A stretch of 64,000 nucleotides of DNA from Povalibacter uvarum. GTDB lineage: Bacteria; Pseudomonadota; Gammaproteobacteria; Steroidobacterales; Steroidobacteraceae. Below the pieces are notes generated by a model. It had not been told where the DNA came from and searched no databases. It saw only the letters and a program-made list of their open reading frames with translations. A program made the position numbers and the translations under genes. Of the stretch, positions 1 through 64,000 are shown one piece after another (position 1 is the stretch's first letter; every line of letters begins with the position of its first letter). Location: NCBI RefSeq assembly GCF_014202975.1, contig NZ_JACHHZ010000002.1, positions 372,001 through 436,000 on the forward strand. The letters are read 5' to 3'.

Positions 1-552
1 CTGGACCTGTGCTACACGAAGGCTCACGTCGACACGTTCGTCATCATCAGCGGCGACTCCGACTTCTCACCGCTCGTGAGCAAGCTGCGCGAGAACAACA
101 AGACCGTGATCGGCGTCGGCGTGAAGAGCTCGACGTCGGATCTGCTGATCGCGAACTGCGACGAGTTCATTTTCTACGACGATCTCGTGCGCCAGAACGA
201 GAAGAAGCAGCGCACGCGCCGCAAGACGGCGCCGAAGCAGCAGGCCGGCGCGCCGAAAGAACAGCCGAAAGCAGAGAAGACGGACGAAGACCGGCGCCAG
301 GAAGCCTTCGATCTGGTGATGGACACCATCGAAGCGCTCGCGAGCGAACGCGATCAGGACGAGAAGATCTGGGGATCGATGGTCAAGCAGGCGCTCAAGC
401 GCCGCAATCCCGGCTTCAACGAAACCTACTACGGCTTTCGCACCTTCAGCGATCTTCTCGAAGAAGCGAAAAAGCGGCGGCTGCTCGATCTCGAAGCCGA
501 CCAGAAATCCGGCGGCTTCGTCATCAAGCGCGTCAAGAGCAGCGGCGAGTAG
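1..552 (+). CDS. NYN-domain protein with C-terminal OST-HTH/LOTUS-like region (5' partial)
   Basis: The reading frame is open from base 1, so the true start lies upstream of the window. The first visible residues include the stretch VIISGDSDFSPLV, which matches the conserved acidic end of NYN (LabA/DUF88, PIN-like) ribonuclease domains, where a GDSDF motif supplies metal-binding aspartates. A charged, low-complexity linker rich in Lys, Arg, Gln and Glu follows. The last ~75 residues (WGSMVKQALKRRNPGFNE and onward, ending in a VIKRV strand) look like an OST-HTH/LOTUS RNA-binding module, the usual partner of bacterial NYN domains. I infer RNA binding or cleavage; the substrate is unknown. The stop is TAG at 550-552 and the next gene converges on it after 6 nt. 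Confidence 0.85.
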   Translation: MDLCYTKAHVDTFVIISGDSDFSPLVSKLRENNKTVIGVGVKSSTSDLLIANCDEFIFYDDLVRQNEKKQRTRRKTAPKQQAGAPKEQPKAEKTDEDRRQEAFDLVMDTIEALASERDQDEKIWGSMVKQALKRRNPGFNETYYGFRTFSDLLEEAKKRRLLDLEADQKSGGFVIKRVKSSGE

Positions 553-558
553 CGCCGC

Positions 559-1539
559 TCACTCGGTCTTCCGTCGCAGCTGCAGATCGGTCACGGTGGG
601 AAAGTGGTCCGACCCCAGTGCCGGGCCGCGACTCACGTGGAGCACCTCCCAGTGGTCGCTCGCGAGGCACTGATCGATGCGGATGGCGAGCGGCGCGAAG
701 TGAGACGGCCACGTATTCACCAGACCGAGCCCGCGTGCGCAGTCGTGCAGCGGTGACTCGTCGAACGTGCGACGAAAGTTCTGCGACCACGAAGACACAT
801 TGAAGTCGCCGCCGATGAGCAGCGGCTCCGGCGTCTGCTCAGCCACCTTCACCAGTTGCTTCATCTCCGCATTGCGCAATCGCACGTTGTTGGGACCGAT
901 GGGCCAGTGCAGGTGAACGCCGACGACGGCAACCGGCTTGCCCTCCCAATCGATCACTGCTTTGGCGGCCAGCGCTCCGTACGGCGCGAGCTCGATGGTC
1001 TCCACTCGCTGGATCGGCCAGCGGCTGAAAATCACGGCGCCGTACGGATACCAGGACTTCGCATGCATGTGCGGATACGAGGGCAGTTGCGCAGCGAGCT
1101 GCTCGGCAGCGGCAAGCGTCGGCAACTCCTGGACGGCAATCACATCGGCGCGAAGGCTCTCGAGATAGCGACCGATGCCCGCGGCGTCCTGGTTGGTGTA
1201 GTACTGATTGAACGTGACGAAGCGGAATTCGCCGGACGTTGCGCGAGCGGACTGCAGCGGCGGCCAGCCTGTGTACGACACCACGCTGGCGCCGACGAGC
1301 AACGCGGTCGCAAGCACGAGCGCTCCACTGCGTGGGCGGCGTACCGAGAACAACACACCGGCGCTAACCAGCAGCGCGATCGCGTATTGCAGCCTGAAGT
1401 GCGAGAAGAGATCGAGCACCCACCACCAGTGACCGGCGAAGCCGATCAGAAAGCCGAACGAAGCGCTGAGCGCGGTCAGAAGGGCGAGGCGGGCAGTAAT
1501 GCGAAGCGCCGCGCTGGCGCGCGGTGAAGGAGTCGTCAC
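559..1539 (-). CDS. Membrane-anchored endonuclease/exonuclease/phosphatase family protein
   Basis: A 326-residue protein. The first ~90 residues carry three hydrophobic segments, probably membrane helices, followed by the EEP hydrolase domain (DNase I / sphingomyelinase / inositol-phosphatase superfamily). Family motifs are visible in order: FVTFNQYY (metal-site Asn), VQELP (metal-binding Glu), GVHLHWP, GGDFNVS (catalytic Asp and Asn), IDQCLAS and GSDHFPT (catalytic Asp-His pair). The full catalytic set is therefore present and the enzyme is likely a Mg-dependent phosphodiesterase or nuclease at the membrane, possibly facing the periplasm. The substrate cannot be read from sequence. The start used is GTG at 1539; no clear ribosome binding site precedes it, so the start is uncertain. 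Confidence 0.85.
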   Translation of the reverse strand: MTTPSPRASAALRITARLALLTALSASFGFLIGFAGHWWWVLDLFSHFRLQYAIALLVSAGVLFSVRRPRSGALVLATALLVGASVVSYTGWPPLQSARATSGEFRFVTFNQYYTNQDAAGIGRYLESLRADVIAVQELPTLAAAEQLAAQLPSYPHMHAKSWYPYGAVIFSRWPIQRVETIELAPYGALAAKAVIDWEGKPVAVVGVHLHWPIGPNNVRLRNAEMKQLVKVAEQTPEPLLIGGDFNVSSWSQNFRRTFDESPLHDCARGLGLVNTWPSHFAPLAIRIDQCLASDHWEVLHVSRGPALGSDHFPTVTDLQLRRKTE

Positions 1540-1618
1540 GGAGGAAAATCGGGGCTGCTTTGGAAGGGCGCCGTTATAGCGCCGTCCGGGCCGATGCGCT
1601 ACCGACCGCTTCCGGACT

Positions 1619-2098
1619 TCAGGCGAGTTCTTTGCTTTCGCTGCGCCAACGGCTCGCGGGCATCCGGCCCCGTGCGTAGTACAACTCGAGCCGACGCACG
1701 CCCTTCATACGACGCGTCGAGCGTCGGACTTCGCGCAGGAGGCGAAGCAGCAACTGCTCATCGGATCGGGGACCCCCTGCCGCGTACTCTGCCGAAATGC
1801 TCAGGTGCAGCACGGCAATGTGCTCGAGATCGGGACGGGTGTAGATAGCGACGCCGACGGGACGTCCGGTCGCTGCTTCGACGGCGAACAGCGCCTGGGC
1901 TTCTTCCTGCATGCCGTCGATTCGTACACGAAGCCTATCGGCACCTTCCGGCACGATCTCGGGCGCGCCGAATGTCTCGACGGCATCCGCGATGCACGAT
2001 GCGACGCGCGCCTGGCAGGAATTGAAGAACAGCAGCGACTCCAGCGCGAGCCGATGCTTCGTGAGCACATGAGAGCGAAATTCGATCTGATCACTCAT
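1619..2098 (-). CDS. Small hypothetical protein, possibly GNAT-like fold
   Basis: A 159-residue soluble protein with no signal peptide or membrane helix. I do not recognise the family with confidence. The middle part (RPVGVAIYTRPDLEHIAVLH followed by a basic LLLRLLREVRRSTRR helix) resembles the strand-turn-helix core of GNAT acetyltransferases, but the acetyl-CoA loop is not clear. The ATG at 2098 has GGGA about 7 nt upstream. It stands alone between the EEP gene (same strand, ~80 nt downstream) and the divergent chemosensory-like operon. The function is unknown. Confidence 0.6.
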   Translation of the reverse strand: MSDQIEFRSHVLTKHRLALESLLFFNSCQARVASCIADAVETFGAPEIVPEGADRLRVRIDGMQEEAQALFAVEAATGRPVGVAIYTRPDLEHIAVLHLSISAEYAAGGPRSDEQLLLRLLREVRRSTRRMKGVRRLELYYARGRMPASRWRSESKELA

Positions 2099-2646
2099 GT
2101 CCCATTCCCGTCGTAGCCCCGTGACACTTCGAGTGCCGGCCCGCCTTCACGGGGCCGTTCGAATCGATCATGAACGTGCCCTTGGGGCCTTGTCGAGAGC
2201 TTTCGGCACCGGAACCCAGACGTAACTCGTTGCCGTTGCAACAAAAAATTCACCTTGTTGCCAAAGACCGACATGCCGGCCCCCACCCTAACCCTCGGGC
2301 ACGAAAGCGAAAATGAGAACGGCGTGGCGCTGCTGGCCCGGGCCCTGTTGCAGGGGTGTCACGCCGCCGGAGGCGTTTTTCCGTGCTCCCGCCGCGTTTG
2401 ACGTATCGGACAATGCCTGTGCCCGTCCGAAAACTTTGAACTGGCGCAAGTTTCCGATCTTTAAAAACGGGAACTGGTTCGAGCGTCGGGAATGAGCTTA
2501 TTGTCATATACGTACACAGCAGCTTGCCTGCGGCTGGCGTCGTCGTGCCCGATTCGGGGGTGTCCGGCAGCAGGCGAAGGCGTGAACGATGCGGCCGGAA
2601 AAACGCCGCGGTACGCCGGAAACTCAAGGGTCATAGGGGAATCGTA
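2099..2646. other. 548-nt intergenic region between divergent genes
   Basis: No convincing gene is present. The sequence becomes more AT-rich from about 2430 (TTGAAC near 2436 and a TTTAAA stretch near 2460, ~17 nt apart), which could be a sigma70-type promoter for the downstream signalling operon, but the match is weak. The ribosome binding site AGGGGA at 2635-2640 fixes the start of the next gene at 2647. Confidence 0.4.
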
Positions 2647-4947
2647 ATGGGCATCCTAGATCTCGGTCGATACAAGGGAATCGTGTGGGCAATCACAGGA
2701 TTCCTGGTGGCGTTCATCGCCATTCTGGCGTTGAACCATGGCATCGCCGGCCTGTTCGCCGATGACGTGGCGGGCGTCAAATTCCTTTCGCAGATGCGCA
2801 CGCAGCCTGCGGAAATCCAGGCAAACGCGCGCACGATCACCGAACGCCTGCAGGCGGGCGAGAAGGTCGATGACGCGATCGAGGCCCTGCGCAGCAGTGC
2901 AACCGCCTACGATCACGCATTCATCGGTCTCGCCGGCGGCATGGTCTCCGACAACTCCGGCGCAACGATCGGCGTCTCCGCGCTGAACGATGCCGAAGCG
3001 AAAGCGATGCTCGCCGACGGCGAGAAGGTGTGGAAGGAGTACAAGGCCAAGCTCGACCCGATCCTGCGCTTCTCCGGTTCGCCCTACGCCGCTGAAGCTC
3101 CTGCTCCCGCAGCCCCGGCTCCGACCGGCAAGAATGCTGCTGCAGCGCCCGCTGCCGAAAAGCCGGCCGGTGTGCAGCTCAGCCCGCGCGGTCGCCGCCT
3201 CCAGACGGCCCTCGTTGAATTGAACACATTCGCCGCGGCCTCTCAGGCCCAGCTTTCGCAGATCTCCACGAAGCTCGCCGGCCAGGTCGAAGAATCCAGC
3301 AAGGGCAACGCAGCACTGCTGCGCGGCGTGCAGATCGGCGGCTTGCTCGCCGCACTCGCACTGCTCGGCGCCCTCTTCTTCTATTTCGCGCGCAACCTGC
3401 GCAAGGAAGAAATGGTGTCGTCGCGGGCCCGTAAGGAAACCGCGGACATTCTGCGCACGGTGAATGAAGGTCTGTTCCTGCTCGACAAGGACCTGAAGCT
3501 CGGCAGCGAGCGTTCGATGGCGCTCAATACCATCTTCCGCAAGGAAGACTTCATGAACCTGACCTTCGACTCGCTGTTGAAGGACATCGTCCCCGAGAAG
3601 ACGCTCAAGACCGCGATGGACTACGTCGCGCTGCTCTGGGGCGAGCGCGTCAACGAAAAGCTGGTCAAGACGATCAACCCGCTGAACGAAGTCGAAGTGC
3701 ACTTCGACAACCCGGCCGGCGGTTTCGACACGCACTACCTCGAGTTCGATTTCAACCGCGTGAAATCCGACGGCTCGCTGTCGCACCTGCTGGTCACGGT
3801 GAACGACGTGACGAAGCGCGTGATGCTCTCGCGCGAACTGCAGGAATCGCAGGAAAAGGCCCAGGCCCAGCTCGACCTGCTGCTGCGCATCCTGCACGTC
3901 GAACCCGACAGCCTCACCGGCTTCCTCACCGACGCCGACGTGTCGCTCAAGATGGTCAACTCGATTCTCAAGGAGCCGGCTCGCGAAGAGACGGCGTTCC
4001 GCGCCAAGATCGACGGCATCTACCGCCAGGTCCATGCAGTCAAGGGCGAAGCTGCTGCGCTCGGCCTGAAGACGGTCGAACAGCGTGCGCATGCGTTCGA
4101 AGAATCCCTGAGCGACCTGAAGGGCCGCCCGACGCTGTCGGGCAGCGACTTCCTCCCGCTCGTCGTCAAGCTCGACGATCTGTTCAACCACCTCGCCCAG
4201 GTTCGCGAAATGCTGGGTCGTCTCGTCGACCTGCACCACGCCATCGCGGCGCGGCGTACGTCCGGCGGCGGTCAGGTCGAAGCGGCGAAGGTCGATCAGT
4301 GGCTCGCCGGCAAGCACGACCAGACGATGCAGATGAAGGCGCTGCCAACGCAGCAACCGCAACAGGAAGCGGAAGCCGCGGTCGGTCTCGAGCGGACGCT
4401 CGAAGATCTCGCCGCCCGCGTTGCCTCGTCGCATTCGAAGCAGGTATCGCTGAAGTGCACGGGCCTCACCGAAGTGCCCGAGTCCTACAAGCGCGCCGTC
4501 AAGGACATCACGATTCAGCTCGTGCGCAACGCAGTGGTGCACGGCATCGAGACACCGGACCAGAGAGTGAAGGCCCAGAAGTCGGAAACCGGCTTCCTCG
4601 GCGTCGAATTCACGCAGCGCGGCGAAGAAGGCTTCGAGCTCGTCGTTCAGGACGACGGTCGCGGCCTGCAGCTCGATCGCATCAAGGAAGTGGCCGTCGA
4701 GCGTGGACTGATCACGCCTGCACAGGCCGCATTGCTCGACCCGCGCCAGACGATGGCACTGATCTTCCGTCCGGGCTTCTCGACAGCGGATCGCGTCACG
4801 ACGGACGCAGGACGCGGCGCAGGCATGGATCTCGTGCGCATTCTGGTTGCCGAACTTGGCGGGCGCGTCGGCCTGGCCTCGGCCGGCGGACGCTTCTCGA
4901 AGTTCAAGATCTGGTTGCCCTCGCCCTCGCGAGCGGTAGCTGCATAA
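2647..4947 (+). CDS. Membrane-bound CheA-like histidine kinase without CheW domain
   Basis: A 766-residue protein. I chose the ATG at 2647 because AGGGGA lies 6 nt upstream and the first membrane helix (~residues 12-33) follows at once. A periplasmic region of ~200 residues, with a PilJ-like start (FLSQMRT) and an Ala/Pro-rich stretch, leads to a second helix near residues 230-255. A PAS-like cytoplasmic segment comes next, then a CheA-type Hpt domain with phospho-acceptor His463 (HAVKGEAAAL). The C-terminus is a CheA-like ATPase: N box LVRNAVVHGIETPD near 627, G1 box DDGRGL near 669, and GRGAGMD. There is no P5/CheW-like domain, so coupling to classical receptor arrays is unlikely. The protein probably senses its own periplasmic input and phosphorylates the CheY-like protein encoded 40 nt downstream. 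Confidence 0.88.
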   Translation: MGILDLGRYKGIVWAITGFLVAFIAILALNHGIAGLFADDVAGVKFLSQMRTQPAEIQANARTITERLQAGEKVDDAIEALRSSATAYDHAFIGLAGGMVSDNSGATIGVSALNDAEAKAMLADGEKVWKEYKAKLDPILRFSGSPYAAEAPAPAAPAPTGKNAAAAPAAEKPAGVQLSPRGRRLQTALVELNTFAAASQAQLSQISTKLAGQVEESSKGNAALLRGVQIGGLLAALALLGALFFYFARNLRKEEMVSSRARKETADILRTVNEGLFLLDKDLKLGSERSMALNTIFRKEDFMNLTFDSLLKDIVPEKTLKTAMDYVALLWGERVNEKLVKTINPLNEVEVHFDNPAGGFDTHYLEFDFNRVKSDGSLSHLLVTVNDVTKRVMLSRELQESQEKAQAQLDLLLRILHVEPDSLTGFLTDADVSLKMVNSILKEPAREETAFRAKIDGIYRQVHAVKGEAAALGLKTVEQRAHAFEESLSDLKGRPTLSGSDFLPLVVKLDDLFNHLAQVREMLGRLVDLHHAIAARRTSGGGQVEAAKVDQWLAGKHDQTMQMKALPTQQPQQEAEAAVGLERTLEDLAARVASSHSKQVSLKCTGLTEVPESYKRAVKDITIQLVRNAVVHGIETPDQRVKAQKSETGFLGVEFTQRGEEGFELVVQDDGRGLQLDRIKEVAVERGLITPAQAALLDPRQTMALIFRPGFSTADRVTTDAGRGAGMDLVRILVAELGGRVGLASAGGRFSKFKIWLPSPSRAVAA

Positions 4948-4987
4948 CTGGTCCGCGTCACGAACAAGTACAGCAAGAGGGATTTCA

Positions 4988-5404
4988 ATGGCGGCTAACG
5001 CAAAGGCTGAACCGTTGACGAACGGTAAGCTCAAGCTCATGATCTGCGACGATTCGAACATAATCCGTCGCAAGATCGAGCGTGAACTGAAGATCGACCG
5101 CCTGCAGGTCATCGCCACCGCGGCGAATGGCAAGCTCGCCGTCGAAGCGTTCCGGAAGGAACCTGCCGATGTCGTGACCATGGACATCACGATGCCCGAG
5201 ATGGATGGCATCGAATGCGTCGAGAATCTGGTCAAGATCAAACCCGACGTGCTGATCCTGATCATCTCGGCTTTGTCCGACAAGGCTACGGCCATCGAGG
5301 CCCTGAAGAAGGGTGCGAACGGTTTCCTCTGCAAGCCGTTCACGGATCGACAGCTGACAGAGGCGCTCGAAGAACTGCTTAGGGGCGCCGGCAATGATGA
5401 CTAA
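4988..5404 (+). CDS. CheY-like response regulator
   Basis: A 138-residue single receiver domain with a short N-terminal extension. The acidic pair is Asp21-Asp22, the phospho-acceptor is Asp66 (TMDITMPEMDG), the switch residue is a Ser near 95, and the conserved lysine is Lys116 (FLCKPF). All residues needed for phosphorylation are present. There is no output domain, so it works through protein contacts like CheY. It follows the CheA-like kinase by 40 nt and overlaps the CheX-like gene by 11 nt, so the three are almost certainly co-transcribed. The natural phosphodonor is the upstream Hpt domain and the natural phosphatase is the downstream CheX (inference from context). Confidence 0.93.
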   Translation: MAANAKAEPLTNGKLKLMICDDSNIIRRKIERELKIDRLQVIATAANGKLAVEAFRKEPADVVTMDITMPEMDGIECVENLVKIKPDVLILIISALSDKATAIEALKKGANGFLCKPFTDRQLTEALEELLRGAGNDD

Positions 5405-5843
5405 AGTTGAACTCGAGACGTTCGTCGAAGGAACGACGAATTATTTCGCCACTGCAGCCAATCAGCCGGCTTCGGTGGGCTCGCCTTACATCGTCCAGGA
5501 AGGACGTCCGACCGTGCAGGAGTTCACCGGCCTCATCAGTATCGCGGGCAAGCGCCGCGGCATCGTTTATTTCACCGCTTCGCGTCCGATGCTCACCGTC
5601 ATGCTCATGCGCATGGGCGAGACCGAGCTGACGCAGGAAAACATGTGCGATCTCGTGGGTGAAGTCGCCAACACGATCTCCGGCAACGCGCGCCGCGATT
5701 TCGGCAAGGACTTCATGATCTCCGTGCCGACGGTCGTCGCCGGCGAACCGGAGAAAATCGTCACCCCGGACAACACACGTTCGTTCGTCATCCCGATCAA
5801 CTGGCGCAGCCACTCTGCGCAGCTGGTCGTCTGCCTGGAGTGA
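5394..5843 (+). CDS. cheX: CheX-like chemotaxis phosphatase
   Basis: A 149-residue protein of the CheC/CheX family. The phosphatase signature ExxN is present as Glu90 and Asn93 (LVGEVANTISGNARRDFG), including the GN turn that follows it in CheX. Known CheX proteins dimerise and dephosphorylate CheY-P. Translation can start at adjacent ATGs at 5394 and 5397, both inside the 3' end of the CheY-like gene, with AGGGGC just upstream; this indicates translational coupling. The setting (kinase, regulator, phosphatase) makes a complete phosphorylation-dephosphorylation cycle. Confidence 0.9.
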   Translation: MMTKVELETFVEGTTNYFATAANQPASVGSPYIVQEGRPTVQEFTGLISIAGKRRGIVYFTASRPMLTVMLMRMGETELTQENMCDLVGEVANTISGNARRDFGKDFMISVPTVVAGEPEKIVTPDNTRSFVIPINWRSHSAQLVVCLE

Positions 5844-5914
5844 TCAGATTCCAGGCAATCGCGGCACGACGTAAGTAACCGCTCCAAGACGCCTGCCGCT
5901 GATCAACCGATGCA

Positions 5915-7849
5915 ATGCAACGCCGGCAACATGATGCAACCACAGGCGCTTTCAGCGCCGCCGGCGCGCTCTCTGGCAGTACTGTAGATGTCGTCGTGAT
6001 CAGCGCGGACGACGCGCTGCTCACGACACTCCAGCAGTCCGCCGGTCCCGAACACGTTCTCTGGCACGCGCCCTCCGCGGAGGCCGCGGTCGAGCTTCTT
6101 CTTGGCGGCCATTGCGGCATCCTCATCGCCGACATGCAGGTCGTTCGCAGCGATTCTGCCGCGCTGTTTGAACGTCTCCAGACACAGTTCCCGGAACTCG
6201 TCATGCTCGCCACCGGGCGGCGCGACGAGGAAGGCGCCGTCGCCGGATTGATCAGCAAGGGCAGCGTCTATCGCTTCCTGCACAAGCCGGTGTCGCCTGC
6301 GCGCGCGAACCTCTTCCTCGCCACAGCAACACGGCGTTGCCACGAGCTTTCACAGACTGGTTCGTCGCCAGCGCTCGCCAGCGTCAAGCAGCTTGCGGAG
6401 CCCGCGAATCGAATCCCGGTGATTGGTGGCATCGCGGCCGCAGTGCTGCTCGCAGTCGCACTGACGGTGTACTTCACACGATCCGATGAACCCGCTGCGC
6501 CAAGTGCGTCGCCAGTTGCTACCGCGCCGACTGCGCCAACGTCAGCACAACCTGCTCGCTCGACCACCGAATTGCTCGAGAATGCCAGGCAGGCCTTCGA
6601 TGCCGGTCGGTTGTCGGCACCTCCCAACGACAACGCGCTCGATCTCTATCGATCGGTCCTGGCCATCGAGGCCGACAACGCAACAGCCCAGACCGGTGTT
6701 CAGGACGTCCTGGATGCGCTCGAGCTGCAAGTCATGCAGGCACTGCAGGCCCGCAACGCGCCGAACGCCGCTCGCGCCCTCTCGGTGCTGCAGAGCGCGG
6801 ATCCGACTCACCCTGAAATCGCTCCATTGCGAGAACAGTTGCTCGCGCTCTCGCGCTCCGCCCGGCCTGAGCCGGTCGTCGCCAAGCCGGCTGAACAGCG
6901 CAAGGCTTCGCCGACGCGTACGACACCGAATACGGATCTGGCTCGCACGCGCCTCGCAGCGGGCCGGCTCATCGAGCCGGCGGATGACAGCGCCCTCTTC
7001 CATCTGCGCGCAGCGCGCGATGCGAAAGAGGACGAGTCCGCGAACCGGATTCTCGCCACCGATCTGGGCGCTCGTCTGCTCGCGCAGGCGAGAGCGTCGA
7101 TCGCAATCAGCGACGCCGCGCAGGCAAGGCAGGCATACGCTGCGGCTGTTGCGATCGATCGCGAGTTCGAGCTCGCGTTGCCTGATCTCGTCGAGGTCGG
7201 CGGTGAGCTGGATGATCTGAGCGCCGCGAGCGCTCAAGCGGCCAGCTCACGCGCAGTTGTCGAGCTGCTGGCGCCCGTCATCCGTTTGCGCGAAACCGGA
7301 CAACTGATCCGGCCCGTGGGAAACAATGCATTCGATTCGCTCCAGCAGGTTGCGAGCCAGTATCCGAACGCAGCTGAAGTCCGCGCCGAGCAGCAGCGCC
7401 TCGCTTTCACACTCATCGACAACGCGCGCACGGCATTCGCCGCACGCGAACTCGAACAGGCTGAACTGCTGCTCGGGCGAGCCGAAGAGCTCGTGCCACG
7501 GATGTCCAGCACACGCTCCCTGCGCGATCAGATTGCGGCTGCGAAGGAAGAACGCGCGGCGGCCAGCCGCGTCCTGCAAGCGGCCGATCTGCCCCGCAAG
7601 CGCGAGGCCGCACCGATCTATCCGCCTGATGCCCAGCGCAAGGGAACGGAAGGCTGGGTCGACATCGAGTTCACGATTGGAATGGACGGCACGACACAGG
7701 AACTCGTCGTGCGTGAAGCACAGCCCGCCGGTGTCTTCGACAAAGCTGCGATCGATGCGTTGCGCAAGTGGCGCTTCGAACCGGTGATCCGCAACGGCGC
7801 TGCCGTGAACCAGCGCGCAGTGCTGAGGATGCGGTTCGCGCTGGATTGA
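5915..7849 (+). CDS. Receiver-TM-repeat-TonB C-terminal fusion protein
   Basis: A 644-residue protein with an unusual layout. Residues ~24-140 form a receiver-like domain with acidic pair Asp32-Asp33, candidate phospho-acceptor Asp73 (ILIADMQ) and Lys124 (FLHKPVSP). Residues ~168-187 are a single membrane helix. A Pro/Ala-rich linker and three ~90-100-residue alpha-helical repeats follow, each starting with a G(R/Q)L-x-x-P motif (AGRLSAPP, AGRLIEPA, TGQLIRPV). Residues ~566-644 are a TonB C-terminal domain (APIYPPDAQRKG, ALRKWRFEP). The predicted topology puts the receiver in the cytoplasm and the TonB domain in the periplasm. The gene starts 71 nt after cheX on the same strand, so it probably belongs to that operon. 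There is no strong ribosome binding site at 5915. A paralogue lies at 19499-21478. Confidence 0.85.
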   Translation: MQRRQHDATTGAFSAAGALSGSTVDVVVISADDALLTTLQQSAGPEHVLWHAPSAEAAVELLLGGHCGILIADMQVVRSDSAALFERLQTQFPELVMLATGRRDEEGAVAGLISKGSVYRFLHKPVSPARANLFLATATRRCHELSQTGSSPALASVKQLAEPANRIPVIGGIAAAVLLAVALTVYFTRSDEPAAPSASPVATAPTAPTSAQPARSTTELLENARQAFDAGRLSAPPNDNALDLYRSVLAIEADNATAQTGVQDVLDALELQVMQALQARNAPNAARALSVLQSADPTHPEIAPLREQLLALSRSARPEPVVAKPAEQRKASPTRTTPNTDLARTRLAAGRLIEPADDSALFHLRAARDAKEDESANRILATDLGARLLAQARASIAISDAAQARQAYAAAVAIDREFELALPDLVEVGGELDDLSAASAQAASSRAVVELLAPVIRLRETGQLIRPVGNNAFDSLQQVASQYPNAAEVRAEQQRLAFTLIDNARTAFAARELEQAELLLGRAEELVPRMSSTRSLRDQIAAAKEERAAASRVLQAADLPRKREAAPIYPPDAQRKGTEGWVDIEFTIGMDGTTQELVVREAQPAGVFDKAAIDALRKWRFEPVIRNGAAVNQRAVLRMRFALD

Positions 7850-7852
7850 CCG

Positions 7853-9166
7853 TCAGCTTCCTTCCGGCTTCTTCCTGCCGCCGCGCTCATCCACTTCACC
7901 GCGATCGAATCGGCGGCCGAGCCACAAACCCAGCATTGCCCATACAGCCGCGACGCCTGCTCCCAGCATGGCGAGTGCCGCGGGGCCCCAGCCGATTCCC
8001 TCGAGCAATTTGTTGAGCTGAGCCGAGATGGCGTCGGCGCCGCGGTAGACAGGCACGTCGACCGTGTTCTTGGCCTTGTACTTCGTTTCCTTGTCGAGCG
8101 GGCTCCACAGCATCTCGCGGCCCGGTCGCACGAATGCGTATTCCATCGCACGACGCCCGATAACCACGACAGCCAGCACGGCGAGCGTGCCGGTCGCCGC
8201 CAGCGCAATGAACCCGCCGACCATGATCAACGGAATTGCGGTCACGAGCGCAACGACGCCGAAGCGCTTCGCGATGCGGCCGGTCAGGAAGATCTGCGAC
8301 AGCACGGTCAGCGTCTGCACGATCCAGTCGAAGCGGGCGAAGATACGGGTGCGATCGGTGATCTCCGGGTAGTTGACTTCGACCAGCCGCAGCTGCTCGA
8401 AGTACAGCAACGTGTTCACTGCCGAAATGAACACGACGAAAAGTGCGATGCCCAGGATGTACGGCGATCGAAGGATCAGCGTGATGCCAGCGAAGATGTT
8501 GCCGCCTAGCGGCCGATCCTCAGTCACGGCCTTCGAACGGTCACGCCAGATTCCCAGCAGCACCCGCTGGCAGAGAATCGCAATCACGAAGGACGCCGCA
8601 CCGACGAACAGCACACCGCTGTTGCCGATGGCGCTGACGCTGACGTCCGAAATGAGCGGCCCGGTGAGTGCGCCCGCGCTGCCGCCCGCCGCGATCACAC
8701 CGAACAGCCGCTTGCTCTGCCCGCTGTCGAACAGCTCGAGCAGGAAGCTCCAGAAGATGGACAGCAGGAACAGGTTCACCACGCTGATGAACACATAGAA
8801 GAACTTGCCGGCGGCGGGATCGATCTGTTCGCCCCGCAACGCGAGGCCCGTCAGGACCAGCACCAGGGCGACGAACCCGTACATCGCGGGAAGGAAAATA
8901 CTGCGGCGGACCCGCGCAACGATGAAGCCGAACGTCGGGATGATCGCGATCGACGCGATCGACGTGATGATCCAGAGGTCGGCCGTCTGGTCGCGGCCAA
9001 TGATGGTGGCGATGGTCTCGCGGACGGGCCTGACGGAGAAGTAGCCCGCCCACATGAAGAAGAACAGGCCGAACGCGGCGACGACCGCCGACACTTCACG
9101 TGGCTCGATCGGAGCCAGTTTGCTGAGCAGCCGGCCGAGCGGGGACGTTGTTGTCGTAGCAGTCAT
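7853..9166 (-). CDS. NTP/NDP exchange transporter (ATP/ADP translocase-like)
   Basis: A 437-residue integral membrane protein with about 12 hydrophobic segments. The pattern near the N-terminus (FFMWAGYFSVRPVRETIA) and the late segment SPLDKETKYKAKNTVDVPVY with RGADAISAQL are characteristic of the TlcA/NTT nucleotide-transporter superfamily in its free-living-bacterial branch. In obligate intracellular bacteria these carriers swap host ATP for ADP; what the free-living homologues carry is not settled. The gene converges on the receiver-TonB gene with a 3-nt gap. The start is ATG at 9166. It looks like a single-gene unit. Substrate assignment is by family only. Confidence 0.8.
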   Translation of the reverse strand: MTATTTTSPLGRLLSKLAPIEPREVSAVVAAFGLFFFMWAGYFSVRPVRETIATIIGRDQTADLWIITSIASIAIIPTFGFIVARVRRSIFLPAMYGFVALVLVLTGLALRGEQIDPAAGKFFYVFISVVNLFLLSIFWSFLLELFDSGQSKRLFGVIAAGGSAGALTGPLISDVSVSAIGNSGVLFVGAASFVIAILCQRVLLGIWRDRSKAVTEDRPLGGNIFAGITLILRSPYILGIALFVVFISAVNTLLYFEQLRLVEVNYPEITDRTRIFARFDWIVQTLTVLSQIFLTGRIAKRFGVVALVTAIPLIMVGGFIALAATGTLAVLAVVVIGRRAMEYAFVRPGREMLWSPLDKETKYKAKNTVDVPVYRGADAISAQLNKLLEGIGWGPAALAMLGAGVAAVWAMLGLWLGRRFDRGEVDERGGRKKPEGS

Positions 9167-9308
9167 CGATAACGATCCTCGGGCGGCTGGAAGCGGGCCT
9201 GAGGATTCTAAACGCAGCCGTGAGAGCGCCGCAGACAGATGCGGTCAAAAGTTGAAAGGCGGGGACGGGACGAGGGACCGGTTTGTAACCGCCGGGGCGA
9301 AGATCCCT

Positions 9309-9350
9309 CCGTTGCGAGGACCTCCGTGTGCTCCGTGAACTCCGTGTGAA
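9309..9350. repeat. Degenerate CTCCGTG word repeat
   Basis: The word CTCCGTG recurs three times with short spacers (CCTCCGTGTG, CTCCGTGAA, CTCCGTGTG) after a CTCCGTTG start. It looks like one arm of the word-repeat elements found elsewhere in this window. I see no matching complementary arm nearby. Confidence 0.5.
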
Positions 9351-9367
9351 ATCCGGTCCCGGGTTTC

Positions 9368-9395
9368 AGCGCGCCCGCCTGGCGACGGGCGCGCT
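9368..9395 (-). terminator. GC-rich hairpin after the Ig-repeat lipoprotein gene
   Basis: A perfect stem of about 10 bp (AGCGCGCCCG against CGGGCGCGCT) with an 8-nt loop lies directly downstream of the stop at 9401 on the minus strand. No U-run follows, so it could be a weak terminator or an mRNA 3'-end stabiliser. Confidence 0.5.
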
Positions 9396-9400
9396 GCCGG

Positions 9401-11242
9401 TTACGGAATGGTCTTGCTCGCGACGTTCGACAGCGAGCTTTCGGATCCGGTATCGCTGTAGGCCTTCACTGCGAAGTACCAGGTGCCCGGTGCCAGCTGC
9501 TCGACCACATACGAGGTCAGGCTCGGATTCGCCAGCTGGACGGTCTGGTTGAGCGCGGAGGAGCTGGTGCCGTAGACGATGCGGTAGCCCGCGAGATTCG
9601 TCAGCGAGCTGCCGTCCGTGTTCTGGGTCGGCGCCGCCCACGACAGCGTCGCGCTGCCAAGCGCGACCGAGTTGGCCGCGATCGAGAACGCCGGGAGCGA
9701 AACGCTGTTGGTGCCGTCGCTCACGCTGATCACGATGCCCGTGGTGGTGCCGGAAGCCGAAGGCGTGCCGCTCAGACGGCCTGTCGTCGTGCTGAACGTG
9801 GCCCACGACGGCTTGTTCTGGATGCTGAAGGCGAGCGTCGCACCTTCCGGATCGCTGGCCGTCGGCTGGAAGCTGTAGCTGCTGTTCACGTTCACGGACG
9901 TCGCGGGTGTGCCAGAGATCGTCGGCGGGTTGTTGACCGGCGTGCTGCCGCCGCTGACCGTGATGCTGAAGGCCGCCAGCGAAGCCGTGGCCGTGCCATC
10001 GCTCACGCTGATGATGATGTTGCTGGCGGTGCCGGCTGCCGTCGGCGTGCCGTTCAGACGGCCCGTCGAGCTGCTGAACGTTGCCCAGGTCGGCTTGTTC
10101 TGGATCGTGAAGCCGAGCGACTGGCCGTCCGCGTCATTCGCGGTCGGCTGGAACGAGTAAGCGGTGCCCACCGTGGCCGTCGTGCCAGGCGTGCCGCTGA
10201 TGGTCGGCGCGCGGTTCGGTGCCGCCTGCACGGTGATGGTGAACGCGGGCAGAGAGGCTGTGCTGCCGCCGTCGCTCACGCTGATGCCGATGTTCGCGTA
10301 CGAACCCACCTGCGCCGCAGTCGGCGTGCCGGTCAGGCGACCCGTCGAGCTGCTGAACGTTGCCCACGTCGGCTTGTTCTGAATGCTCCACGTGAGCGTG
10401 TTGCCTTCGGCGTCCGTGGCGGTCGGCTGGAACGAATACGCCTGTCCCGCCTGCACGGAAGTCATCGGCGTGCCGCTGACGACGGGCGCGGTGTTGTTAG
10501 GCCCGCGAACGCTGATCGTGAATGCCGGAAGCGATGTAGTCGCCGTGCCATCGCTGACACTGATGACGATGTTGGCGTAGTTGCCGACGCGCTGCGTACC
10601 CGGCGTGCCGGTCAGAGTGCCCGAGGCGGTGCTGAAGCTCGCCCACGACGGACGGTTCGAAATCGAGAAGGTCAGCTGGTTGCCGTCGGCGTCGGCGGCC
10701 GTCGGCTGGAAGCTGTACGCAGTACCTGCAGTGACCGAAGCCGCCGGTGTGCCGCCGATGGTGGGCGGCGTGTTCGAGGCAGGCGGCGGCTGGCTGCGGC
10801 CGCGAATGCGGATCTTGAAGGGACCGATGGCGCGTTCGTCGCGGCCGTCAGTCACGGTGATCGTGATGTCCGAGCTCTCGCCGACATCGCCATCGGCCGG
10901 CACGCCGGTGAGCGCACCGGTCTCGACGTTGAACGTCGCCCACGAGGGCTTGTTGGTGATCTCGAACTCGAGGAAATCGTTGTCGGCGTCCTTCGCCGAG
11001 GGAACGAACGAATAGTCCTGGCCCGCTTCGATGTTCGTTTCCGGAACACCGCTGATCTCGGGCGGCTGATTCGGCGTCGGCGGCGGAGTGGCGGGCGGCG
11101 GCGTCTGCTCGACGGGCTCAGGAGTTGCTTCGTCGCCTTCGCCACCGCATGCGGCAAGAGCCGCTGCCATGGATACGACGAGCCACGCTTTCGCGAGATT
11201 CCTGATAATCGCCTTGCTCCCCAAACCCGCTATTGGATCCAT
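9401..11242 (-). CDS. Surface lipoprotein with five Ig-like repeats and a C-terminal fibronectin-III-like domain
   Basis: A 613-residue exported protein. The N-terminus has a basic start, a hydrophobic stretch and a lipobox ending in Cys32 (MAAALAAC), so it is a predicted lipoprotein. A Pro/Thr-rich linker (~38-58) leads to five ~90-residue repeats of the putative-Ig (He_PIG) type. Each has an xxPxIxGxP start, a YSFxPTAxDADG calcium-site-like core and a KPxWAxFxxxTGxLxGTP end. The last ~85 residues (GSATLSWAAP onward, ending NVASKTIP) are fibronectin-III-like. Such proteins usually act in adhesion or biofilm. The ATG at 11242 lies only about 20 nt after the end of a c-di-GMP-I riboswitch, and a second riboswitch lies further upstream. 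A related gene at 11805-13271 has the same end domain. Confidence 0.88.
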   Translation of the reverse strand: MDPIAGLGSKAIIRNLAKAWLVVSMAAALAACGGEGDEATPEPVEQTPPPATPPPTPNQPPEISGVPETNIEAGQDYSFVPSAKDADNDFLEFEITNKPSWATFNVETGALTGVPADGDVGESSDITITVTDGRDERAIGPFKIRIRGRSQPPPASNTPPTIGGTPAASVTAGTAYSFQPTAADADGNQLTFSISNRPSWASFSTASGTLTGTPGTQRVGNYANIVISVSDGTATTSLPAFTISVRGPNNTAPVVSGTPMTSVQAGQAYSFQPTATDAEGNTLTWSIQNKPTWATFSSSTGRLTGTPTAAQVGSYANIGISVSDGGSTASLPAFTITVQAAPNRAPTISGTPGTTATVGTAYSFQPTANDADGQSLGFTIQNKPTWATFSSSTGRLNGTPTAAGTASNIIISVSDGTATASLAAFSITVSGGSTPVNNPPTISGTPATSVNVNSSYSFQPTASDPEGATLAFSIQNKPSWATFSTTTGRLSGTPSASGTTTGIVISVSDGTNSVSLPAFSIAANSVALGSATLSWAAPTQNTDGSSLTNLAGYRIVYGTSSSALNQTVQLANPSLTSYVVEQLAPGTWYFAVKAYSDTGSESSLSNVASKTIP

Positions 11243-11262
11243 GCCTGCACCCTGTTCTTGCT

Positions 11263-11340
11263 GGTAACCCCGCTATCCCGTGCAGCGCACGTTCGGACCG
11301 GAGGCTTTGCGTCCCCGCCTTTCGACGGGTTTGCCCTTAA
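11263..11340 (-). promoter_or_regulatory. c-di-GMP-I (GEMM) riboswitch A, proximal of a tandem pair
   Basis: Read on the minus strand the element contains GGGCAAACC, a P2 stem capped by a GAAA tetraloop, the near-invariant GACGCAAAGCCTCCGG core, a P3 stem, and GATAGCGGGGTTACC at the 3' side. These are the hallmarks of the GEMM-I aptamer, including the GNRA loop that docks in P3. A short P1 can form between UUGUU before the core and AGCAA after it. The 3' edge is ~20 nt from the ATG at 11242, with AGGGTGC between, so ligand binding probably controls access to the ribosome binding site. Confidence 0.93.
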
Positions 11341-11526
11341 CAACTCGAATCGACATGGAGACGGCAACGATGTCGCTCCAGTCGCGCCGCTCGTCGTGCC
11401 TGCGGGAAACGGCAAATGCCGAAATCGCAGGCGCCGCGTAACGGCGTCTTCAGAAGGACCTTCGGGTGGGAGCGCTTGACGGATTAAGTCGAGCGGGATG
11501 ACGAAAGAGGTCCAGACGGTCCTCTA

Positions 11527-11606
11527 CCGGCAACCCCGCTATCCTGCACCGTGTGCTCGTGGACCGGAGGCTTTGCGTCCCCGCCTTGCAGCGGGTTTGC
11601 CCTTGT
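11527..11606 (-). promoter_or_regulatory. c-di-GMP-I (GEMM) riboswitch B, distal of a tandem pair
   Basis: On the minus strand it has AGGGCAAACC, a P2 stem closed by a GCAA tetraloop, the same GACGCAAAGCCTCCGG core and GGATAGCGGGGTTGCC at the 3' side. It lies ~190 nt upstream of riboswitch A in the same orientation and downstream of the stop of the 11805-13271 gene. It could thus act on a transcript of its own or on read-through from the upstream gene. The ~190 nt between the two aptamers has small hairpins (such as CGGCATTTGCCG) but no obvious U-tailed terminator. Confidence 0.92.
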
Positions 11607-11804
11607 GAAGCGTGGTCGAGTAAACCTCACCGGAAATGCCTTTGCAATTGTCGTTGGCGGCCGACAGCTCAAGTCATTTCTAGCTTCACATAACAACGTC
11701 AAAGAACATAACGCGCGGAAGACAAGCACAACGTCCGCCACATGCGTACCGCACGTGAATTTCCTTTGCGAACGTTGTGCTCATAACGAGTCATCCGCGC
11801 GAAA

Positions 11805-13271
11805 TCACTGCACCGTCTTGCTTGCGACGTTCGAGTTCGTGCTCTCCGCACCTGCACTCGTGTACGCGCGCACCGCGAAGTAGTACGTCGCCGGCGACAA
11901 ACCTTCGATCATGTACGTCGAGAGGCTCGGGTTCGTGACGTTCACCACTTGCGTGAGTGCGGTTGCCGAAGTTCCGTAGTAGATGCGGTAACCGGCAAGA
12001 TTCGTGAGCGAGGAACCGTCGGTGTTCTGCGAAGGCGCAACCCACGAAACCGTGGCGCTGCCGAGCGAAACCTGGTTCACCGCGATCGCGAATGCGGACA
12101 GCGAAGCGCTGGTCTTGCCGTCGCTGACGCTGATGACGATGCCGGAGAACGTGCCTGCGTCAGCAGCCGCCGGCGTACCGGAAAGCTGGCCGGTCGAGGT
12201 GCTGAAGGACGCCCACGACGGCTTGTTCGCAATCGAGAACGTCAGCGTGTCGCCATCGGCATCGGATGCGGTCGGACGGAAGCTGTATGCGCTGTTCGCG
12301 TTGACCGACGTGGACGGCGAGCCGGTGATCGTCGGGGCGCGATTCGCAGCGCCGTTGACCGTGATCGCGAACGCCGGCAGCGAAGTGCTCGTCTTGCCGT
12401 CGCTCACAGTGATGACGATGCCCGAGTGCGTCGCTGCTGCCGTCGGTGTGCCGCTCAGACGACCCGTGGTCGTGCTGAAGCTCGCCCACGTCGGCTTGTT
12501 GGCGATGCTGAAACCCAGCGTATCGCCGTCGGCGTCGCTGGCCGTCGGCTGGAAGCTGTACGCGGTGTTCACGCTGACAGCCGTGGTCGGTGAGCCGCTG
12601 ATGGTCGGCGCGCGATTCGCAGTGCTGCCGACAGTGATGCTGAAGGCGGGCAACGAAGTGGTTGCCTTGCCGTCGCTCACGCGGATGACGATGCCCGAGA
12701 AGGTGCCGGACGCGCCCGGCGTGCCGCGAAGACGGCCCGTCGACGCGTTGAACGAAGCCCACGACGGCTTGTTCGAGATGGAGAACGTGAGCGTGTCGCC
12801 ATCGGCGTCGCTCGCGGTGGGAGTGAACTGGTAGACGTTACGCAGCGCGACACTCGCCGGCGGCGTGCCGGAGATCGTCGGTGCGCGGTTCGCGGCAGTC
12901 GCGGGAACCACTTCGATCACGAAGCTCGGGCCGAGGATGCGATCGCTGTAATAGCCGGTCGCATTGATTAGGACGTTGCCCCAATAACCGGTGGTCGTCG
13001 GCGTGCCGTAGATGCGGCCCGTCGCGGGATCCTGGCTCATCCACGACGGGGGATTCCACATCGAGAACGTGAGCTTGATGTTCGACGGGTTGTAGACGGT
13101 CGGCGTGAACGAGAACGGCTTGCCGACTTCGGTGGGAGCCGGCGTCCCCGAAATGACGGGACGCGTCTGAGCACTGGCTGTGCCCATGCTCATCAGACCG
13201 ACCAGGCACAGAATGAAAGCGACCCACGCTCTTGCGTGCGGCAGCCTGAAAAGAGAGGCGGAAAGGACCAT
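11805..13271 (-). CDS. Secreted protein with four Ig-like repeats and a fibronectin-III-like domain
   Basis: A 488-residue exported protein. A basic N-terminus and hydrophobic core ending TASAQ give a type I signal peptide with cleavage near residue 35; there is no lipobox, unlike its neighbour at 9401. Four He_PIG-type repeats follow (RPVISGTP..., then three beginning NRAPTI(S/T)G(T/S)P), the last three with TASDADGDTL cores. The end domain (GSATVSWVAP onward) closely matches the fibronectin-like end of the neighbour, so the two genes share a recent ancestor. The ATG at 13271 has GGGAGTGA about 10 nt upstream. A single c-di-GMP-I riboswitch sits in its ~150-nt leader. The likely role is adhesion or matrix (inference). 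Confidence 0.87.
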   Translation of the reverse strand: MVLSASLFRLPHARAWVAFILCLVGLMSMGTASAQTRPVISGTPAPTEVGKPFSFTPTVYNPSNIKLTFSMWNPPSWMSQDPATGRIYGTPTTTGYWGNVLINATGYYSDRILGPSFVIEVVPATAANRAPTISGTPPASVALRNVYQFTPTASDADGDTLTFSISNKPSWASFNASTGRLRGTPGASGTFSGIVIRVSDGKATTSLPAFSITVGSTANRAPTISGSPTTAVSVNTAYSFQPTASDADGDTLGFSIANKPTWASFSTTTGRLSGTPTAAATHSGIVITVSDGKTSTSLPAFAITVNGAANRAPTITGSPSTSVNANSAYSFRPTASDADGDTLTFSIANKPSWASFSTSTGQLSGTPAAADAGTFSGIVISVSDGKTSASLSAFAIAVNQVSLGSATVSWVAPSQNTDGSSLTNLAGYRIYYGTSATALTQVVNVTNPSLSTYMIEGLSPATYYFAVRAYTSAGAESTNSNVASKTVQ

Positions 13272-13422
13272 GTGATACTCACTCCCGGATGCGACAAGAA
13301 CTTGTCTTCACAAGGGAGCGAGCCGCACAGCTCGAGCCGCGGATAACCCGCGGTAAGCCGCACGCTATCTCACGACGAGACCGACACCATTCGCGCGTTG
13401 CTCGCGATGAAGAAGGTCTGCG

Positions 13423-13504
13423 CCGGCAACCCCGCTATCCGTTGCTCGCTGGAGCAATGGGACCGGAGGCTTTGCGTCGCCGTCTCTCGACGGTTATGCC
13501 CTTG
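13423..13504 (-). promoter_or_regulatory. c-di-GMP-I (GEMM) riboswitch C
   Basis: On the minus strand the element reads AAGGGCATAACC, a CCGTC-GAGA-GACGG hairpin (GNRA loop), GACGCAAAGCCTCCGG, a P3 stem, and GGATAGCGGGGTTGCC. The core matches riboswitches A and B. The usual CAAA after GGG is CAUA here, a small departure from the other two copies. About 150 nt separate it from the start at 13271; that span has hairpins such as CCGCGGGTTATCCGCGG that could serve as the expression platform. Confidence 0.9.
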
Positions 13505-13547
13505 TTCGACTGACGCAGTGTGCCCGGAGGCTCAATGCCGACCTATC

Positions 13548-13773
13548 GGGCTCCCCCCCATCGCTCGCGAGATGGGAGAGGGACCGGACATGAGGCGGAG
13601 GAGGACGGAGGAGGAGGTGGAAGGCAGCGGCGCGGAAGGGAGACAGGGGAAAGAGATGAGCGGAGGGCGATGAGCTACGAGCTATGAGCCCGGAAGGGAC
13701 CGTGAGCCGGAGGGGATCGCAACTCCGGCTCCGGGTTTCTGGCTTGCAGCTCGCCGCTCGTCGCTCGCGGCTA
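13548..13773. repeat. Paired-arm word repeat, GAGC type, plus flanking hairpin
   Basis: The left arm (13653-13690) is a run of degenerate GAGC-containing words (GATGAGC, TACGAGC, TATGAGC). The right arm (13739-13772) is the complementary type (GCAGCTCG, CCGCTCG, TCGCTCG). Between them is a shorter hairpin built on CCGGAGGGG. The right arm ends on the stop codon of the HD-GYP gene. A separate small hairpin (CCCATC against GATGGG) lies near 13550-13572. The rest of the gap between 13505 and 13652 holds no gene that I can support. Confidence 0.6.
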
Positions 13774-16128
13774 TTCCGGAAACTTGAACCCGTGCTGCCG
13801 CACGAGCCTCGTGCACGCGGTCGCCAGGTGCAGGTCGTACGCGACTCCCGCTCCGCGATTGATCTCGTCGATCGCTGCATCGATGCCGAGTGCCGGGCGA
13901 TACGGTCGCGGTGAGGACATGGCTTCGACCACATCGGCGATCGCCAGGATGCGGGCTTCGATGAGGATCTCTTCGCCCTTCATGCCGCGCGGATAGCCGC
14001 TGCCATCGAAGCGTTCGTGGTGTTCGAAGATGATTTCGGCGACCGGCGCGCCGAAGTCGATGTTCGCGAGCAGCTTGGTGCCTTCTTCGACGTGAGAGCG
14101 CATCAGTGCGGTTTCCGCTTCATTGAGCGGGCCCGGACGCGCAAGGATCGACGGCGGTACGGCGACATTGCCCACGTCGTGCAGCAAAGCTGCGACGCGC
14201 AGTGCGTGCTGACGTTCGCCGTCGAGACCCGCTTCGCGCCCGAGCGCGACTGCGAGCGCGGCGACGCGACGTGCGGAACCAGCGGTATAGGGATCGTGCT
14301 TCTCGCTCAGCGCGAGCAGCGCGTCGATCATGCCCTGCAGGGCCACGTCTGTACGCTGCAGTGAGCTCAGCGTCTGACCGTGAGCGCGCTTCGCGTGCAG
14401 CATTCGCCACACTCCATCGCTCAGTGCGGACAGCGCGCGCTGATCGGCTTCGCCATAGCCTGCGTCGCGATTGGCGACACCCAGGACAGCAACCGCCTCT
14501 TCGCCGTCGACCATCGGCACGGCCACATAGCGCTGCAGATCGGGCAAACCATCGGGCTGCGGCTTCCAGGTGAGATCGTTGCTCGAAGTGGCATGACGCG
14601 AACGCACGCATTCCGCGAAGACGCTCATGCGCGCCATCTGGCGCGGCTCGGCGTTCGCCATGATCGTCTGCGCCTTCGCGCGGTCACGCCACGCGACCAG
14701 CGAAATGGTCTTGTCGGCGGGATGGACGAAGAAGAGGTACGCGAGCGGGCTGTCGGTCATTTCCGCCGCGTGCTCGACCACGCGCCGCACGATAGCGGAC
14801 TCGTCGAACGACTCGGACTGGCGGAACAGGTCGATCAGGAATTCCTGCTGTTTCTGTTCCTGGCGCTGCGCGGAAGCCTCGCGCCGGCGCTGCGAAATAT
14901 CGCGGATGACGAGGACGGTGTCGCCGGCGCCGCTGTCGATGCGACCCACGGTGACCTCGACGTCCATCAGCGAACCGTCGCGACGCTTGTGAGTTGCTTC
15001 GTATCGATCGCTGGCCTTGCGCGCGGCCTTCAGATCTTCGGCGCTCTGCTGCTCGATGTTCGACGCCGGCGTCTTCACGAGCTCTTCGCGCGCGTGGCCC
15101 GACATGCGGCAATACGCCTCATTCACTTCTAGGATGCGGCCTTCGCTGTCGAGCACCCAGCAGCCGTCGGACACGGCTTCGAGAATCGTGCGGCTCGACA
15201 GGGCCTGCTCCTGGGCCCGCTCCAGCCGCTTGCGCTCTTCGGCCACGTATTGCGTGAGATCGCAGGCGCTCACGAGATCGGCATTGCGGCCGTCGAATTC
15301 GATCGGGCGGCTCGCAAGCATCACCTGCAACGTCGATCCGTTCTTGCGCCGATGCGTGACAGTACCGCCGGAGTCAGCGGATGCAGGACTTGCTTCGAGC
15401 AACGCCGCGCCCTTTAACGCGAGAAACTCGGCTCGCGTATAGCCGTAAGCCGTCAACGCAGTATCGTTGACCGCGATGAAACCGCCGGTCGCCTGGTCGG
15501 CGATCCACATCGGCAGCGGATTAGATTCGAAGATGCGGCGGAAACGCGCCTCGCCCGAGGCGAGCCGCTGGTTGGTCGATTCGAGCTCGCCGATCTGATT
15601 GCGCAAGCGCGCCTGGACCTGTTGCGCGCGTTCGGTCGCAAGCGCGAGTGCCTGCTGTGCCCGCTCTGCAGCCTCGGAGCGCTGCACGGAGTTCTCGTCG
15701 AGCGCCTGGAGCTTCACGGTTGCGTTGTTGGCCTTGGCGGGCGCTGCGGCAGGTGCCGGGGCAGCGGCGACCAACTCATCGAGCACCTTCACGAGTGCCT
15801 CGGGCTGCTCAGTGCGGGAAAGGAAGCGTTCGGCACCGAGCTCGAGCGCAAAGCGCTCGTACTTCGGGTCGTCGTGACGGCGCGTGTAGAAGACGAATGG
15901 GATCGACTGCAGACGTTCGTCCTGTTTCCACTTGCGGCACAGAGCGAAGCCGTCCATCCGGGGCAGCACGATGTCGGAAACGACGGCATGCGGCGGCTCG
16001 CGACGAGCGGCATCGAGCGCTTCGAGACCGTTCGTGGCCTTCACGACCCGATGGCCGCGGGGAACCAGCAGCTTCTCCAGCGCGACCTGCTCGGACTCGC
16101 GCTCGTATGCAACCAGAATGACACCCAT
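13771..16128 (-). CDS. Receiver-PAS-PAS-GAF-HD-GYP signalling protein (c-di-GMP phosphodiesterase family)
   Basis: 785 residues from the ATG at 16128, which has AGGAG 10 nt upstream. Order: an N-terminal receiver (VVSDIVLPRMDG holds the phospho-acceptor Asp), an Ala-rich linker and coiled coil, two PAS domains (FRRIFESNPLPMWIAD; ILEAVSDGCWVLDSEG), a GAF domain, then HD-GYP. The HD pair is at ~650-651, HHE at ~703-705, and DGSGYP ends at ~713. The usual HDxGK is HDVGN here: the conserved Lys is Asn. HD-GYP enzymes open c-di-GMP to pGpG or GMP. The gene lies ~150 nt beyond riboswitch C on the same strand, so it could set the c-di-GMP level the riboswitches read. Activity is not certain because of the Lys-to-Asn change. 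Confidence 0.9.
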   Translation of the reverse strand: MGVILVAYERESEQVALEKLLVPRGHRVVKATNGLEALDAARREPPHAVVSDIVLPRMDGFALCRKWKQDERLQSIPFVFYTRRHDDPKYERFALELGAERFLSRTEQPEALVKVLDELVAAAPAPAAAPAKANNATVKLQALDENSVQRSEAAERAQQALALATERAQQVQARLRNQIGELESTNQRLASGEARFRRIFESNPLPMWIADQATGGFIAVNDTALTAYGYTRAEFLALKGAALLEASPASADSGGTVTHRRKNGSTLQVMLASRPIEFDGRNADLVSACDLTQYVAEERKRLERAQEQALSSRTILEAVSDGCWVLDSEGRILEVNEAYCRMSGHAREELVKTPASNIEQQSAEDLKAARKASDRYEATHKRRDGSLMDVEVTVGRIDSGAGDTVLVIRDISQRRREASAQRQEQKQQEFLIDLFRQSESFDESAIVRRVVEHAAEMTDSPLAYLFFVHPADKTISLVAWRDRAKAQTIMANAEPRQMARMSVFAECVRSRHATSSNDLTWKPQPDGLPDLQRYVAVPMVDGEEAVAVLGVANRDAGYGEADQRALSALSDGVWRMLHAKRAHGQTLSSLQRTDVALQGMIDALLALSEKHDPYTAGSARRVAALAVALGREAGLDGERQHALRVAALLHDVGNVAVPPSILARPGPLNEAETALMRSHVEEGTKLLANIDFGAPVAEIIFEHHERFDGSGYPRGMKGEEILIEARILAIADVVEAMSSPRPYRPALGIDAAIDEINRGAGVAYDLHLATACTRLVRQHGFKFPE

Positions 16129-16320
16129 GCCCCGAAAACTCCTGGCCGTACGGGCCTGCCTGTCCGGACCGTCCTGCGGACGTGTAATCAGCGGGCGCGA
16201 CCGTCCCACCGTGAGCGCCAATGCTCTCTTATGTCAGGCCGTAAGTATGCCGACCAAGTCCTTGATTCGCACGGTCGAGAGGGGGTGGGAGGCAGGAAAG
16301 GTGACGGGGAGCACAGGAGG

Positions 16321-16420
16321 AGGGCTCGGGGCGAGAGGCCTGGGGCGCGGGTCAGGCGGTGCCCTCAACGTCTGGCAGCCTTCTGGCCCGGGGCCCCAGC
16401 CCCGAGGCCCGAGCCCGGCT
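16321..16420. repeat. Paired-arm word repeat, GGGGCTCG type (downstream of the regulator gene)
   Basis: The left arm (16321-16352: AGGGCTCGGGGC, GGCCTGGGGC) faces a right arm (16385-16420: GGCCCGGGGCCCC, AGCCCCGAGGCCC). The right arm touches the stop codon of the response-regulator gene. A copy with the same word flanks the other end of that gene. Confidence 0.6.
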
Positions 16421-16854
16421 CATCCCAGCGCCCGATTCACCCTCATCCAGTACTGCCCCAGGATCGACACCTGGTCCGTGAACTGTTTGAAGTCCACGGG
16501 CTTCACGATGTAGCTGTTGGCGTGGCGTTCGTAGCTGCGGGTCATGTCCGATTCCTGGTCGGACGAGGACATGATCACGATGGGAATCGCGCGCAGCTGG
16601 GGGTCCGACTTGATGCGGGCGAGCACGTCGAGCCCGTCGATCTTGGGCATGTGCAGATCGAGCAGCATGAGGCGCGGCAAGCCTGACGGACGCTGTGCGT
16701 ACTGGCCTTTGCGCAGCAGGTAATCGAGCGCTGCTTCGCCGTCCTGCACCCACACGATATTGCGGCTCACGCCGCCGAGTTCGAGGGCTCGCTTGGTCAG
16801 CTCGGCATCTGTCGCATTGTCATCGGCCAGCAGCACGTAACCGGAATGGGTCAT
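16420..16854 (-). CDS. Stand-alone response regulator (Rcp1-like receiver)
   Basis: A 144-residue single receiver domain. The acidic pair is Asp11-Asp12 (LLADDNATDAELTKRAL), the phospho-acceptor is Asp66 (LLDLHMPKIDG) and the conserved lysine is Lys118 (YIVKPVDF). The long beta4 region with DQESDM and the ending YW(M)RVN are typical of Rcp1/CheY-like partners of phytochrome-type or hybrid kinases. There is no output domain. The start ATG overlaps the stop of oligopeptidase B by 4 nt. GC-rich word repeats of the same type flank the gene on both sides. No cognate kinase is adjacent; the PAS/HD-GYP protein downstream has no kinase domain. Confidence 0.9.
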   Translation of the reverse strand: MTHSGYVLLADDNATDAELTKRALELGGVSRNIVWVQDGEAALDYLLRKGQYAQRPSGLPRLMLLDLHMPKIDGLDVLARIKSDPQLRAIPIVIMSSSDQESDMTRSYERHANSYIVKPVDFKQFTDQVSILGQYWMRVNRALG

Positions 16855-19001
16855 GAAGCACCACGAGGGGCACGGGACCCGGGGCTCGGGGCCCGGGTTG
16901 AGATGGAGTCCGTCTCCCGCCCGGGCCCCAAGCCCCGAGCCCCTGGTTCACTGCGCGCGAGCGCAATGACGAAACCATACTCCCGCGCGACTTCGCGCAG
17001 GCGCTGGAATCTGCCGGACTGACCGCCATGTCCGGCTTCCATGTTCGTGTGCAGCAGCAACGGACTCTCGTTCGTCCGGCGCTCGCGCAATCGCGCGACC
17101 CATTTCGCGGGCTCGTAGTACTGCACCTGGCTGTCCCACAGCCCGGTGGTCACGAGCAGCGGCGGATAGTCCTGCGCGCGGACATTGTCATACGGCGAAT
17201 ACGAAAGCATGTAGCGATAGAAGTCCGCTTCGTTCGGATTGCCCCACTCGTCGTACTCGAGGGTCGTCAACGGAATGGACTCATCGAGCATGGTCGTCAC
17301 GATATCGACGAATGGCACGTTCGCCACTGCACCTCCGTACAACTGCGGCGCCGTATTGATCACAGTGCCGATCAGCAGGCCACCGGCGCTGCCGCCGGAC
17401 GCATAGATGCGACCGGCAGTGGCATAGCGTTGCGCGATGAGGAATTGCGTGACGTCGATGAAGTCCTGGAACGTGTTCCACTTGTTGAGCAGTCGCCCCG
17501 TGTCGTACCAGTGACGCCCCATCTCCTGCCCGCCGCGCACGTGCGCGATTGCGTAGATGAAGCCGCGATCCAGCAGCGAAAGTCGCGCCGAGCTGAAGGC
17601 CGGATCCATCGAGAGCCCGTACGAACCATACGCATAGAGAAACAGGGGCGCGGAGCCATCGCGCGGCGTGTCTTTTCGATACACGACTGAAACCGGCACG
17701 CGCTGGCCATCGCGGGCGTCAGCCCACAGGAATTCGCTCGCATAGTTCGCGGGATCGAACTCGCCCAGCACGGGTTCGCGCTTGAGCAACGTGCGATTGC
17801 CGCTGCGAATGTCGTAGTCGAACGTCGAGGTGGGCGTCGTCAGGGACGTGTACACGTAGCGCAGGACCGTCGAATCCATTTCCGGATTCGATCCGAGATG
17901 CATCGTGTAGGCCGGATCGTCGGCTGCCAGGTGGCGCGCCGGTTCACCCCAGCGCTGAAAGCGGATCTTGGAGAGTCCACCGGAGCGCTCGCTCACCGCG
18001 AGGAATTCGCGGAACAGCTCGAAGTCCTGCACCAGCACCTGCGGATCGTGCGGCACGATGCTCTCCCAGCGATCAGGACGGCCGTGATCGGCCCGGCTCG
18101 CCACGCCGACAGCGGCTACGCAGAAATTCTGGGCCTTCCAGTTGCTGCGCACGAAGAAGCGATCATCGAGATGGTCGACCTGGTACTCGTGATCTTCCTC
18201 GCGCGGTGCGAACACTTCGAAAGTCGTGCCGAGATCGTCCGCGGCGGCGAAGCGCCACTCGGACGACGTCGTGCTCTCCGATCCGATGAAGACATAGCGT
18301 TCCGATTTGCTGCGCTCGACCGCGAGGCCGAAGCTCTCATCGGGTTCCTCGTACACGACCGGATCGGGTTGCGAGGAACCGAGCAGATGCCGACGCACCC
18401 GCCGGCCCAGCAGCGTCACCGGATCTTTCTCGATGTAGAGGAAGGTGCGGTTGTCATCGAGCCACGCGATGTCGGCTTCCGCATTCTCGATGATGTCCGG
18501 CAGCAGTTCGCCCGTGCGCAGATCCTTCACGCGCAGCTGGAACTGCCGGCGGCCGACGGTATCGACGGCGTAGACCGTCAACTGGTTGTCGGGACTGACC
18601 TCGTAGTTCGCGAGCTGGAAGAAGGGATGACCTTCCGCCATCGCATTGCCGTCGAGCAGCACGACGGCTTCGCCGTCGTCGGCACCGTCGGCGCGACGCA
18701 TGTAGATCGGATACTCGCGGCCCGTCTCATATCGCGCCCAGTACCAATAGCCGCGATACCTCGCGGGCACCGACGCATCGTCCTGCTTCAGGCGTCCGAT
18801 GATTTCGCGATACACCGCTTCGATGAGCGGCTGGATGGGCTCGAGCACCGCATCCGTATGGGTGTTCTCCGCGCGCAGGTGGGCGATGACGTCGGCATCG
18901 CTGCGGGCATCGTCACGCAGCCAATAGTAGGGATCCTCCCGCGAGCCGTTGGGCGACTCGACGCGATGCGCGCGCATGACGGCTTTGGGAGGTGAGAGCA
19001 A
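16851..19001 (-). CDS. ptrB: Oligopeptidase B (prolyl-oligopeptidase family, S9)
   Basis: 716 residues from a TTG at 19001, preceded by AGGGGA 8 nt upstream. This start gives MLSPPKAV... followed by DPYYWLRDDAR, the usual N-terminus of the family; an ATG at 18977 is possible. A seven-bladed propeller region is followed by the hydrolase domain. The catalytic triad is Ser538 (GGSAGG), Asp623 (GLWDSQVQYYEP) and His658 (MEAGHGG), with spacing of 85 and 35 residues as in E. coli PtrB. The enzyme cleaves short peptides after Arg or Lys in the cytoplasm or periplasm; I see no signal peptide. The last ~25 residues are encoded by a GC-rich repeat and are unlike the family. The stop overlaps the next gene's start by 4 nt. 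Confidence 0.9.
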   Translation of the reverse strand: MLSPPKAVMRAHRVESPNGSREDPYYWLRDDARSDADVIAHLRAENTHTDAVLEPIQPLIEAVYREIIGRLKQDDASVPARYRGYWYWARYETGREYPIYMRRADGADDGEAVVLLDGNAMAEGHPFFQLANYEVSPDNQLTVYAVDTVGRRQFQLRVKDLRTGELLPDIIENAEADIAWLDDNRTFLYIEKDPVTLLGRRVRRHLLGSSQPDPVVYEEPDESFGLAVERSKSERYVFIGSESTTSSEWRFAAADDLGTTFEVFAPREEDHEYQVDHLDDRFFVRSNWKAQNFCVAAVGVASRADHGRPDRWESIVPHDPQVLVQDFELFREFLAVSERSGGLSKIRFQRWGEPARHLAADDPAYTMHLGSNPEMDSTVLRYVYTSLTTPTSTFDYDIRSGNRTLLKREPVLGEFDPANYASEFLWADARDGQRVPVSVVYRKDTPRDGSAPLFLYAYGSYGLSMDPAFSSARLSLLDRGFIYAIAHVRGGQEMGRHWYDTGRLLNKWNTFQDFIDVTQFLIAQRYATAGRIYASGGSAGGLLIGTVINTAPQLYGGAVANVPFVDIVTTMLDESIPLTTLEYDEWGNPNEADFYRYMLSYSPYDNVRAQDYPPLLVTTGLWDSQVQYYEPAKWVARLRERRTNESPLLLHTNMEAGHGGQSGRFQRLREVAREYGFVIALARSEPGARGLGPGRETDSISTRAPSPGSRAPRGAS
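16863..16947. repeat. Paired-arm word repeat, GGGGCTCG type (inside the 3' end of oligopeptidase B)
   Basis: The left arm (16866-16898: GAGGGGCACGGGACCC, GGGGCTCGGGGCCC) and right arm (16917-16945: CCCGCCCGGGCCCC, AAGCCCCGAGCCCC) flank an 18-nt centre. The element is translated as the last ~25 residues of the peptidase, so it has extended the reading frame. Confidence 0.6.
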
Positions 19002-19498
19002 CGTCGATCCCCTGCGTCCGCATATGGATGCGGCCGAACTGAATGCTGCGTCCTTCTGGATTTTCCGGGTTACGACCGGGGAATGCCGGTCCTGCCAGAT
19101 CGGTGCGCTATATAGCCCGGTCCGCGCGAAGCCGTAAATCGTCAACTCCCTCAATGCGGCCTCCCCTTTTCGGCGGTCCGCTGTCGCCAAAAGGTGACGT
19201 GCTCGGATGAAACCTGCCCGCCCTGGGACCACCATTCACCCATCCACTCGCCATTTCATAGGGCCCGGACAACACCGGCCCGGTGGCGGTAGGATTCGAC
19301 CGCTGCGCTGCAAAGCGGCAAGCAGCGGCCCAGATAAGCGGTTGGGGACACAACGAAGACGACCGGGACCCGCTTGTACGAATTTCTGGGGTGCAGTTCA
19401 CGCGGCTGGCCCGGAAAAGGCAGATGCAGGTCTCAGTCATCCGACTTTGCATAAGTAAGTATTAGAAACCAGCATGAAAGCCCCCGTAGGAGTGGGTA
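19002..19498. other. 497-nt intergenic region between divergent genes
   Basis: I see no gene. It must hold the promoters for oligopeptidase B (minus) and the second receiver-TonB gene (plus). AGGAG at 19489-19493 is the ribosome binding site of the latter, and the AT-rich TAAGTAAGTATTAG near 19453 may be part of its promoter. No reliable -35/-10 pair could be assigned by eye. Confidence 0.4.
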
Positions 19499-21478
19499 AT
19501 GGCCAATGCGCATAACAGCCGTCCAGCGGGCGGCGAAGAAGTGAATCTGGAAATCGACGACACGCAGAGCGCGCGCATCCTGGGCGAAGAAGGCCATCAG
19601 CCTCCCGTCCTGGTGCTCAGCCGCGATGCCGGCCTCGTCGAAACCGTACGCAAGGCAGCGCCGCGCGGAGCGTCAGTCGCCCATGCACCGGATCTCGACC
19701 AGGTGGCGGACCGCCTGCCGAGCCTGAAGCCCGGCGTCCTGGTCGCCGACACGGCCAGCACCTCGGATGTTGCGGCACTGGTTGCCCAGCTCACGCAGCA
19801 CTTCCCTGAACTCGTCGTGGTCGTTGCGGGCAAGCGCGAAGACAGCGCTTCGCTGATGCAGCTCACGGCCGCGGGACGCATCTTCCGCTTCCTGCTCACG
19901 CCGCTGTCGCATGGTCAGACTCGGCTCGCCCTCGAAGCCGCAATCACCCAGCACATCGACCTCAAGGCCGCTGGGCAGCGCCAGAGCTCAGGCGGTGCCG
20001 GCGAAACCGGCGGCAAGAACTACGTGATGACTTACGGCGCCCTCGCCGCGGGTCTGCTCATTCTCATCGGCGGTATCTGGTTCGGCATCAAGCAGTTCAC
20101 CGGCAAGGAAGCGCCTGTCGAAACGCCGACCGCAACCGCACCGACCGAACAGCCTGGCGGCGTTCCCGAGAGGCCCGATCCCGTGCAGGCCGAGCTCGCG
20201 CTCGCGAAGGAAGCTTTCGATCAGGGCAAGTTCCTCGAACCGGCCGGCGAAAGCGCCCTCGACTTCTATCGCAGCGCGCTCACGCTGGATCCGGAAAGCC
20301 AGGCCGCGAAGGATGGTATACGTTCCGTCGTGGACAAGATTCTCGTCCGCGCGGAAACCGCACTCACGGCAGAGAAGCTCGAAGAAGCGATCCGTGCGAT
20401 CGAAACTGCGCGCACTATCGATTCGACGCATCCGCGTCTGTCGTTCCTCGATACGCAGATCGCCCGCGAGCGCGAACGTCTGAAGCTCACGCAGGCGGCT
20501 GAAGTCGGTAGCCGCGTCCGCACGCTGGTCGCACAGGCAAACGATCGCATGGCCAACGGCCGTCTGATCACGCCGGCAAACGCGAGCGCCCGCGATTCGC
20601 TCGTCGAAGCGCGCCGCCTCGATCCGACCGACCCGAACGTCGTGCAGAGCATCCGCGAACTAAGTGCGCTGCTCACCGAAGAAGCCCGCAAGTCGCTCGC
20701 CGCAGGACGCGTCGACGAAGCGCAGGGCTACGTGAATGGCGCTCGCCAGCTCGGCTACGCAGGCGCAGCGCTCGCGACAGTTGAACGCTCGCTCGCTGAT
20801 GCAACGCGCAGTGCAGCTCCCGCGGCTGCTGGCGCACGCCGTCCGGCGTCCGCTCCCGCGGCTGCCGGTCCGAACACCGACGCGCTCGTTGCCGAAGCCC
20901 GGCAGCGTCTCGCGGACGGCAAGCTGATCGATCCGCCGGGCGCCAGCGCGAAGGACTCGCTCCTCGCGATCGTCGCCGCGACGCCGAATCGTCCGGAAGT
21001 GGAAGAACTCTCGCGCGCCCTGTCGACCCGCTTGCTGAACTCGGGCAAGCAGGCCATGGCAGCGAAGGCATACGATCGTTCGGCACAGCTGATCGCGGGT
21101 GCCCGCGAAGTCGGAGCGCGCTACAACGAAGCGGGCATCGCACAGGCTGAAGCCGAGCTCCAGGCTGCACGAGAACAGACGGCACAGCAGACGAACGTCG
21201 TGTCCGCCGCAACGCTGAAGCGCACGCGCACGGTCAACCCGGTGTATCCGGAGTCGGCCCGCAAGCGCGGTGTCGAGGGCTGGGTGGAAATGGCATTCAC
21301 GGTCACGCCGAACGGCACGGTCGAAGACGTCGAAGTTCGCAACGCGAGCCCGGCGGATGTGTTCGACGATGCCGCTGTCCGCGCGATCCGCCAGTGGCGC
21401 TTCGAGCCAGTCGAGCGCAATGGCCAGAAGGTGTCGCAGCGCGCGATGGTTCGCCTGCGCTTCGAACAGCAGCAGTAA
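19499..21478 (+). CDS. Second receiver-like-TM-repeat-TonB C-terminal protein, with a degenerate receiver
   Basis: A 659-residue paralogue of the 5915-7849 protein with the same order: receiver-like domain (~36-150), membrane helix (~177-196), a Pro/Thr linker, three repeats each starting G(R/K)(L/F)-x-x-P (QGKFLEPA, NGRLITPA, DGKLIDPP), an Ala/Pro linker between repeats two and three, and a TonB domain (~579-659: NPVYPESARKRG, AIRQWRFEP). The receiver keeps Asp84 (VLVADTAS) but has one acid instead of a pair (SRDAG), and the conserved Lys is Thr134 (FLLTPLS), so it is probably not phosphorylated normally. The ATG at 19499 has AGGAG 6 nt upstream. It stands alone and ends at a strong terminator. 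Confidence 0.85.
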   Translation: MANAHNSRPAGGEEVNLEIDDTQSARILGEEGHQPPVLVLSRDAGLVETVRKAAPRGASVAHAPDLDQVADRLPSLKPGVLVADTASTSDVAALVAQLTQHFPELVVVVAGKREDSASLMQLTAAGRIFRFLLTPLSHGQTRLALEAAITQHIDLKAAGQRQSSGGAGETGGKNYVMTYGALAAGLLILIGGIWFGIKQFTGKEAPVETPTATAPTEQPGGVPERPDPVQAELALAKEAFDQGKFLEPAGESALDFYRSALTLDPESQAAKDGIRSVVDKILVRAETALTAEKLEEAIRAIETARTIDSTHPRLSFLDTQIARERERLKLTQAAEVGSRVRTLVAQANDRMANGRLITPANASARDSLVEARRLDPTDPNVVQSIRELSALLTEEARKSLAAGRVDEAQGYVNGARQLGYAGAALATVERSLADATRSAAPAAAGARRPASAPAAAGPNTDALVAEARQRLADGKLIDPPGASAKDSLLAIVAATPNRPEVEELSRALSTRLLNSGKQAMAAKAYDRSAQLIAGAREVGARYNEAGIAQAEAELQAAREQTAQQTNVVSAATLKRTRTVNPVYPESARKRGVEGWVEMAFTVTPNGTVEDVEVRNASPADVFDDAAVRAIRQWRFEPVERNGQKVSQRAMVRLRFEQQQ

Positions 21479-21487
21479 GAAGATCGA

Positions 21488-21529
21488 AAAGAAAGGGCCC
21501 GCTGCTCGCGCAGCGGGCCCTTTTCTTTT
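21488..21529 (+). terminator. Strong intrinsic terminator
   Basis: A stem of 11 GC-rich base pairs (GGGCCCGCTGC / GCAGCGGGCCC, loop TCGC) is flanked by AAAA and TTTTCTTTT, so it can work in both directions between the convergent receiver-TonB and DoxX genes. Confidence 0.9.
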
Positions 21530-21530
21530 C

Positions 21531-21641
21531 TGGGCCACTGGCTACTGGTCAACTGGCTGCTGGCCAGACCGAAGAGGACGGAAAAGAAGCGGAGTACTCT
21601 TCTCGTTTCTGGCCAGTAGCCAGCAGCCAGTCGCCAGCCGC
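21531..21641. repeat. Paired-arm word repeat, CTGGCTACTGGCCA type
   Basis: The left arm (21531-21567) strings together CTGGC-type words (CACTGGCTACTGGTC, AACTGGCTGCTGGCCAG). The right arm (21609-21641) is the complementary type (GGCCAGTAGCCAG, CAGCCAGTCGCCAG). The centre is ~40 nt. It lies between the terminator and the 3' end of the DoxX gene. Confidence 0.6.
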
Positions 21642-21646
21642 CAATC

Positions 21647-22066
21647 TCACGCCGTCTGCAGCTTGCCGTCCCCCACCGTCACTGCAGCACGTGCCGGTGC
21701 CGCCTGCAGCGCCACCACAATCGCGATCACGATCAGGAACACGGGATATTCCCAGCCACCGTTCGCATTGCTGAAGACCCAGCCGTTGCCGATGTGCGCC
21801 CATGTCGCACCGATCAGCACGGGCACGAGAGCGAGCGCCACCCAGCGAGTGCGGATGCCGAGCACCAGCAGCACGCCACCGATCGCTTCCAGAGCAAAGA
21901 CGACGTAGGCGAGCGATGACGGCAGGCCGAGCGACCCGAAGTACTGAGCGGTGCCTGCAAGCGTGAACGTGAAGTATTTCAGGATCACGCTGTGAGCGAT
22001 GAACATGAGGCCGAGCGAAACGCGCAGCAAGGTATTGCCTGCACGCTGGGTATCGAAGTCGAACAT
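21647..22066 (-). CDS. DoxX family membrane protein
   Basis: A 139-residue protein with four hydrophobic segments, the normal size and layout of DoxX/SURF4-like proteins. The start (LRVSLGLMFIAHSVILKYFTF) and the segment AYVVFALEAIGGVLLVLGI are typical. AAGGAGA precedes the ATG at 22066. It is the second gene of a pair with the rhodanese gene (60-nt gap) and diverges from a LysR regulator; DoxX genes next to LysR regulators are common and often linked to thiol or redox stress. The exact function is unknown. Confidence 0.88.
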   Translation of the reverse strand: MFDFDTQRAGNTLLRVSLGLMFIAHSVILKYFTFTLAGTAQYFGSLGLPSSLAYVVFALEAIGGVLLVLGIRTRWVALALVPVLIGATWAHIGNGWVFSNANGGWEYPVFLIVIAIVVALQAAPARAAVTVGDGKLQTA

Positions 22067-22126
22067 GTTGAAATCTCCTTGAGTTGGATGTCTGTGATTC
22101 GGACGCGGACGAAGACGCGCTATGCC

Positions 22127-22495
22127 CTATTGGTCAACTTCGACCTCCAGTCCGGCGCTGCGCCAGGCGTCGAATCCGCCTTCCATCTCGACGACGGAGT
22201 AACCCGCGGTGGCAATCTCGACCGCGGCGGCCGCGCCGAGCTTGCAGTTCTGGCTGTAGCAATAAAGAACGTTCGTGCGGTCCTTCGAGAGCCCCGCCAG
22301 CGTGTGCCAGCGGCCTCGCGGCAAGTTGATCGCTCCGGGAATGTGGCCCGCGCGATAGTCCCCGGGCTCGCGCACGTCAACGACCGTAATGCGCTCGTTC
22401 CGCCGGATCTGGCCGTCGAGCTCCACCGGACCGGTGGTGTAAAGCAGCCGCTGCGCGAAGAACTCGCGAGCCTGATGCGGATCCTGGGTAACCAT
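22127..22495 (-). CDS. Rhodanese-like sulfurtransferase
   Basis: A 122-residue single rhodanese domain. The motifs VVDVREPGDYRAGHIPGAINLP and the active-site loop CYSQNC (candidate persulfide Cys) are present, as is the closing MEGGFDAW. GAGG lies upstream of the ATG at 22495. It is the first gene of the rhodanese-DoxX pair. It probably handles sulfane sulfur in the cytoplasm; the divergent LysR gene is its likely regulator (inference from layout). Confidence 0.9.
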   Translation of the reverse strand: MVTQDPHQAREFFAQRLLYTTGPVELDGQIRRNERITVVDVREPGDYRAGHIPGAINLPRGRWHTLAGLSKDRTNVLYCYSQNCKLGAAAAVEIATAGYSVVEMEGGFDAWRSAGLEVEVDQ

Positions 22496-22581
22496 GACTT
22501 CGACCTCGGGCAGAATTCAGTGAGGTAGAAGGTAGGCCCGATGAAGCGCGGGATCATCGGGGTGGGGGGAATGGGATTTAT

Positions 22582-22717
22582 TCCAGAGGCCAACCGGCCA
22601 GCTGGCTGACTGGCCGGCTGGCCAGAACAGAAAGTGGTGCGCATGGGGCTAGAATCAGCAACCGAACCCTCGGGGTCTCTGGCCAGTCGGCCAGTTGGCC
22701 GGTTTGCCAGCAGGCCA
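22582..22717. repeat. Paired-arm word repeat, TGGCCA type
   Basis: The left arm (22582-22625: AGGCCAACCGGCCAGCTGG, CTGGCCGGCTGGCCAG) and right arm (22679-22717: CTGGCCAGTCGGCCAG, TTGGCCGG, CCAGCAGGCC) flank a ~53-nt centre. The right arm ends 5 nt before the LysR start codon, so the element fills most of the divergent promoter region. Confidence 0.65.
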
Positions 22718-22721
22718 CTCC

Positions 22722-23642
22722 ATGCAATCCCTCACCGACATCGCCATCTTCGTCAAAGTCGTCGAGCTCTCGAGCTTCACTGCGGCAGCAGATGCGCTCG
22801 AGATGTCGCAGCCGGTCGTCAGCAAGGCGATCACGCGGCTGGAGGAGAAGCTCGGGGCGCGATTGCTCAATCGTACGACGCGGCGCCTGAGCCTGACCGA
22901 GGCGGGGTCGGAGCTGTACCGGCGCAGCGTGCGGGCGCTCGAAGAGATCGAGAACGCGGAGCTCGAAGTTGCGCGCTTTCAGACAGAGCCGCGCGGTACG
23001 TTGCGGGTATCGGCTCCGATGTCCTTCAGCATCCTGCAGCTCGGCGCGAAGCTGGATCGCTTCCTGGATCGCTATCCCGGCGTGACGATGGAGCTGAGTC
23101 TCGACGATCGTCGCATCGATCTCGTCGAAGAAGGGTTCGACGTGGCGATCCGCATCGCCAACCTGCGCGACTCGAGTCTCGTCGCACGCAAGATCGTTCC
23201 GTGCCGCCAGGTGCTCTGCGCATCACCCGCGTATCTGAAGAAGCACGGCACGCCGGAGCGGCCTGAAGATCTGCTGGAGCACAACTGCATCCTCTACTCC
23301 TTCCTCACGAACGCGCGCGAGTGGCGCCTCGTCGATGAGCAAGGCGAAACGCACGTCGTGCCGCTGAAGGGCTCACTGCAAACCAACAACGGTCTCGTGA
23401 ACCGGGCCGCGTGCATCTCCGGCGTCGGCATCGTCATGCTGCCGACCTTCTACGTCGGTGATCAGCTGCGCTCGGGCGAGCTCGTCCCTATCCTGTGCAA
23501 ATTCCGTCCAGTAGACATCGCCGTCTATGCCGTCTACCCAGAGCGCCGCAACCTGACGCCGAAAGTAAGAGCGTTCGTGGACTTTCTGGCCGAGACGTTT
23601 GGACCCGAGCCGGAGTGGGAGAAGGGGTGTCCGCTGGATTAG
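22722..23642 (+). CDS. LysR-family transcriptional regulator
   Basis: A 306-residue protein with an N-terminal winged helix (MQSLTDIAIFVKVVELSSF, then ADALEMSQPVVSKAITRLEE as recognition helix, RLLNRTTRRLSLTEAG as wing) and a C-terminal effector domain. It resembles the AaeR/PecT-like subgroup that acts on a neighbouring divergent gene. The ATG at 22722 follows the repeat element. Likely targets are the divergent rhodanese and DoxX genes. The effector is unknown. Confidence 0.92.
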   Translation: MQSLTDIAIFVKVVELSSFTAAADALEMSQPVVSKAITRLEEKLGARLLNRTTRRLSLTEAGSELYRRSVRALEEIENAELEVARFQTEPRGTLRVSAPMSFSILQLGAKLDRFLDRYPGVTMELSLDDRRIDLVEEGFDVAIRIANLRDSSLVARKIVPCRQVLCASPAYLKKHGTPERPEDLLEHNCILYSFLTNAREWRLVDEQGETHVVPLKGSLQTNNGLVNRAACISGVGIVMLPTFYVGDQLRSGELVPILCKFRPVDIAVYAVYPERRNLTPKVRAFVDFLAETFGPEPEWEKGCPLD

Positions 23643-23714
23643 CGATGAGACCGAAGAACTGCCAATAGCGGCCTCCCTTCTGGCTCACCGCTCGCAGCTC
23701 GTCGCTCGCAGGCT
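23641..23714. repeat. Word repeat, GAGC type, with a short left arm
   Basis: The right arm (23676-23714) has GGCTCACCGCTCGCAGCTCG and TCGCTCGCAGGC, nearly the same words as the right arms at 13739 and 60873. The left arm is short (AGCGATGAG at 23641-23649). The element sits at the 3' end of the LysR gene. Confidence 0.5.
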
Positions 23715-23856
23715 TCCCTGCACCACCCCCGCCCCCCACTCCAGTGCACTCGCACCATCTGCGAGCGCAATAGCGTCCTCCAATCGCTCAACTCCCTGAT
23801 TTCGCCTCTGGCATCCCCCTTGCACTGGACGCAAGTCGAGTTCAATGGAGTGATCG

Positions 23857-25215
23857 ATGGACGGCCGGGCGACAAGACTGCAGCTGCTGAGTTTCGCGAC
23901 GATTCCGATGCGCAATTTCCACTTCGCGTGGATGGCGTTCTTCGTCTGCTTCTTTGCGTGGTTCGCGGTCGCACCCCTCATGCCGGTGATCCGCGACGAA
24001 CTGGGCCTTACGCGAGATCAGATCGCCAACATCAATATCGCGGCGGTCTGCGTCACCATCTTCGTGCGCCTGATCATCGGTCCGCTCTGCGACCGATTCG
24101 GTGCGCGGCTCGCTTACACGTGGCTGCTCGCGCTCGGCGCGATTCCGGTCATCGCCATTTCCTTCTCGCAGAGTTACGAAGCCTTCCTGTTCTGGCGCTT
24201 GTGCATCGGGGCGATCGGCGGCTCTTTCGTGATCACCCAGTTCCACACATCCGTGATGTTCGCGCCGAACATCGTCGGGACCGCGAACGCTACATCCGCG
24301 GGCTGGGGCAACGCCGGCGGCGGCGCTACGCAAGCCATCATGCCGCTCCTGCTTACCGCGCTGGTGTCGCTCGGCATCGAGCAGGCGCTCGGTTGGCGCA
24401 TCGCGCTCTTCGTGCCTGGAATCATGATGCTCGTCATGGCGGTCGTGTACTACCGCTGCGCAAGTGATACGCCGTTCGGCAACCTGAGCGATCCGCGCGT
24501 GCGTCTCGCTGCGGGACAGGCTCAGCGCAGCAAAGGCCGTGAGTCGTTCATGCTCGCCGCCCGCGACTATCGCGTGTGGCTTCTCTTCGTGACGTACGGC
24601 GCCTGCTTCGGAGTGGAACTGACCATCCACAATCTGGCCGCCATCTACTTCGTGGATCGCTTCGGCCTGTCGGTCACATCCGCGGGTCTCTACGTCGGTT
24701 GCTTCGGTCTGCTCGCTCTCTTTGCGCGTGCGCTCGGTGGACTCGCTTCCGACCGCATCGCGAAGGGCAGCGGACTGCAAGGGCGCGTCAATCTGCTGTT
24801 CGCGCTGATTCTTGCCGAAGGCCTCGGCTTGCTCGCCTTCGCCGAGACCGTGAGCCCGATCCATGCTCTCGTCGTCCTGCTGATCTTCGGTCTCTTCACG
24901 CACATGGCGTGCGGTGCAACTTACGCGGTCATGCCGTTCGTGAATCGCAAGGCGATGGGTGGTGTCGCCGGCATCATCGGCGCTGGCGGCAACATGGGCG
25001 CCGTCGCCGCGGGCTTCCTGGTCAAGGGCTCGGCGAGCACGCAGACCGCGCTCTTCACGCTCGGCGTCATCGTCCTCGTCTGTTCTGTATGCGCGATCGC
25101 GGTTCGCTTCACGCAAGCGCAGAAGGACGAAGAACAGCGTCTCTATGAGGAAGCGATAGCGGCACGAGCAGCCGGCAGCGCGTCACGGGCTCTGCCGGAA
25201 GGCGCCGCCTCCTGA
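23857..25215 (+). CDS. narK: Nitrate/nitrite transporter of the major facilitator superfamily
   Basis: A 452-residue protein with 12 hydrophobic segments. The nitrate-porter signatures are present: AGWGNAGGGATQ in helix 5 and GAGGNMGAVAAG in helix 11, plus RLIIGPLCDRFG after helix 2. GGAG lies 7 nt upstream of the ATG at 23857. It is the first gene of an assimilatory nitrate operon (nirB, a nirD-oxidoreductase fusion and nasA follow on the same strand), so it should bring nitrate into the cell. It could also export nitrite. A nasA-type transporter name would be equally valid. Confidence 0.93.
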   Translation: MDGRATRLQLLSFATIPMRNFHFAWMAFFVCFFAWFAVAPLMPVIRDELGLTRDQIANINIAAVCVTIFVRLIIGPLCDRFGARLAYTWLLALGAIPVIAISFSQSYEAFLFWRLCIGAIGGSFVITQFHTSVMFAPNIVGTANATSAGWGNAGGGATQAIMPLLLTALVSLGIEQALGWRIALFVPGIMMLVMAVVYYRCASDTPFGNLSDPRVRLAAGQAQRSKGRESFMLAARDYRVWLLFVTYGACFGVELTIHNLAAIYFVDRFGLSVTSAGLYVGCFGLLALFARALGGLASDRIAKGSGLQGRVNLLFALILAEGLGLLAFAETVSPIHALVVLLIFGLFTHMACGATYAVMPFVNRKAMGGVAGIIGAGGNMGAVAAGFLVKGSASTQTALFTLGVIVLVCSVCAIAVRFTQAQKDEEQRLYEEAIAARAAGSASRALPEGAAS

Positions 25216-25415
25216 CCCACTGATTCAAACCTGTCGCTGCTCCAACGTTGGGTGCAGCAACAGTTGCCGAGGGGCGCTTCGCGCCCGCCTGCCAGCCCGC
25301 AATGTCGCGGACGGAGCAGCAGCAACTGATCAGAACCTGATTTTCCGCGGGAACGCATCGATGCGTACCCCGTGATCGAGAATTTTTCTTGCGTACGAAT
25401 CGCAGCGGAGTCTCC
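25216..25415 (+). promoter_or_regulatory. Leader between nitrate transporter and nirB
   Basis: This 200-nt gap has a hairpin GGGCGCTTCGCGCCC (near 25273-25287) and a second possible hairpin (CGCATCGATGCG near 25355). They could terminate the transporter transcript or form an antitermination leader. No U-run or ANTAR-type hexanucleotide loops could be confirmed by eye. GCGGAG at 25405-25410 is the ribosome binding site of nirB. Confidence 0.35.
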
Positions 25416-27953
25416 ATGTCCACACGACGCAGACTGGTAGTCATCGGCAATGGCATGGTCGGTCAGCGCCTGCTCGACCGCCTCGTCGCCGAATCGCAGG
25501 ACTTCGACATCACCGTGCTGTGCGAAGAACCCCGTGCCGCCTACGACCGCGTGCAATTGACGGCGTTCTTCTCAGGCAAGTCCGCGGAAGACCTGTCGCT
25601 GGTCACACCGGGGTTCTTCGATCATCACGGCATCAACATTCACTTCGAAGATTGCGCGACCCGCATCGATCGCAGCGCGAAGACCGTCACGACGTCGCAG
25701 GGCCGCACGATTGCCTACGACAAGCTCGTCCTCGCCACGGGGTCCTATCCGTTCGTGCCTCCCGTGCCCGGCCGCGACCGTCCGAACTGCTTCGTGTACC
25801 GGACGATCGAGGATCTGGAGGCGATCCGAGCCGCCGCGGCATCGAGCAAGGTGGGCGTCGTCATTGGCGGCGGCCTGCTGGGCCTCGAGGCAGCGAAGGC
25901 GCTGAAAGATCTGGGTCTGGCGACTCACGTCGTCGAGTTCGCTCCGCGGCTGATGGCGGTCCAGATCGATGACGGCGGCGGTCGCGTGTTGCGCCGGAAG
26001 ATCTCCGACCTCGGTGTCGGCATTCACACCGGCAAGAACACCACCGAGATCGTCGACGGTGAAGGCGCGACGCACCGGATGAAATTCGCGGACGGCACCT
26101 TCCTCGACACCGATATGGTCGTGTTCTCCGCCGGCATCCGGCCGCGCGACGAGCTGGCACGCACCTGCGGTCTCGCCCTGGGCGAGCGCGGTGGCATCGT
26201 CATCGACAACAACTGCCAGACTTCCGATCCGGACATCTTTGCCGTCGGCGAATGCGCCCTCTGGAACGGCAAGCTCTACGGACTCGTCGCGCCCGGCTAC
26301 CAGATGGCTCAGGTTTGCGTTGCGAGACTGATCGATCGCAACGAACCGCTCTTCACCGGCGCCGACATGAGCACCAAGCTCAAGCTGATGGGTGTCGACG
26401 TGGCATCGCTCGGCGATGCGCATTGCAGTTTCAGCAATGCCCGCTCGTACACGTTCGTCGACGAGCGCAAGCAGGTCTACAAGAAGCTCGTCGTGAACGA
26501 GGACGGCACCCGGTTGCTCGGAGGCATCCTGATTGGTGAAGCAGATGACTACGGCATCTGGCTGCAGATGATGCTCGACGGCACTGCGCTGCCGCAGCAT
26601 CCGGAAGAGCTGATCGTTCCGGCCTTCGAAGGCAGCAAGAAGTCGGGCGCCACCGGCGTCGCGGCCCTGCCCGCTTCGGCGCAGATCTGCTCGTGCAACA
26701 ACGTCACGAAAGGCGCGATCTGTTCGGCGATCGACGCCGGCTGCACGACGGTCGGTGCGTTGAAGTCTTCGACGAAGGCAGCGACTTCATGCGGCGGATG
26801 TACGTCGCTGCTCACGATGGTACTGAAAGCGGAGCTCGCCAGCCGCGGCGTTGCGGTCAACAACCATCTCTGCGAGCACTTCCCCTATTCCCGCCAGCAG
26901 CTCTTTCACCTGATCCGTGTCGGCGAGCTGAAGGCCTTCGACGCCGTGCTCGCGAAGCACGGTCGCGGCATGGGCTGCGACATCTGCAAACCCGCTGTCG
27001 CGTCGATCATGGCGTCGTGCTGGAACGAGTTCGTGCTGAAGCGCGACAAGGCGATCCTGCAGGACACCAACGACTACTTCCTCGCGAACATGCAGAAAGA
27101 CGGCACCTATTCCGTCGTTCCGCGCGTGCCGGGCGGCGAGATCACGCCCGAGAAGCTGATCGTGCTCGGCGCGGTTGCACAGAAGTACGGCTTGTATACG
27201 AAGATCACCGGCGGCCAGCGCATCGATCTCTTCGGCGCACAGGTGCATCAGCTTCCTCTCATCTGGAAGGAACTGATCGATGCGGGATTCGAAACCGGAC
27301 AGGCCTACGGAAAGTCCGTGCGCACGGTGAAGTCATGTGTCGGTTCGACCTGGTGCCGCTATGGCGTGCAGGACAGCGTGGGCTTCGCGATCGACATCGA
27401 GAATCGCTACAAGGGCCTGCGCGCGCCGCACAAGCTGAAGTTCGCGGTCTCTGGCTGTACGCGCGAATGCGCCGAGGCCCAGAGCAAGGACGTCGGCGTG
27501 ATCGCCACCGAGAAGGGCTGGAATCTCTACGTCTGCGGCAACGGCGGCATGAAGCCGCGGCATGCCGATCTCCTCGCCTCGGATCTCGATTCGGCAACGC
27601 TGGTCCGCTATATCGACCGGTTCCTGATGTTCTACATCCGGACGGCGGATCGTCTGCAACGCACTTCGGTGTGGCTGGACAACCTCGAAGGCGGCCTCGA
27701 TTACCTGAAGCAGGTGGTGCTCGACGACAAGCTGGGTGTCGCCGCCGAGCTCGAAGCAGACATGGAGCGCATCGTCGCGAGCTACGAGTGCGAATGGAAG
27801 AAGGCCGTCGAGGATCCGCAAACACTGAAGCGCTTCCGTCACTTCGTGAACAGCGACAGCACCGACGCGAATGTCGTCTTCATCCAGGAGCGCGGGCAGA
27901 TCCGCCCGGCAACTACTGAAGAGCGCCGCGAACGCCAGAAGGAGGCCGTATGA
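25416..27953 (+). CDS. nirB: Assimilatory nitrite reductase large subunit (NAD(P)H)
   Basis: 845 residues from the ATG at 25416. The N-terminal FAD/NAD(P)H oxidoreductase part shows LVVIGNGMVGQRLL and VGVVIGGGLLGLEAAKAL (both Rossmann motifs). A BFD-like [2Fe-2S] domain follows (CSCNNVTKGAIC and SCGGCTSLL, ~426-470), then the siroheme/[4Fe-4S] sulfite/nitrite reductase domains with the cluster ligands SCVGSTWC (~640) and SGCTRECAEAQ (~680). The enzyme makes ammonium from nitrite with six electrons from NADH or NADPH in the cytoplasm. It is complete. Its stop overlaps the start of the next gene by 4 nt (ATGA), so the two are translationally coupled. Confidence 0.97.
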   Translation: MSTRRRLVVIGNGMVGQRLLDRLVAESQDFDITVLCEEPRAAYDRVQLTAFFSGKSAEDLSLVTPGFFDHHGINIHFEDCATRIDRSAKTVTTSQGRTIAYDKLVLATGSYPFVPPVPGRDRPNCFVYRTIEDLEAIRAAAASSKVGVVIGGGLLGLEAAKALKDLGLATHVVEFAPRLMAVQIDDGGGRVLRRKISDLGVGIHTGKNTTEIVDGEGATHRMKFADGTFLDTDMVVFSAGIRPRDELARTCGLALGERGGIVIDNNCQTSDPDIFAVGECALWNGKLYGLVAPGYQMAQVCVARLIDRNEPLFTGADMSTKLKLMGVDVASLGDAHCSFSNARSYTFVDERKQVYKKLVVNEDGTRLLGGILIGEADDYGIWLQMMLDGTALPQHPEELIVPAFEGSKKSGATGVAALPASAQICSCNNVTKGAICSAIDAGCTTVGALKSSTKAATSCGGCTSLLTMVLKAELASRGVAVNNHLCEHFPYSRQQLFHLIRVGELKAFDAVLAKHGRGMGCDICKPAVASIMASCWNEFVLKRDKAILQDTNDYFLANMQKDGTYSVVPRVPGGEITPEKLIVLGAVAQKYGLYTKITGGQRIDLFGAQVHQLPLIWKELIDAGFETGQAYGKSVRTVKSCVGSTWCRYGVQDSVGFAIDIENRYKGLRAPHKLKFAVSGCTRECAEAQSKDVGVIATEKGWNLYVCGNGGMKPRHADLLASDLDSATLVRYIDRFLMFYIRTADRLQRTSVWLDNLEGGLDYLKQVVLDDKLGVAAELEADMERIVASYECEWKKAVEDPQTLKRFRHFVNSDSTDANVVFIQERGQIRPATTEERRERQKEAV

Positions 27954-29575
27954 AGACTTCGTCCAACTGGACCTTCGTCTGCGAGCTCGACGACATCCTG
28001 TCCGGCACCGGCGTAGCCGCGCTGATCGATGGACGGCAGCTCGCGATCTTCCGGGTCGGCGACAGCGTGTATGCGCTCGACAACTACGATCCCAACAGCG
28101 AAGCCAATGTGTTGTCGCGAGGCCTCGTCGGAGACATCCAGGGCGACCTCGTCGTCGCCTCGCCGATCTACAAGCACCATTTCAGCCTGATCAGCGGCCG
28201 CTGCCTGGAGGATCCTGACCAATCCGTGCACGCCTACCCCGCTCGCGTTACCGATGGTCGCGTGTGGGTTCGCAGCGTGCCTCTGCGGCCGGTTGCACGC
28301 ACGCGCCATCTCGTCGTCATCGGCAACGGCATGGCAGGCATGCGCGTCGTCGAGGACCTGCTGCAGATTGCGCCGAACGCCTATCGTGTCACCGTCTTCG
28401 GCGCGGAGCCTCATCCCAACTACAACCGCATCCTTCTCTCGCCAGTGCTCGCAGGCGAGAAGCGCGTGGAAGACATCATTCTTCACTCGCTCGACTGGTA
28501 TCGGGAGAAGGGCGTCACGCTGCACACCTCCGATCCCATCGTCTCCATCGATCGCGTGCGTCGCACTGTCCGCTCCCAAAGCGGCATCGAAGTACCTTAC
28601 GACAGGCTCCTGATCGCTTCAGGTTCCAATCCCGTCATGCTGCCGATCCCGGGCAATGACCTGCCGGGAGTCGTGACTTTCCGCGATCTGCAGGATGTGG
28701 ATGCGATGCTCGCGGCTACACGCACGCACAAGAAGGCTGTCGTCATCGGTGGCGGGCTGCTGGGACTCGAAGCCGCGAATGGCCTGCTGAAGCAAGGCAT
28801 GGACGTCACAGTCGTACACATCTTCGACACGCTGATGGAACGACAGCTCGACCGCGCGGCCGCGGATCTGCTTCGCGAGTCGCTCGAGAAGCGTGGCCTG
28901 AAGTTCAGGATGCAGGCAAAGACAGTGGAGATACTGAGCACGGGGCATGAATGGCGAGGTACGAGCCAGACGGATTCCGAAGCTCACGCCGCGAGCCTCG
29001 CGCCTCGAGCCCGCGTCGCCGGCGTCTGCTTCGAGGACGGATCCGAACTGGAAGCCGACCTGGTTGTCATGGCTGTGGGCATCCGCCCGAACATCGATCT
29101 CGCGAAGGCCGCCGGCTTGCGCTGCGAGCGCGGTGTCCTCGTGAACGACACGATGCAGACATTCGACCCGAGCATCTATGCAGTCGGCGAATGCGTGCAG
29201 CATCGCAACAGCACTTACGGACTCGTCGCGCCGCTCTTCGATCAGGCCCGAGTCTGCGCAACCCACCTGGCTGAGTTCGGCATCGGGCACTACATGGGCT
29301 CGATGGTGTCGACGCAACTGAAGGTCACCGGCATCGACGTCTTCTCCGCCGGCGATTTCATCGGCGGTCCCACGAGCGAGGCGCTGGTCATGCGTGATGC
29401 GAGGCGCGGTATCTACAAGCGCATCGTGATCGAGAACAACAAAGTGCGCGGCGCAGTTCTGTACGGCGATGTGAAAGACGGCGCGTGGTACATGGAGCTC
29501 ATGACGCAGGGACGCGATATCGGCCCGCTGCGGGACAAGCTCCTGTTCGGTTCCGCGTTCGCCGGGAAGGCGTGA
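27950..29575 (+). CDS. Fusion of NirD-like small subunit and NirB-type FAD/NAD(P)H oxidoreductase
   Basis: 541 residues. Residues 1-~110 are a NirD-type Rieske-fold domain (VYALDNYDPNSEANVLSRG, ASPIYKHHFSLISGRCLEDP) lacking the two Cys-His ligand pairs, as is normal for NirD. Residues ~118-541 are an FAD-dependent oxidoreductase (HLVVIGNGMAGMRVVEDL, AVVIGGGLLGLEAANGLL, VMAVGIRPN) like the N-terminal half of NirB or the reductase partner of NasA. The protein may thus serve as NirB's small subunit and as electron donor to the nitrate reductase encoded 7 nt downstream. Residues ~335-355 (RGTSQTDSEAHAASLAPRAR) come from an intragenic word repeat and are not expected in the family. It overlaps nirB by 4 nt. 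Confidence 0.88.
   Translation: MKTSSNWTFVCELDDILSGTGVAALIDGRQLAIFRVGDSVYALDNYDPNSEANVLSRGLVGDIQGDLVVASPIYKHHFSLISGRCLEDPDQSVHAYPARVTDGRVWVRSVPLRPVARTRHLVVIGNGMAGMRVVEDLLQIAPNAYRVTVFGAEPHPNYNRILLSPVLAGEKRVEDIILHSLDWYREKGVTLHTSDPIVSIDRVRRTVRSQSGIEVPYDRLLIASGSNPVMLPIPGNDLPGVVTFRDLQDVDAMLAATRTHKKAVVIGGGLLGLEAANGLLKQGMDVTVVHIFDTLMERQLDRAAADLLRESLEKRGLKFRMQAKTVEILSTGHEWRGTSQTDSEAHAASLAPRARVAGVCFEDGSELEADLVVMAVGIRPNIDLAKAAGLRCERGVLVNDTMQTFDPSIYAVGECVQHRNSTYGLVAPLFDQARVCATHLAEFGIGHYMGSMVSTQLKVTGIDVFSAGDFIGGPTSEALVMRDARRGIYKRIVIENNKVRGAVLYGDVKDGAWYMELMTQGRDIGPLRDKLLFGSAFAGKA
28953..29014. repeat. Intragenic paired-arm word repeat, GAGC type
   Basis: The left arm GGCGAGGTACGAGCCAG (28953-28969) and the right arm (28982-29014: GCTCACGCCGCGAGCC, TCGCGCCTCGAGCCCGC) flank a 12-nt centre. 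It lies in frame inside the NirD-oxidoreductase fusion gene, in a surface-loop position between two strands of the FAD domain, and adds about 20-25 residues. Confidence 0.6.
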
Positions 29576-29582
29576 GCGCTAA

Positions 29583-32240
29583 GTGATCCGTACAACCTGC
29601 CCTTACTGCGGCGTGGGCTGCGGCGTCCTCGCAAAACCCAGGGAGAATGGCGCGGGATTCGAGATCAGCGGCGATCCTCATCATCCTGCCAATCGCGGGC
29701 GCCTTTGCTCGAAGGGCTCCGCCCTGGGTGAAACGCTCGACCTCGACGGCAGACTTCTGTACCCGCGGATCGGCGAATCGCGTGTCACCTGGGATCAGGC
29801 GCTCGATCACGTCGCCTCGGGCTTCCGGCGCATCATCGATCAGCACGGCGCGGATTCGGTCGCCCTGTATGTTTCGGGGCAGTTGCTGACCGAGGACTAC
29901 TACGTCGCCAACAAGCTGATGAAGGGATTCATCGGCACGGCGAACATCGACACCAACTCGCGACTCTGCATGTCGTCGGCCGTCGCCGGTCACAAACGCG
30001 CTTTCGGCGAAGACCTGGTGCCCATCTGCTACGACGACCTCGAGCTCGCGGACCTCGTCGTCCTCGTCGGTTCGAACACGGCGTGGTGCCACCCGATCCT
30101 CTTTCAGCGCATCACCGCGGCCAAGCAGCGCCGGCCGGAGATGAAGATCGTGGTGATCGATCCGCGTCGCACCGCCACTTGCGAGTTCGCCGACCTGCAT
30201 CTTCCCATCCGCGCGGGAACCGACGTCTGGCTGTTCAACGGATTGCTCGCGTACCTGCATCAGCATGGCATCGTCGATACTCAGTTCGTCGAGCAACACA
30301 CCGTCGACGCATCCCGGGCGCTGCTCGTCGCCGAAAACACGGCAGGTGATCTGCGTGCGGTCGCCAAGGCATGTCGCATCGATGAGCGGCAGCTGGCTGA
30401 GTTCTACGGGCTCTTCGCCCGTACGGCGAAGACGATCACCGCCTTCTCGCAGGGGGTGAACCAGTCGTCCGTGGGAACCGACAAGGTCAACGCGATCATC
30501 AACTGTCACCTGCTGACGGGACGCATCGGCAAGGAAGGGGCCGGGCCCTTCTCCGTGACGGGTCAGCCGAACGCCATGGGCGGACGCGAGGTCGGCGGAC
30601 TTGCGAACATGCTCGCGGCCCACATGGAATTGGGCAACGCGCATCACCAGCGCATCGTGCAGGATTTCTGGCACAGCCCCACGATTGCTGACAAGCCCGG
30701 CCTGAAGGCCGTCGATCTTTTCGAAGCCATTCACGAGGGCAAGGTCAAGGCGGTGTGGATCATGGCCACGAATCCACTCGTCAGCCTGCCTGATGCCGAT
30801 CGCGTGAAGCAGGCCTTGCAACGATGCGAGCTGGTGGTCGTCTCCGACTGCGTCGAGAAGACGGATACGAACGCCTGTGCGCACGTGCTGCTTCCCGCCG
30901 CTGGCTGGGGCGAGAAGGACGGCACGGTGACGAACTCGGACCGGCACATCTCCAGACAGCGCGCCTTCATGCCACTGTCAGGCGAAGCGAGGCCGGACTG
31001 GTGGATCATCAGCGAAGTCGCGAGGCGAATGGGGTTTGCACAGGGGTTCGACTTCTCCTCGCCTCACGAAGTCTTCGACGAACATGCACGACTCTCCGCC
31101 GCGGGCAACGACGACTCACGCGCGTTTCACATCGGCGGCCTGACCGGCCTCGATCGCGCCGCATACGACGAGATTTCGCCGGTGCAGTGGCCGTTACCCA
31201 CGAAGGGGCACGCCGGCACCGCGCGACTGATGGAAGATGGACGTTTCTTCCATCCCGATCGCAAGGCCCGCATGGTGCCCACCACACCGCGCATGCCAGT
31301 GAACTCGACCGACCAGGAATTCCCGCTGGTGCTGAACACCGGCCGCATTCGCGATCAATGGCACACGATGACGCGCACGGGGAAATCACCTCGCCTCTCG
31401 ACGCACATCGCTGAACCGTATGTCGACATGCACGCGCAGGATGCGTTGCTTACGGGCGCGAAGGAAGGCGAGCTCGTCCGTGTCTCGACGCGCTGGGGAT
31501 CGCTCATCGCGAAACTCAAGGTCAGCGGAGAAATGCCGCGTGGGATGACGTTCGTACCGATCCACTGGAGCGATGCGTTCGCGTCGGATGCCCGTGTCGG
31601 CGCGCTGGTGAATCCCATCGTCGATCCCATTTCCGGCGAGCCCGAGCTCAAACACACGCCCGCGCGCGTCACTCCGTTCGTCGTGAGCTGGCAGGGCTTC
31701 ATCCTGAGCCGCGAGTCGCTTCCGCAGCTCGATGTCACCTGGTGGACGGCAGCCCAGGGAGCCCAGTTTCATCGCTACGAGATTGCAGGTCGCCGCGTCT
31801 ACGGCGACTGGTCGCGATGGGCGCGGCATCTGTTCGATGCGAAGCAGCCTCACGCCGACTGGCTCGAGTACTCCGACCCGAACGCTGGGATCTATCGCGC
31901 AGTGCTGCTCATCGATGATCGCATTTCGGCCTGTGTCTTCCTGTCACCGCGACAGGACCTGCCGTCACGCACCTGGCTTGCGGGCTTGTTTGCGAAGGAA
32001 CGCATCAGCGGCCGGGATCGCGCGGGATTACTGGCGGGGCAGCCGGCGGATGCGAGCGCCGATACAGGGCCTATCGTTTGCTCTTGCTTCGGCGTCGGGC
32101 GCAACGCGATCTGCAACTCGATCGCACAACACAAGCTCACGACACCGCAGCAAGTCGGCGAGAAGCTCCGGGCGGGTACGAACTGTGGATCGTGCGTCGC
32201 CGAGATCAAGGTATTGATTGCGGAAGCGGCTGGCGGTTAG
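29583..32240 (+). CDS. nasA: Assimilatory nitrate reductase catalytic subunit
   Basis: 885 residues from a GTG at 29583. The N-terminus holds the [4Fe-4S] motif CPYCGVGCGV (residues 6-15); molybdopterin oxidoreductase domains follow (NTNSRLCMSSAVAG near the Mo site, GSNTAWCHP, QGVNQS, GRIGKEGAGPFSVTGQPNAMGG). The C-terminal domain has the dinucleotide-binding fold ending LVRVSTRWG, then a BFD-like [2Fe-2S] region (CSCFGVGRNAIC, NCGSCVAEI). The enzyme reduces nitrate to nitrite in the cytoplasm with bis-MGD. It is the last gene of the narK-nirB-fusion-nasA operon and is followed by a terminator. No nasST or ntrBC gene lies nearby, so regulation is not visible here. Confidence 0.96.
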   Translation: MIRTTCPYCGVGCGVLAKPRENGAGFEISGDPHHPANRGRLCSKGSALGETLDLDGRLLYPRIGESRVTWDQALDHVASGFRRIIDQHGADSVALYVSGQLLTEDYYVANKLMKGFIGTANIDTNSRLCMSSAVAGHKRAFGEDLVPICYDDLELADLVVLVGSNTAWCHPILFQRITAAKQRRPEMKIVVIDPRRTATCEFADLHLPIRAGTDVWLFNGLLAYLHQHGIVDTQFVEQHTVDASRALLVAENTAGDLRAVAKACRIDERQLAEFYGLFARTAKTITAFSQGVNQSSVGTDKVNAIINCHLLTGRIGKEGAGPFSVTGQPNAMGGREVGGLANMLAAHMELGNAHHQRIVQDFWHSPTIADKPGLKAVDLFEAIHEGKVKAVWIMATNPLVSLPDADRVKQALQRCELVVVSDCVEKTDTNACAHVLLPAAGWGEKDGTVTNSDRHISRQRAFMPLSGEARPDWWIISEVARRMGFAQGFDFSSPHEVFDEHARLSAAGNDDSRAFHIGGLTGLDRAAYDEISPVQWPLPTKGHAGTARLMEDGRFFHPDRKARMVPTTPRMPVNSTDQEFPLVLNTGRIRDQWHTMTRTGKSPRLSTHIAEPYVDMHAQDALLTGAKEGELVRVSTRWGSLIAKLKVSGEMPRGMTFVPIHWSDAFASDARVGALVNPIVDPISGEPELKHTPARVTPFVVSWQGFILSRESLPQLDVTWWTAAQGAQFHRYEIAGRRVYGDWSRWARHLFDAKQPHADWLEYSDPNAGIYRAVLLIDDRISACVFLSPRQDLPSRTWLAGLFAKERISGRDRAGLLAGQPADASADTGPIVCSCFGVGRNAICNSIAQHKLTTPQQVGEKLRAGTNCGSCVAEIKVLIAEAAGG

Positions 32241-32253
32241 CGGCTGCCAAGAG

Positions 32254-32279
32254 AAGAGAGGCGGCCGAGCCGCCTCTTC
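32254..32279. terminator. Bidirectional terminator hairpin
   Basis: A GAGGCGGC-CGA-GCCGCCTC hairpin lies between the convergent nasA and TonB-dependent receptor genes, with AAGAGA before and TCTTCC after. It can end transcripts from both sides. Confidence 0.75.
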
Positions 32280-32322
32280 CCGCCGGGTGCCCGTCAGCGG
32301 ACACCCGTCACTCGTCACGTCC

Positions 32323-35304
32323 TCAATTGAAGCTCTTCCGCACGCCGATCTTGAACGTCCGGCCGAGCGGATTGCCCGTCAGCGGATCGTAGTTCAGCTC
32401 CATCAGCGCGAACGAAGGTTCTTCATCGAAGATGTTTTCCACGGTCGCCAGCAGCGTGACGTCGCCGGGCAGGTTCGTGCGATACGTCAGGTTGTGCAGG
32501 ATCGTGGAATCCACCAGCGAATCGAGCGCCGGGTTGGTCACGTAGCGCTGGTCGCGATACTGATCGATGAAGTTCGCGGTCCAGCGGACGTTCTGGTTGC
32601 CGATGCTGAAGTCCACGTAGCCCTGTGCACGCCATTCCGGCAGCGCGTACAGCGTGGTTCCCTGATTCAGCTGGCCGGCACCGTCGAAGCCCTGCTGGAA
32701 CACGACGCCGTTGATCATGAGCGTTTCGGTCTCGTACTTGTTGATCCACGTCGCGGTTGTGCCGACCGTCATGGAACCCCCGAGCACGTTGTCGAAGCGA
32801 TAGTCGAACGTCATGTCGATGCCGTCGTTCACGAGACCCGCACCGTTGATGCTCGCGCGCGTGAGCTTGAGCACGTTGTTCGGATCGCACACGCCGCCGG
32901 CGAAATCGAAGTGTGCATCGAGCCACACCGGATCGACCGTCGCGCAGTTGTTCGGCGCCGTAGCACCACCCGTTGCGAAGTTCGGGAACACGATGTTCAC
33001 GATGCCCGCGGAGGGTTCGACGGTGAGGAGCTTGTCGATATCGAAGCGCCAGTAATCGACGATCGCGCGGAAGTTGCCGACGTCGAGCATGAAGCCCGCC
33101 GTCCAGGTGAACGCCTCTTCCGGCTCGAGATCGGGATTGCCGACCGTGCCGACGGGGCGATTGCTGCCGAGCACCGACTGGAAGGCGATGGCTTCTTCAG
33201 GAAGCAGCGAAGTCTGCGGCGGAGCGCGGAACGTCGTGCCGGCGGATCCGCGGAGCGCGAGCCAGTCCGTCGCCTGCCAGCGCAGCGAAACCTTCGGGTC
33301 GAAGCTCGATCCGCCCTTGTCGCCATAGTCTTCGAAGCGCGCGGCGATCTGTGCGTTGAACGAATCGGTGATCGGCAGGCTCAATTCGCTGAACACCGCA
33401 TAGATGCCGCGATCCAGCTTGCTGGCACTGTACGTCGCCAGGAAGTTGTACGGGCTTTCGTTCGGCGAGCAGGTCACGTCACCGTTCAGCAGCGTGTCCG
33501 GGCACGGCACCGTTGCCGCGTCGTTGTAGTAGTTGTTGCTCGATTCGGTCCAGTTGTGACGGTACTGAGCACCGGCGGCCCAACCGATCGCACCGCCCGG
33601 CAGCGTCAGTGGCATTTCACCGCTGAGCACGGCGTCGACTTCCAGCACACGCTGTTCGTTGACGTCCTCGCCCCAGAACTGCATCCAGTCGATCAGCTCC
33701 GGAGTGTTGATCACTGCCGCGTTGTAGCCTGGGTTCTCATAGCCCGTGACCGGATTGCTGGCCACGGCGTTCGAGAACGGGTTGAACCAGAGGCAGCCGT
33801 TCTGGCCGTAGGTGTTGTTCGCGATCGCGGCGGCGGCATCGCAGTTCGGTCCGCCCAGGCCGCGCAATGCGTACTGCAATCTGCCCGTGGAGATATCGAG
33901 ATCCCGGCGCGTCACTTCGGAAGCGGCGTATGTCGTGGAAACAGCCCACGCAGTGCTGCCGAGCTCACCAGTGAGCTCAGCCGAGAAGCGGGCCTGCTGG
34001 CGCTCGTACTCCGCTTCGCCCGGGCCGTTGTCGAACGTCGGATTGCCGCCCGCGAAGAACGGACGCCACTGGTTGAGCACGATGTAGCCGCGTGCTGCGT
34101 TCACGGGCGTCAGCCCGGCAGCGCGGGCGGCGATGAAACCCGGGTTGTTCGATGGGATGTAGAACAGCGAGGTGCGTGCGGGATCAGCGAGCCCGTTGTC
34201 GTTACCGAGACCGAGCGCACCGCCGGATGCGGGTCCGGTTGCAGTTTCCGTCGGACGACGCGTCGTCGTGAACGACGGCGTGAACTTCGCTTCCGGCACA
34301 TCGGTCATCGCGTAGAACGCTTCGACGTGCAGGCGCGTGGAGTCGGAGATGTCGAGGTTGTACTGCGTGAAGAGCCGGTAGGTGTTCTGTTCTTCGACGA
34401 GGTTCAGCCACGGCGTGTACTGCATCTGGCACTGCGTGCCTTCGTTCGCCGCTGTCGTCGGGCTGTCGATGCTGACGACGTCGCCGCCGAAAGCGGCACA
34501 CGAGGGATCATGGAACTGCGTCGGCGAGAAGGCGAACGTTCCCGGCCCCGTTGCCAGCAGATAACGGAACGCGCCCGGATTCGATCCGGTGCTCCAGCCG
34601 CCGAGCGGATTCTCGGCACGCGATGTCAGCGCCCACTCGCGATCGCGAATCATCAGCTCCGAGCGATGGAAGTATTCGCCGGAGATGTAGAAGTCGGAGC
34701 GTTCGCCCGAAGTGCCCCAAGTGATCGACGCGGTGTAATCACCGTCCGAGTCTTCGATGTAGCGATAGTCGCCCGCGAGCTCGAGACCGTCGACGCGTTC
34801 CTTGGTGATGAAGTTCACGACGCCGCCGATGGCATCGGAACCGTAGGTGACCGCACCGCCGTCCTTCAGGATTTCGACGCGCGCGATGGCCGAGGAAGGC
34901 AGAAGGTTCGCGTCTTCGGAGGCGAGGCGCTTGCCGTTCAACAGCGTCAGCGTGCGCTCAGAGCCGAACCCGCGAAGGTTGATTGCGGCGGAGCCCTGCG
35001 CGGCCTGGCCGCGGCCTGAAGTGAACTGGTTGCTTTCGCCGATGATGCCGTTCATCACCGTCGTCGACTTCAGCATTTCGATCGCGGATGGAGCGCCCTG
35101 TTTCTCCAGTTCCTCGGCGCTGATGACTTCGACCGGCAGCGCCGCATCCTCGGCAGTGCCTTTGATATACGAACCGGTAACGATGACGACTTCTGCGATT
35201 TCGCTGGTCTGCGTCGTCTGCTGCGCAAACGCGGACCCCGCGACAACCACGCCAGTAGCTGCAAATAGAACGCGACGAATGCTCGCTCTGAGACTCGGAC
35301 TCAT
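32323..35304 (-). CDS. TonB-dependent receptor 1 of a tandem trio
   Basis: 993 residues from the ATG at 35304, which has GGGGGT upstream; a GTG at 35316 is possible. A signal peptide ends SAFAQ. A conserved post-signal box (EIAEVVIVTGSYIKGTAEDAALP, quoted here in part) holds the TonB-box-like VVIVTGS. The plug domain has GSERTLTLLNGKRLA and YGSDAIGGVVNFITK. The beta-barrel ends with TFKIGVRKSFN, a terminal-Phe-type signature near the C-terminus. It is much longer than siderophore receptors (~700) and belongs to the large-receptor group often used for carbohydrates, peptides or hydrophobic nutrients. It is closely related to the next two receptor genes. The substrate is unknown. Confidence 0.93.
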   Translation of the reverse strand: MSPSLRASIRRVLFAATGVVVAGSAFAQQTTQTSEIAEVVIVTGSYIKGTAEDAALPVEVISAEELEKQGAPSAIEMLKSTTVMNGIIGESNQFTSGRGQAAQGSAAINLRGFGSERTLTLLNGKRLASEDANLLPSSAIARVEILKDGGAVTYGSDAIGGVVNFITKERVDGLELAGDYRYIEDSDGDYTASITWGTSGERSDFYISGEYFHRSELMIRDREWALTSRAENPLGGWSTGSNPGAFRYLLATGPGTFAFSPTQFHDPSCAAFGGDVVSIDSPTTAANEGTQCQMQYTPWLNLVEEQNTYRLFTQYNLDISDSTRLHVEAFYAMTDVPEAKFTPSFTTTRRPTETATGPASGGALGLGNDNGLADPARTSLFYIPSNNPGFIAARAAGLTPVNAARGYIVLNQWRPFFAGGNPTFDNGPGEAEYERQQARFSAELTGELGSTAWAVSTTYAASEVTRRDLDISTGRLQYALRGLGGPNCDAAAAIANNTYGQNGCLWFNPFSNAVASNPVTGYENPGYNAAVINTPELIDWMQFWGEDVNEQRVLEVDAVLSGEMPLTLPGGAIGWAAGAQYRHNWTESSNNYYNDAATVPCPDTLLNGDVTCSPNESPYNFLATYSASKLDRGIYAVFSELSLPITDSFNAQIAARFEDYGDKGGSSFDPKVSLRWQATDWLALRGSAGTTFRAPPQTSLLPEEAIAFQSVLGSNRPVGTVGNPDLEPEEAFTWTAGFMLDVGNFRAIVDYWRFDIDKLLTVEPSAGIVNIVFPNFATGGATAPNNCATVDPVWLDAHFDFAGGVCDPNNVLKLTRASINGAGLVNDGIDMTFDYRFDNVLGGSMTVGTTATWINKYETETLMINGVVFQQGFDGAGQLNQGTTLYALPEWRAQGYVDFSIGNQNVRWTANFIDQYRDQRYVTNPALDSLVDSTILHNLTYRTNLPGDVTLLATVENIFDEEPSFALMELNYDPLTGNPLGRTFKIGVRKSFN

Positions 35305-35319
35305 TGTGACCCCCACTCG

Positions 35320-35337
35320 CCGGCGGACTCACGCCGG
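35320..35337 (-). promoter_or_regulatory. Leader hairpin before the ribosome binding site of receptor 1
   Basis: CCGGCG and CGCCGG pair around a 6-nt loop, followed by GAGTGGGGGTCACA and the ATG. Receptors 2 and 3 have the same arrangement of a CCGG hairpin, a GGGGGTC ribosome binding site and the start codon. Confidence 0.5.
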
Positions 35338-35749
35338 ATTCTGTTGCGCCGTCTCCATTGCCGAAGACGGTCCCTCGACCTTCCCTGGAGCCCCTGCAGG
35401 GCGGAACGTGAAGCGAGGTGCTCGCGTCACGAGTTCCTTGATCTTGCTGGCATCAGTCTTCGCTGACGCAAAATGTCGTTCCGCGATACGGATGAAATTT
35501 CCGCGTTGGGGAATCGACAGGAGTGCGGCCGTGTTTATCGGTCGAGTGAAGGTGGGTCAATGACGCATCACGTTTCTAATCATGCGTAGACAGTTCTCGA
35601 CAAAAGGTCGCCGTGGGCGACAAAAAGTTCTGAGCTGCGAGACAACTCGACTTCTCCGCTCGCGGACAGAAGGCGCGCGATACGGGAAACACCTAACGAT
35701 GCGCAATCTTTCGGCTGAAGGCCGCACAGCAACCGAGGAGATGAGGATT

Positions 35750-35839
35750 CTCCGCGGGGATCGCGGGGAGACACGGGGCCGAACGGAATCGTGACGGACG
35801 AAATTTTTCTTATCCCCGTGCCCCCCGTGATCCCCGTGG
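35750..35839. repeat. Paired-arm word repeat, CCCCGTG type
   Basis: The left arm (35750-35778: CCGCGGGGATCGCGGGG, GACACGGGG) and right arm (35813-35839: TCCCCGTGCCCC, CCGTGATCCCCGTGG) flank a ~34-nt centre. It lies between the two receptor genes. Confidence 0.6.
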
Positions 35840-35887
35840 AACTCCGACTCCGTTTCCGATGCCCGTTCCGACCGCTGGTTCTAGAAA

Positions 35888-35912
35888 AAAAAAGGGGCGG
35901 CCGAAGCCGCCC
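35888..35912 (-). terminator. Intrinsic terminator of receptor 2
   Basis: On the minus strand AGGGCGGC-TTCG-GCCGCCCC is followed by nine Ts. This is a textbook rho-independent terminator ~30 nt after the stop at 35944. Confidence 0.92.
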
Positions 35913-35943
35913 TCTTCCCGTGCTCACGCACGCGATCGACGTA

Positions 35944-38817
35944 TCAGAACTTCTTCTCGAGGCCGATCTTGTAGTAACGACCGAGCGGATTGCCGATGAA
36001 CGGCTCGTAGCTCAGATCGAGTCGCGCGAACGGCGGATCTTCGTCAGCGATGTTGAACACGGCCGCGGTCACCGTCGTCTGCGCCGGCAGCAGCAATCGA
36101 TACACCAGGTCGAACGTGAGGAACGAGTCGACGTCATGACCCGGCGTGCCGACTGGCACGCTGGAGCGCGTGTCTTCCACGCCATCGATGTAGCGACTGG
36201 TGAGCCGGAAGTTGTGATGCTCCAGGCCCACATCGAAGTACGCCGAACCGCGCAGCTGCGGAATCGAACCGACCGTGCTGCCGCGCGTACCCGCGTAGTC
36301 GTCTTCGGGCTTGATCTGCACACCCTCGACGATCAGCGCGTCACGCTCGTAGCTCAGCGTGTAGCTCGCATCCGTGCCCACCGTGAACATGTCGGCGAAT
36401 CGGAATGCGATCGAGGCATCGATGCCTTCGACGCGTTCTTCCGGGCCGTTGATCGTGTTCACTCGCGTGCGGATGAGGTTTGCCGCGGAGCAGGTGCCGG
36501 TCGCGAACGTCATGCGCGTCTGCAGCGCGTCGTACGCCGCGTTGTTGCACTGGTCGATCGGTGCCGTCGCGGTGCCGAAGAAGGCTTCGACCAGGTCCGT
36601 GCCGCCTTCGCCGCCGATCGGATCCGTGAACGTCACGTTCCAGTAGTCCGCTGTCGCTGTGAAGCCGCCCGCGTTCACCATGAAGCCGACGTTGAACGTA
36701 TCTGCTTCCTCGGGCTTGAGATCGGGGTTGCCGTAGTTGTCATACGGCTTGTAGCCCGACACGCGCGAGGTAAACGCCAGCGTCGTCACGAAGCCATCGA
36801 GCAGCTGGTTCTGCAACGGTCCCCGGAAGGTCGTTCCGTAGGAGCCGCGGAATGCCAGCCAGTCGAGAGCTTGCCAGCGCAGGGACAGCTTCGGATTCGT
36901 CGTGGCACCGACGTTGCCGCCGTAGTCTTCGTAGCGCACGGCCAGCTGTGCCTGCAACGAATCGAACAGCGGCAGGCTGAGTTCGCCGAACACGCCGACG
37001 ACGTCGCGAGTGAGATCCTGTTCGCGCAGCGGACCGAAGAACGTGAACACGCCGGACTGCGTCGTGCAGGACGTGTTGCCGTTGACCGGCGTGTCGACGC
37101 AGGGATTCAGCTCGATGTTGGTGAAGTCGTTGGTCTCGCGCTGGAAGCCTTCTTCGCGATACTGACTACCGAACGCCCAGCCGATGTTGCCGCCAGGCAG
37201 CGCGATGCCCATCTCGCCGTTGAACACCAAGTCCGCCGCGAAGAGCGTGCCCGTGTCCTTGTAGCCCAGGTCTTCGAACAGCCAGTTGAACAGCTCGTTG
37301 CTGTTCGTGTTCGCAATGTTCGCAACATAGGTCGCGTCGTTCTGCGCGCCGGTCGAGGGATTGAAGGCAAAGCCGGTCGAGAAAGGATTGAGCCACTCGC
37401 AACCGTTCGCACCCGCGGTGGTTCCCGTGCACGACGGGCCGCCGAGGCCGCTGAGTGCGCGCTGCAGACGATACGCAAGGATGTCCGGCGTGTTCGCTTC
37501 GCGCGTGTTCTCGCTGTACGTGAGGCCGAGGTCCCAGTTCACGGGTCCCAGTTCGCCGGTGAGGCCGGTCGATACGCGGAATCCGTCGAACAGACGCTCA
37601 TCCTCCTTGCCTTCACCTGTCAGCGGATTGCCGCCGTTGCCCAGCGGCCGCCATTGCAGGCCGCTGGCGAAGACACTCGTGCGCGCCAGCACGTTCGCGC
37701 GCGTCGTTGGATCGAGGAAGGGCAGCAGCGCCTGCAGACCGGGGTTGTTGATCGGGATGACGTACGTCGGCGAGGAGATCGCTCCGCCGGGTCCCGGTGC
37801 CGGACCCTGATTCGGAGCATACGACGGCGACGAGTTCTCGCGCTTCGCATCGTGCACGCCGTACATCGCTTCGAGATGCCAGGAGACCGAGTCGCCGAAG
37901 TCCTTATTGAACTCCGCGTAGACCTGATAGTGCTCTTCGTCTTCGACCAGGTTGTCGAAGGTGATGTACTGGAACTGGCACTGCTGCGTCCCCGTGGCAC
38001 TGGTCGTTGCGAGCCCGCCCAGTGCGACGCAACCGGGATCGCGGAACGCAGGCGCACCCGCGAGCGAGTACGTACCCGGGCTGCCGAACGATGACCAGCC
38101 GCCTTGCGGATTCTCGGTGATGGGTCGCACCGCCCAGTCGCGCTCGGTCGTGCTGAGTTCGGAACGGTGCCGATACCCGGCGGCCAGCATCATGTCCCAG
38201 CCTTCGCCCTGGTGACCCCAGACGACGTTGGCGTTGTAGTCACCGTCGGAACCGTCGATGTAGCTGTACGAGCCGTCGAGCGACAGGCCATCGAAGCCGG
38301 TCTTGGTGATGAAGTTGACGACACCGCCGATGGCGTCGGAACCGTAGGTCGCAGCCGCGCCGTCCTTCAGGACTTCGATGCGGCCGATCGCCGCCATGGG
38401 CAGCAGATTCGTGTCGACGCCGTTGCCCGTCGGAGACGCTGCGATGCGTCGTCCGTTCATGAGGACGAGCGTGCGCACGCCGCCGAGGCCGCGCAGGTTG
38501 ATGTTGCCGCTGCCGGTCGATTGCGCGGAACCGAACTGGTTCGATTCGCCGACGACGCCCTGCACGGCCGGAATGGACTTCACGAGATCGATCATGCTCG
38601 GCGAGCCTTGCGCCGCGAGGTCGTCCGCTGTGAAGACGTCGACGGGCAGCGCCGCATCCTCGGCCGTGCCGCGGATGTACGAACCGGTGACGATGATGAT
38701 CTCGGTGATCTCGGATGTATCACTGGTGCTCTGGGGCTCTGCGACTGCGGAGACGCTCGCCACCAGACCCGCCGTAAACAGAGCACGGCGAATGCTCGAT
38801 CTCAGACTCGAACTCAT
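35944..38817 (-). CDS. TonB-dependent receptor 2 of a tandem trio
   Basis: 957 residues from the ATG at 38817, preceded by GGGGGTCC. The N-terminus MSSSLRSSIRRALFTAGL is nearly the same as that of receptor 1 (MSPSLRASIRRVLF). The signal peptide is followed by the shared box EIIIVTGSYIRGTAEDAALP, the plug (GVRTLVLMNGRRIA, YGSDAIGGVVNFITK) and a long barrel ending YYKIGLEKKF, with Phe as the last residue as in outer-membrane porins. Paired cysteines in the loops (CVALGGLATT ... QQCQF; SCTGTTAGANGCEW) are shared with the other two receptors and suggest conserved disulfide loops. Ligand unknown. Confidence 0.93.
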   Translation of the reverse strand: MSSSLRSSIRRALFTAGLVASVSAVAEPQSTSDTSEITEIIIVTGSYIRGTAEDAALPVDVFTADDLAAQGSPSMIDLVKSIPAVQGVVGESNQFGSAQSTGSGNINLRGLGGVRTLVLMNGRRIAASPTGNGVDTNLLPMAAIGRIEVLKDGAAATYGSDAIGGVVNFITKTGFDGLSLDGSYSYIDGSDGDYNANVVWGHQGEGWDMMLAAGYRHRSELSTTERDWAVRPITENPQGGWSSFGSPGTYSLAGAPAFRDPGCVALGGLATTSATGTQQCQFQYITFDNLVEDEEHYQVYAEFNKDFGDSVSWHLEAMYGVHDAKRENSSPSYAPNQGPAPGPGGAISSPTYVIPINNPGLQALLPFLDPTTRANVLARTSVFASGLQWRPLGNGGNPLTGEGKEDERLFDGFRVSTGLTGELGPVNWDLGLTYSENTREANTPDILAYRLQRALSGLGGPSCTGTTAGANGCEWLNPFSTGFAFNPSTGAQNDATYVANIANTNSNELFNWLFEDLGYKDTGTLFAADLVFNGEMGIALPGGNIGWAFGSQYREEGFQRETNDFTNIELNPCVDTPVNGNTSCTTQSGVFTFFGPLREQDLTRDVVGVFGELSLPLFDSLQAQLAVRYEDYGGNVGATTNPKLSLRWQALDWLAFRGSYGTTFRGPLQNQLLDGFVTTLAFTSRVSGYKPYDNYGNPDLKPEEADTFNVGFMVNAGGFTATADYWNVTFTDPIGGEGGTDLVEAFFGTATAPIDQCNNAAYDALQTRMTFATGTCSAANLIRTRVNTINGPEERVEGIDASIAFRFADMFTVGTDASYTLSYERDALIVEGVQIKPEDDYAGTRGSTVGSIPQLRGSAYFDVGLEHHNFRLTSRYIDGVEDTRSSVPVGTPGHDVDSFLTFDLVYRLLLPAQTTVTAAVFNIADEDPPFARLDLSYEPFIGNPLGRYYKIGLEKKF

Positions 38818-38829
38818 TGGACCCCCATA

Positions 38830-38843
38830 CCGGCTCGTGCCGG
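38830..38843 (-). promoter_or_regulatory. Leader hairpin before the ribosome binding site of receptor 2
   Basis: CCGGC-ACGA-GCCGG hairpin, then TATGGGGGTCCA and the ATG at 38817. It matches the leaders of receptors 1 and 3. Confidence 0.5.
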
Positions 38844-38851
38844 ATTGACTC

Positions 38852-38962
38852 TTATCGACGCGGCCTCGAAGGCAGCGCTCTGTGGAGGGAACACAAAGGG
38901 GCTGGGCGCAGCTTCGGCCCGACGGTCCGCAGCGTTGTAGCCGTCTTCCTCGACTTGTCCAT
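38852..38962 (-). CDS. Possible short leader peptide upstream of receptor 2
   Basis: A 36-codon frame (MDKSRKTATTLRTV..., rich in Arg and Lys, ending SRPRR and TAA) starts at an ATG with AGAGGAA 7 nt upstream, a good ribosome binding site. It ends 34 nt before the receptor start codon. It also lies just after a near-perfect palindrome at 38975-38998. Chance short frames are common at this GC content, so this is only a candidate. Confidence 0.3.
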   Translation of the reverse strand: MDKSRKTATTLRTVGPKLRPAPLCSLHRALPSRPRR

Positions 38963-38974
38963 GGCAAATTCCTC

Positions 38975-38998
38975 TATGCAGAATGTTTATTCTGCATA
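38975..38998. promoter_or_regulatory. 24-bp palindromic operator candidate upstream of receptor 2
   Basis: TATGCAGAAT and ATTCTGCATA are perfect 10-nt inverted arms around GTTT. The site is AT-rich against a GC-rich background and lies ~160 nt before the start of receptor 2, where a promoter is expected. Size and symmetry fit a dimeric repressor or activator site. No ribosome-binding-site or terminator function is likely. Confidence 0.6.
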
Positions 38999-39240
38999 TC
39001 GTTGAATTTGAGCCACTACCCCCTCGAACTCCCTGATCATAGCCGCAAAGTGAACGTAGAAACCCTTACGTCCTCGTTGGGCTAAACCCTTGTACTGGAA
39101 GGGTGTCGTTCTGGTCAACGACGCAACGCGCTTTCACTGAAAAGATACGTCAACGTAGCTTACAGTTCGTATTGCTAACTGTTCTGCTGAATGGAACCAT
39201 GGTTTTCGTGACCTGCGTGAGGCTCGCTTCTTTGTCTTCT

Positions 39241-39376
39241 TGTGGGTCCGGCTTCTGCCGGACGTCATGCCAGAGGCACAGCTCTTCAGGGCGGTTTCGC
39301 CGCTGCGGCCTGCGGCGCATGCGGGATCAGGTTCCGGATCGCGTTGCGATGACGTCCGGCTGAAGCCGGACCCACA
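39241..39376. repeat. REP-type doublet (REPIN-like)
   Basis: Two 28-nt arms (39241-39268 and 39349-39376) are inverted copies with one mismatch. Each arm itself folds as GTCCGGC-TTCT/TGAA-GCCGGAC. The ~80-nt centre is GC-rich. This is the layout of REP doublets moved by REP-associated transposases; no such transposase is in the window. Confidence 0.65.
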
Positions 39377-39385
39377 ATCAGACCC

Positions 39386-39425
39386 AACAAAAAGGGCGCC
39401 CCGGAACCCGGGGCGCCCTTGTTTC
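39386..39425. terminator. Strong terminator of receptor 3
   Basis: AACAAAAAGGGCGCCCCGG pairs with CCGGGGCGCCCTTGTTT around a short AA-centred loop. The A-run on one side gives a U-run on the minus-strand transcript, ~30 nt after the stop at 39453. Confidence 0.9.
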
Positions 39426-39452
39426 AGGACGCGATCTAGACGCTATCGACGC

Positions 39453-42380
39453 TCAGTCGCCGCCGAACTTCTTGCGCAGGCCGAGCTTGTACGTGCGACC
39501 GAAGGCGCTCGACGTGAAAGGGTCGTACGAGAGGTCCAGTCGTGCGAGCGATGGATCCTCGTCAGTGAAGTTCTCCACCGAAGCCGTCAGCGACATCTCC
39601 CACGGCAGCGTCACGAAGTAGTGCAGGTCGTGCATGATCGTGTCCTCGATCACCTTGCCCGCCGTAATGGCGACGCCACCGGTATCCGGAGTTGCGACGA
39701 ACGGCGCCGTACGCTGATCGATGTAATCATCGATGTAGTTCATCGTGTACCGGATGTTGTGCGCACCGATGGCGTACTCGGCGAAGACCTGGCCCTTGAT
39801 CTGCGGCAGCGGATACGCCGTCGTCTGGTAGTTCAGCTTGCCGGCTGCATCGAAGGGATTCGCGACCTGCTGTCCATCGATGAACGCCGCCGCGACGTCG
39901 TAGTCGAGCACGTACGTGGCGTTGATACCCAGCGTTGCGGTGCCGGCGAACATGTCCCAGGCGAACTCCGTGCTGAGATCCAGGCCGGTGGTCTTCACGC
40001 CAGGTCCGTTGATGCGCTGCCTGTCGACACGAATGATGTCGGCAGTGGCGCAGTTCGCGCCCGAGAAGGCGAATCGATACACGAGCGGATTCGCGAAGCT
40101 GCAGGTCGCCGCGCCGTTCGGGAACACGAAGTCCACCAGCGGCGTGAGCGGCTCGGAAACGATCGGCTTCTCGAAGTCGAACGACCAGTAGTCCAGCGAG
40201 GCGCTGAATCCACCGGCTTTGAGAATGGCGCCGACGTTGAACGTGGTCGCTTCTTCAGGCTTCAGGTCGGGATTGCCGAAGGTGCGCACGGCGCGGAACG
40301 TGCCGCGCACATCCTGCAGCGAAGTGATCGAGCCTTCGCTGATGTCGTTCTCCGTGGGTCCGCGGAAAGTCGTACCGACCGAACCGCGCAACGCGAGGGC
40401 GTCGGACAACTGCCATCGCAGCGACAGCTTGGGATCTGTCGTCGCACCGACGTTGCCGCCATAGTCTTCATAACGCACAGCGAGCTGTGCCTGGAAGTTG
40501 TCGGTGATGGGGACGCTCAGTTCTCCGAACACTGCATAGACGTCGCCGTCGAGATCCTCATCGAACGAACCACCCAGGAACGCCAGGCCGCCAGTCGGCG
40601 CTGCGAGCTGCGCCGGCGTACATGCACCCGGCCCGACGATTCCCGTCGAGATCGAGTTGACGCACGGCGTCACCGCGTAGTTGCTGAGATCGCTGTATCG
40701 GGATTCGAAGTGGTTGTCGCGGAACTGTCCGCCGAACGCCCACGCGATCTCGCCACCGCCCAGCTTCAGTCCCGTCGTGCCGTTGATCACCGCGTCGACG
40801 ACCATCAGCTCCGTCGTCTGCTCCGTCCACACTTCCGGGAACATCCAGGCGATGAGCTCGGGATTGTCGTTGCTGACGGCGCTGTTGAACGTCGCGTTCG
40901 AGGCGCCCGTTACGGGATTGCCCGGAATCGCGTTGGAGAACGGGTTGTACCAGAAGCACCCGTTCGCGCCGGGCGTGTTCGCGGCAACATTGCAACCCGC
41001 GCCGCCGAGGCCGCGGAGTGCGAGCTGGTATCTGTTCACTGCCGTGTCACGGCCTTCGCGTCGTGCGTTCTCTTCCATGTACGTCACGGCGATATCCCAA
41101 CCGAAGTTTTCGCCGATCTCACCCGAGAGCCCGGCCGACAGTCGCATGCCGTCGTAGTTTCTCGGGCCTTCCGACGAACCGTAGCCGAAAAGCGGATTGC
41201 CCCCGATGGCGAACGGACGATTTGCCACGATGAGCGCACCGGTCGCGTCCGCAGGAAACACACCGGGGTTCGATGCGATGAAGCTGTTCCAGGCAGGATG
41301 CGTGCGCGGTACGAAGAACCGTCCTGCGACGGGCGAGGTGCCGCCGGTAGCCAGCGACGTCGGCGTCTGCAGCATGGCGTAGCTGGGCGAGGTGCGATAG
41401 ATCGGAACCTCGGTCTCGGCGTACAGGGCTTCGAAATGCAGGCTCGTTGAATCGGTGATGTCGAAGTCCGCGGAGCCGAACACCTGATACCGGTCTTCCT
41501 TCTCGGTCAGCGCGTCGAACAGCGTGTACTGCCAGCGGCAGACAGGCGTCGCTCCCGAAAGCGTCGGCACGCCGCCGAGATTCGCGCACTGAGGATCGCG
41601 GAATATCTGCGCGACCTGTGCACCCGCTGGCGTCAGCGGGATGAACGTCGAAGGGTTGCCCGCGGCGGAGTAGCCGCCCTGCGGATTGTCGAAGTAGCCC
41701 CTTCTCGCCCATTCGCGATCCTTGACGAACAGTTCGGAGCGATGCTGGTAGCCGGCCGCCAGCATGATGTTCAGACGATCGGTGCCGAAGCCATACGCGA
41801 GGTTGGCGGTGTAGTCGCCATCGGAGTCAGCGATGTACTTGTAGTCGGCGCCGATCTCGAAGCCGCGGAAGTTTTCCTTCGTGATGAAGTTCACGACGCC
41901 CGCGATGGCGTCGGATCCGTAAGTCGCGGCCGCGCCGTCCTTCAGGACTTCGACGCGCCCGATCGCCGCCATGGGAATCAGGTTGGTGTCGACCGCACCG
42001 GTGAACGGGTTGTTCACCATGCGCCGTCCGTTCAACAGGACAAGTGTTCTCTCCGGACCGAAACCGCGGAGGTTGACGCTGCCCGAGCCTTCCGAGCCCT
42101 GCGCACGCGCATCGAACTGGTTGGTATCGCCGAGCACGCCGCTGCTGACATTCAGAGACTTCAACAGCTCCACGGTCGTCGGCGCGCCGACCTTCTGCAG
42201 TTCCTCGGATGAGATGACGTCCACCGGCAGCGCCGCATCTTCGGGCGTGCCGCGAATGTACGAGCCAGTAACGATGACGACCTCGGCGACCTCGTTCACG
42301 TCCTGTGCCAACGCTGCACTGATCGTTGATGCGAGTACGCCGCAGGCGCCTGACATGATGAGCATGCGCTTTACGTTCAT
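39453..42380 (-). CDS. TonB-dependent receptor 3 of a tandem trio
   Basis: 975 residues from the ATG at 42380, with AGGGGGTC upstream. The signal peptide ends ISAALAQ. The shared box VVIVTGSYIRGTPEDAALP follows, then the plug (GPERTLVLLNGRRM, YGSDAIAGVVNFITK) and a barrel ending TYKLGLRKKFGGD. The loops carry the same paired-Cys pattern as receptors 1 and 2 (DPQCANLGG ... PVCRW; GCNVAANTPGANGCFW). The extra GGD after the Phe is a small difference at the C-terminus. All three receptors lie head-to-tail on one strand, each with its own long leader, so they are probably separate transcripts. Ligand unknown. Confidence 0.93.
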   Translation of the reverse strand: MNVKRMLIMSGACGVLASTISAALAQDVNEVAEVVIVTGSYIRGTPEDAALPVDVISSEELQKVGAPTTVELLKSLNVSSGVLGDTNQFDARAQGSEGSGSVNLRGFGPERTLVLLNGRRMVNNPFTGAVDTNLIPMAAIGRVEVLKDGAAATYGSDAIAGVVNFITKENFRGFEIGADYKYIADSDGDYTANLAYGFGTDRLNIMLAAGYQHRSELFVKDREWARRGYFDNPQGGYSAAGNPSTFIPLTPAGAQVAQIFRDPQCANLGGVPTLSGATPVCRWQYTLFDALTEKEDRYQVFGSADFDITDSTSLHFEALYAETEVPIYRTSPSYAMLQTPTSLATGGTSPVAGRFFVPRTHPAWNSFIASNPGVFPADATGALIVANRPFAIGGNPLFGYGSSEGPRNYDGMRLSAGLSGEIGENFGWDIAVTYMEENARREGRDTAVNRYQLALRGLGGAGCNVAANTPGANGCFWYNPFSNAIPGNPVTGASNATFNSAVSNDNPELIAWMFPEVWTEQTTELMVVDAVINGTTGLKLGGGEIAWAFGGQFRDNHFESRYSDLSNYAVTPCVNSISTGIVGPGACTPAQLAAPTGGLAFLGGSFDEDLDGDVYAVFGELSVPITDNFQAQLAVRYEDYGGNVGATTDPKLSLRWQLSDALALRGSVGTTFRGPTENDISEGSITSLQDVRGTFRAVRTFGNPDLKPEEATTFNVGAILKAGGFSASLDYWSFDFEKPIVSEPLTPLVDFVFPNGAATCSFANPLVYRFAFSGANCATADIIRVDRQRINGPGVKTTGLDLSTEFAWDMFAGTATLGINATYVLDYDVAAAFIDGQQVANPFDAAGKLNYQTTAYPLPQIKGQVFAEYAIGAHNIRYTMNYIDDYIDQRTAPFVATPDTGGVAITAGKVIEDTIMHDLHYFVTLPWEMSLTASVENFTDEDPSLARLDLSYDPFTSSAFGRTYKLGLRKKFGGD

Positions 42381-42988
42381 TTAAGACCCCCTTTTCACCG
42401 GATCGCGCCGGACTACTTTTCGTTGCGAAACCGCCATCGACGCACGCGTAGGTGCGAACGACGCCAATACAGGTTCACGCGAACGGCATTGCGCCATTCG
42501 CTTCGAAATCGACTGCGGGAAAGTGTTCGTGGAAAACAGGCAAAGGGCAGACGCCACGACAGCACGGTGTTCGGCCGTCGCGAACCGTTCGCATTCCTGG
42601 ACATCGTGCGCCGCACTTCGTCCGGACCCCCTGTTCTTCCATCTATTTTTCTTCCTGTCTGCTTCGCGGACCGGTCGGTCAGCGATAGCTCAGTAATCGC
42701 GCGGTTCTGCCACGCGGATTCTGCTCCCTGTTTCCCAGTGCTTCCCCAACGACAACCTTGCGGTGAGCGTCGCTGGAATTTTCCTGTTCACTTCGAAGGT
42801 CTTTGTACGTTAACAAGTCAACGACGGTCAAGCAGTGTTGCCAACTTCCAACGGGAACAACGCTACGGTACGCATTTTCCGTCCCGCGCAGCGGATCGAG
42901 CGCCGTTGTCGTGACAACAGTGTCGGTATCTGCACAGATTGAGAGCACCGCGGGCCGTGCCGCCCGCGCGTTTCTCCGAACGGGAAAG
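42381..42988. other. 608-nt intergenic region upstream of receptor 3
   Basis: It holds a CCGG-CGCGAT-CCGG leader hairpin at 42398-42411 before GGGGGTC, as in the other two receptors. A 38-codon Arg-rich minus-strand frame (42497 to 42381) ends in TAAATG, touching the receptor start codon; no good ribosome binding site precedes it. An AT-richer stretch around 42770-42860 may be a promoter. No other gene is supported. Confidence 0.4.
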
Positions 42989-44773
42989 TCAGTCCTGGTC
43001 CGTCGTGCTTCGATAACGGCGTCCGCCGACGACGAGGTCTCGCCAGGCGGGTGCCTGGGCCTTGAAGTCGCCCGCTTCGACACGGTCGGCGGCTTCGTTG
43101 GCTCCGTCGAGGCGGTAGGCCATCAGCACGTTGACCTTCGTCCAGCGGCCTTCCACCTGGCCATAGATCCACGCCAGCTGCCCTCGGACGAGGACGAACT
43201 CCGCGATGCCATCGTCGTTCATATCGACGAAGAATCCGGCGACCTTGGTCTGCGTATCCCCGAAACGCCATCCGTTGGCGGGATTCGCCAGATCCGTCTC
43301 GAGCGTGGCCAGGAGTTCGGCATCGATCGCACGACCGGCGGGCTCTCGCACCATGCCGGCCAGGTGCACATCGGTGTTGGCGAACTGGGCGTCCCACCGA
43401 TTCTTGCGCTCGAGCAGGGCTGTTGCGCGCTTCCTGAGGGTTTGAGCCTGCGGATGATTTTCGATCCGCGAGATCTCGCGCAGGCGCTGCAGTCCGTAGG
43501 CGCCCGCGTTGAAGCGCAAGTATTCGAGCGGGGTGGATCTGACGTATACATTCTCGCCCGGCACTTTCGCTGCCAGGGCGAGCTTGAACTGACTGTTCGC
43601 AGCGATGCGATGAGGCGACAGCGCGGGCGTCAGCGCCAGCGCAATCACCGCGATGAGATAGAGCGCCGTCACGATGTTGACCGATGCGATGCCGCTCAAC
43701 CATCGCTGACCATCGCGACAGGCGAGTCCGTAGCCGACGCTATACAGCAAGGCGGCGCCGGCAACGACACATGCCCAGAACCGCGACACGGTGAATCCGT
43801 ACTCGTCGATCCGCAGCCACAGCGCGTAGAGCGCGGTGAGCGCAATGACGATCGTCAATGGAATCACGAAGCGCAGCGTGGCTGCGATCCTTCGCGGATA
43901 CGGCGTCGACACCGAACCATCGCGATACGCTGCATTCACCAGCAGCACGGTTACTGCAACCAGCCAGAGCAGCCATGACGCCGCGATTGCCCGCTCGCCC
44001 GAGCCGATCATCGTGGGCAGCTTCGTGATCAGCGCTACCGTGAAGAGCGTGAGAATCAGACCGGCTACGAGTGCGAGCCACTTCAACACGCTCAGCACCT
44101 GCTCGAGCAGTACGCTGGTCAGTCTCTCGAGCGAGCCGATGAGATGCAGTGCGACGCCGAACACGATCGAAGTCACGGGATAGAAGAAGATCGGCTCTTC
44201 GAACAGCTCCTTGAAGAACTGCATGCCGAGCATCCTGAAGAGCTGCGCCCACAGCACCAGCAGCAACCAGAACAGCGCAGTGAAAGCGACCGCCTCCGCA
44301 AGCAGGAACTTGTTGTTCCATGCAGTGGCAAAGAGCCGCTCGTATCGCGGTCGCCAACGACCGTCGAGCAACCTGGCCTGCAGGAACGGCATTGCAAGCA
44401 GCCAGAGCACTCCTAGTACGAATGCCAGCGAGGCCCATTCGTCGACCCGTGGGTGGCGCGGATCGCCCTCCAGCATCACCGAACCGCCGAAGTGCCAGGC
44501 AGCGAAGAATGAGAAGACCGCGACAACCGCGATGGCCATCCATGCGAGCCGTTGCCGTGCGTGCTGCACCAGGAGCTGCACGGTCAACGGAGCGAAGATC
44601 GCGGCGGCATAAAGGGCGCTCAGCGCAGCGAGGTTCGTTGCCGGCCAGCGACCATCATCGATGCATATGTGCAGGAAGTAGAGACTCCATCCCTGGAGCG
44701 TTGCCGCAATCAGGATGACAGGGAGCTCTGCGCTGCCGCGAAGCAGATTCTTCCACGTGGACTGCCCGGTCAT
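42989..44773 (-). CDS. DUF4153-family integral membrane protein
   Basis: A 594-residue protein. The first ~400 residues hold about 10-11 hydrophobic segments; the last ~190 are a soluble domain (VPGENVYVRSTPLEYLRFNA ... FFVDMNDDGIAEFVLV). The overall pattern and the segment FFKELFEEPIFFYPVTSIVFG are typical of DUF4153 proteins. The closing segment DMNDDGIAEFVL resembles a single calcium-binding FG-GAP-like strand. AGGAGG precedes the ATG at 44773. The function is unknown. It is divergent from the DUF899 gene. Confidence 0.75.
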   Translation of the reverse strand: MTGQSTWKNLLRGSAELPVILIAATLQGWSLYFLHICIDDGRWPATNLAALSALYAAAIFAPLTVQLLVQHARQRLAWMAIAVVAVFSFFAAWHFGGSVMLEGDPRHPRVDEWASLAFVLGVLWLLAMPFLQARLLDGRWRPRYERLFATAWNNKFLLAEAVAFTALFWLLLVLWAQLFRMLGMQFFKELFEEPIFFYPVTSIVFGVALHLIGSLERLTSVLLEQVLSVLKWLALVAGLILTLFTVALITKLPTMIGSGERAIAASWLLWLVAVTVLLVNAAYRDGSVSTPYPRRIAATLRFVIPLTIVIALTALYALWLRIDEYGFTVSRFWACVVAGAALLYSVGYGLACRDGQRWLSGIASVNIVTALYLIAVIALALTPALSPHRIAANSQFKLALAAKVPGENVYVRSTPLEYLRFNAGAYGLQRLREISRIENHPQAQTLRKRATALLERKNRWDAQFANTDVHLAGMVREPAGRAIDAELLATLETDLANPANGWRFGDTQTKVAGFFVDMNDDGIAEFVLVRGQLAWIYGQVEGRWTKVNVLMAYRLDGANEAADRVEAGDFKAQAPAWRDLVVGGRRYRSTTDQD

Positions 44774-45026
44774 CGTTCGCCTCCTCTTTGACGACGACGC
44801 GGATTATCGCCATCCAGCGCCTGCAGAGGATGATCAATTGTGGCGGGACGGATCAGGAACAGGATCTGGACGCATGCGTTGCTCTTTCGTACCCACCGAA
44901 GGAGATGCGTCGTGCCCCGCGGCGACAAGTCGGCTACAAACAGCAGGAGCATCGGGCGGCGCATTGAGATTGTCGGCTCGACGCCGACCCCCGCGTCCTA
45001 GGGACTCGCAACCCCCGGAGAAGCTC

Positions 45027-45737
45027 ATGACGAAGAATCCTTCCCTCGTTCCCGCCGTCGAGCTGGCGAACCGCAGCCGATTCCGCTTTCCCGGCGAGAG
45101 TGCCGAGTATCGACAGGCCCGTCAGGCATTGCTGGCGGAGGAGATAGAACTTCGCCGACACATCGAGCAGGTTGCGGAATTGCGCCGCACGCTGCCCCCG
45201 GGCCCCGAAGTCACGAAGCAGTATCGTTTCGAGGGCGAGCGCGGGCCGGTGACGCTCTCCGACCTGTTCGGCGACAAGCAGACGCTCGTCGTCTACACAT
45301 ATATGTACGGCCCGCAGCGCGAGCAGCCCTGCCCGATGTGCACTTCCCTGTTGAGCTCCTGGGATGGAGAAGTGCCCGACATCGAACAGCGCATCGCAAT
45401 GGCGATCGTGGCGCGATCACCGTTCGAGCGACTCGTTGCCTTCAAGAAGAAGCGCGGCTGGCGCCATCTGAAGCTCTATTCCGATACGAGTGGTGAATTC
45501 AGCCGCGACTATCGGGCCATCACGCCGGAGGGCGGCGACGACGCGGGCTATCACGTGTTCACGCGCCGCGACGGGAAGATCCGGCATTTCTGGAGCGGCG
45601 AGATGGGTGGTGAGACGGCCGATCCCGGACAGGATCCGCGCGGGGCCCCGGACCTGATGCCAATCTGGACGATCCTCGACACGACGCCCGAGGGACGCGG
45701 CACGGACTGGTATCCGAGCCTCGAGTACCCGAAATAG
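45027..45737 (+). CDS. DUF899-family thioredoxin-like protein
   Basis: A 236-residue soluble protein. The start LANRSRFRFPGESAEYRQAR with EEIELRRHIEQVAELRR and LPPGPE is the normal opening of the family; the redox motif CPMC (EQPCPMCTSLL) sits in a thioredoxin-like fold. The ATG at 45027 has GGAG 8 nt upstream. Members are often called predicted dithiol-disulfide oxidoreductases. Substrate unknown. It is followed 66 nt later by the RNB ribonuclease gene on the same strand. Confidence 0.85.
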   Translation: MTKNPSLVPAVELANRSRFRFPGESAEYRQARQALLAEEIELRRHIEQVAELRRTLPPGPEVTKQYRFEGERGPVTLSDLFGDKQTLVVYTYMYGPQREQPCPMCTSLLSSWDGEVPDIEQRIAMAIVARSPFERLVAFKKKRGWRHLKLYSDTSGEFSRDYRAITPEGGDDAGYHVFTRRDGKIRHFWSGEMGGETADPGQDPRGAPDLMPIWTILDTTPEGRGTDWYPSLEYPK

Positions 45738-45803
45738 CCCGGCTGGCCACGTCCGCAGCGCTGTTGTTCAATGACACGACGACAGTCACTGCGGACGTAC
45801 GCC

Positions 45804-47264
45804 ATGGCCGATATGAAGGAACTCCGGCGCCTCGCGCGCCAGGCGATGCTGGAGCGCGGATTCCTGCCGGAGTTTTCGCGAGCCGCGACCGATCAGGCGC
45901 AGCGGCTCGATGAAGCTATACCGGACGGGGCCATCCCGGACAGCGTTCGCGATCTACGGAAACTGCCGTGGATCTCGATCGACAACGACGAGTCGCTCGA
46001 CCTCGATCAGCTCGCGACAGCCGAAGCGCTTGCGGATGGCACGCGCCTGCGCGTGGCCATCGCCGATGTCGATGCTCGCGTCCCTCACGGATCACCGATC
46101 GACGATCACGCACGAACCAACACGACGTCCATCTACACTGCCGCGCAGATCTTCCCGATGCTGCCCGAGCGGCTGTCGACCGATCTCACGTCGCTGGCCG
46201 ATCGCAGCGAACGACTGGCAGTGATCGTCGAAATGATCGTCACGCCGGACGGCGCGATCGCTGGCTCGACGCTCTATCGCGCACTGGTTTTCAATCACGC
46301 GAAGCTCGCTTACAACAGCATCAGCGCATGGCTCGACGGCGGTGAACTTCCGGAGCGCTTGCGCGATATGCCTCATCTGCAGGAGCAGGTTCGTATTCAG
46401 GAGGCTGCGTCCAACGCGCTGCGCAATGCGCGAGCCGCACATGGCGCCATGAGCCTCGAGACGACGCAGGCAGAGACGGTTTTCACGGGCGGCGTCCTGA
46501 GCGACATGCGTCCCGCGACGAAGAATCGCGCGAGGGAGACGATCGAGGATCAGATGATCGCGGCCAATGGCGTCACGGCGCGATTTCTCGAAGAGCGCGG
46601 ATTCGCGTCGATCCGTCGAATCCTCCACACGCCGCGACGTTGGGATCGCATCGTCGCGCTGGCCGCCAGCTTTGGCGATCGATTGCCGCAGACGCCCGAC
46701 GTCATCGCGCTCAGCACATTCATGCAGCGCCGCCGGCAGGCCGATCCGGCGCGTTATGCCGATGTGTCGCTTTCCATCATCAAGATGCTCGGCTCGGGTG
46801 AATACGGCGTCGACGTGCCGGGCGAGGCGACGGAAGGCCACTTTGGTCTCGCGGTCAACGACTACACGCACTCGACGGCGCCGAATCGCCGCTTTCCGGA
46901 TCTGGTCACTCAACGGCTACTGAAAGCCGCGCTCGCTGGCACACCCTCGCCGTACGATGTCGAAGCACTTCGCGCGATCGCCTCACACTGCACGAAGCGC
47001 GAAGACGATGCCGGGAAGGTGGAGCGGCAGGTCCGGAAATCCGCCGCCGCGATGCTGCTGCAATCACGCATCGGCCAGGAGTTCGATGCGATCGTAACCG
47101 GTGCCGCCGACAAGGGGACCTGGGTGCGCATCCATCGGCCGGCCGTGGAAGGCAAAGTCGTTCGGGGCGCCGCGGGGCTCGACGTTGGCGACCGGGCCCG
47201 CGTCCGGCTGATCGGCGTGAACGTCGAGCGCGGCTTCATCGACTTCGCCGCGGTCAACGACTGA
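45804..47264 (+). CDS. RNB-domain ribonuclease (RNase II/R family, short form)
   Basis: 486 residues from the ATG at 45804 (an in-frame start at 45771 is also possible). The RNB catalytic motif reads SIDNDESLDLDQL: three of the four acidic positions of E. coli RNase II are kept and the fourth is Gln, a DLDQ variant I know from other short RNB proteins. The HSTAPNRRFPDLVTQRLL segment is the typical RNB end region. It lacks the N-terminal cold-shock domains of RNase R; the C-terminal ~70 residues look S1-like (GTWVRIHRPAVEGKVV). It probably degrades RNA 3' to 5'. Confidence 0.88.
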   Translation: MADMKELRRLARQAMLERGFLPEFSRAATDQAQRLDEAIPDGAIPDSVRDLRKLPWISIDNDESLDLDQLATAEALADGTRLRVAIADVDARVPHGSPIDDHARTNTTSIYTAAQIFPMLPERLSTDLTSLADRSERLAVIVEMIVTPDGAIAGSTLYRALVFNHAKLAYNSISAWLDGGELPERLRDMPHLQEQVRIQEAASNALRNARAAHGAMSLETTQAETVFTGGVLSDMRPATKNRARETIEDQMIAANGVTARFLEERGFASIRRILHTPRRWDRIVALAASFGDRLPQTPDVIALSTFMQRRRQADPARYADVSLSIIKMLGSGEYGVDVPGEATEGHFGLAVNDYTHSTAPNRRFPDLVTQRLLKAALAGTPSPYDVEALRAIASHCTKREDDAGKVERQVRKSAAAMLLQSRIGQEFDAIVTGAADKGTWVRIHRPAVEGKVVRGAAGLDVGDRARVRLIGVNVERGFIDFAAVND

Positions 47265-47343
47265 TTGCGGTTCTTGTCTTGCGCGCGGTGACGCGGAGAC
47301 AGACACTCAGCGGCGGATCAACAACTCCAAAGAGGATGCTGCC

Positions 47344-48168
47344 ATGACACGAATGTCACCGATGGGGATCGTGCTCGCGTTCTGTGGATTCAGTGCGCTC
47401 GCTCAGACACCGGCGGAAGTGACGCTCACCCGGCTCGATTGCGGCAACGGAGTGACGTCGTCGGACATCGCCTTCTTCTCCGACACGAACGCGTACGACG
47501 GCAAGAAGCAGGAACTCGTCGTGAGCTGCTACCTGATCAAGCACGGTGACGACTACCTGATCTGGGATACGGGCTATCCCGCCGCTGTTGCCGGAGCGAC
47601 GGCCACTGGTCCGACTGCAAAATTCAATCTGGTCGAACAGCTTGCGCGAGTCAACGTGAAGCCCGAGCAGATCAAGTTCGTCGGCGTCAGTCACTATCAC
47701 GGCGACCACATCGGTCAGGCAGGTTCTTTCCCGCAAGCGACCTTGCTGATCGGCAAGGGCGACTGGGATGCGCTCACATCGACGCCTCCTCCGCCAGGCG
47801 CGAATCCCGCGCCGGTGAAGCACTGGATCAGCGGTGGCGGCAAGTTCGAGGCCGTGCCGCGCGACAAGGACATCTTCGGCGATGGCACGGTGCGAATGCT
47901 CGATATGCCAGGCCACACGCCCGGCCATCATTCGCTGCTGGTGCGCCTGAAGGAGAAGGGCAACGTGCTGCTCACCGGCGATCTCGCGCACTTCCGCGAG
48001 AACTACGACAGCAACGGTGTGCCTGTCTTCAACACGAACCGCGCCGATACGCTGGCGTCGCTCGATCGCTTCAAGCAGATGGCGAAGAACCTGAATGCGA
48101 CAGTGATCGTTCAGCACGACCCGCGCGATATCGAGAAACTGCCCGCGCTGCCGGGGTCGGCGAAGTAG
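47344..48168 (+). CDS. Exported metallo-beta-lactamase-fold hydrolase, lactonase-like
   Basis: A 274-residue protein with an N-terminal signal peptide (cleavage after FSALAQ, ~residue 21). The metal site is complete: SHYHGDHIGQ (HxHxDH), the His in MPGHTPGHH, the Asp in LTGDLAHF, and a final His in VQHDPRD. The layout (DxGYP strand, short spacing) fits the N-acyl-homoserine-lactonase-like branch, though a lactone substrate is not proven. AGAGG precedes the ATG at 47344. It would act in the periplasm. It converges on the kinase gene with a 13-nt gap. Confidence 0.87.
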   Translation: MTRMSPMGIVLAFCGFSALAQTPAEVTLTRLDCGNGVTSSDIAFFSDTNAYDGKKQELVVSCYLIKHGDDYLIWDTGYPAAVAGATATGPTAKFNLVEQLARVNVKPEQIKFVGVSHYHGDHIGQAGSFPQATLLIGKGDWDALTSTPPPPGANPAPVKHWISGGGKFEAVPRDKDIFGDGTVRMLDMPGHTPGHHSLLVRLKEKGNVLLTGDLAHFRENYDSNGVPVFNTNRADTLASLDRFKQMAKNLNATVIVQHDPRDIEKLPALPGSAK

Positions 48169-48181
48169 CTCTCTTAGGTTC

Positions 48182-50974
48182 TCATCGAGCCTGCTGTTGC
48201 CACTGCGCCGCTTCGCGGGCGTGGCGGCTGCCGGGGGCGAAGCCCTGCCAGAACTCATCCACCTGGGCGAAGAGCTTCGCCGCTTCGTCGCGATTGCCCT
48301 GGGCGAGGGCAAGCCGGCCGCGGGCAACGACGATGTCGACCGCGACAGGTGTCGGTCGCTGCGAGACCTTCTGCTGAGCTGCTGACGCTGCCTGAAGCGT
48401 TTCGTCAGCAGCAGCGAACTCTTTCGCGGCGAACTGTGTTTCGCCCAGGCCCAGGAGTGCCGCGACGACGACACGCGAGGGTGGGCCTTGCGATGACAGC
48501 TCTTTGGCCTTCTCGAAGTGTGTTCGCGCAGTGACGAGGTCTTTCTTCGAAAGCGCCACGAAGCCCAGTCCATTGTGGGAATCGGCGACCGAGGGACCGG
48601 CGGGCGTCGACTGGAGATTCGCGGTCAGTACTTTCCGTGCTTCTTCCATGCGCCCGGCGAGCACCAGCGCGTTTCCGTAAGAAGACGTCGCATTGCTCAG
48701 CCAGGCAGTCCCGGTCGTGTCGAGCCGTCGGATGACTTCGACCGAAGTCTCGAGCTGCTTCACCGCTTCGTCGGTGCGTCGCGCCGCGGCGAGCGCGACG
48801 CCAAGCGTCGACTGAACGCGAGCGCGCGTGAGCTCCTCGCTCGACAGTTGCGTTGCCCGCTCGAGTGTCGCAACCGTCCCCTTCACATCGCCGAGCTTCA
48901 TCTGTGCACGTGCGAGCCACGTGAGCTTGCTGACAACCGAATTCGCTTCGGAGCCGAAGATGCGTTCCGCACCGGCGACTGCCTTGTTCAGATGCTCGAT
49001 GCCCTCCTCGAGCTGGCCCGAGTCGACGAGCGCGCGGCCGTACACATCTTCGGTTTCGACCAGCAGGTTGTCGCGGCCGCCGTCACCAAAATTCCTGATC
49101 GCACTTTCGTAAGCGATGCGCGCCGCCTTCAACCCCTCTTCCGCTTCTCCCATGAGCAGGTGTTCCTGCGCGAGCTGACGCATCGCGAGGATCGTTTCGG
49201 AATCGTTGTCGCCCAGCACCGGCCGCAGGACTTCGACAGCCTCACGCATCTCCGCCACGGCGCGCTTGCCATCGCCGCGCTCGCCGGCAATGAAGCCGCT
49301 GGAAACGAGAGCGCTCGAAAGCGCCCGGGCCCCTTCGCGCTGCATTCGATGCTCGCGAAGCACCGGCATCGCGGCCGCAATCTGCTTCTCGGCCTCGTCG
49401 TAGTTGCCCTGCTGGACGGCGATGCTGGCCAGCTGCGTACGGCCCGCGGCCACTTGCAGACTGTCGGCAGGCAGGACGCCATCAGCGTTCTTCAGCGCTC
49501 GCTCGAGCGTGGCTTTTGCTTCATCCAGCTGCTCGAGATTCGATTGCGCCTCCCCGACGATCAACAGAAGCTCAGCGGCATCGTGCGGCTGCGAGGCCAT
49601 CTCGCGATCGATACGCTCCTTCGCGAAAGTCAGGAGCTGCGCGGCGGTGAGCTGCTTGTTGCCGGTGAAGAACGGATCGGCGGAACGAAAAATGGACGCC
49701 ACGAAGTCCTTCACTTCTTCCGCGTGGCGTCGCTCTTCCTGCGCGATCCGAAGCTGCCATGTCGCAACGAGGAGGCCGGCGGCGAGAGCCACGACGACGG
49801 CACCGGCCGCGCCGACGACGAGGCGATGTTTGGCCGCGAACTTACGGAGTCGATAGCCAGCCGAATCCGGTTGTGCGAGCACGGGATCGCTGCGCAGGTA
49901 GCGCTCGAGATCGTCAGCGAAGGCCGCGGCTGTCCCGTATCGCTCGGAGGCCTCCTTCTTGAGCGCCTTCATCAGGATCGTGTCGAGGTCTCCGCGGAGC
50001 TCGCGAGCATCCGCTGCCTCGTGCGCGACGCTGCTCGGGCGATGAATCTCTACCGATAGAATTTCCCAGCTCGTGTTGGCTTCGCTCTTGAACGTGTAGG
50101 GCCGGTAGCCCGTGAAGATCTCGTACGCCACGAGCCCGAGCGAGTACACATCGCTCTCGGTCGTCACCGACTGGCCGAGGATCTGTTCCGGCGACGCGTA
50201 CGCCGGCGTCAGCAGCATCGTGCCGAGTTGCGTCAGCGCCTTGTTCGCGGGATCGCCCTCCTCGATGAGCTTTGCGATACCGAAGTCGAGCAGGTGCACC
50301 TGCCCCGCCGCATCGATCAGCACGTTCGACGGCTTCAGATCGCGATGAACGATCAGATGCGAATGCGCATACGCCACGGCGCGCGCGATCTGGGCAATCA
50401 GCTGCACTCGTGTTCGCAGGTCGAGCACGTTCTCGCGGCAAAAGATGTCGATCGGTTTGCCTTCGATGTACTCGAGCGCGAGATAGGGCCGTCCGTCCGC
50501 CGTCACGCCCGCGTCGTACAGACGCGCAATGTTGGGATGCTCGAGCTGCGCGAGAATGTCGCGCTCCTGTGCAGCGCGATCGCTGAGCTTCGCGATCGCC
50601 CACCAATGCGGCAGCTTCAGTGCGACGCGCCGCTTGAGAACCGCGTCGTCACGTTCGGCGAGCCAGACCGAGCTCATGCCGCCGTCGCCGATCTTCTCGA
50701 TCAACCTGTAGGGACCGACGATCGCGCCATTGAACGGCGCCGGCGCGAGCGACCCCCCCGGATGACGTCTGGTGTGCTCGGAGAGCGCAGCGATGAAATC
50801 GTCCGTCTCGTGCTTCGCCTGCTTCTGCAGCAGGCCGGCAACCGTTGGCCGCAAATGACTTTTGCTCGGATCGAGTGTATCGAGCCAGCGCCGACGCTCC
50901 TCTTCGGGGAGTTCGAGCGCGGTCTGCAGCAGCGACAGGAGATCTTTCAGGTCGCCGGGATCGAGGGGCTGCAT
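48182..50974 (-). CDS. Transmembrane serine/threonine protein kinase with TPR-like C-terminal region
   Basis: A 930-residue protein. Residues ~1-80 are a cytoplasmic leader; the kinase domain (~88-370) has the Gly loop IGDGGMSSVW, the Lys in VALKLP, HRDLKPSN (~210-217) with the catalytic Asp, DFGIAK (~229) and the APE-equivalent TPAYASPEQI. A membrane helix follows (~388-410: LVVGAAGAVVVALAAGLLVA), then ~500 residues of helical tandem repeats of TPR type (for example DEAEKQIAAAMPVLREH, LEEGIEHLNKAVAGAERIFG). All catalytic residues are present. It probably phosphorylates cytoplasmic targets in response to periplasmic protein contacts. No partner phosphatase is nearby. Confidence 0.92.
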   Translation of the reverse strand: MQPLDPGDLKDLLSLLQTALELPEEERRRWLDTLDPSKSHLRPTVAGLLQKQAKHETDDFIAALSEHTRRHPGGSLAPAPFNGAIVGPYRLIEKIGDGGMSSVWLAERDDAVLKRRVALKLPHWWAIAKLSDRAAQERDILAQLEHPNIARLYDAGVTADGRPYLALEYIEGKPIDIFCRENVLDLRTRVQLIAQIARAVAYAHSHLIVHRDLKPSNVLIDAAGQVHLLDFGIAKLIEEGDPANKALTQLGTMLLTPAYASPEQILGQSVTTESDVYSLGLVAYEIFTGYRPYTFKSEANTSWEILSVEIHRPSSVAHEAADARELRGDLDTILMKALKKEASERYGTAAAFADDLERYLRSDPVLAQPDSAGYRLRKFAAKHRLVVGAAGAVVVALAAGLLVATWQLRIAQEERRHAEEVKDFVASIFRSADPFFTGNKQLTAAQLLTFAKERIDREMASQPHDAAELLLIVGEAQSNLEQLDEAKATLERALKNADGVLPADSLQVAAGRTQLASIAVQQGNYDEAEKQIAAAMPVLREHRMQREGARALSSALVSSGFIAGERGDGKRAVAEMREAVEVLRPVLGDNDSETILAMRQLAQEHLLMGEAEEGLKAARIAYESAIRNFGDGGRDNLLVETEDVYGRALVDSGQLEEGIEHLNKAVAGAERIFGSEANSVVSKLTWLARAQMKLGDVKGTVATLERATQLSSEELTRARVQSTLGVALAAARRTDEAVKQLETSVEVIRRLDTTGTAWLSNATSSYGNALVLAGRMEEARKVLTANLQSTPAGPSVADSHNGLGFVALSKKDLVTARTHFEKAKELSSQGPPSRVVVAALLGLGETQFAAKEFAAADETLQAASAAQQKVSQRPTPVAVDIVVARGRLALAQGNRDEAAKLFAQVDEFWQGFAPGSRHAREAAQWQQQAR

Positions 50975-51091
50975 CGGGAAGGCATCGCCGTGTTATTCGT
51001 CGTTGCGGCAATCGTCCGTGACGCGCGGCCCGATGACAAGCAAAGTCTCGCGGGTCGCAATTTACCTACACAGCCGCCCCGTCGCTTGTAT

Positions 51092-53293
51092 TCAACTCCA
51101 GCTCAGGTCGTGACTGCGGAAGGGTGTGGAGCGAATACGTTTACCTGTGGCGTAGAAGATGGCGTTGGCGACCGCGGGCGGCACCGGCGGGCCCGCGGGC
51201 TCGCCCAGGCCGCCCCACTTGCTCCCGCCTGACAGCGCGAAGTGCACATCGACCTGCGGCATCTGATCGATTCGCAGCAGGTTGTAGGTGTCGAAGTTGG
51301 TGTTCGTGAACCGGCCTTCCTTCAGATCGAGACCACCGACCCATGCGTGCGACAACTCCCAGGCCGCACTGCCCTCGCATTGTTCGATGCCGCCGAGCGG
51401 ATTGATGACGTGACCGCTGTCGACCACGATCACCAGCTTCTCGACATGCAACGCACCGCGACGCGAGACGGTGACAGTTGCGCAGGCGGCCGCGATCGAG
51501 CCGTGTGACTCGACGATACCGATACCCATGCCCTCGCCGCGCGGCAGATCCGTGCGGAAACCAGATTTCTCTTTCAGGGTAAGCAGCACTCGTTGCCAGT
51601 CGTCCATTCCCTTCGTCATCTCGATCCGCCAGTCGAGCGGATTCCAGCCGCCGGCGATCGCGACTTCATCGACGAAGGATTCCGTCATGAAGCCATGCTG
51701 TCCCGCGCCGGGCGCGCGATGAGTCGCCGTGGGAATGTGAGTCTTGCCGTTGTGTCGCTCGTGATGCCGGTTCGGCACTTTGTACGGCATGTTGCCGATC
51801 GAGTAGTCCGCATGCGCGGCTCCGATGCGCGGCATGCCGTCCTGCGTGAACCAGACGGAGCGCGTGAACCACGCGCTGGGCAAGCCTTTATCTCCGAGCA
51901 AAGCCTTGAAGGCGGTCATGTTCGGAGGGCGCTGCTTGTCGTGATTGATATCCTCTTCCCGCGACCAGACGACCTTCACGGGACGCTTGAGCTGGCGCGA
52001 AAGCTCCGCCGCCTGGCGAGTCACTGCGGTGTTGCCACCACCGCCGCCGCCGAAGCCGCCACCGAGAAAGACTGTGTGCACGAACACATCTTTCACATCC
52101 CGGCCTGTCTGGTCGGCCGCCAGCGTGAGCGCGAGCGATTGGTCCTGCGTCGGCGACCAGACATCGACACGACTGTCCGTCACGCTTACCGTCGCATTGA
52201 TCGGCTCCATGCGGGCGTGCGTTTCCCACGGGCGGTGGTACTCCGCGGCGATGACTTTGCCGCCGGCACCGATCATCTCGATCGCATTCGCGCCGGTCGC
52301 GTTACTGACCTCACCGGGTTGTTCGAGAAGCTTGCGAGCCTCGGCCCATTGGCTCTCGGTGCTCGACTGCGCTGCGGGTCCGAAGTCCCACTCGATGGGC
52401 ATGAGATCGAGCGCGGTCTTCGCGCGATACCAGGTGTCAGCGACGATCGCGACACCATTCTGCATGTCCGAGAAGGCAGTCTTGCCCGGCACTGCTTTCA
52501 GCTCGATGGCTGCGATGACACCCGGGCGCTGTTTCACCGCATCGAAACTGAAGCTCTTCAGCTTGCCCCATGGCACAGGACAGCATTTCACCGCGGCGTA
52601 CACCATGCCCGGCAAGCGTGTGTCGATGGCAAAGGCGGCGCTGCCGTCGACCTTTCTCGGAATGTCCAGCCGTTGCTTCGATTGTCCGAGCAGCCACCAT
52701 TGATCCGGCGTCTTGATCGCCGGCTCGGTCGGCAACTGGATCGCCGCTGCGGCCGTCGCGAACTCGGCGTAGGTGCCGGATCGCTTGCCGGACTTCAGCA
52801 CGCCCAGCTTCGCTTCGACCGCCGAGCGATCGACGCGCCAGGCCTGCGCCGCTGCGGCTTTGAGACGTTCGCGTGCGGACGCACCGGCTTGCATGATGTG
52901 CGGGTGCTGTAACCGGACGAGTTGCGAACCGTGCGTCGTCATCACTTTGTATTCGCGCCCGCGGGTCAGATGCCGATTGGGATCGGCGAACACCGCCTGG
53001 ATCTTCGACCAGTCGACGTTCAGCTCTTCCGCGATCATCATCGCGACCGACGTCAATGCGCCCTGCCCCATCTCCGTGTGCGGCACGCGAACGGTCACGA
53101 CGCCATTGCGATCGATCGTGAGCCATGCGTTGATTTCGACTCCGTCCGTGGGCGTTTTCCACGGGTGGGCTTCGACGCTCGCAGCGTCTGCCCCGGGCAC
53201 ATGGAAACCGAGCAGCAGGCCACCGCCAGCAGCGACGGATGTCTGGATGAACGCGCGACGCGAAATCGTTGTCTGTGTCATGGCGTCGCTCAC
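51092..53293 (-). CDS. iorB: Molybdopterin-binding subunit of an aldehyde/isoquinoline-type oxidoreductase
   Basis: A 733-residue protein with a twin-arginine signal ([16 protein letters not shown]) near the N-terminus. Conserved xanthine-oxidase-family segments include [42 protein letters not shown] (Mo-cofactor loop, quoted in part) and [17 protein letters not shown]. It has the two-subunit form used by isoquinoline 1-oxidoreductase, with no FAD subunit. The GTG at 53293 overlaps the stop of the small subunit by 4 nt; an ATG at 53281 is possible. It hydroxylates N-heterocycles or oxidises aldehydes in the periplasm with MCD or MGD; the substrate cannot be read from sequence. Confidence 0.9.
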
Positions 53294-53757
53294 TCAGTCT
53301 GCATGAGCGCGGCTGCGCGACGAATGCCCTGACGGATGCGCAGGTACGTTCCGCATCGGCAGAGGTTGCCCGACATCGCGGCGTCGATTTCCTGATCCGA
53401 GGGATTGCGACGTCGCGCGAGCAGCGCAGCGGCCGCCATGATCTGGCCTGATTGGCAGTAGCCACATTGAGGCACGCCTGCTTCGATCCACGCGGCCTGC
53501 ACCGGATGCAGCTGCCCTTTCGCAGTCAGACCTTCGATCGTCGTGATCCGCCGGCCGACCGCGGCGGAAACGGGAATGGCGCAGGACTTCACGGCCTGGC
53601 CGTCGAGATGCACGGTGCACACACCGCACTGAGCGATACCACAACCGAATTTCGTGCCGGTGAGACCGATGTTGTCGCGGAGTACCCAGAGCAGCGGCGT
53701 TTCCGGTTCAGTATCGACGGTGTGAGTTTCGCCGTTGATCTGCAGCGCAATGGCCAT
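53290..53757 (-). CDS. iorA: [2Fe-2S] subunit of an aldehyde/isoquinoline-type oxidoreductase
   Basis: 155 residues from the ATG at 53757, with GGAGG 8 nt upstream. The plant-type [2Fe-2S] ligands are in [17 protein letters not shown] plus a later Cys (SCAIPV); the second cluster ligands are in [10 protein letters not shown] and [12 protein letters not shown]. This is the standard small subunit of two-subunit molybdenum hydroxylases and passes electrons to a cytochrome or quinone carrier. It is the first gene of the pair and is translationally coupled to the large subunit. Confidence 0.95.
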
Positions 53758-53909
53758 GAGCGTTTGCCTCCGCGACGAACAATGCAGGGCGGATACTAGT
53801 CCCGGTCTGGATGCCATCCAATAGAACGCAATATGAGTCGGTGCCCAGACATCGACCGGGCCCGGCATCTAAGGGTTCCCGGTCGATTCACCCGGCAGTC
53901 GTGTTGTCC

Positions 53910-54866
53910 TCAGCGCACCAGGGCCATTCCGTCAGGGCTGCCACCTGTCGGGATCGTGCGGGTTACCCGCAGCGCTTGCAGATCGACGACGGCAATGTGG
54001 TTGTCGCCAGAGACGGCGACGTAGGCGCGCTGATTGTCCGGAATGAGAATGCCGGTGGGCACGCGGCCGAGCTTGATCCGCGCGCGCTCGGTTCGCTTTG
54101 CCGCGTCGATCACGACCAGCTCGCCGCCGCTCAGGTCCGACACCAGGACGAGCTTGCCATCCGGCGTGAACTTCAGTCGATTGGAGCGTTTCGTTTTCGC
54201 GTCGAAAGTCTGAGTGACCTTCTTCGACGCGATCTCGATGATCGAGATACCGCCGTCGCGCGAGTGTGCGACCCAGAGCTCACGGCCGTCCGGAGATGTA
54301 TCGAGCGCTTCCGGCCCTGCGCCTGCGCCAATGAGCGCCTGAGTCCATTGATCGTCGTCGCCGCGCTCGATCACGCTCACGTTGTTCGAACCCATGTTGG
54401 TGGTGAACAGCTTCGAGCCATCGCGCGACGCCAGCACCATGTGCGTGCCTTCCTGCGCCGTTTCGAATGTCCAATCGACGCGTTTCGACTGCGGATCGTA
54501 GCGACCGACGCGACGCGCCTGCTCGGCAGTGAAGTAGATCTTGTTCTTGAGCAGGGTCAGGCCGTGCGGGCGACGCAGGTCGCCGAGATCGACCCGTTCG
54601 AGTTCCTTGCGCGCGTTGACGTCGACAACGGAGAGACTGTTGCCGGGCGTACTCGCACCGTAGTTCGTCACGACGGCAATCTTCGCGTCAGCGGACAACT
54701 CGATTTCATGCGGCCCTTCGCCGGTCGCAATGGTTGCGCTCGTCTGGCCGGACTCGGGATCGATGAACGAGAGCGTCGCGTCGCTCTTGTTGAGGACGAG
54801 CAACTGGGCGGCGAGCGCCAGAGTGGGCAGGATCGACGCTGCGAAAACAAAGACTACGCGTTTCAT
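53910..54866 (-). CDS. Periplasmic YVTN-type beta-propeller protein (YncE-like)
   Basis: 318 residues from the ATG at 54866, with GGAGG 9 nt upstream. The signal peptide ends TLALAA. Repeats of ~42 residues follow the YVTN propeller pattern (LLVLNKSDATLSFIDPESGQ, AVVTNYGAST ... LSVVDVN, GRELWVAHSRDGGISIIE, RAYVAVSGDNHIAVVDL). It lies 71 nt after a TonB-dependent receptor on the same strand and is probably co-transcribed with it. In E. coli the propeller gene yncE lies beside the receptor gene yncD and responds to iron; the same pairing here is by analogy. Ligand unknown. Confidence 0.85.
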   Translation of the reverse strand: MKRVVFVFAASILPTLALAAQLLVLNKSDATLSFIDPESGQTSATIATGEGPHEIELSADAKIAVVTNYGASTPGNSLSVVDVNARKELERVDLGDLRRPHGLTLLKNKIYFTAEQARRVGRYDPQSKRVDWTFETAQEGTHMVLASRDGSKLFTTNMGSNNVSVIERGDDDQWTQALIGAGAGPEALDTSPDGRELWVAHSRDGGISIIEIASKKVTQTFDAKTKRSNRLKFTPDGKLVLVSDLSGGELVVIDAAKRTERARIKLGRVPTGILIPDNQRAYVAVSGDNHIAVVDLQALRVTRTIPTGGSPDGMALVR

Positions 54867-54895
54867 GTCAGTCACCTCCTGGGGGAAGCGACTGT

Positions 54896-54918
54896 GCCGC
54901 CGGAGTGTGTCCGGCGGC
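54896..54918 (-). terminator. Hairpin between receptor and propeller genes
   Basis: A 9-bp perfect stem GCCGCCGGA/TCCGGCGGC with a 5-nt loop. No U-run follows. It may attenuate or stabilise the receptor message in the two-gene unit rather than stop it fully. Confidence 0.45.
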
Positions 54919-54937
54919 AAGTGCCGAGAGCGGCTCG

Positions 54938-57049
54938 TTAGAACTTGTACCCGACGGTCACCGAGTAATTCGCCGGCGCGGCGTAGAAACCGACCTGGTA
55001 CAGGCTGCCGATGTACTTCTCGTCGGTGATGTTGTCGGCATTCACTCGCACATAAGCGTTCGCGGTGATATCCCAGGCAGCGAACGCGTTCAAGGTTGCG
55101 TAGCTGTCCTGGCGGATAACACCGCCATTGGTGCTGTCAACGGTCCAGATGTCGCTCTGCCAGCGACCATTCAGGCCGAACTGGAGTTCCGGGAAGCTCG
55201 GGAGCTTCGAAGCCAGACTGAAATTGAGGGTCCGGCGCGGCACCCAGGTGTAGATCTCGGCGCCTTGCGGATCCTCGAGCTTGAGCGCGGTGAAGCCGAA
55301 GACGAGGTCGACATATTCGTTGGGGCGTCCGGTGGCTTCGACCTCGATGCCTTTCGATTCGACGTCCATGCCGACGTAGTAGTACTGCTGCGTCTCGGGA
55401 TTCGTTCCGCCGTACGTCGCAAGATTTTCCTGTTCAGCCGTGAACAGCGCGAGCGTCGTCAGCAAGCGCTTCTCGAACCAGTCAGCTTTGACGCCGACTT
55501 CGTAGTTCACACCCTTCGACGGGTCGAGGTAGTTGCCGTCGAAGTCGTCCTGGTCCTGCGGCTGGTAGATGTCCGAGTAGCTTGCGTAGGCCAGCAAACT
55601 GTCGGTGATCCGGTAGGTCACGCCTGCGTACGGGCTCAGCTCGCTCTCGGTCTGATCGAAGCGTCCGCCGCCGCTCGGCATGCCTTCGCGATGGTATTCG
55701 GCCCAGTTGAAGCCGCCGATTGCAGTGAGCCGGTCGCTGAGCTCCAGACGCGTCGCGCCATAGGCGCGCTTCAGACGCTGATTCATCGTGCTGTCGACGA
55801 TCGTCGGCTGCCATACCGGCTCGGGAACCACGTCGCCGGCGTAGGGAAACGCGGGAAGAATCGCGGCCCAGGCGGGATCGGAATCGAGCACAGGCCGCGT
55901 GAACTGCGTTCCCTGGCTGCGCGAATAGCTCAAACCGAGGATCGCCTCGTGAGTGCGCCCCCAGGCATCGAAATCACCATTGAGTGTGAGGTCGATGAGA
56001 TTGGACTCGTCTTCGGTCGGCCAGCTGCCGGGCCACGGCAGCAACCCGGTGTTGTCCGGATTGAGGCCCGGGTCTTCCCAGTTCGTCAGCACATAGAAGA
56101 GCTGGCTGACGTCGTCATACGAGCGGTAGTTGTAAGTGAGCTTCGCGTCCCACGCGTCGGTGAGCGCGTACGTGAACTCTGCGAACGCAGTCTGGTGCTC
56201 GGTGTTCCAGTACGTCCAGTCCTGCGTCGTCGAAGAGCTGCGCGGGAATTCAGCCTGTGTGCCGTCCTTGTAGCTGAACACCAGGGCGCCCCACATGTTT
56301 CCATCGGTGTCCGCCTTCTGATGGGAGTATCCGACAGTCAGCGTGCCTCGCTCGCCGATCTGGCCGTCCACGACACCATAGAAATAGGTACGTTCGTTGT
56401 GCTTTCCGCGCAGCCACGAGTCGCCTTCCTCCGCGGCGGCCACGATGCGGCCGGCCCAGGAACCGCTCTCGGTGAACGGCGTCGAGTAGTCCGCCTCGAT
56501 GCGCCTCGTGTCCCAGGAACCAATCGTCGCGCTGACGCCACCCTGCGTATCGTTCGTCGGACGCTTGCGCACGTAGTTGATCGTGCCGGCGGAATTGCCG
56601 ACGCCGGTGAGCAACCCGTTGGCGCCGCGGATCACCTCGATTTTTTCGTAACCGAACGAATCGATCGCGCCGGTCACGATGCCCCAGTCGTTGGGCAGGC
56701 CGATGCCATCGATCTGTGTGTTCTTGATCTCGAAACCGCGCGACATGTAGTTCGTACGGTTGGTCTCCCATTCCTCGACATTGATGCCGGTAGCGAGCCG
56801 GAGCGCATCGTTGATGTTATCGGCGCCGAACCGCTCCATCTGGTCGGCCGTGACGACACTGATCGACTGCGGCGTCTCCACGATGTCGAGATCGAGACCG
56901 GTCGCGCCCTTGCTCACGCGATCGGCGCGCTTGGCCGTCACCAGCACGGCTTCGAGCACATTGTCATCTGCTGCCAACAGACCCTGAGCCGGTATCGCGA
57001 CGCCGGCCACTGCAAGGGCGGCAACGGACCCCATCAATCTCGATCGCAT
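54938..57049 (-). CDS. TonB-dependent siderophore-type receptor
   Basis: 703 residues from the ATG at 57049, which has GGGAG upstream; a TTG two codons earlier is possible. The signal peptide is followed by VLVTAKRADRVSKGATGLDL, the TonB-box region, and a plug with siderophore-receptor signatures (ETPQSISVVTADQMERFGAD, YMSRGFEI, VEWLR-like IEVIRGANGLLTGVGNSAGT, NYVRKRPT). The barrel ends NYSVTVGYKF with terminal Phe. Length and motifs match FpvA/FhuE-type receptors, minus the N-terminal signalling domain, so it probably takes up a ferric hydroxamate or pyoverdine-like chelate. A Fur-like box lies 17-40 nt before the start. Confidence 0.92.
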   Translation of the reverse strand: MRSRLMGSVAALAVAGVAIPAQGLLAADDNVLEAVLVTAKRADRVSKGATGLDLDIVETPQSISVVTADQMERFGADNINDALRLATGINVEEWETNRTNYMSRGFEIKNTQIDGIGLPNDWGIVTGAIDSFGYEKIEVIRGANGLLTGVGNSAGTINYVRKRPTNDTQGGVSATIGSWDTRRIEADYSTPFTESGSWAGRIVAAAEEGDSWLRGKHNERTYFYGVVDGQIGERGTLTVGYSHQKADTDGNMWGALVFSYKDGTQAEFPRSSSTTQDWTYWNTEHQTAFAEFTYALTDAWDAKLTYNYRSYDDVSQLFYVLTNWEDPGLNPDNTGLLPWPGSWPTEDESNLIDLTLNGDFDAWGRTHEAILGLSYSRSQGTQFTRPVLDSDPAWAAILPAFPYAGDVVPEPVWQPTIVDSTMNQRLKRAYGATRLELSDRLTAIGGFNWAEYHREGMPSGGGRFDQTESELSPYAGVTYRITDSLLAYASYSDIYQPQDQDDFDGNYLDPSKGVNYEVGVKADWFEKRLLTTLALFTAEQENLATYGGTNPETQQYYYVGMDVESKGIEVEATGRPNEYVDLVFGFTALKLEDPQGAEIYTWVPRRTLNFSLASKLPSFPELQFGLNGRWQSDIWTVDSTNGGVIRQDSYATLNAFAAWDITANAYVRVNADNITDEKYIGSLYQVGFYAAPANYSVTVGYKF

Positions 57050-57071
57050 GTTCAATCTCCCGTTCTGAGAC

Positions 57072-57090
57072 GGGAATGATAATTGTTCTT
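57072..57090 (-). promoter_or_regulatory. Fur-box-like site before the siderophore receptor
   Basis: The plus-strand sequence GGGAATGATAATTGTTCTT matches the 19-bp Fur consensus at 13 of 19 positions by hand alignment, with a full AATGATAAT half. It lies 23 nt upstream of the start codon in an AT-rich patch, where iron-bound Fur would block transcription. Confidence 0.65.
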
Positions 57091-57118
57091 ATTTGCGATT
57101 CAAGTGCAATGAGCGTAA

Positions 57119-57143
57119 CCCCTTCTTCCCGTGGAAGAAGGGG
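57119..57143. terminator. 11-bp hairpin between the 4TM gene and the receptor
   Basis: CCCCTTCTTCC-CGT-GGAAGAAGGGG is a perfect 11-bp stem with a 3-nt loop, ~33 nt after the stop of the 57176-57631 gene on the minus strand. No U-run follows, so termination may be partial. Confidence 0.55.
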
Positions 57144-57175
57144 CCGATTGGCGTGGCAGGACTACTCGAGGTGAT

Positions 57176-57631
57176 TTAGCTGATCCAGCCCGCCTTCCGC
57201 GCGTGGCGAGCGAGCCAGAGCCACAGGACGCCGAGCAGGAAGATGACCAGCGGGAACGGCACCGCGGCTGCGGCCCCGAGAACCTGCACCGCTTTCATCG
57301 GACCGAAGGTGTAGCCGAACTGCACGATGATCGCGACCAGGGAGATCGCGAACGCTGTCGATGACCATGACTTGCGCATCAGCAATCCGATTGCGCCCGC
57401 GAGCCCGCTGAAGATCGCAATCGCATAAATCGCGAAAACCCATTGCGGCCGCGACTCGTAGAGCTGCCGCTGCGCTTCGCTCATCTGCGAAAGCGCCGCC
57501 TCATCGGTCATGAGATCGGCGGTCCAGGCCATCACGCCGATCAGCATCCAGAGCAGTGCAATGACGGAAACGACCCAGTACCAGGTCGGCGGCTTCGTGG
57601 CGGGCGCAGTGGCGGTTACGGCAGCTTCCAT
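57176..57631 (-). CDS. Small four-helix membrane protein of unknown function
   Basis: A 151-residue protein with four hydrophobic segments (WYWVVSVIALLWMLIGVMAW, WVFAIYAIAIFSGLAGAIGL, STAFAISLVAIIVQFGYTF, VPFPLVIFLLGVLWLWLA). I recognise the type as a widespread uncharacterised family, often near metabolic genes, but no function is known to me. GGGGAGA precedes the ATG at 57631. It follows the glutamate-synthase-like gene by 73 nt on the same strand and may be the last gene of that cluster. Confidence 0.75.
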   Translation of the reverse strand: MEAAVTATAPATKPPTWYWVVSVIALLWMLIGVMAWTADLMTDEAALSQMSEAQRQLYESRPQWVFAIYAIAIFSGLAGAIGLLMRKSWSSTAFAISLVAIIVQFGYTFGPMKAVQVLGAAAAVPFPLVIFLLGVLWLWLARHARKAGWIS

Positions 57632-57704
57632 ACATCTCCCCTTTTTGTTGTCGGATCAACCGGGGATTGTGCTCGGGCCGCCACCGCACAGGCAACCGCC
57701 AACG

Positions 57705-59078
57705 TCAGACGCGACCCGGTACCCAGCTCGTTCCCGCGAGAGGAATATTCGCCATCGCCGCAGCTTCGACGGTCAGCGCCACGAGATCCTCGCGTTCGAG
57801 GTGATGCACGTCCTGCTTGCCGCACGCCCGCGCGATCGTCGTCAGCTCCATGTTCAGCGTCTTGAGATAGTTGCGGACGCGCTTCGCGCCAACTTCGGGC
57901 TGCAGGCGCAGTTCGAGCTTCGCATCCTGCGTGGTCACACCGACGGGGCAGCGGCCCGTGTGACAGTGATGGCAGAAGCCAGGCGCGGTGCCGAGAGCGT
58001 GATAGTCGCTCACTGCATCGACATGACGGCCGTCCTGGACGTAGGTGTGGCTGTTGCACCCGAGCGAGAACAGAATGCCTTGTCCGATCGACACGGCGTC
58101 CGCACCCATCGCAATCGCCTTCGCAACGTCCGCACCGCTGCGAATTCCGCCCGAGATGATGAGCTGCACTTTGCCTCGCATATTGAGGTCTTCGAGCGCG
58201 TCGACAGCCTGGCGCAGCGCCGCCAGGGTCGGAATGCCGACGTGCTCGATGAAGACAGTCTGCGTCGCAGCCGTGCCGCCCTGCATGCCATCGACGACGA
58301 CGACATCCGCACCGGAATGCACGGCCAGCTTCACGTCATTGAAGACGCGCGTTGCGCCGACCTTCACATAGATCGGTTTCTCCCAATCGGTGATCTCACG
58401 CAGTTCCCGAATCTTGATCGCAAGATCATCGGGTCCGGTCCAGTCGGGATGACGGGACGCCGACCTCTGATCGACGCCTTCGGGCAGCGTGCGCATTTTC
58501 GCGACGCGCGGATTCACTTTCTGTCCGAGCAGCATTCCGCCGCCGCCGGGCTTCGCGCCCTGGCCGATCACGATCTCGATTGCGTCGGCACGGCGCACAT
58601 CATCGGGATCGAAGCCGTAGCGCGACGGCAGGCACTGATACACCAGCGTCTTCGACGAATTCCGCTCTTCCGGCGTCATGCCGCCGTCGCCCGTCGTCGT
58701 CGACGTTCCCATTTCCGTTGCCGCCCGACCGAGCGCTTCCTTCACGTTTGCCGACAACGCACCGAAGCTCATCCCGGCGATGGTGATCGGAATCGCAAGC
58801 TCGATCGGCTTCGTAGCGAAACGCGTCCCCAGCAGCGTCTTCGTCGAGCACTTCTCCCGATACCCTTCGAGCGGATATCGCGACAACGACGCGCCGAGAA
58901 ACACCAGATCGTCGAAATGCGGCAGTCGGCGCTTCGCGCCGAGACCGCGGATCTCGTACAACCCCGTCGCCGACGCCCGCTGCACGTAGTCGATGACGGA
59001 GCGGTCGAAGGTGGAAGAAGACTCCAGCGACAGGCCTGAGGGCGTCTGCCCCGGTGAGATTGTCATGCGTTCGGACAC
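57705..59078 (-). CDS. mgsC: N-methylglutamate synthase subunit C / FMN-binding glutamate-synthase-like protein
   Basis: 457 residues from a GTG at 59078, with GGAG 7 nt upstream (an ATG at 59066 is also in frame). The FMN-binding barrel of the glutamate-synthase large-subunit core is present: AGMSFGALSANVKEALGRAA, TGDGGMTPEER, GQGAKPGGGGMLLG, VVVDGMQGGTAATQ, and GADAVSIGQGILFSLGC. A 3Fe-4S cluster Cys set (GCNSH ... CHHCHTGRCPVGV) follows. It is the GltB-core subunit that, with MgsA and MgsB, makes N-methylglutamate from glutamate and methylamine or gamma-glutamylmethylamide. GlxD is the older name of the same family. A word repeat separates it from mgsB. Confidence 0.85.
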   Translation of the reverse strand: MSERMTISPGQTPSGLSLESSSTFDRSVIDYVQRASATGLYEIRGLGAKRRLPHFDDLVFLGASLSRYPLEGYREKCSTKTLLGTRFATKPIELAIPITIAGMSFGALSANVKEALGRAATEMGTSTTTGDGGMTPEERNSSKTLVYQCLPSRYGFDPDDVRRADAIEIVIGQGAKPGGGGMLLGQKVNPRVAKMRTLPEGVDQRSASRHPDWTGPDDLAIKIRELREITDWEKPIYVKVGATRVFNDVKLAVHSGADVVVVDGMQGGTAATQTVFIEHVGIPTLAALRQAVDALEDLNMRGKVQLIISGGIRSGADVAKAIAMGADAVSIGQGILFSLGCNSHTYVQDGRHVDAVSDYHALGTAPGFCHHCHTGRCPVGVTTQDAKLELRLQPEVGAKRVRNYLKTLNMELTTIARACGKQDVHHLEREDLVALTVEAAAMANIPLAGTSWVPGRV

Positions 59079-59095
59079 AGGGAACTCCGTCGGGA

Positions 59096-59199
59096 AGCCG
59101 TTGGCCGGCTAGCCACTAGCAGCTAGCCAGAAGAAAATGGGATCGCCAGTCCTATCCGGATCTGGCTAGCCGGCTAGCAGCTAGTTGGCTAGCCGGCTT
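59096..59199. repeat. Paired-arm word repeat, GGCTAGC type
   Basis: The left arm (59096-59130: GGCCGGCTAGCC, ACTAGCAGCTAGCCAG) and right arm (59162-59199: CTGGCTAGCCGGCTAGC, AGCTAGTTGGCTAGCCGG) flank a ~31-nt centre. It separates mgsB from mgsC inside the operon. Confidence 0.65.
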
Positions 59200-59202
59200 C
59201 CT

Positions 59203-59946
59203 TCAGTATTCCTGCCCCGCCTCCGCATTCCAGTGATACAGCTTGCGCGCCGAGGCGACACGCCTGAACTCACTGGGATCGTGCTTGAAGCCGGCGACGG
59301 CAAGCAGCTCCGCGACGACTGCACGATCCGTATCCGTCGTCGGTTCGAACTGCGCGTCGGCGCCAAGCGATTTCACTTCGCCGCGAACATAAATCACCGC
59401 TTCATAGAGAGAATCGCCGAGTGCATCGCCCGCGCCGTCGCAGATCACCATGCGGCCGGCCTGAGCCATGAATGCGGAGAAGCTGCCGACGCTGCCGCCG
59501 ACAACGATGTCCGCGCCTTTGAGCGAGATCCCGCAGCGAAGCGAAGCATCGCCTTCGATGACGAGCAGCCCGCCCCGCGCTGAGGCGCCCGCACTCGTCG
59601 AAGCGAAGCCACGGACACGCACGAGCCCTGACATCATGTTCTCTGCTGCACCGGGGCCAGCGTTGCCGTTTACGACTATGCGCGCGTGCTTGTTCATGCC
59701 CGCAACGTAGTAGCCGACGTGGCCGTTGATCTCGATATCGACCAGCGCGTTCATGCCCGCGGCGATCGAGTGCGCACCATCGGGGTTGTTCACGACAACC
59801 GTTGGCAACGAGTTCTCCGGCAGCTCCTTGTGCAGATACTGGTTGAGCTCGCGCACGCTGACGGCCGCGAGGTCGAACACTTTTCGCTGGCCGAAGCGAC
59901 CCGTGGCGAGCCGCCAGTCCGCGATCTGCTTCGTTACACTTTCCAT
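59203..59946 (-). CDS. mgsB: N-methylglutamate synthase subunit B (GXGXG-domain protein)
   Basis: A 247-residue protein with the beta-helical GXGXG (GltB C-terminal) fold: repeated G-rich strands such as INGHVGYYVAGMN, VNGNAGPGAAENMMSG, RGGLLVIEGDASLRCG, KGADIVVGGSVGSFSA. It has no active-site residues of its own and links the amidotransferase and synthase parts. Its start at 59946 lies 12 nt inside the 3' end of mgsA, so the two are coupled. The family is also called GlxC. Confidence 0.88.
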   Translation of the reverse strand: MESVTKQIADWRLATGRFGQRKVFDLAAVSVRELNQYLHKELPENSLPTVVVNNPDGAHSIAAGMNALVDIEINGHVGYYVAGMNKHARIVVNGNAGPGAAENMMSGLVRVRGFASTSAGASARGGLLVIEGDASLRCGISLKGADIVVGGSVGSFSAFMAQAGRMVICDGAGDALGDSLYEAVIYVRGEVKSLGADAQFEPTTDTDRAVVAELLAVAGFKHDPSEFRRVASARKLYHWNAEAGQEY

Positions 59947-60830
59947 GCGTACACCTCCTGCGGCTTCGGCTCGAACAATCTGGCCTTGTGCACGCCGGGC
60001 AGATGAGCGAGCGACCGGAACTCGGACGCGATCGCCACGTAGTCGTCGGTCTCGGCCACGATTGCAGGCTTGCAGGCGAACGCGTCACGAACGATCGCGA
60101 GCTCGTCGTCCGTACCCATCAGGAATGTGTAGAAGCCATCGAGCTCTTCGAAGCCGCGCTGCACTGCTGTCTTGAGATCATCGCCTTCGCGCAGGCGCCA
60201 TTCGAAGTAGCGGCACGCCGCTTCGGTGTCGTTGTCGGTCTCGAACTCGATGCCCAGCGGCTCGAGCTTGCGACGCACGAGATGCGGATTCGACAGCGAA
60301 CCGTTATGCACCAGGCAGAAATCATGGCCCGCCGTAAAAGGATGCGCGTGGGCAGGTGTCACCGCCGATTCGGTCGCCATGCGTGTGTGACCGACGAGAT
60401 GGGTTCCCTGCAGCTTCGCAAAGCCGTAGCGCTTGCAGATATCCGCCGGCGCGCCGATGTCTTTGTAGAGATCGATGCTGCGCCCGATCGAGAGCACCGC
60501 GATCTGCGGCAGCTTCTCGGCGATCCAGGCTTCGACGATGGATGGCGACGCAGTGCTCGTAAGCACCGCGTGATTGCCGGATGTGACCACGTCGAACTTC
60601 GCGTCGATCGCCATCCTCAGCTTCTGCAACAACCCTTTCCAGTCGACGACCTGTTCACCGGTGTAGAGACTGATCTTGTACGTCCCCTCCTCCACCGGCT
60701 CAGTGAACACGGCGAGCCCCGCGGAATCTGGCCCGCGCTCGGTCATGCCGATCATCATCGGGACCATGAGCTCGCCCAGACGGGGGCGAAGACCGGGATC
60801 TTTGAGTAACAGTCCGACGATGCCGCACAT
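59934..60830 (-). CDS. mgsA: N-methylglutamate synthase subunit A (class II glutamine-amidotransferase domain)
   Basis: 298 residues from the ATG at 60830, with GAGG upstream. Cys2 (MCGIVGLL) is the Ntn nucleophile of class II amidotransferases. The conserved GHTRMATESAVTPAHAHPF and LVHNGSLSN segments bind the gamma-amide substrate. In the N-methylglutamate pathway this subunit probably hydrolyses or transfers from gamma-glutamylmethylamide. The gene follows the glutamine-synthetase-like gene by 76 nt, a gap filled by a word repeat. GlxB is the older family name. Confidence 0.88.
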   Translation of the reverse strand: MCGIVGLLLKDPGLRPRLGELMVPMMIGMTERGPDSAGLAVFTEPVEEGTYKISLYTGEQVVDWKGLLQKLRMAIDAKFDVVTSGNHAVLTSTASPSIVEAWIAEKLPQIAVLSIGRSIDLYKDIGAPADICKRYGFAKLQGTHLVGHTRMATESAVTPAHAHPFTAGHDFCLVHNGSLSNPHLVRRKLEPLGIEFETDNDTEAACRYFEWRLREGDDLKTAVQRGFEELDGFYTFLMGTDDELAIVRDAFACKPAIVAETDDYVAIASEFRSLAHLPGVHKARLFEPKPQEVYAWKV

Positions 60831-60842
60831 GGAACCTCGCAA

Positions 60843-60908
60843 GAGAGCTGTGAGCGGCGAGCCAGAATGCGTCCGGCTCATCGCTCGCCGCTCGTCGCTC
60901 ATAGCCTC
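60843..60908. repeat. Paired-arm word repeat, GAGC type
   Basis: The left arm (60843-60865: GAGAGCTGTGAGCGGCGAGC) faces a right arm (60873-60908: CCGGCTCATCGCTCGCCGCT, CGTCGCTCATAGCCTC). It fills the gap between gmaS and mgsA and touches the gmaS stop codon. Words are shared with the elements at 13653-13772, 23676-23714 and 28953-29014. Confidence 0.65.
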
Positions 60909-62241
60909 AGAAAAACTCCAGATACCTGCCCGTTTCCCAGTCAGAAACGTGCCTCGCATACTCGATCCACTCCATCCGCTTGAGCGTGATGAATTCCTTC
61001 GACAGCTCACTGCCGAGGGCGCCGCAGACGACTTCGTCGCTCTCGAGGGCGTTGATTGCCTCGAGAAGGTTCTGCGGCAGCAGGCCGATGCCATCGTCAG
61101 CCAGTTGGGCGGGCGAGTACTCGTACAGATTCCTGTTGTTCGGCTTGCCGGGATCGAGCTTGCGATCGACACCGTCGAGGCCGGCCGCGAGCAACGCCGC
61201 GCTGACGAGATAGGGATTGCAGCCCGCATCGGGCAATCGGAACTCGAGGCGTCCGCCGGGAATGCGAACGCACGCTGTGCGATTGTTGTCACCGTAGGCG
61301 ATGTATGCGGGTGCCCACGTTGCGCCCGATAACGCACGCCCCACGACGAGGCGCTTGTACGAATTCACCGTCGGTGCACAGATCGCTGCCAGCGCGCGAG
61401 CGTGATGGAGGATGCCGGCGGTGAAGTGATATCCCATCTTCGACAGCGACAGCCCATTGCCGTCGCTCGCGTCGTGGAAGAGATTCTTCGTTTTGGCATC
61501 GCCGATCGACACATGGAAGTGAGCGCCGCTGCCCGTTCGATTCGAGAACGGCTTGGGCATGAAGCTCGCGATCATGCCGTGCTGGCGCGCGATCTCGCTC
61601 GCAGCCATTTTCACGAACGTAAAGTTGTCGGCGCTCTTCAGCGCATCCGCGTACGTGAAGTTCACTTCGAACTGTCCGTTCGCGTCCTCGTGGTCGATCT
61701 GATAGACGTCGATGCCGACGGCCCGCAGCGACGACACCATCTGATCGAGAAAATGCGTTGCACGCGACAGTCCCTTGTAGTCGTAGCAGGGTTTTTCGAG
61801 GCCGTCCGTTGCATCGAACGGCCCCAGTTTGCCCTCCGGGCTGCGCGCCAGGAGCATGAACTCGGGTTCGATCCCCGTGTAAAGCGTCATGCCTCGCGCA
61901 GCGAGCTTGTCGAGCTGCCGCTTCAATGCGACGCGCGAGCAGTAAGGATAGGGCTCGCCCTTGACGGTGCCGTTACACACCATCCGTGCGTAGCCAGGCA
62001 TCCAGGGAATCACGCTCAGCGTCTCGGGATCACCTACGGCCATGTAGTCGGGACCGTGCGGCCCCATGCCGAATCCCCACAGCGCGAAGCCAGCGAAACC
62101 CGCGCCATCAGTGAGCACCATGTCGAGATGCTCGACGGGCACGGCCTTCGCTTTGGCCGCGCCATGAATGTCCACGAACTGCGCGAGTACGAACCGGATG
62201 TCGTTCTTGCGCAGGAACTCTTTTGCTGCCGCCGTGTTCAT
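60907..62241 (-). CDS. gmaS: Glutamine-synthetase-like ligase, probably gamma-glutamylmethylamide synthetase
   Basis: 444 residues from the ATG at 62241, coupled to the upstream gene by a 4-nt overlap. Catalytic motifs of the GS superfamily are present: GIEPEFMLL (metal Glu), [13 protein letters not shown] (metal site), [18 protein letters not shown] (metal His and ATP loop), and [22 protein letters not shown] (substrate Arg and Glu, quoted in part). The length and the setting, next to mgs and mgd genes, fit GmaS, which joins methylamine to glutamate with ATP; GS sequence alone cannot separate it from other GS type III-like ligases. Confidence 0.85.
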
Positions 62242-62774
62242 CGCGCGCCTCCAGGCGATTTCGTATCGATCAGATAAGGCCCGGCGACCTCGTTCAGCGA
62301 CGACCAGACGTAGTCGCCGAAGGTGGGGTCGCACCAGAGTCGATAGCGACGTTGGGCGGCATTGCCCTGCGGTACGACGGTGACCGCAACGCCGATCATC
62401 AAAGTCATCACAGCCTCGCGCGCTTCCGCACGCAAGGCAGCGAAATTCACATTGCACATCTGCGCGAGGACATCGTCGGCAGCATCGCCAGCGATGACGA
62501 ATGCGCAGTCTTCTCTCAAGACCGGATACACGCCAGGGATGTGAGCGGCGATCTCGGCCTGCAGCTTGCGAAGCGCATTGCCGTCGCCTCGCTCCAGCAG
62601 AAATTCACTCGCTCCGAGGCGGACGCAGATGTCCTGCTCATCGTCTCCTGTCACGCACCATGAGTTGGCGCGCTCGGGAAGTGGGATGCCTTGTTCCCCG
62701 AGCCATGCCGCCGCATTGGGTCCCTTGAACCCGATGCGCGCGAGATTCACGACCTGCTGCAAGGTAGCGCTCAT
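62238..62774 (-). CDS. mgdD: Sarcosine-oxidase gamma-like subunit, probable N-methylglutamate dehydrogenase subunit D
   Basis: 178 residues from the ATG at 62774, which overlaps the stop of the alpha-like gene by 4 nt. The fold is that of the SoxG/GcvT-related small subunit ([49 protein letters not shown]). It has no catalytic residues of its own in known complexes. The stop overlaps the start of gmaS by 4 nt. In the N-methylglutamate pathway the subunit order is A, B, C, D with D as the SoxG-like part. Confidence 0.82.
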
Positions 62775-64000
62775 GCAGCCACCCCGAACTTCTGGCGCTG
62801 ATTGTCGTGATCGAAGAACGGGGTCGGGCACACCGTTGCGGTGACGGTCGACCCATCGGTCACGCGGAACGTAAGCTTCGTACCCAGCACTGCGAGCGAC
62901 GGCTTGATCATCGCGAGGCCGATCGTCTTCCCGAGCGTGTTGGAATACGTGACGCTCGTGACGCGACCCGCGATCTCGCCGTTGTCGATGGCCAGGTGGC
63001 ATTCCTTGAGCGCCGGCACAGCGTTTTCGATCTCGAACCCGACGAGCAATTGCCGCGGTCCGCGGCGCTCAAGCAACCGTAGGCTGCGCTGACCGATGAA
63101 GAAGGGCTTCTGCATGCGCACTGCCCAGCCCGCCTGCGCTTCGAACGGGTTGGTGAGGCCATCGGTGTCCTGCCCGATGATGAAGTGGCCTTTCTCCAGC
63201 CGCAGGACTCTCTGCGCTTCGACACCGAACAGACGCAAGTCGAACTTGCGGCCCTGCTCGACGAGGCCATCCCAGACGCGTTGCGCATGAGAGTGCGGCA
63301 CGTGAATCTCATAGCCGAGCTCGCCGACGAACCCGACTCGCAGCAATCGCGCATTCGCTGCGCCGACGATGCCTTCACGTACACCAAGGTATGGGAACGC
63401 GCCGTCGTTGAGATTCACGGACGTCATCGCGCTCAGCAGATCGCGACTGCGCGGGCCCGCGAGATTGAAGGCAGCGCGATGGCCCGTGACGTTCACGAGC
63501 GAGCAGTTCAATCCCCAGAGCGCATTCAGTCGCAGCAGATCGCGATACACGCCGGCCGAACCGCCCGTCGTGGTCGTGAAATAGAAGCTTTCCTCGTGCA
63601 AGCGAGCGACGACACCGTCGTCGACGATCGTGCCGGCCTCATCCAGCAGCAAGCCGTAACGCGTCATCCCCACCTTGAGATCGGAATAGCGCCCTGCGTA
63701 GGCGCGATCGAGGAACGCACCTGCGTCCGGGCCATGGACCTCGATCTTGCCGAGCGTGCCGACATCGATGAGTCCGACGCTGTTGCGAACGACAGCCACT
63801 TCACCCGCGATGCATTGCTCGCGTGACTCGCCTTCACGCATGTAGTACTCGGGCCGGCGCCAGTTCCCTGCCAACATCCATACGGCGCCGGCGTCGCTGT
63901 GCCGCGGAGCGATCGGTGTCGCACGTTCCGGCGTGAAGCCGCGGCCCGCCAGATGCTTCATCGGCACCGGGTGGTACATCGGTCTCGCTGTCGTCAACCC
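62771..64000 (-). CDS. mgdC: Sarcosine-oxidase alpha-like subunit, probable N-methylglutamate dehydrogenase subunit C (N-terminal part beyond window)
   Basis: The frame is open to the window edge (409 residues visible), so this is the C-terminal part of a larger protein, ~960 residues in known SoxA/MgdC. The visible part is the aminomethyltransferase (GcvT-like) half: RRPEYYMREGESREQCIAGE, VAVVRNSVGLIDVGTLGKIEVHGPDA (folate-domain start, quoted in part), GYEIHVPHSHAQRVW, and RLEKGHFIIGQDTDG. This half binds tetrahydrofolate and takes the one-carbon unit released from the N-methyl group. In the pathway the complex turns N-methylglutamate into glutamate plus 5,10-methylene-tetrahydrofolate. The missing part should hold the FAD/NAD domain. 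Confidence 0.85.
   Translation of the reverse strand, partial: GLTTARPMYHPVPMKHLAGRGFTPERATPIAPRHSDAGAVWMLAGNWRRPEYYMREGESREQCIAGEVAVVRNSVGLIDVGTLGKIEVHGPDAGAFLDRAYAGRYSDLKVGMTRYGLLLDEAGTIVDDGVVARLHEESFYFTTTTGGSAGVYRDLLRLNALWGLNCSLVNVTGHRAAFNLAGPRSRDLLSAMTSVNLNDGAFPYLGVREGIVGAANARLLRVGFVGELGYEIHVPHSHAQRVWDGLVEQGRKFDLRLFGVEAQRVLRLEKGHFIIGQDTDGLTNPFEAQAGWAVRMQKPFFIGQRSLRLLERRGPRQLLVGFEIENAVPALKECHLAIDNGEIAGRVTSVTYSNTLGKTIGLAMIKPSLAVLGTKLTFRVTDGSTVTATVCPTPFFDHDNQRQKFGVAA

Follow-up and report, generated by a model that had tools for sequence, protein, structure and literature searches.

Relays of the CheA-CheY type usually act on motors, pili or cytoplasmic regulators, and the CheX/CheC phosphatases found with them carry an E-x-x-N motif. 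A receiver that lacks any one of the five active-site residues (two acidic residues, the Asp, a Ser/Thr and a Lys) is classed as a pseudo-receiver in a 2025 review, which calls the control of such domains still a mystery (PMC12632262). FrzS of Myxococcus is described as a pseudo-receiver that works without Asp phosphorylation (PMC1974792). On the envelope side, the TonB-like protein ExeB of type II secretion is reported to bind the secretin (PMC4098917), and GspB/OutB to anchor the secretin to the inner membrane and the cell wall (PMC9239104). In the TonB that is driven by ExbB-ExbD, a Ser-His pair contacts ExbB, and the His is reported to be essential for Ton and Tol activity (PMC12215075). 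The locus that we describe here brings parts reminiscent of these systems into one gene run. Its relay is of a known kind; the membrane-spanning pseudo-receiver/TonB-like protein with which it is paired was not met in our searches of open-licence papers, in which we recognised no described system that combines the two.

The locus lies in a window of 64,000 nucleotides from the 6.3-Mb genome of Povalibacter uvarum, whose nearest named relatives are Steroidobacter and Peristeroidobacter (CheX scan, best 80 of 241 relatives). As the initial annotation had reported, four genes stand in a row on the + strand, and all of their family matches are clear. They encode a CheA-like membrane histidine kinase of 766 residues (P0001, positions 2647 to 4947), a stand-alone CheY-like receiver (4988 to 5404), a CheX-type phosphatase (5394 to 5843) and a receiver-TonB protein of 644 residues (P0004, 5915 to 7849), which we refer to as TB; the first three are the trio. 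The spacings calculated from these coordinates are 40, −11 and 71 bases. A pattern search of the sequence was uninformative, with two promoter-like sites against 0.7 expected and four terminator-like sites against 5.5 expected.

The kinase matches the Pfam families Hpt (2.5e-6) and HATPase_c (4e-11), in agreement with its first description as a membrane CheA-like kinase that has Hpt and ATPase domains and no CheW domain. Its ATPase domain (4372 to 4926) has the CheA P4 fold when compared with 8oyq (Z 23.0, rmsd 2.3, 172 aligned residues). The presumed phospho-accepting residue is H463 in the HAVKG sequence of the Hpt domain (codon at 4033 to 4035). This histidine of the HxxKG motif is present in 24/24 chosen full-length kinases, all of which keep the catalytic residues. 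In a wider set of 61 kinases that takes in shorter relatives, it is present in 47, falls in a gap in 10 and is another residue in four; N628, H632, E635, D669, G671 and G673 are found in 61/61. The P5/CheW part by which CheA couples to receptors was matched neither in P0001 nor among the seven Pfam families that the 24 kinases match.

The sensory half of the kinase sets it further apart from CheA of the CheA-CheY-CheX systems: it is itself anchored in the membrane and has both a periplasmic and a PAS-like region, and there is no receptor or motor gene inside the run formed by the trio and TB. A periplasmic helical sensor region with an Ala/Pro-rich insert (approximately 2746 to 3330) appears as helices in the model, and a cytoplasmic PAS-like region (approximately 3442 to 3846) as an alpha-beta block, with PAS_4 matched in 3/24 kinases. 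Pfam gave neither a named sensor domain nor a PilJ-type match in P0001. PilJ-type matches in homologues are weak, at 8.6e-6 in L222 (26.2 bits against a cut-off of 26.6) and at 0.0088 in one of the 24 kinases. The Pil-Chp system resembles this one in its CheA-type kinase and in the weak PilJ-like sensor of some homologues, but none of its other parts turned up among the neighbours scanned. None of the fold matches listed spans the sensor region of the kinase or takes the TB repeats by themselves, which has no bearing either way.

The two small proteins between the kinase and TB have the residues expected of a working relay. The CheY-like receiver (Pfam Response_reg, 6e-28) has a complete active site, in which D21, D22, D66 and S94 are conserved in 42/42 sequences and K116 in 41/42, the remaining one having a gap. 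The phosphatase (Pfam CheX, 2.5e-20) carries the E-x-x-N motif of the CheX/CheC phosphatases as E90 and N93, conserved in 37/37 and 36/37 sequences, respectively. Together with the P4 ATPase and the Hpt histidine, these are the features shared with CheA-CheY-CheX systems, and, judged by their residues, kinase, CheY and CheX should all be catalytically competent.

TB is predicted to run from the cytoplasm into the periplasm. Its AlphaFold2 model (mean pLDDT 88.1) starts with a complete alternating five-strand receiver fold, modelled at high confidence (residues 24-148), and continues with a single membrane helix, the helical repeats and the TonB domain. The receiver part (5984 to 6358) superimposes on the solved receiver 2rjn (Z 17.7, rmsd 2.2, 130 aligned residues) and scores 18.4 bits against Pfam Response_reg, below the cut-off of 30.2. 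Beyond the membrane helix (residues 167-189; 6413 to 6481), the three helical repeats noted at the outset are visible in the sequence and as helices in the model (helices 217-551; 6563 to 7567), and Foldseek finds TPR matches for them. We presume that they are periplasmic because, in each of the three TB classes counted, Lys and Arg are commoner before the membrane helix than after it. The C-terminal domain (7610 to 7843) has the TonB fold by both Pfam TonB_C (2.7e-18) and 6i97_D (TM-score 0.89 by target length, 37% identity); TonB_C is matched in 39/40 proteins of a 40-member TB set.

The initial annotation had the receiver of TB keeping the acidic pair, Asp73 and Lys124. Asp73 (6131 to 6133) and Lys124 (6284 to 6286) are there as described, but Ser30 and Ala31 occupy the metal-binding positions, and the Asp32-Asp33 pair lies one residue beyond. 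This placement is the same in a MAFFT alignment with CheY, in a phmmer alignment with 3hv2, itself a degenerate receiver at those positions, and in the model, in which strand 1 ends at residue 29. The structure prediction that had been suggested as a check bears out the receiver fold and yields an Asp pocket without its acidic pair. To see how general this is, we collected 103 distinct TB proteins and dropped one in which no membrane helix was found (L082_46). The complete five-residue site occurs in 0/102 of the remaining receivers. Position 30 is acidic in 0/102 and position 31 in 7/102, so that a register shifted by one would give an acidic pair in at most 7/102; Asp73 is present in 102/102. 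Because the receiver fold is kept and the five-residue site is incomplete, the TB receiver is a pseudo-receiver by the published definition.

A TB gene that was not co-conserved with the kinase genes would have spoken against the original idea; the locus counts bear the co-conservation out. We assembled 96 distinct CheX loci after removing duplicates by CheX sequence, the CheX scan having supplied 80 named loci (best 80 of 241 relatives). The run includes a TB gene in 81, is cut by the end of the sequence in 12 and lacks TB in three; with the cut loci set aside, TB accompanies the trio in 81/84. By source, TB is present in 9/9 loci fetched around TB, which were chosen for it and so are no test of pairing, in 31/36 fetched around CheX or the kinase and in 41/51 from the CheX scan (best 80 of 241), where nine of the others are cut and one lacks TB. 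The commonest order is TB-kinase-CheY-CheX (58 loci), followed by kinase-CheY-CheX-TB as in the window (11), TB-Ser/Thr kinase-kinase-CheY-CheX (11) and TB-kinase-CheX (1). Runs without TB read kinase-CheY-CheX (11), kinase-CheX (2), CheY-CheX (1) and CheX alone (1). Median gaps within the runs lie between −4 and +16 bases; each gene was taken to begin at its first start codon, which may have produced an occasional spurious overlap.

The three uncut loci without TB are L104, L105 and L178. L104 and L105 have a kinase match without the ATPase part and no CheY was found in them, and L105 has only 627 bases upstream; L178 agrees in length and gene sizes with the L233/G580 contig, which lies outside the family. 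Among 150 family genomes, single queries matched CheX in 81 (E<=1e-5), the kinase in 85 (1e-40) and TB in at least 96 (1e-10), the last figure being a single-query lower bound: G009, G054, G063 and G117 fall outside these matches and yet have TB by profile (L097, L114, L109 and L096). Sequence and gene order thus establish the parts, which of their active sites are intact or degenerate, and the conserved pairing, and they support the view that the trio and the TB gene form a conserved unit in the Steroidobacter group.

Outside the family the picture is different. We fetched 20 loci from other families, 16 of which have the trio, and found TB in the fetched stretch of 0/16; the trio is therefore more widespread than its pairing with TB. 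A few TB homologues do occur in other families (L249-L252), and in f145 genomes that have both TB and the trio, the two are on different contigs. No shared function other than Ser/Thr kinases emerged beside the trio outside the family from ten proteins scanned, one of which is a trio kinase. These neighbours include Rho, thioredoxin, a DEAD helicase, an AsmA protein, FtsH, a hexapeptide protein, one protein without a match and Ser/Thr kinases at L222 and L228. A Ser/Thr-kinase gene adjoins 3/16 of these trio loci, on the same strand at L222 and on the opposite strand at L228, where the protein also has a PP2C domain, and at L233.

TB genes also occur apart from the trio. We called a TB linked if a frame scoring above 250 bits to the kinase profile lay no more than 2.5 kb away on its strand. 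This gave an upstream-linked class of 63, the main kinase-linked class, a downstream-linked class of 15 (13 from g1, the genus group of the window, plus L080 and L081) and 24 unlinked proteins. Among the fetched loci are 23 unlinked TBs with no kinase above 250 bits beside them. In 17/23 of these loci, and in L100, gspA- and gspB-like genes precede TB on the same strand, as judged by profiles built from eight of these loci each, with Pfam identity checked for L071 only. The genes adjoin TB in L062, L071 and L072 and are up to several kilobases off in others; because the genomes are related, the loci are not independent. Neither gspA nor gspB is near any CheX locus, and in the window's genome some 0.7 Mb separates the best gspA match from the window. 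TB and GspB/ExeB/OutB are alike in being inner-membrane proteins with a TonB-like periplasmic part, and in that many unlinked TB genes lie near gspA-gspB. TB differs from those proteins by its TonB_C domain, its TPR-like repeats and its receiver, and T2SSB (PF16537) is matched neither in P0004 nor among the eight families listed for the 40-member TB set.

Ser/Thr kinases recur beside TB within the family as well. A profile built here places a Ser/Thr-kinase gene between TB and the kinase in 11/96 CheX loci (CheX scan, best 80 of 241). The one of these 11 that we scanned with Pfam, in L083, matches protein kinase at 3.5e-47 and has no Response_reg match. Its N-terminus looks receiver-like by eye. 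Relatives beside other TBs match Response_reg above the cut-off in L070 and below it in L077. This gene in some relatives, the TBs near gspA-gspB and a paralogous TB in the window itself went unremarked in the initial annotation.

That paralogue, P0005 (19499 to 21478, + strand), lies approximately 12 kb downstream, has Thr in place of the receiver Lys and has no kinase of the trio type beside it. Its sister (100/100) is the L080 TB, which is encoded in the kinase operon of genus group g16. Two separate clades hold the operon TBs from the genus group of the window and the upstream TBs, respectively, and a quick tree of 70 rows agrees with the careful tree on all three placements. The linked TBs are not one clade: holding them together lowers the log-likelihood by 52.6 (AU p = 0.00017; LG+G4 without a mixture model, rows thinned to 45, L100 left out). 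The unlinked label needs three changes on the TB tree, and the starred branches force two. Because linked TBs do not group and two changes of linkage are forced, the tree, which gives no direction, implies that different TBs were swapped, joined or detached at the same trio at least once.

From these observations we infer a flow of phosphate, a docking step and an envelope partner. The membrane kinase would sense a cue at or outside the inner membrane, phosphorylate its own Hpt histidine and pass the phosphate to the stand-alone CheY, and CheX would remove it again to reset the relay. The TB pseudo-receiver, probably not the main phosphate acceptor, may serve as a docking face for CheY-P or the kinase. 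Docking might then change how TB assembles or where it lies, and the periplasmic repeats and TonB-like domain of TB would act on a partner in the envelope, most likely a secretin (N0-type) domain or peptidoglycan by analogy with the GspB/ExeB scaffold. This is our tentative preference among the readings considered. It is also the simplest one in which each conserved part has a role, and the pairing in most CheX loci, the several TB branches at the trio, the intact trio residues beside an incomplete TB site and the gsp genes near unlinked TBs count in its favor. The intact receiver fold of P0004 fits it, since a docking domain, as we would expect, needs the fold. FrzS offers a precedent for a pseudo-receiver, although TB differs from it in crossing the membrane and in its TonB-like C-terminal domain, and FrzS lacks the Asp at the phosphorylation position that TB keeps. 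Indeed, the invariance of Asp73 counts against a pure docking role, which need not keep an Asp. We also counted against docking the other-family trio loci without TB, the 23 unlinked TBs, the CheX loci without gsp genes and the weak likeness to PilJ.

In a broader form of the docking proposal, the output of the relay would cross the inner membrane directly: TB, as a membrane-spanning pseudo-receiver/TonB-like scaffold, would read CheY-P and gate a machine of the periplasm or outer membrane, for example a secretin, with no part played by transcription, a flagellum or ExbB-ExbD. TB would then be a general adaptor family that Ser/Thr kinases also use. We regard this extension as possible but doubtful.

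The signal could also travel the other way. The periplasmic part of TB would sense the state of the envelope, and its receiver-like domain would tune the kinase or its Hpt domain. Hpt and kinase domains are possible binding partners of receiver-like domains, the TB and kinase genes adjoin, and the periplasmic part of TB is large. In addition, a Ser/Thr-kinase gene lies directly 3′ of the unlinked TB in 9/23 loci, and a general role for TB as a partner of kinases may follow from this. However, the histidine kinase already has periplasmic and PAS-like regions of its own, and the trio does without TB in the fetched stretch of 16/16 other-family loci. On balance, we think this direction rather unlikely.

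The initial annotation had instead proposed that the kinase phosphorylates TB itself, at Asp73, with CheY and CheX as a sink or parallel branch. The universal Asp73 favors this, as does the statement of the review that some Asp-keeping pseudo-receivers may still be phosphorylated, if less efficiently, and be less efficient response regulators (PMC12632262). Its best case is the downstream-linked class, in which Lys124 is kept in 15/15, Asp32 in 14/15 and Thr100 in 9/15; the unlinked TBs have Lys124 in 21/24 and Thr100 in 2/24, and the upstream-linked TBs have Thr100 in 0/63. Against it, Lys124 is found in 0/63 upstream-linked TBs, neither metal-binding position is acidic in P0004, the first is acidic in 0/102 receivers and the second in 7/102, and a fully competent CheY is encoded in the same gene run. 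With a pseudo-receiver as the acceptor and the Lys missing from the whole main class, direct phosphorylation finds no support as a general mechanism, and we rejected it as such on the residue counts. In Steroidobacter, which retains Asp32, Asp73 and Lys124, phosphorylation of TB is conceivable, and there we keep it among the rivals. Taken as a whole, this proposal seems to us unlikely.

It is less plausible still that the genes are mere neighbours, or that TB is co-regulated with the trio without contact between them. TB does exist without an adjoining trio and the trio without TB, and gene order is the main evidence for a connection. But the pairing holds across 81/84 assessable loci (the CheX scan part being the best 80 of 241), in two gene orders, with near-zero spacing and with several branches of TB, which makes chance adjacency improbable.

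Control of energy coupling to outer-membrane transport had also been inferred for this locus. The membrane helix of P0004 contains neither Ser nor His, and thus no Ser-X3-His of the TonB kind. In other TB members, where only His was checked, it occurs in 3/14, 5/63 and 3/24 of the three classes, close to the ends of the segment inspected. L005, a short TonB-like protein encoded in the same genome, does have a His in its N-terminal helix. No ExbD-type match lies on the window's contig, although 10 lie on other contigs of the genome, and two orthologues from the window's own genus, L055 and L056, lack a TonB domain by phmmer, and inspection of all three forward frames of the stretch fetched showed none either. 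The C-terminal fold is what TB shares with the TonB of ExbB-ExbD; it differs in its helix without an internal His, its large cytoplasmic receiver-like domain and the helical repeats between helix and C-terminal domain. Because there is no His inside the TB helix and two orthologues lack the TonB domain, control of energy coupling by the relay is unlikely, and the inference goes unsupported. We therefore rejected the idea that TB is an ExbB/ExbD-driven TonB through which the relay regulates energy coupling to outer-membrane receptors, a very remote prospect for all its genuine TonB C-terminal fold and the ExbD-type matches elsewhere in the genome.

The conserved partner of this relay is a protein that reaches from a degenerate cytoplasmic receiver to a periplasmic TonB-like domain, which suggests that the output of the relay may pass straight into the cell envelope via TB. 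That different branches of TB stand at the same trio makes this a testable claim and no curiosity of one genome. If TB is a general adaptor, histidine-aspartate and Ser/Thr phospho-signalling would meet in it. A functional pairing would give the Steroidobacter group a direct path by which phospho-signals reach the envelope, and it would provide a tractable case for how a pseudo-receiver is controlled.

Downstream of the operon, the gene for its receiver-TonB protein (TB) converges on one for a membrane protein that matches the TLC ATP/ADP transporter family (window 7853-9166, minus strand; 1.4e-7) and also has an MFS match below the cut-off. Two adjoining minus-strand genes (9401-11242 and 11805-13271) encode repeated putative Ig domains with a C-terminal fibronectin III match, slightly below the cut-off in the former. 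A receiver-PAS-GAF-HD protein (HD_5; 13771-16221, minus strand) is HD-GYP-like. Upstream lies a partial NYN/OST-HTH (LOTUS) gene (76-552, plus strand), and such a gene likewise precedes the operon in locus L042.

The window encodes a second TB protein, P0005 (19499-21478, plus strand), in which threonine replaces the receiver lysine; its gene and one for a prolyl oligopeptidase are transcribed divergently. Another contig encodes a third TB protein (locus L079, 9057-10826). Two TB orthologues from the window's genus group have no TonB domain (L055, 9393-10919; L056, 10250-11428), and a 963-residue TB relative (L252, 6723-9614) carries, as judged by eye, two tandem receiver-like domains. Remnants of the cluster, each comprising CheX and a kinase match without the ATPase part, occur at L104 (3735-5419) and L105 (628-2285); neither CheY nor TB was found in these remnants.

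Ser/Thr-kinase genes, some with a receiver domain, adjoin TB in L053, L059, L070-L072, L076-L078, L083, L085, L086, L090, L091, L100 and other loci. These pairs occur with or without the CheA-like kinase. On contig G000:C6 (521564-523255), a Ser/Thr kinase is fused to TB-like repeats in a single 723-residue frame.

In 18 loci, TB is preceded by gspA- and gspB-like genes (for example, L071, 6197-10922); a Ser/Thr kinase often follows TB in loci of this type. This arrangement suggests a link between TB and type II secretion assembly.
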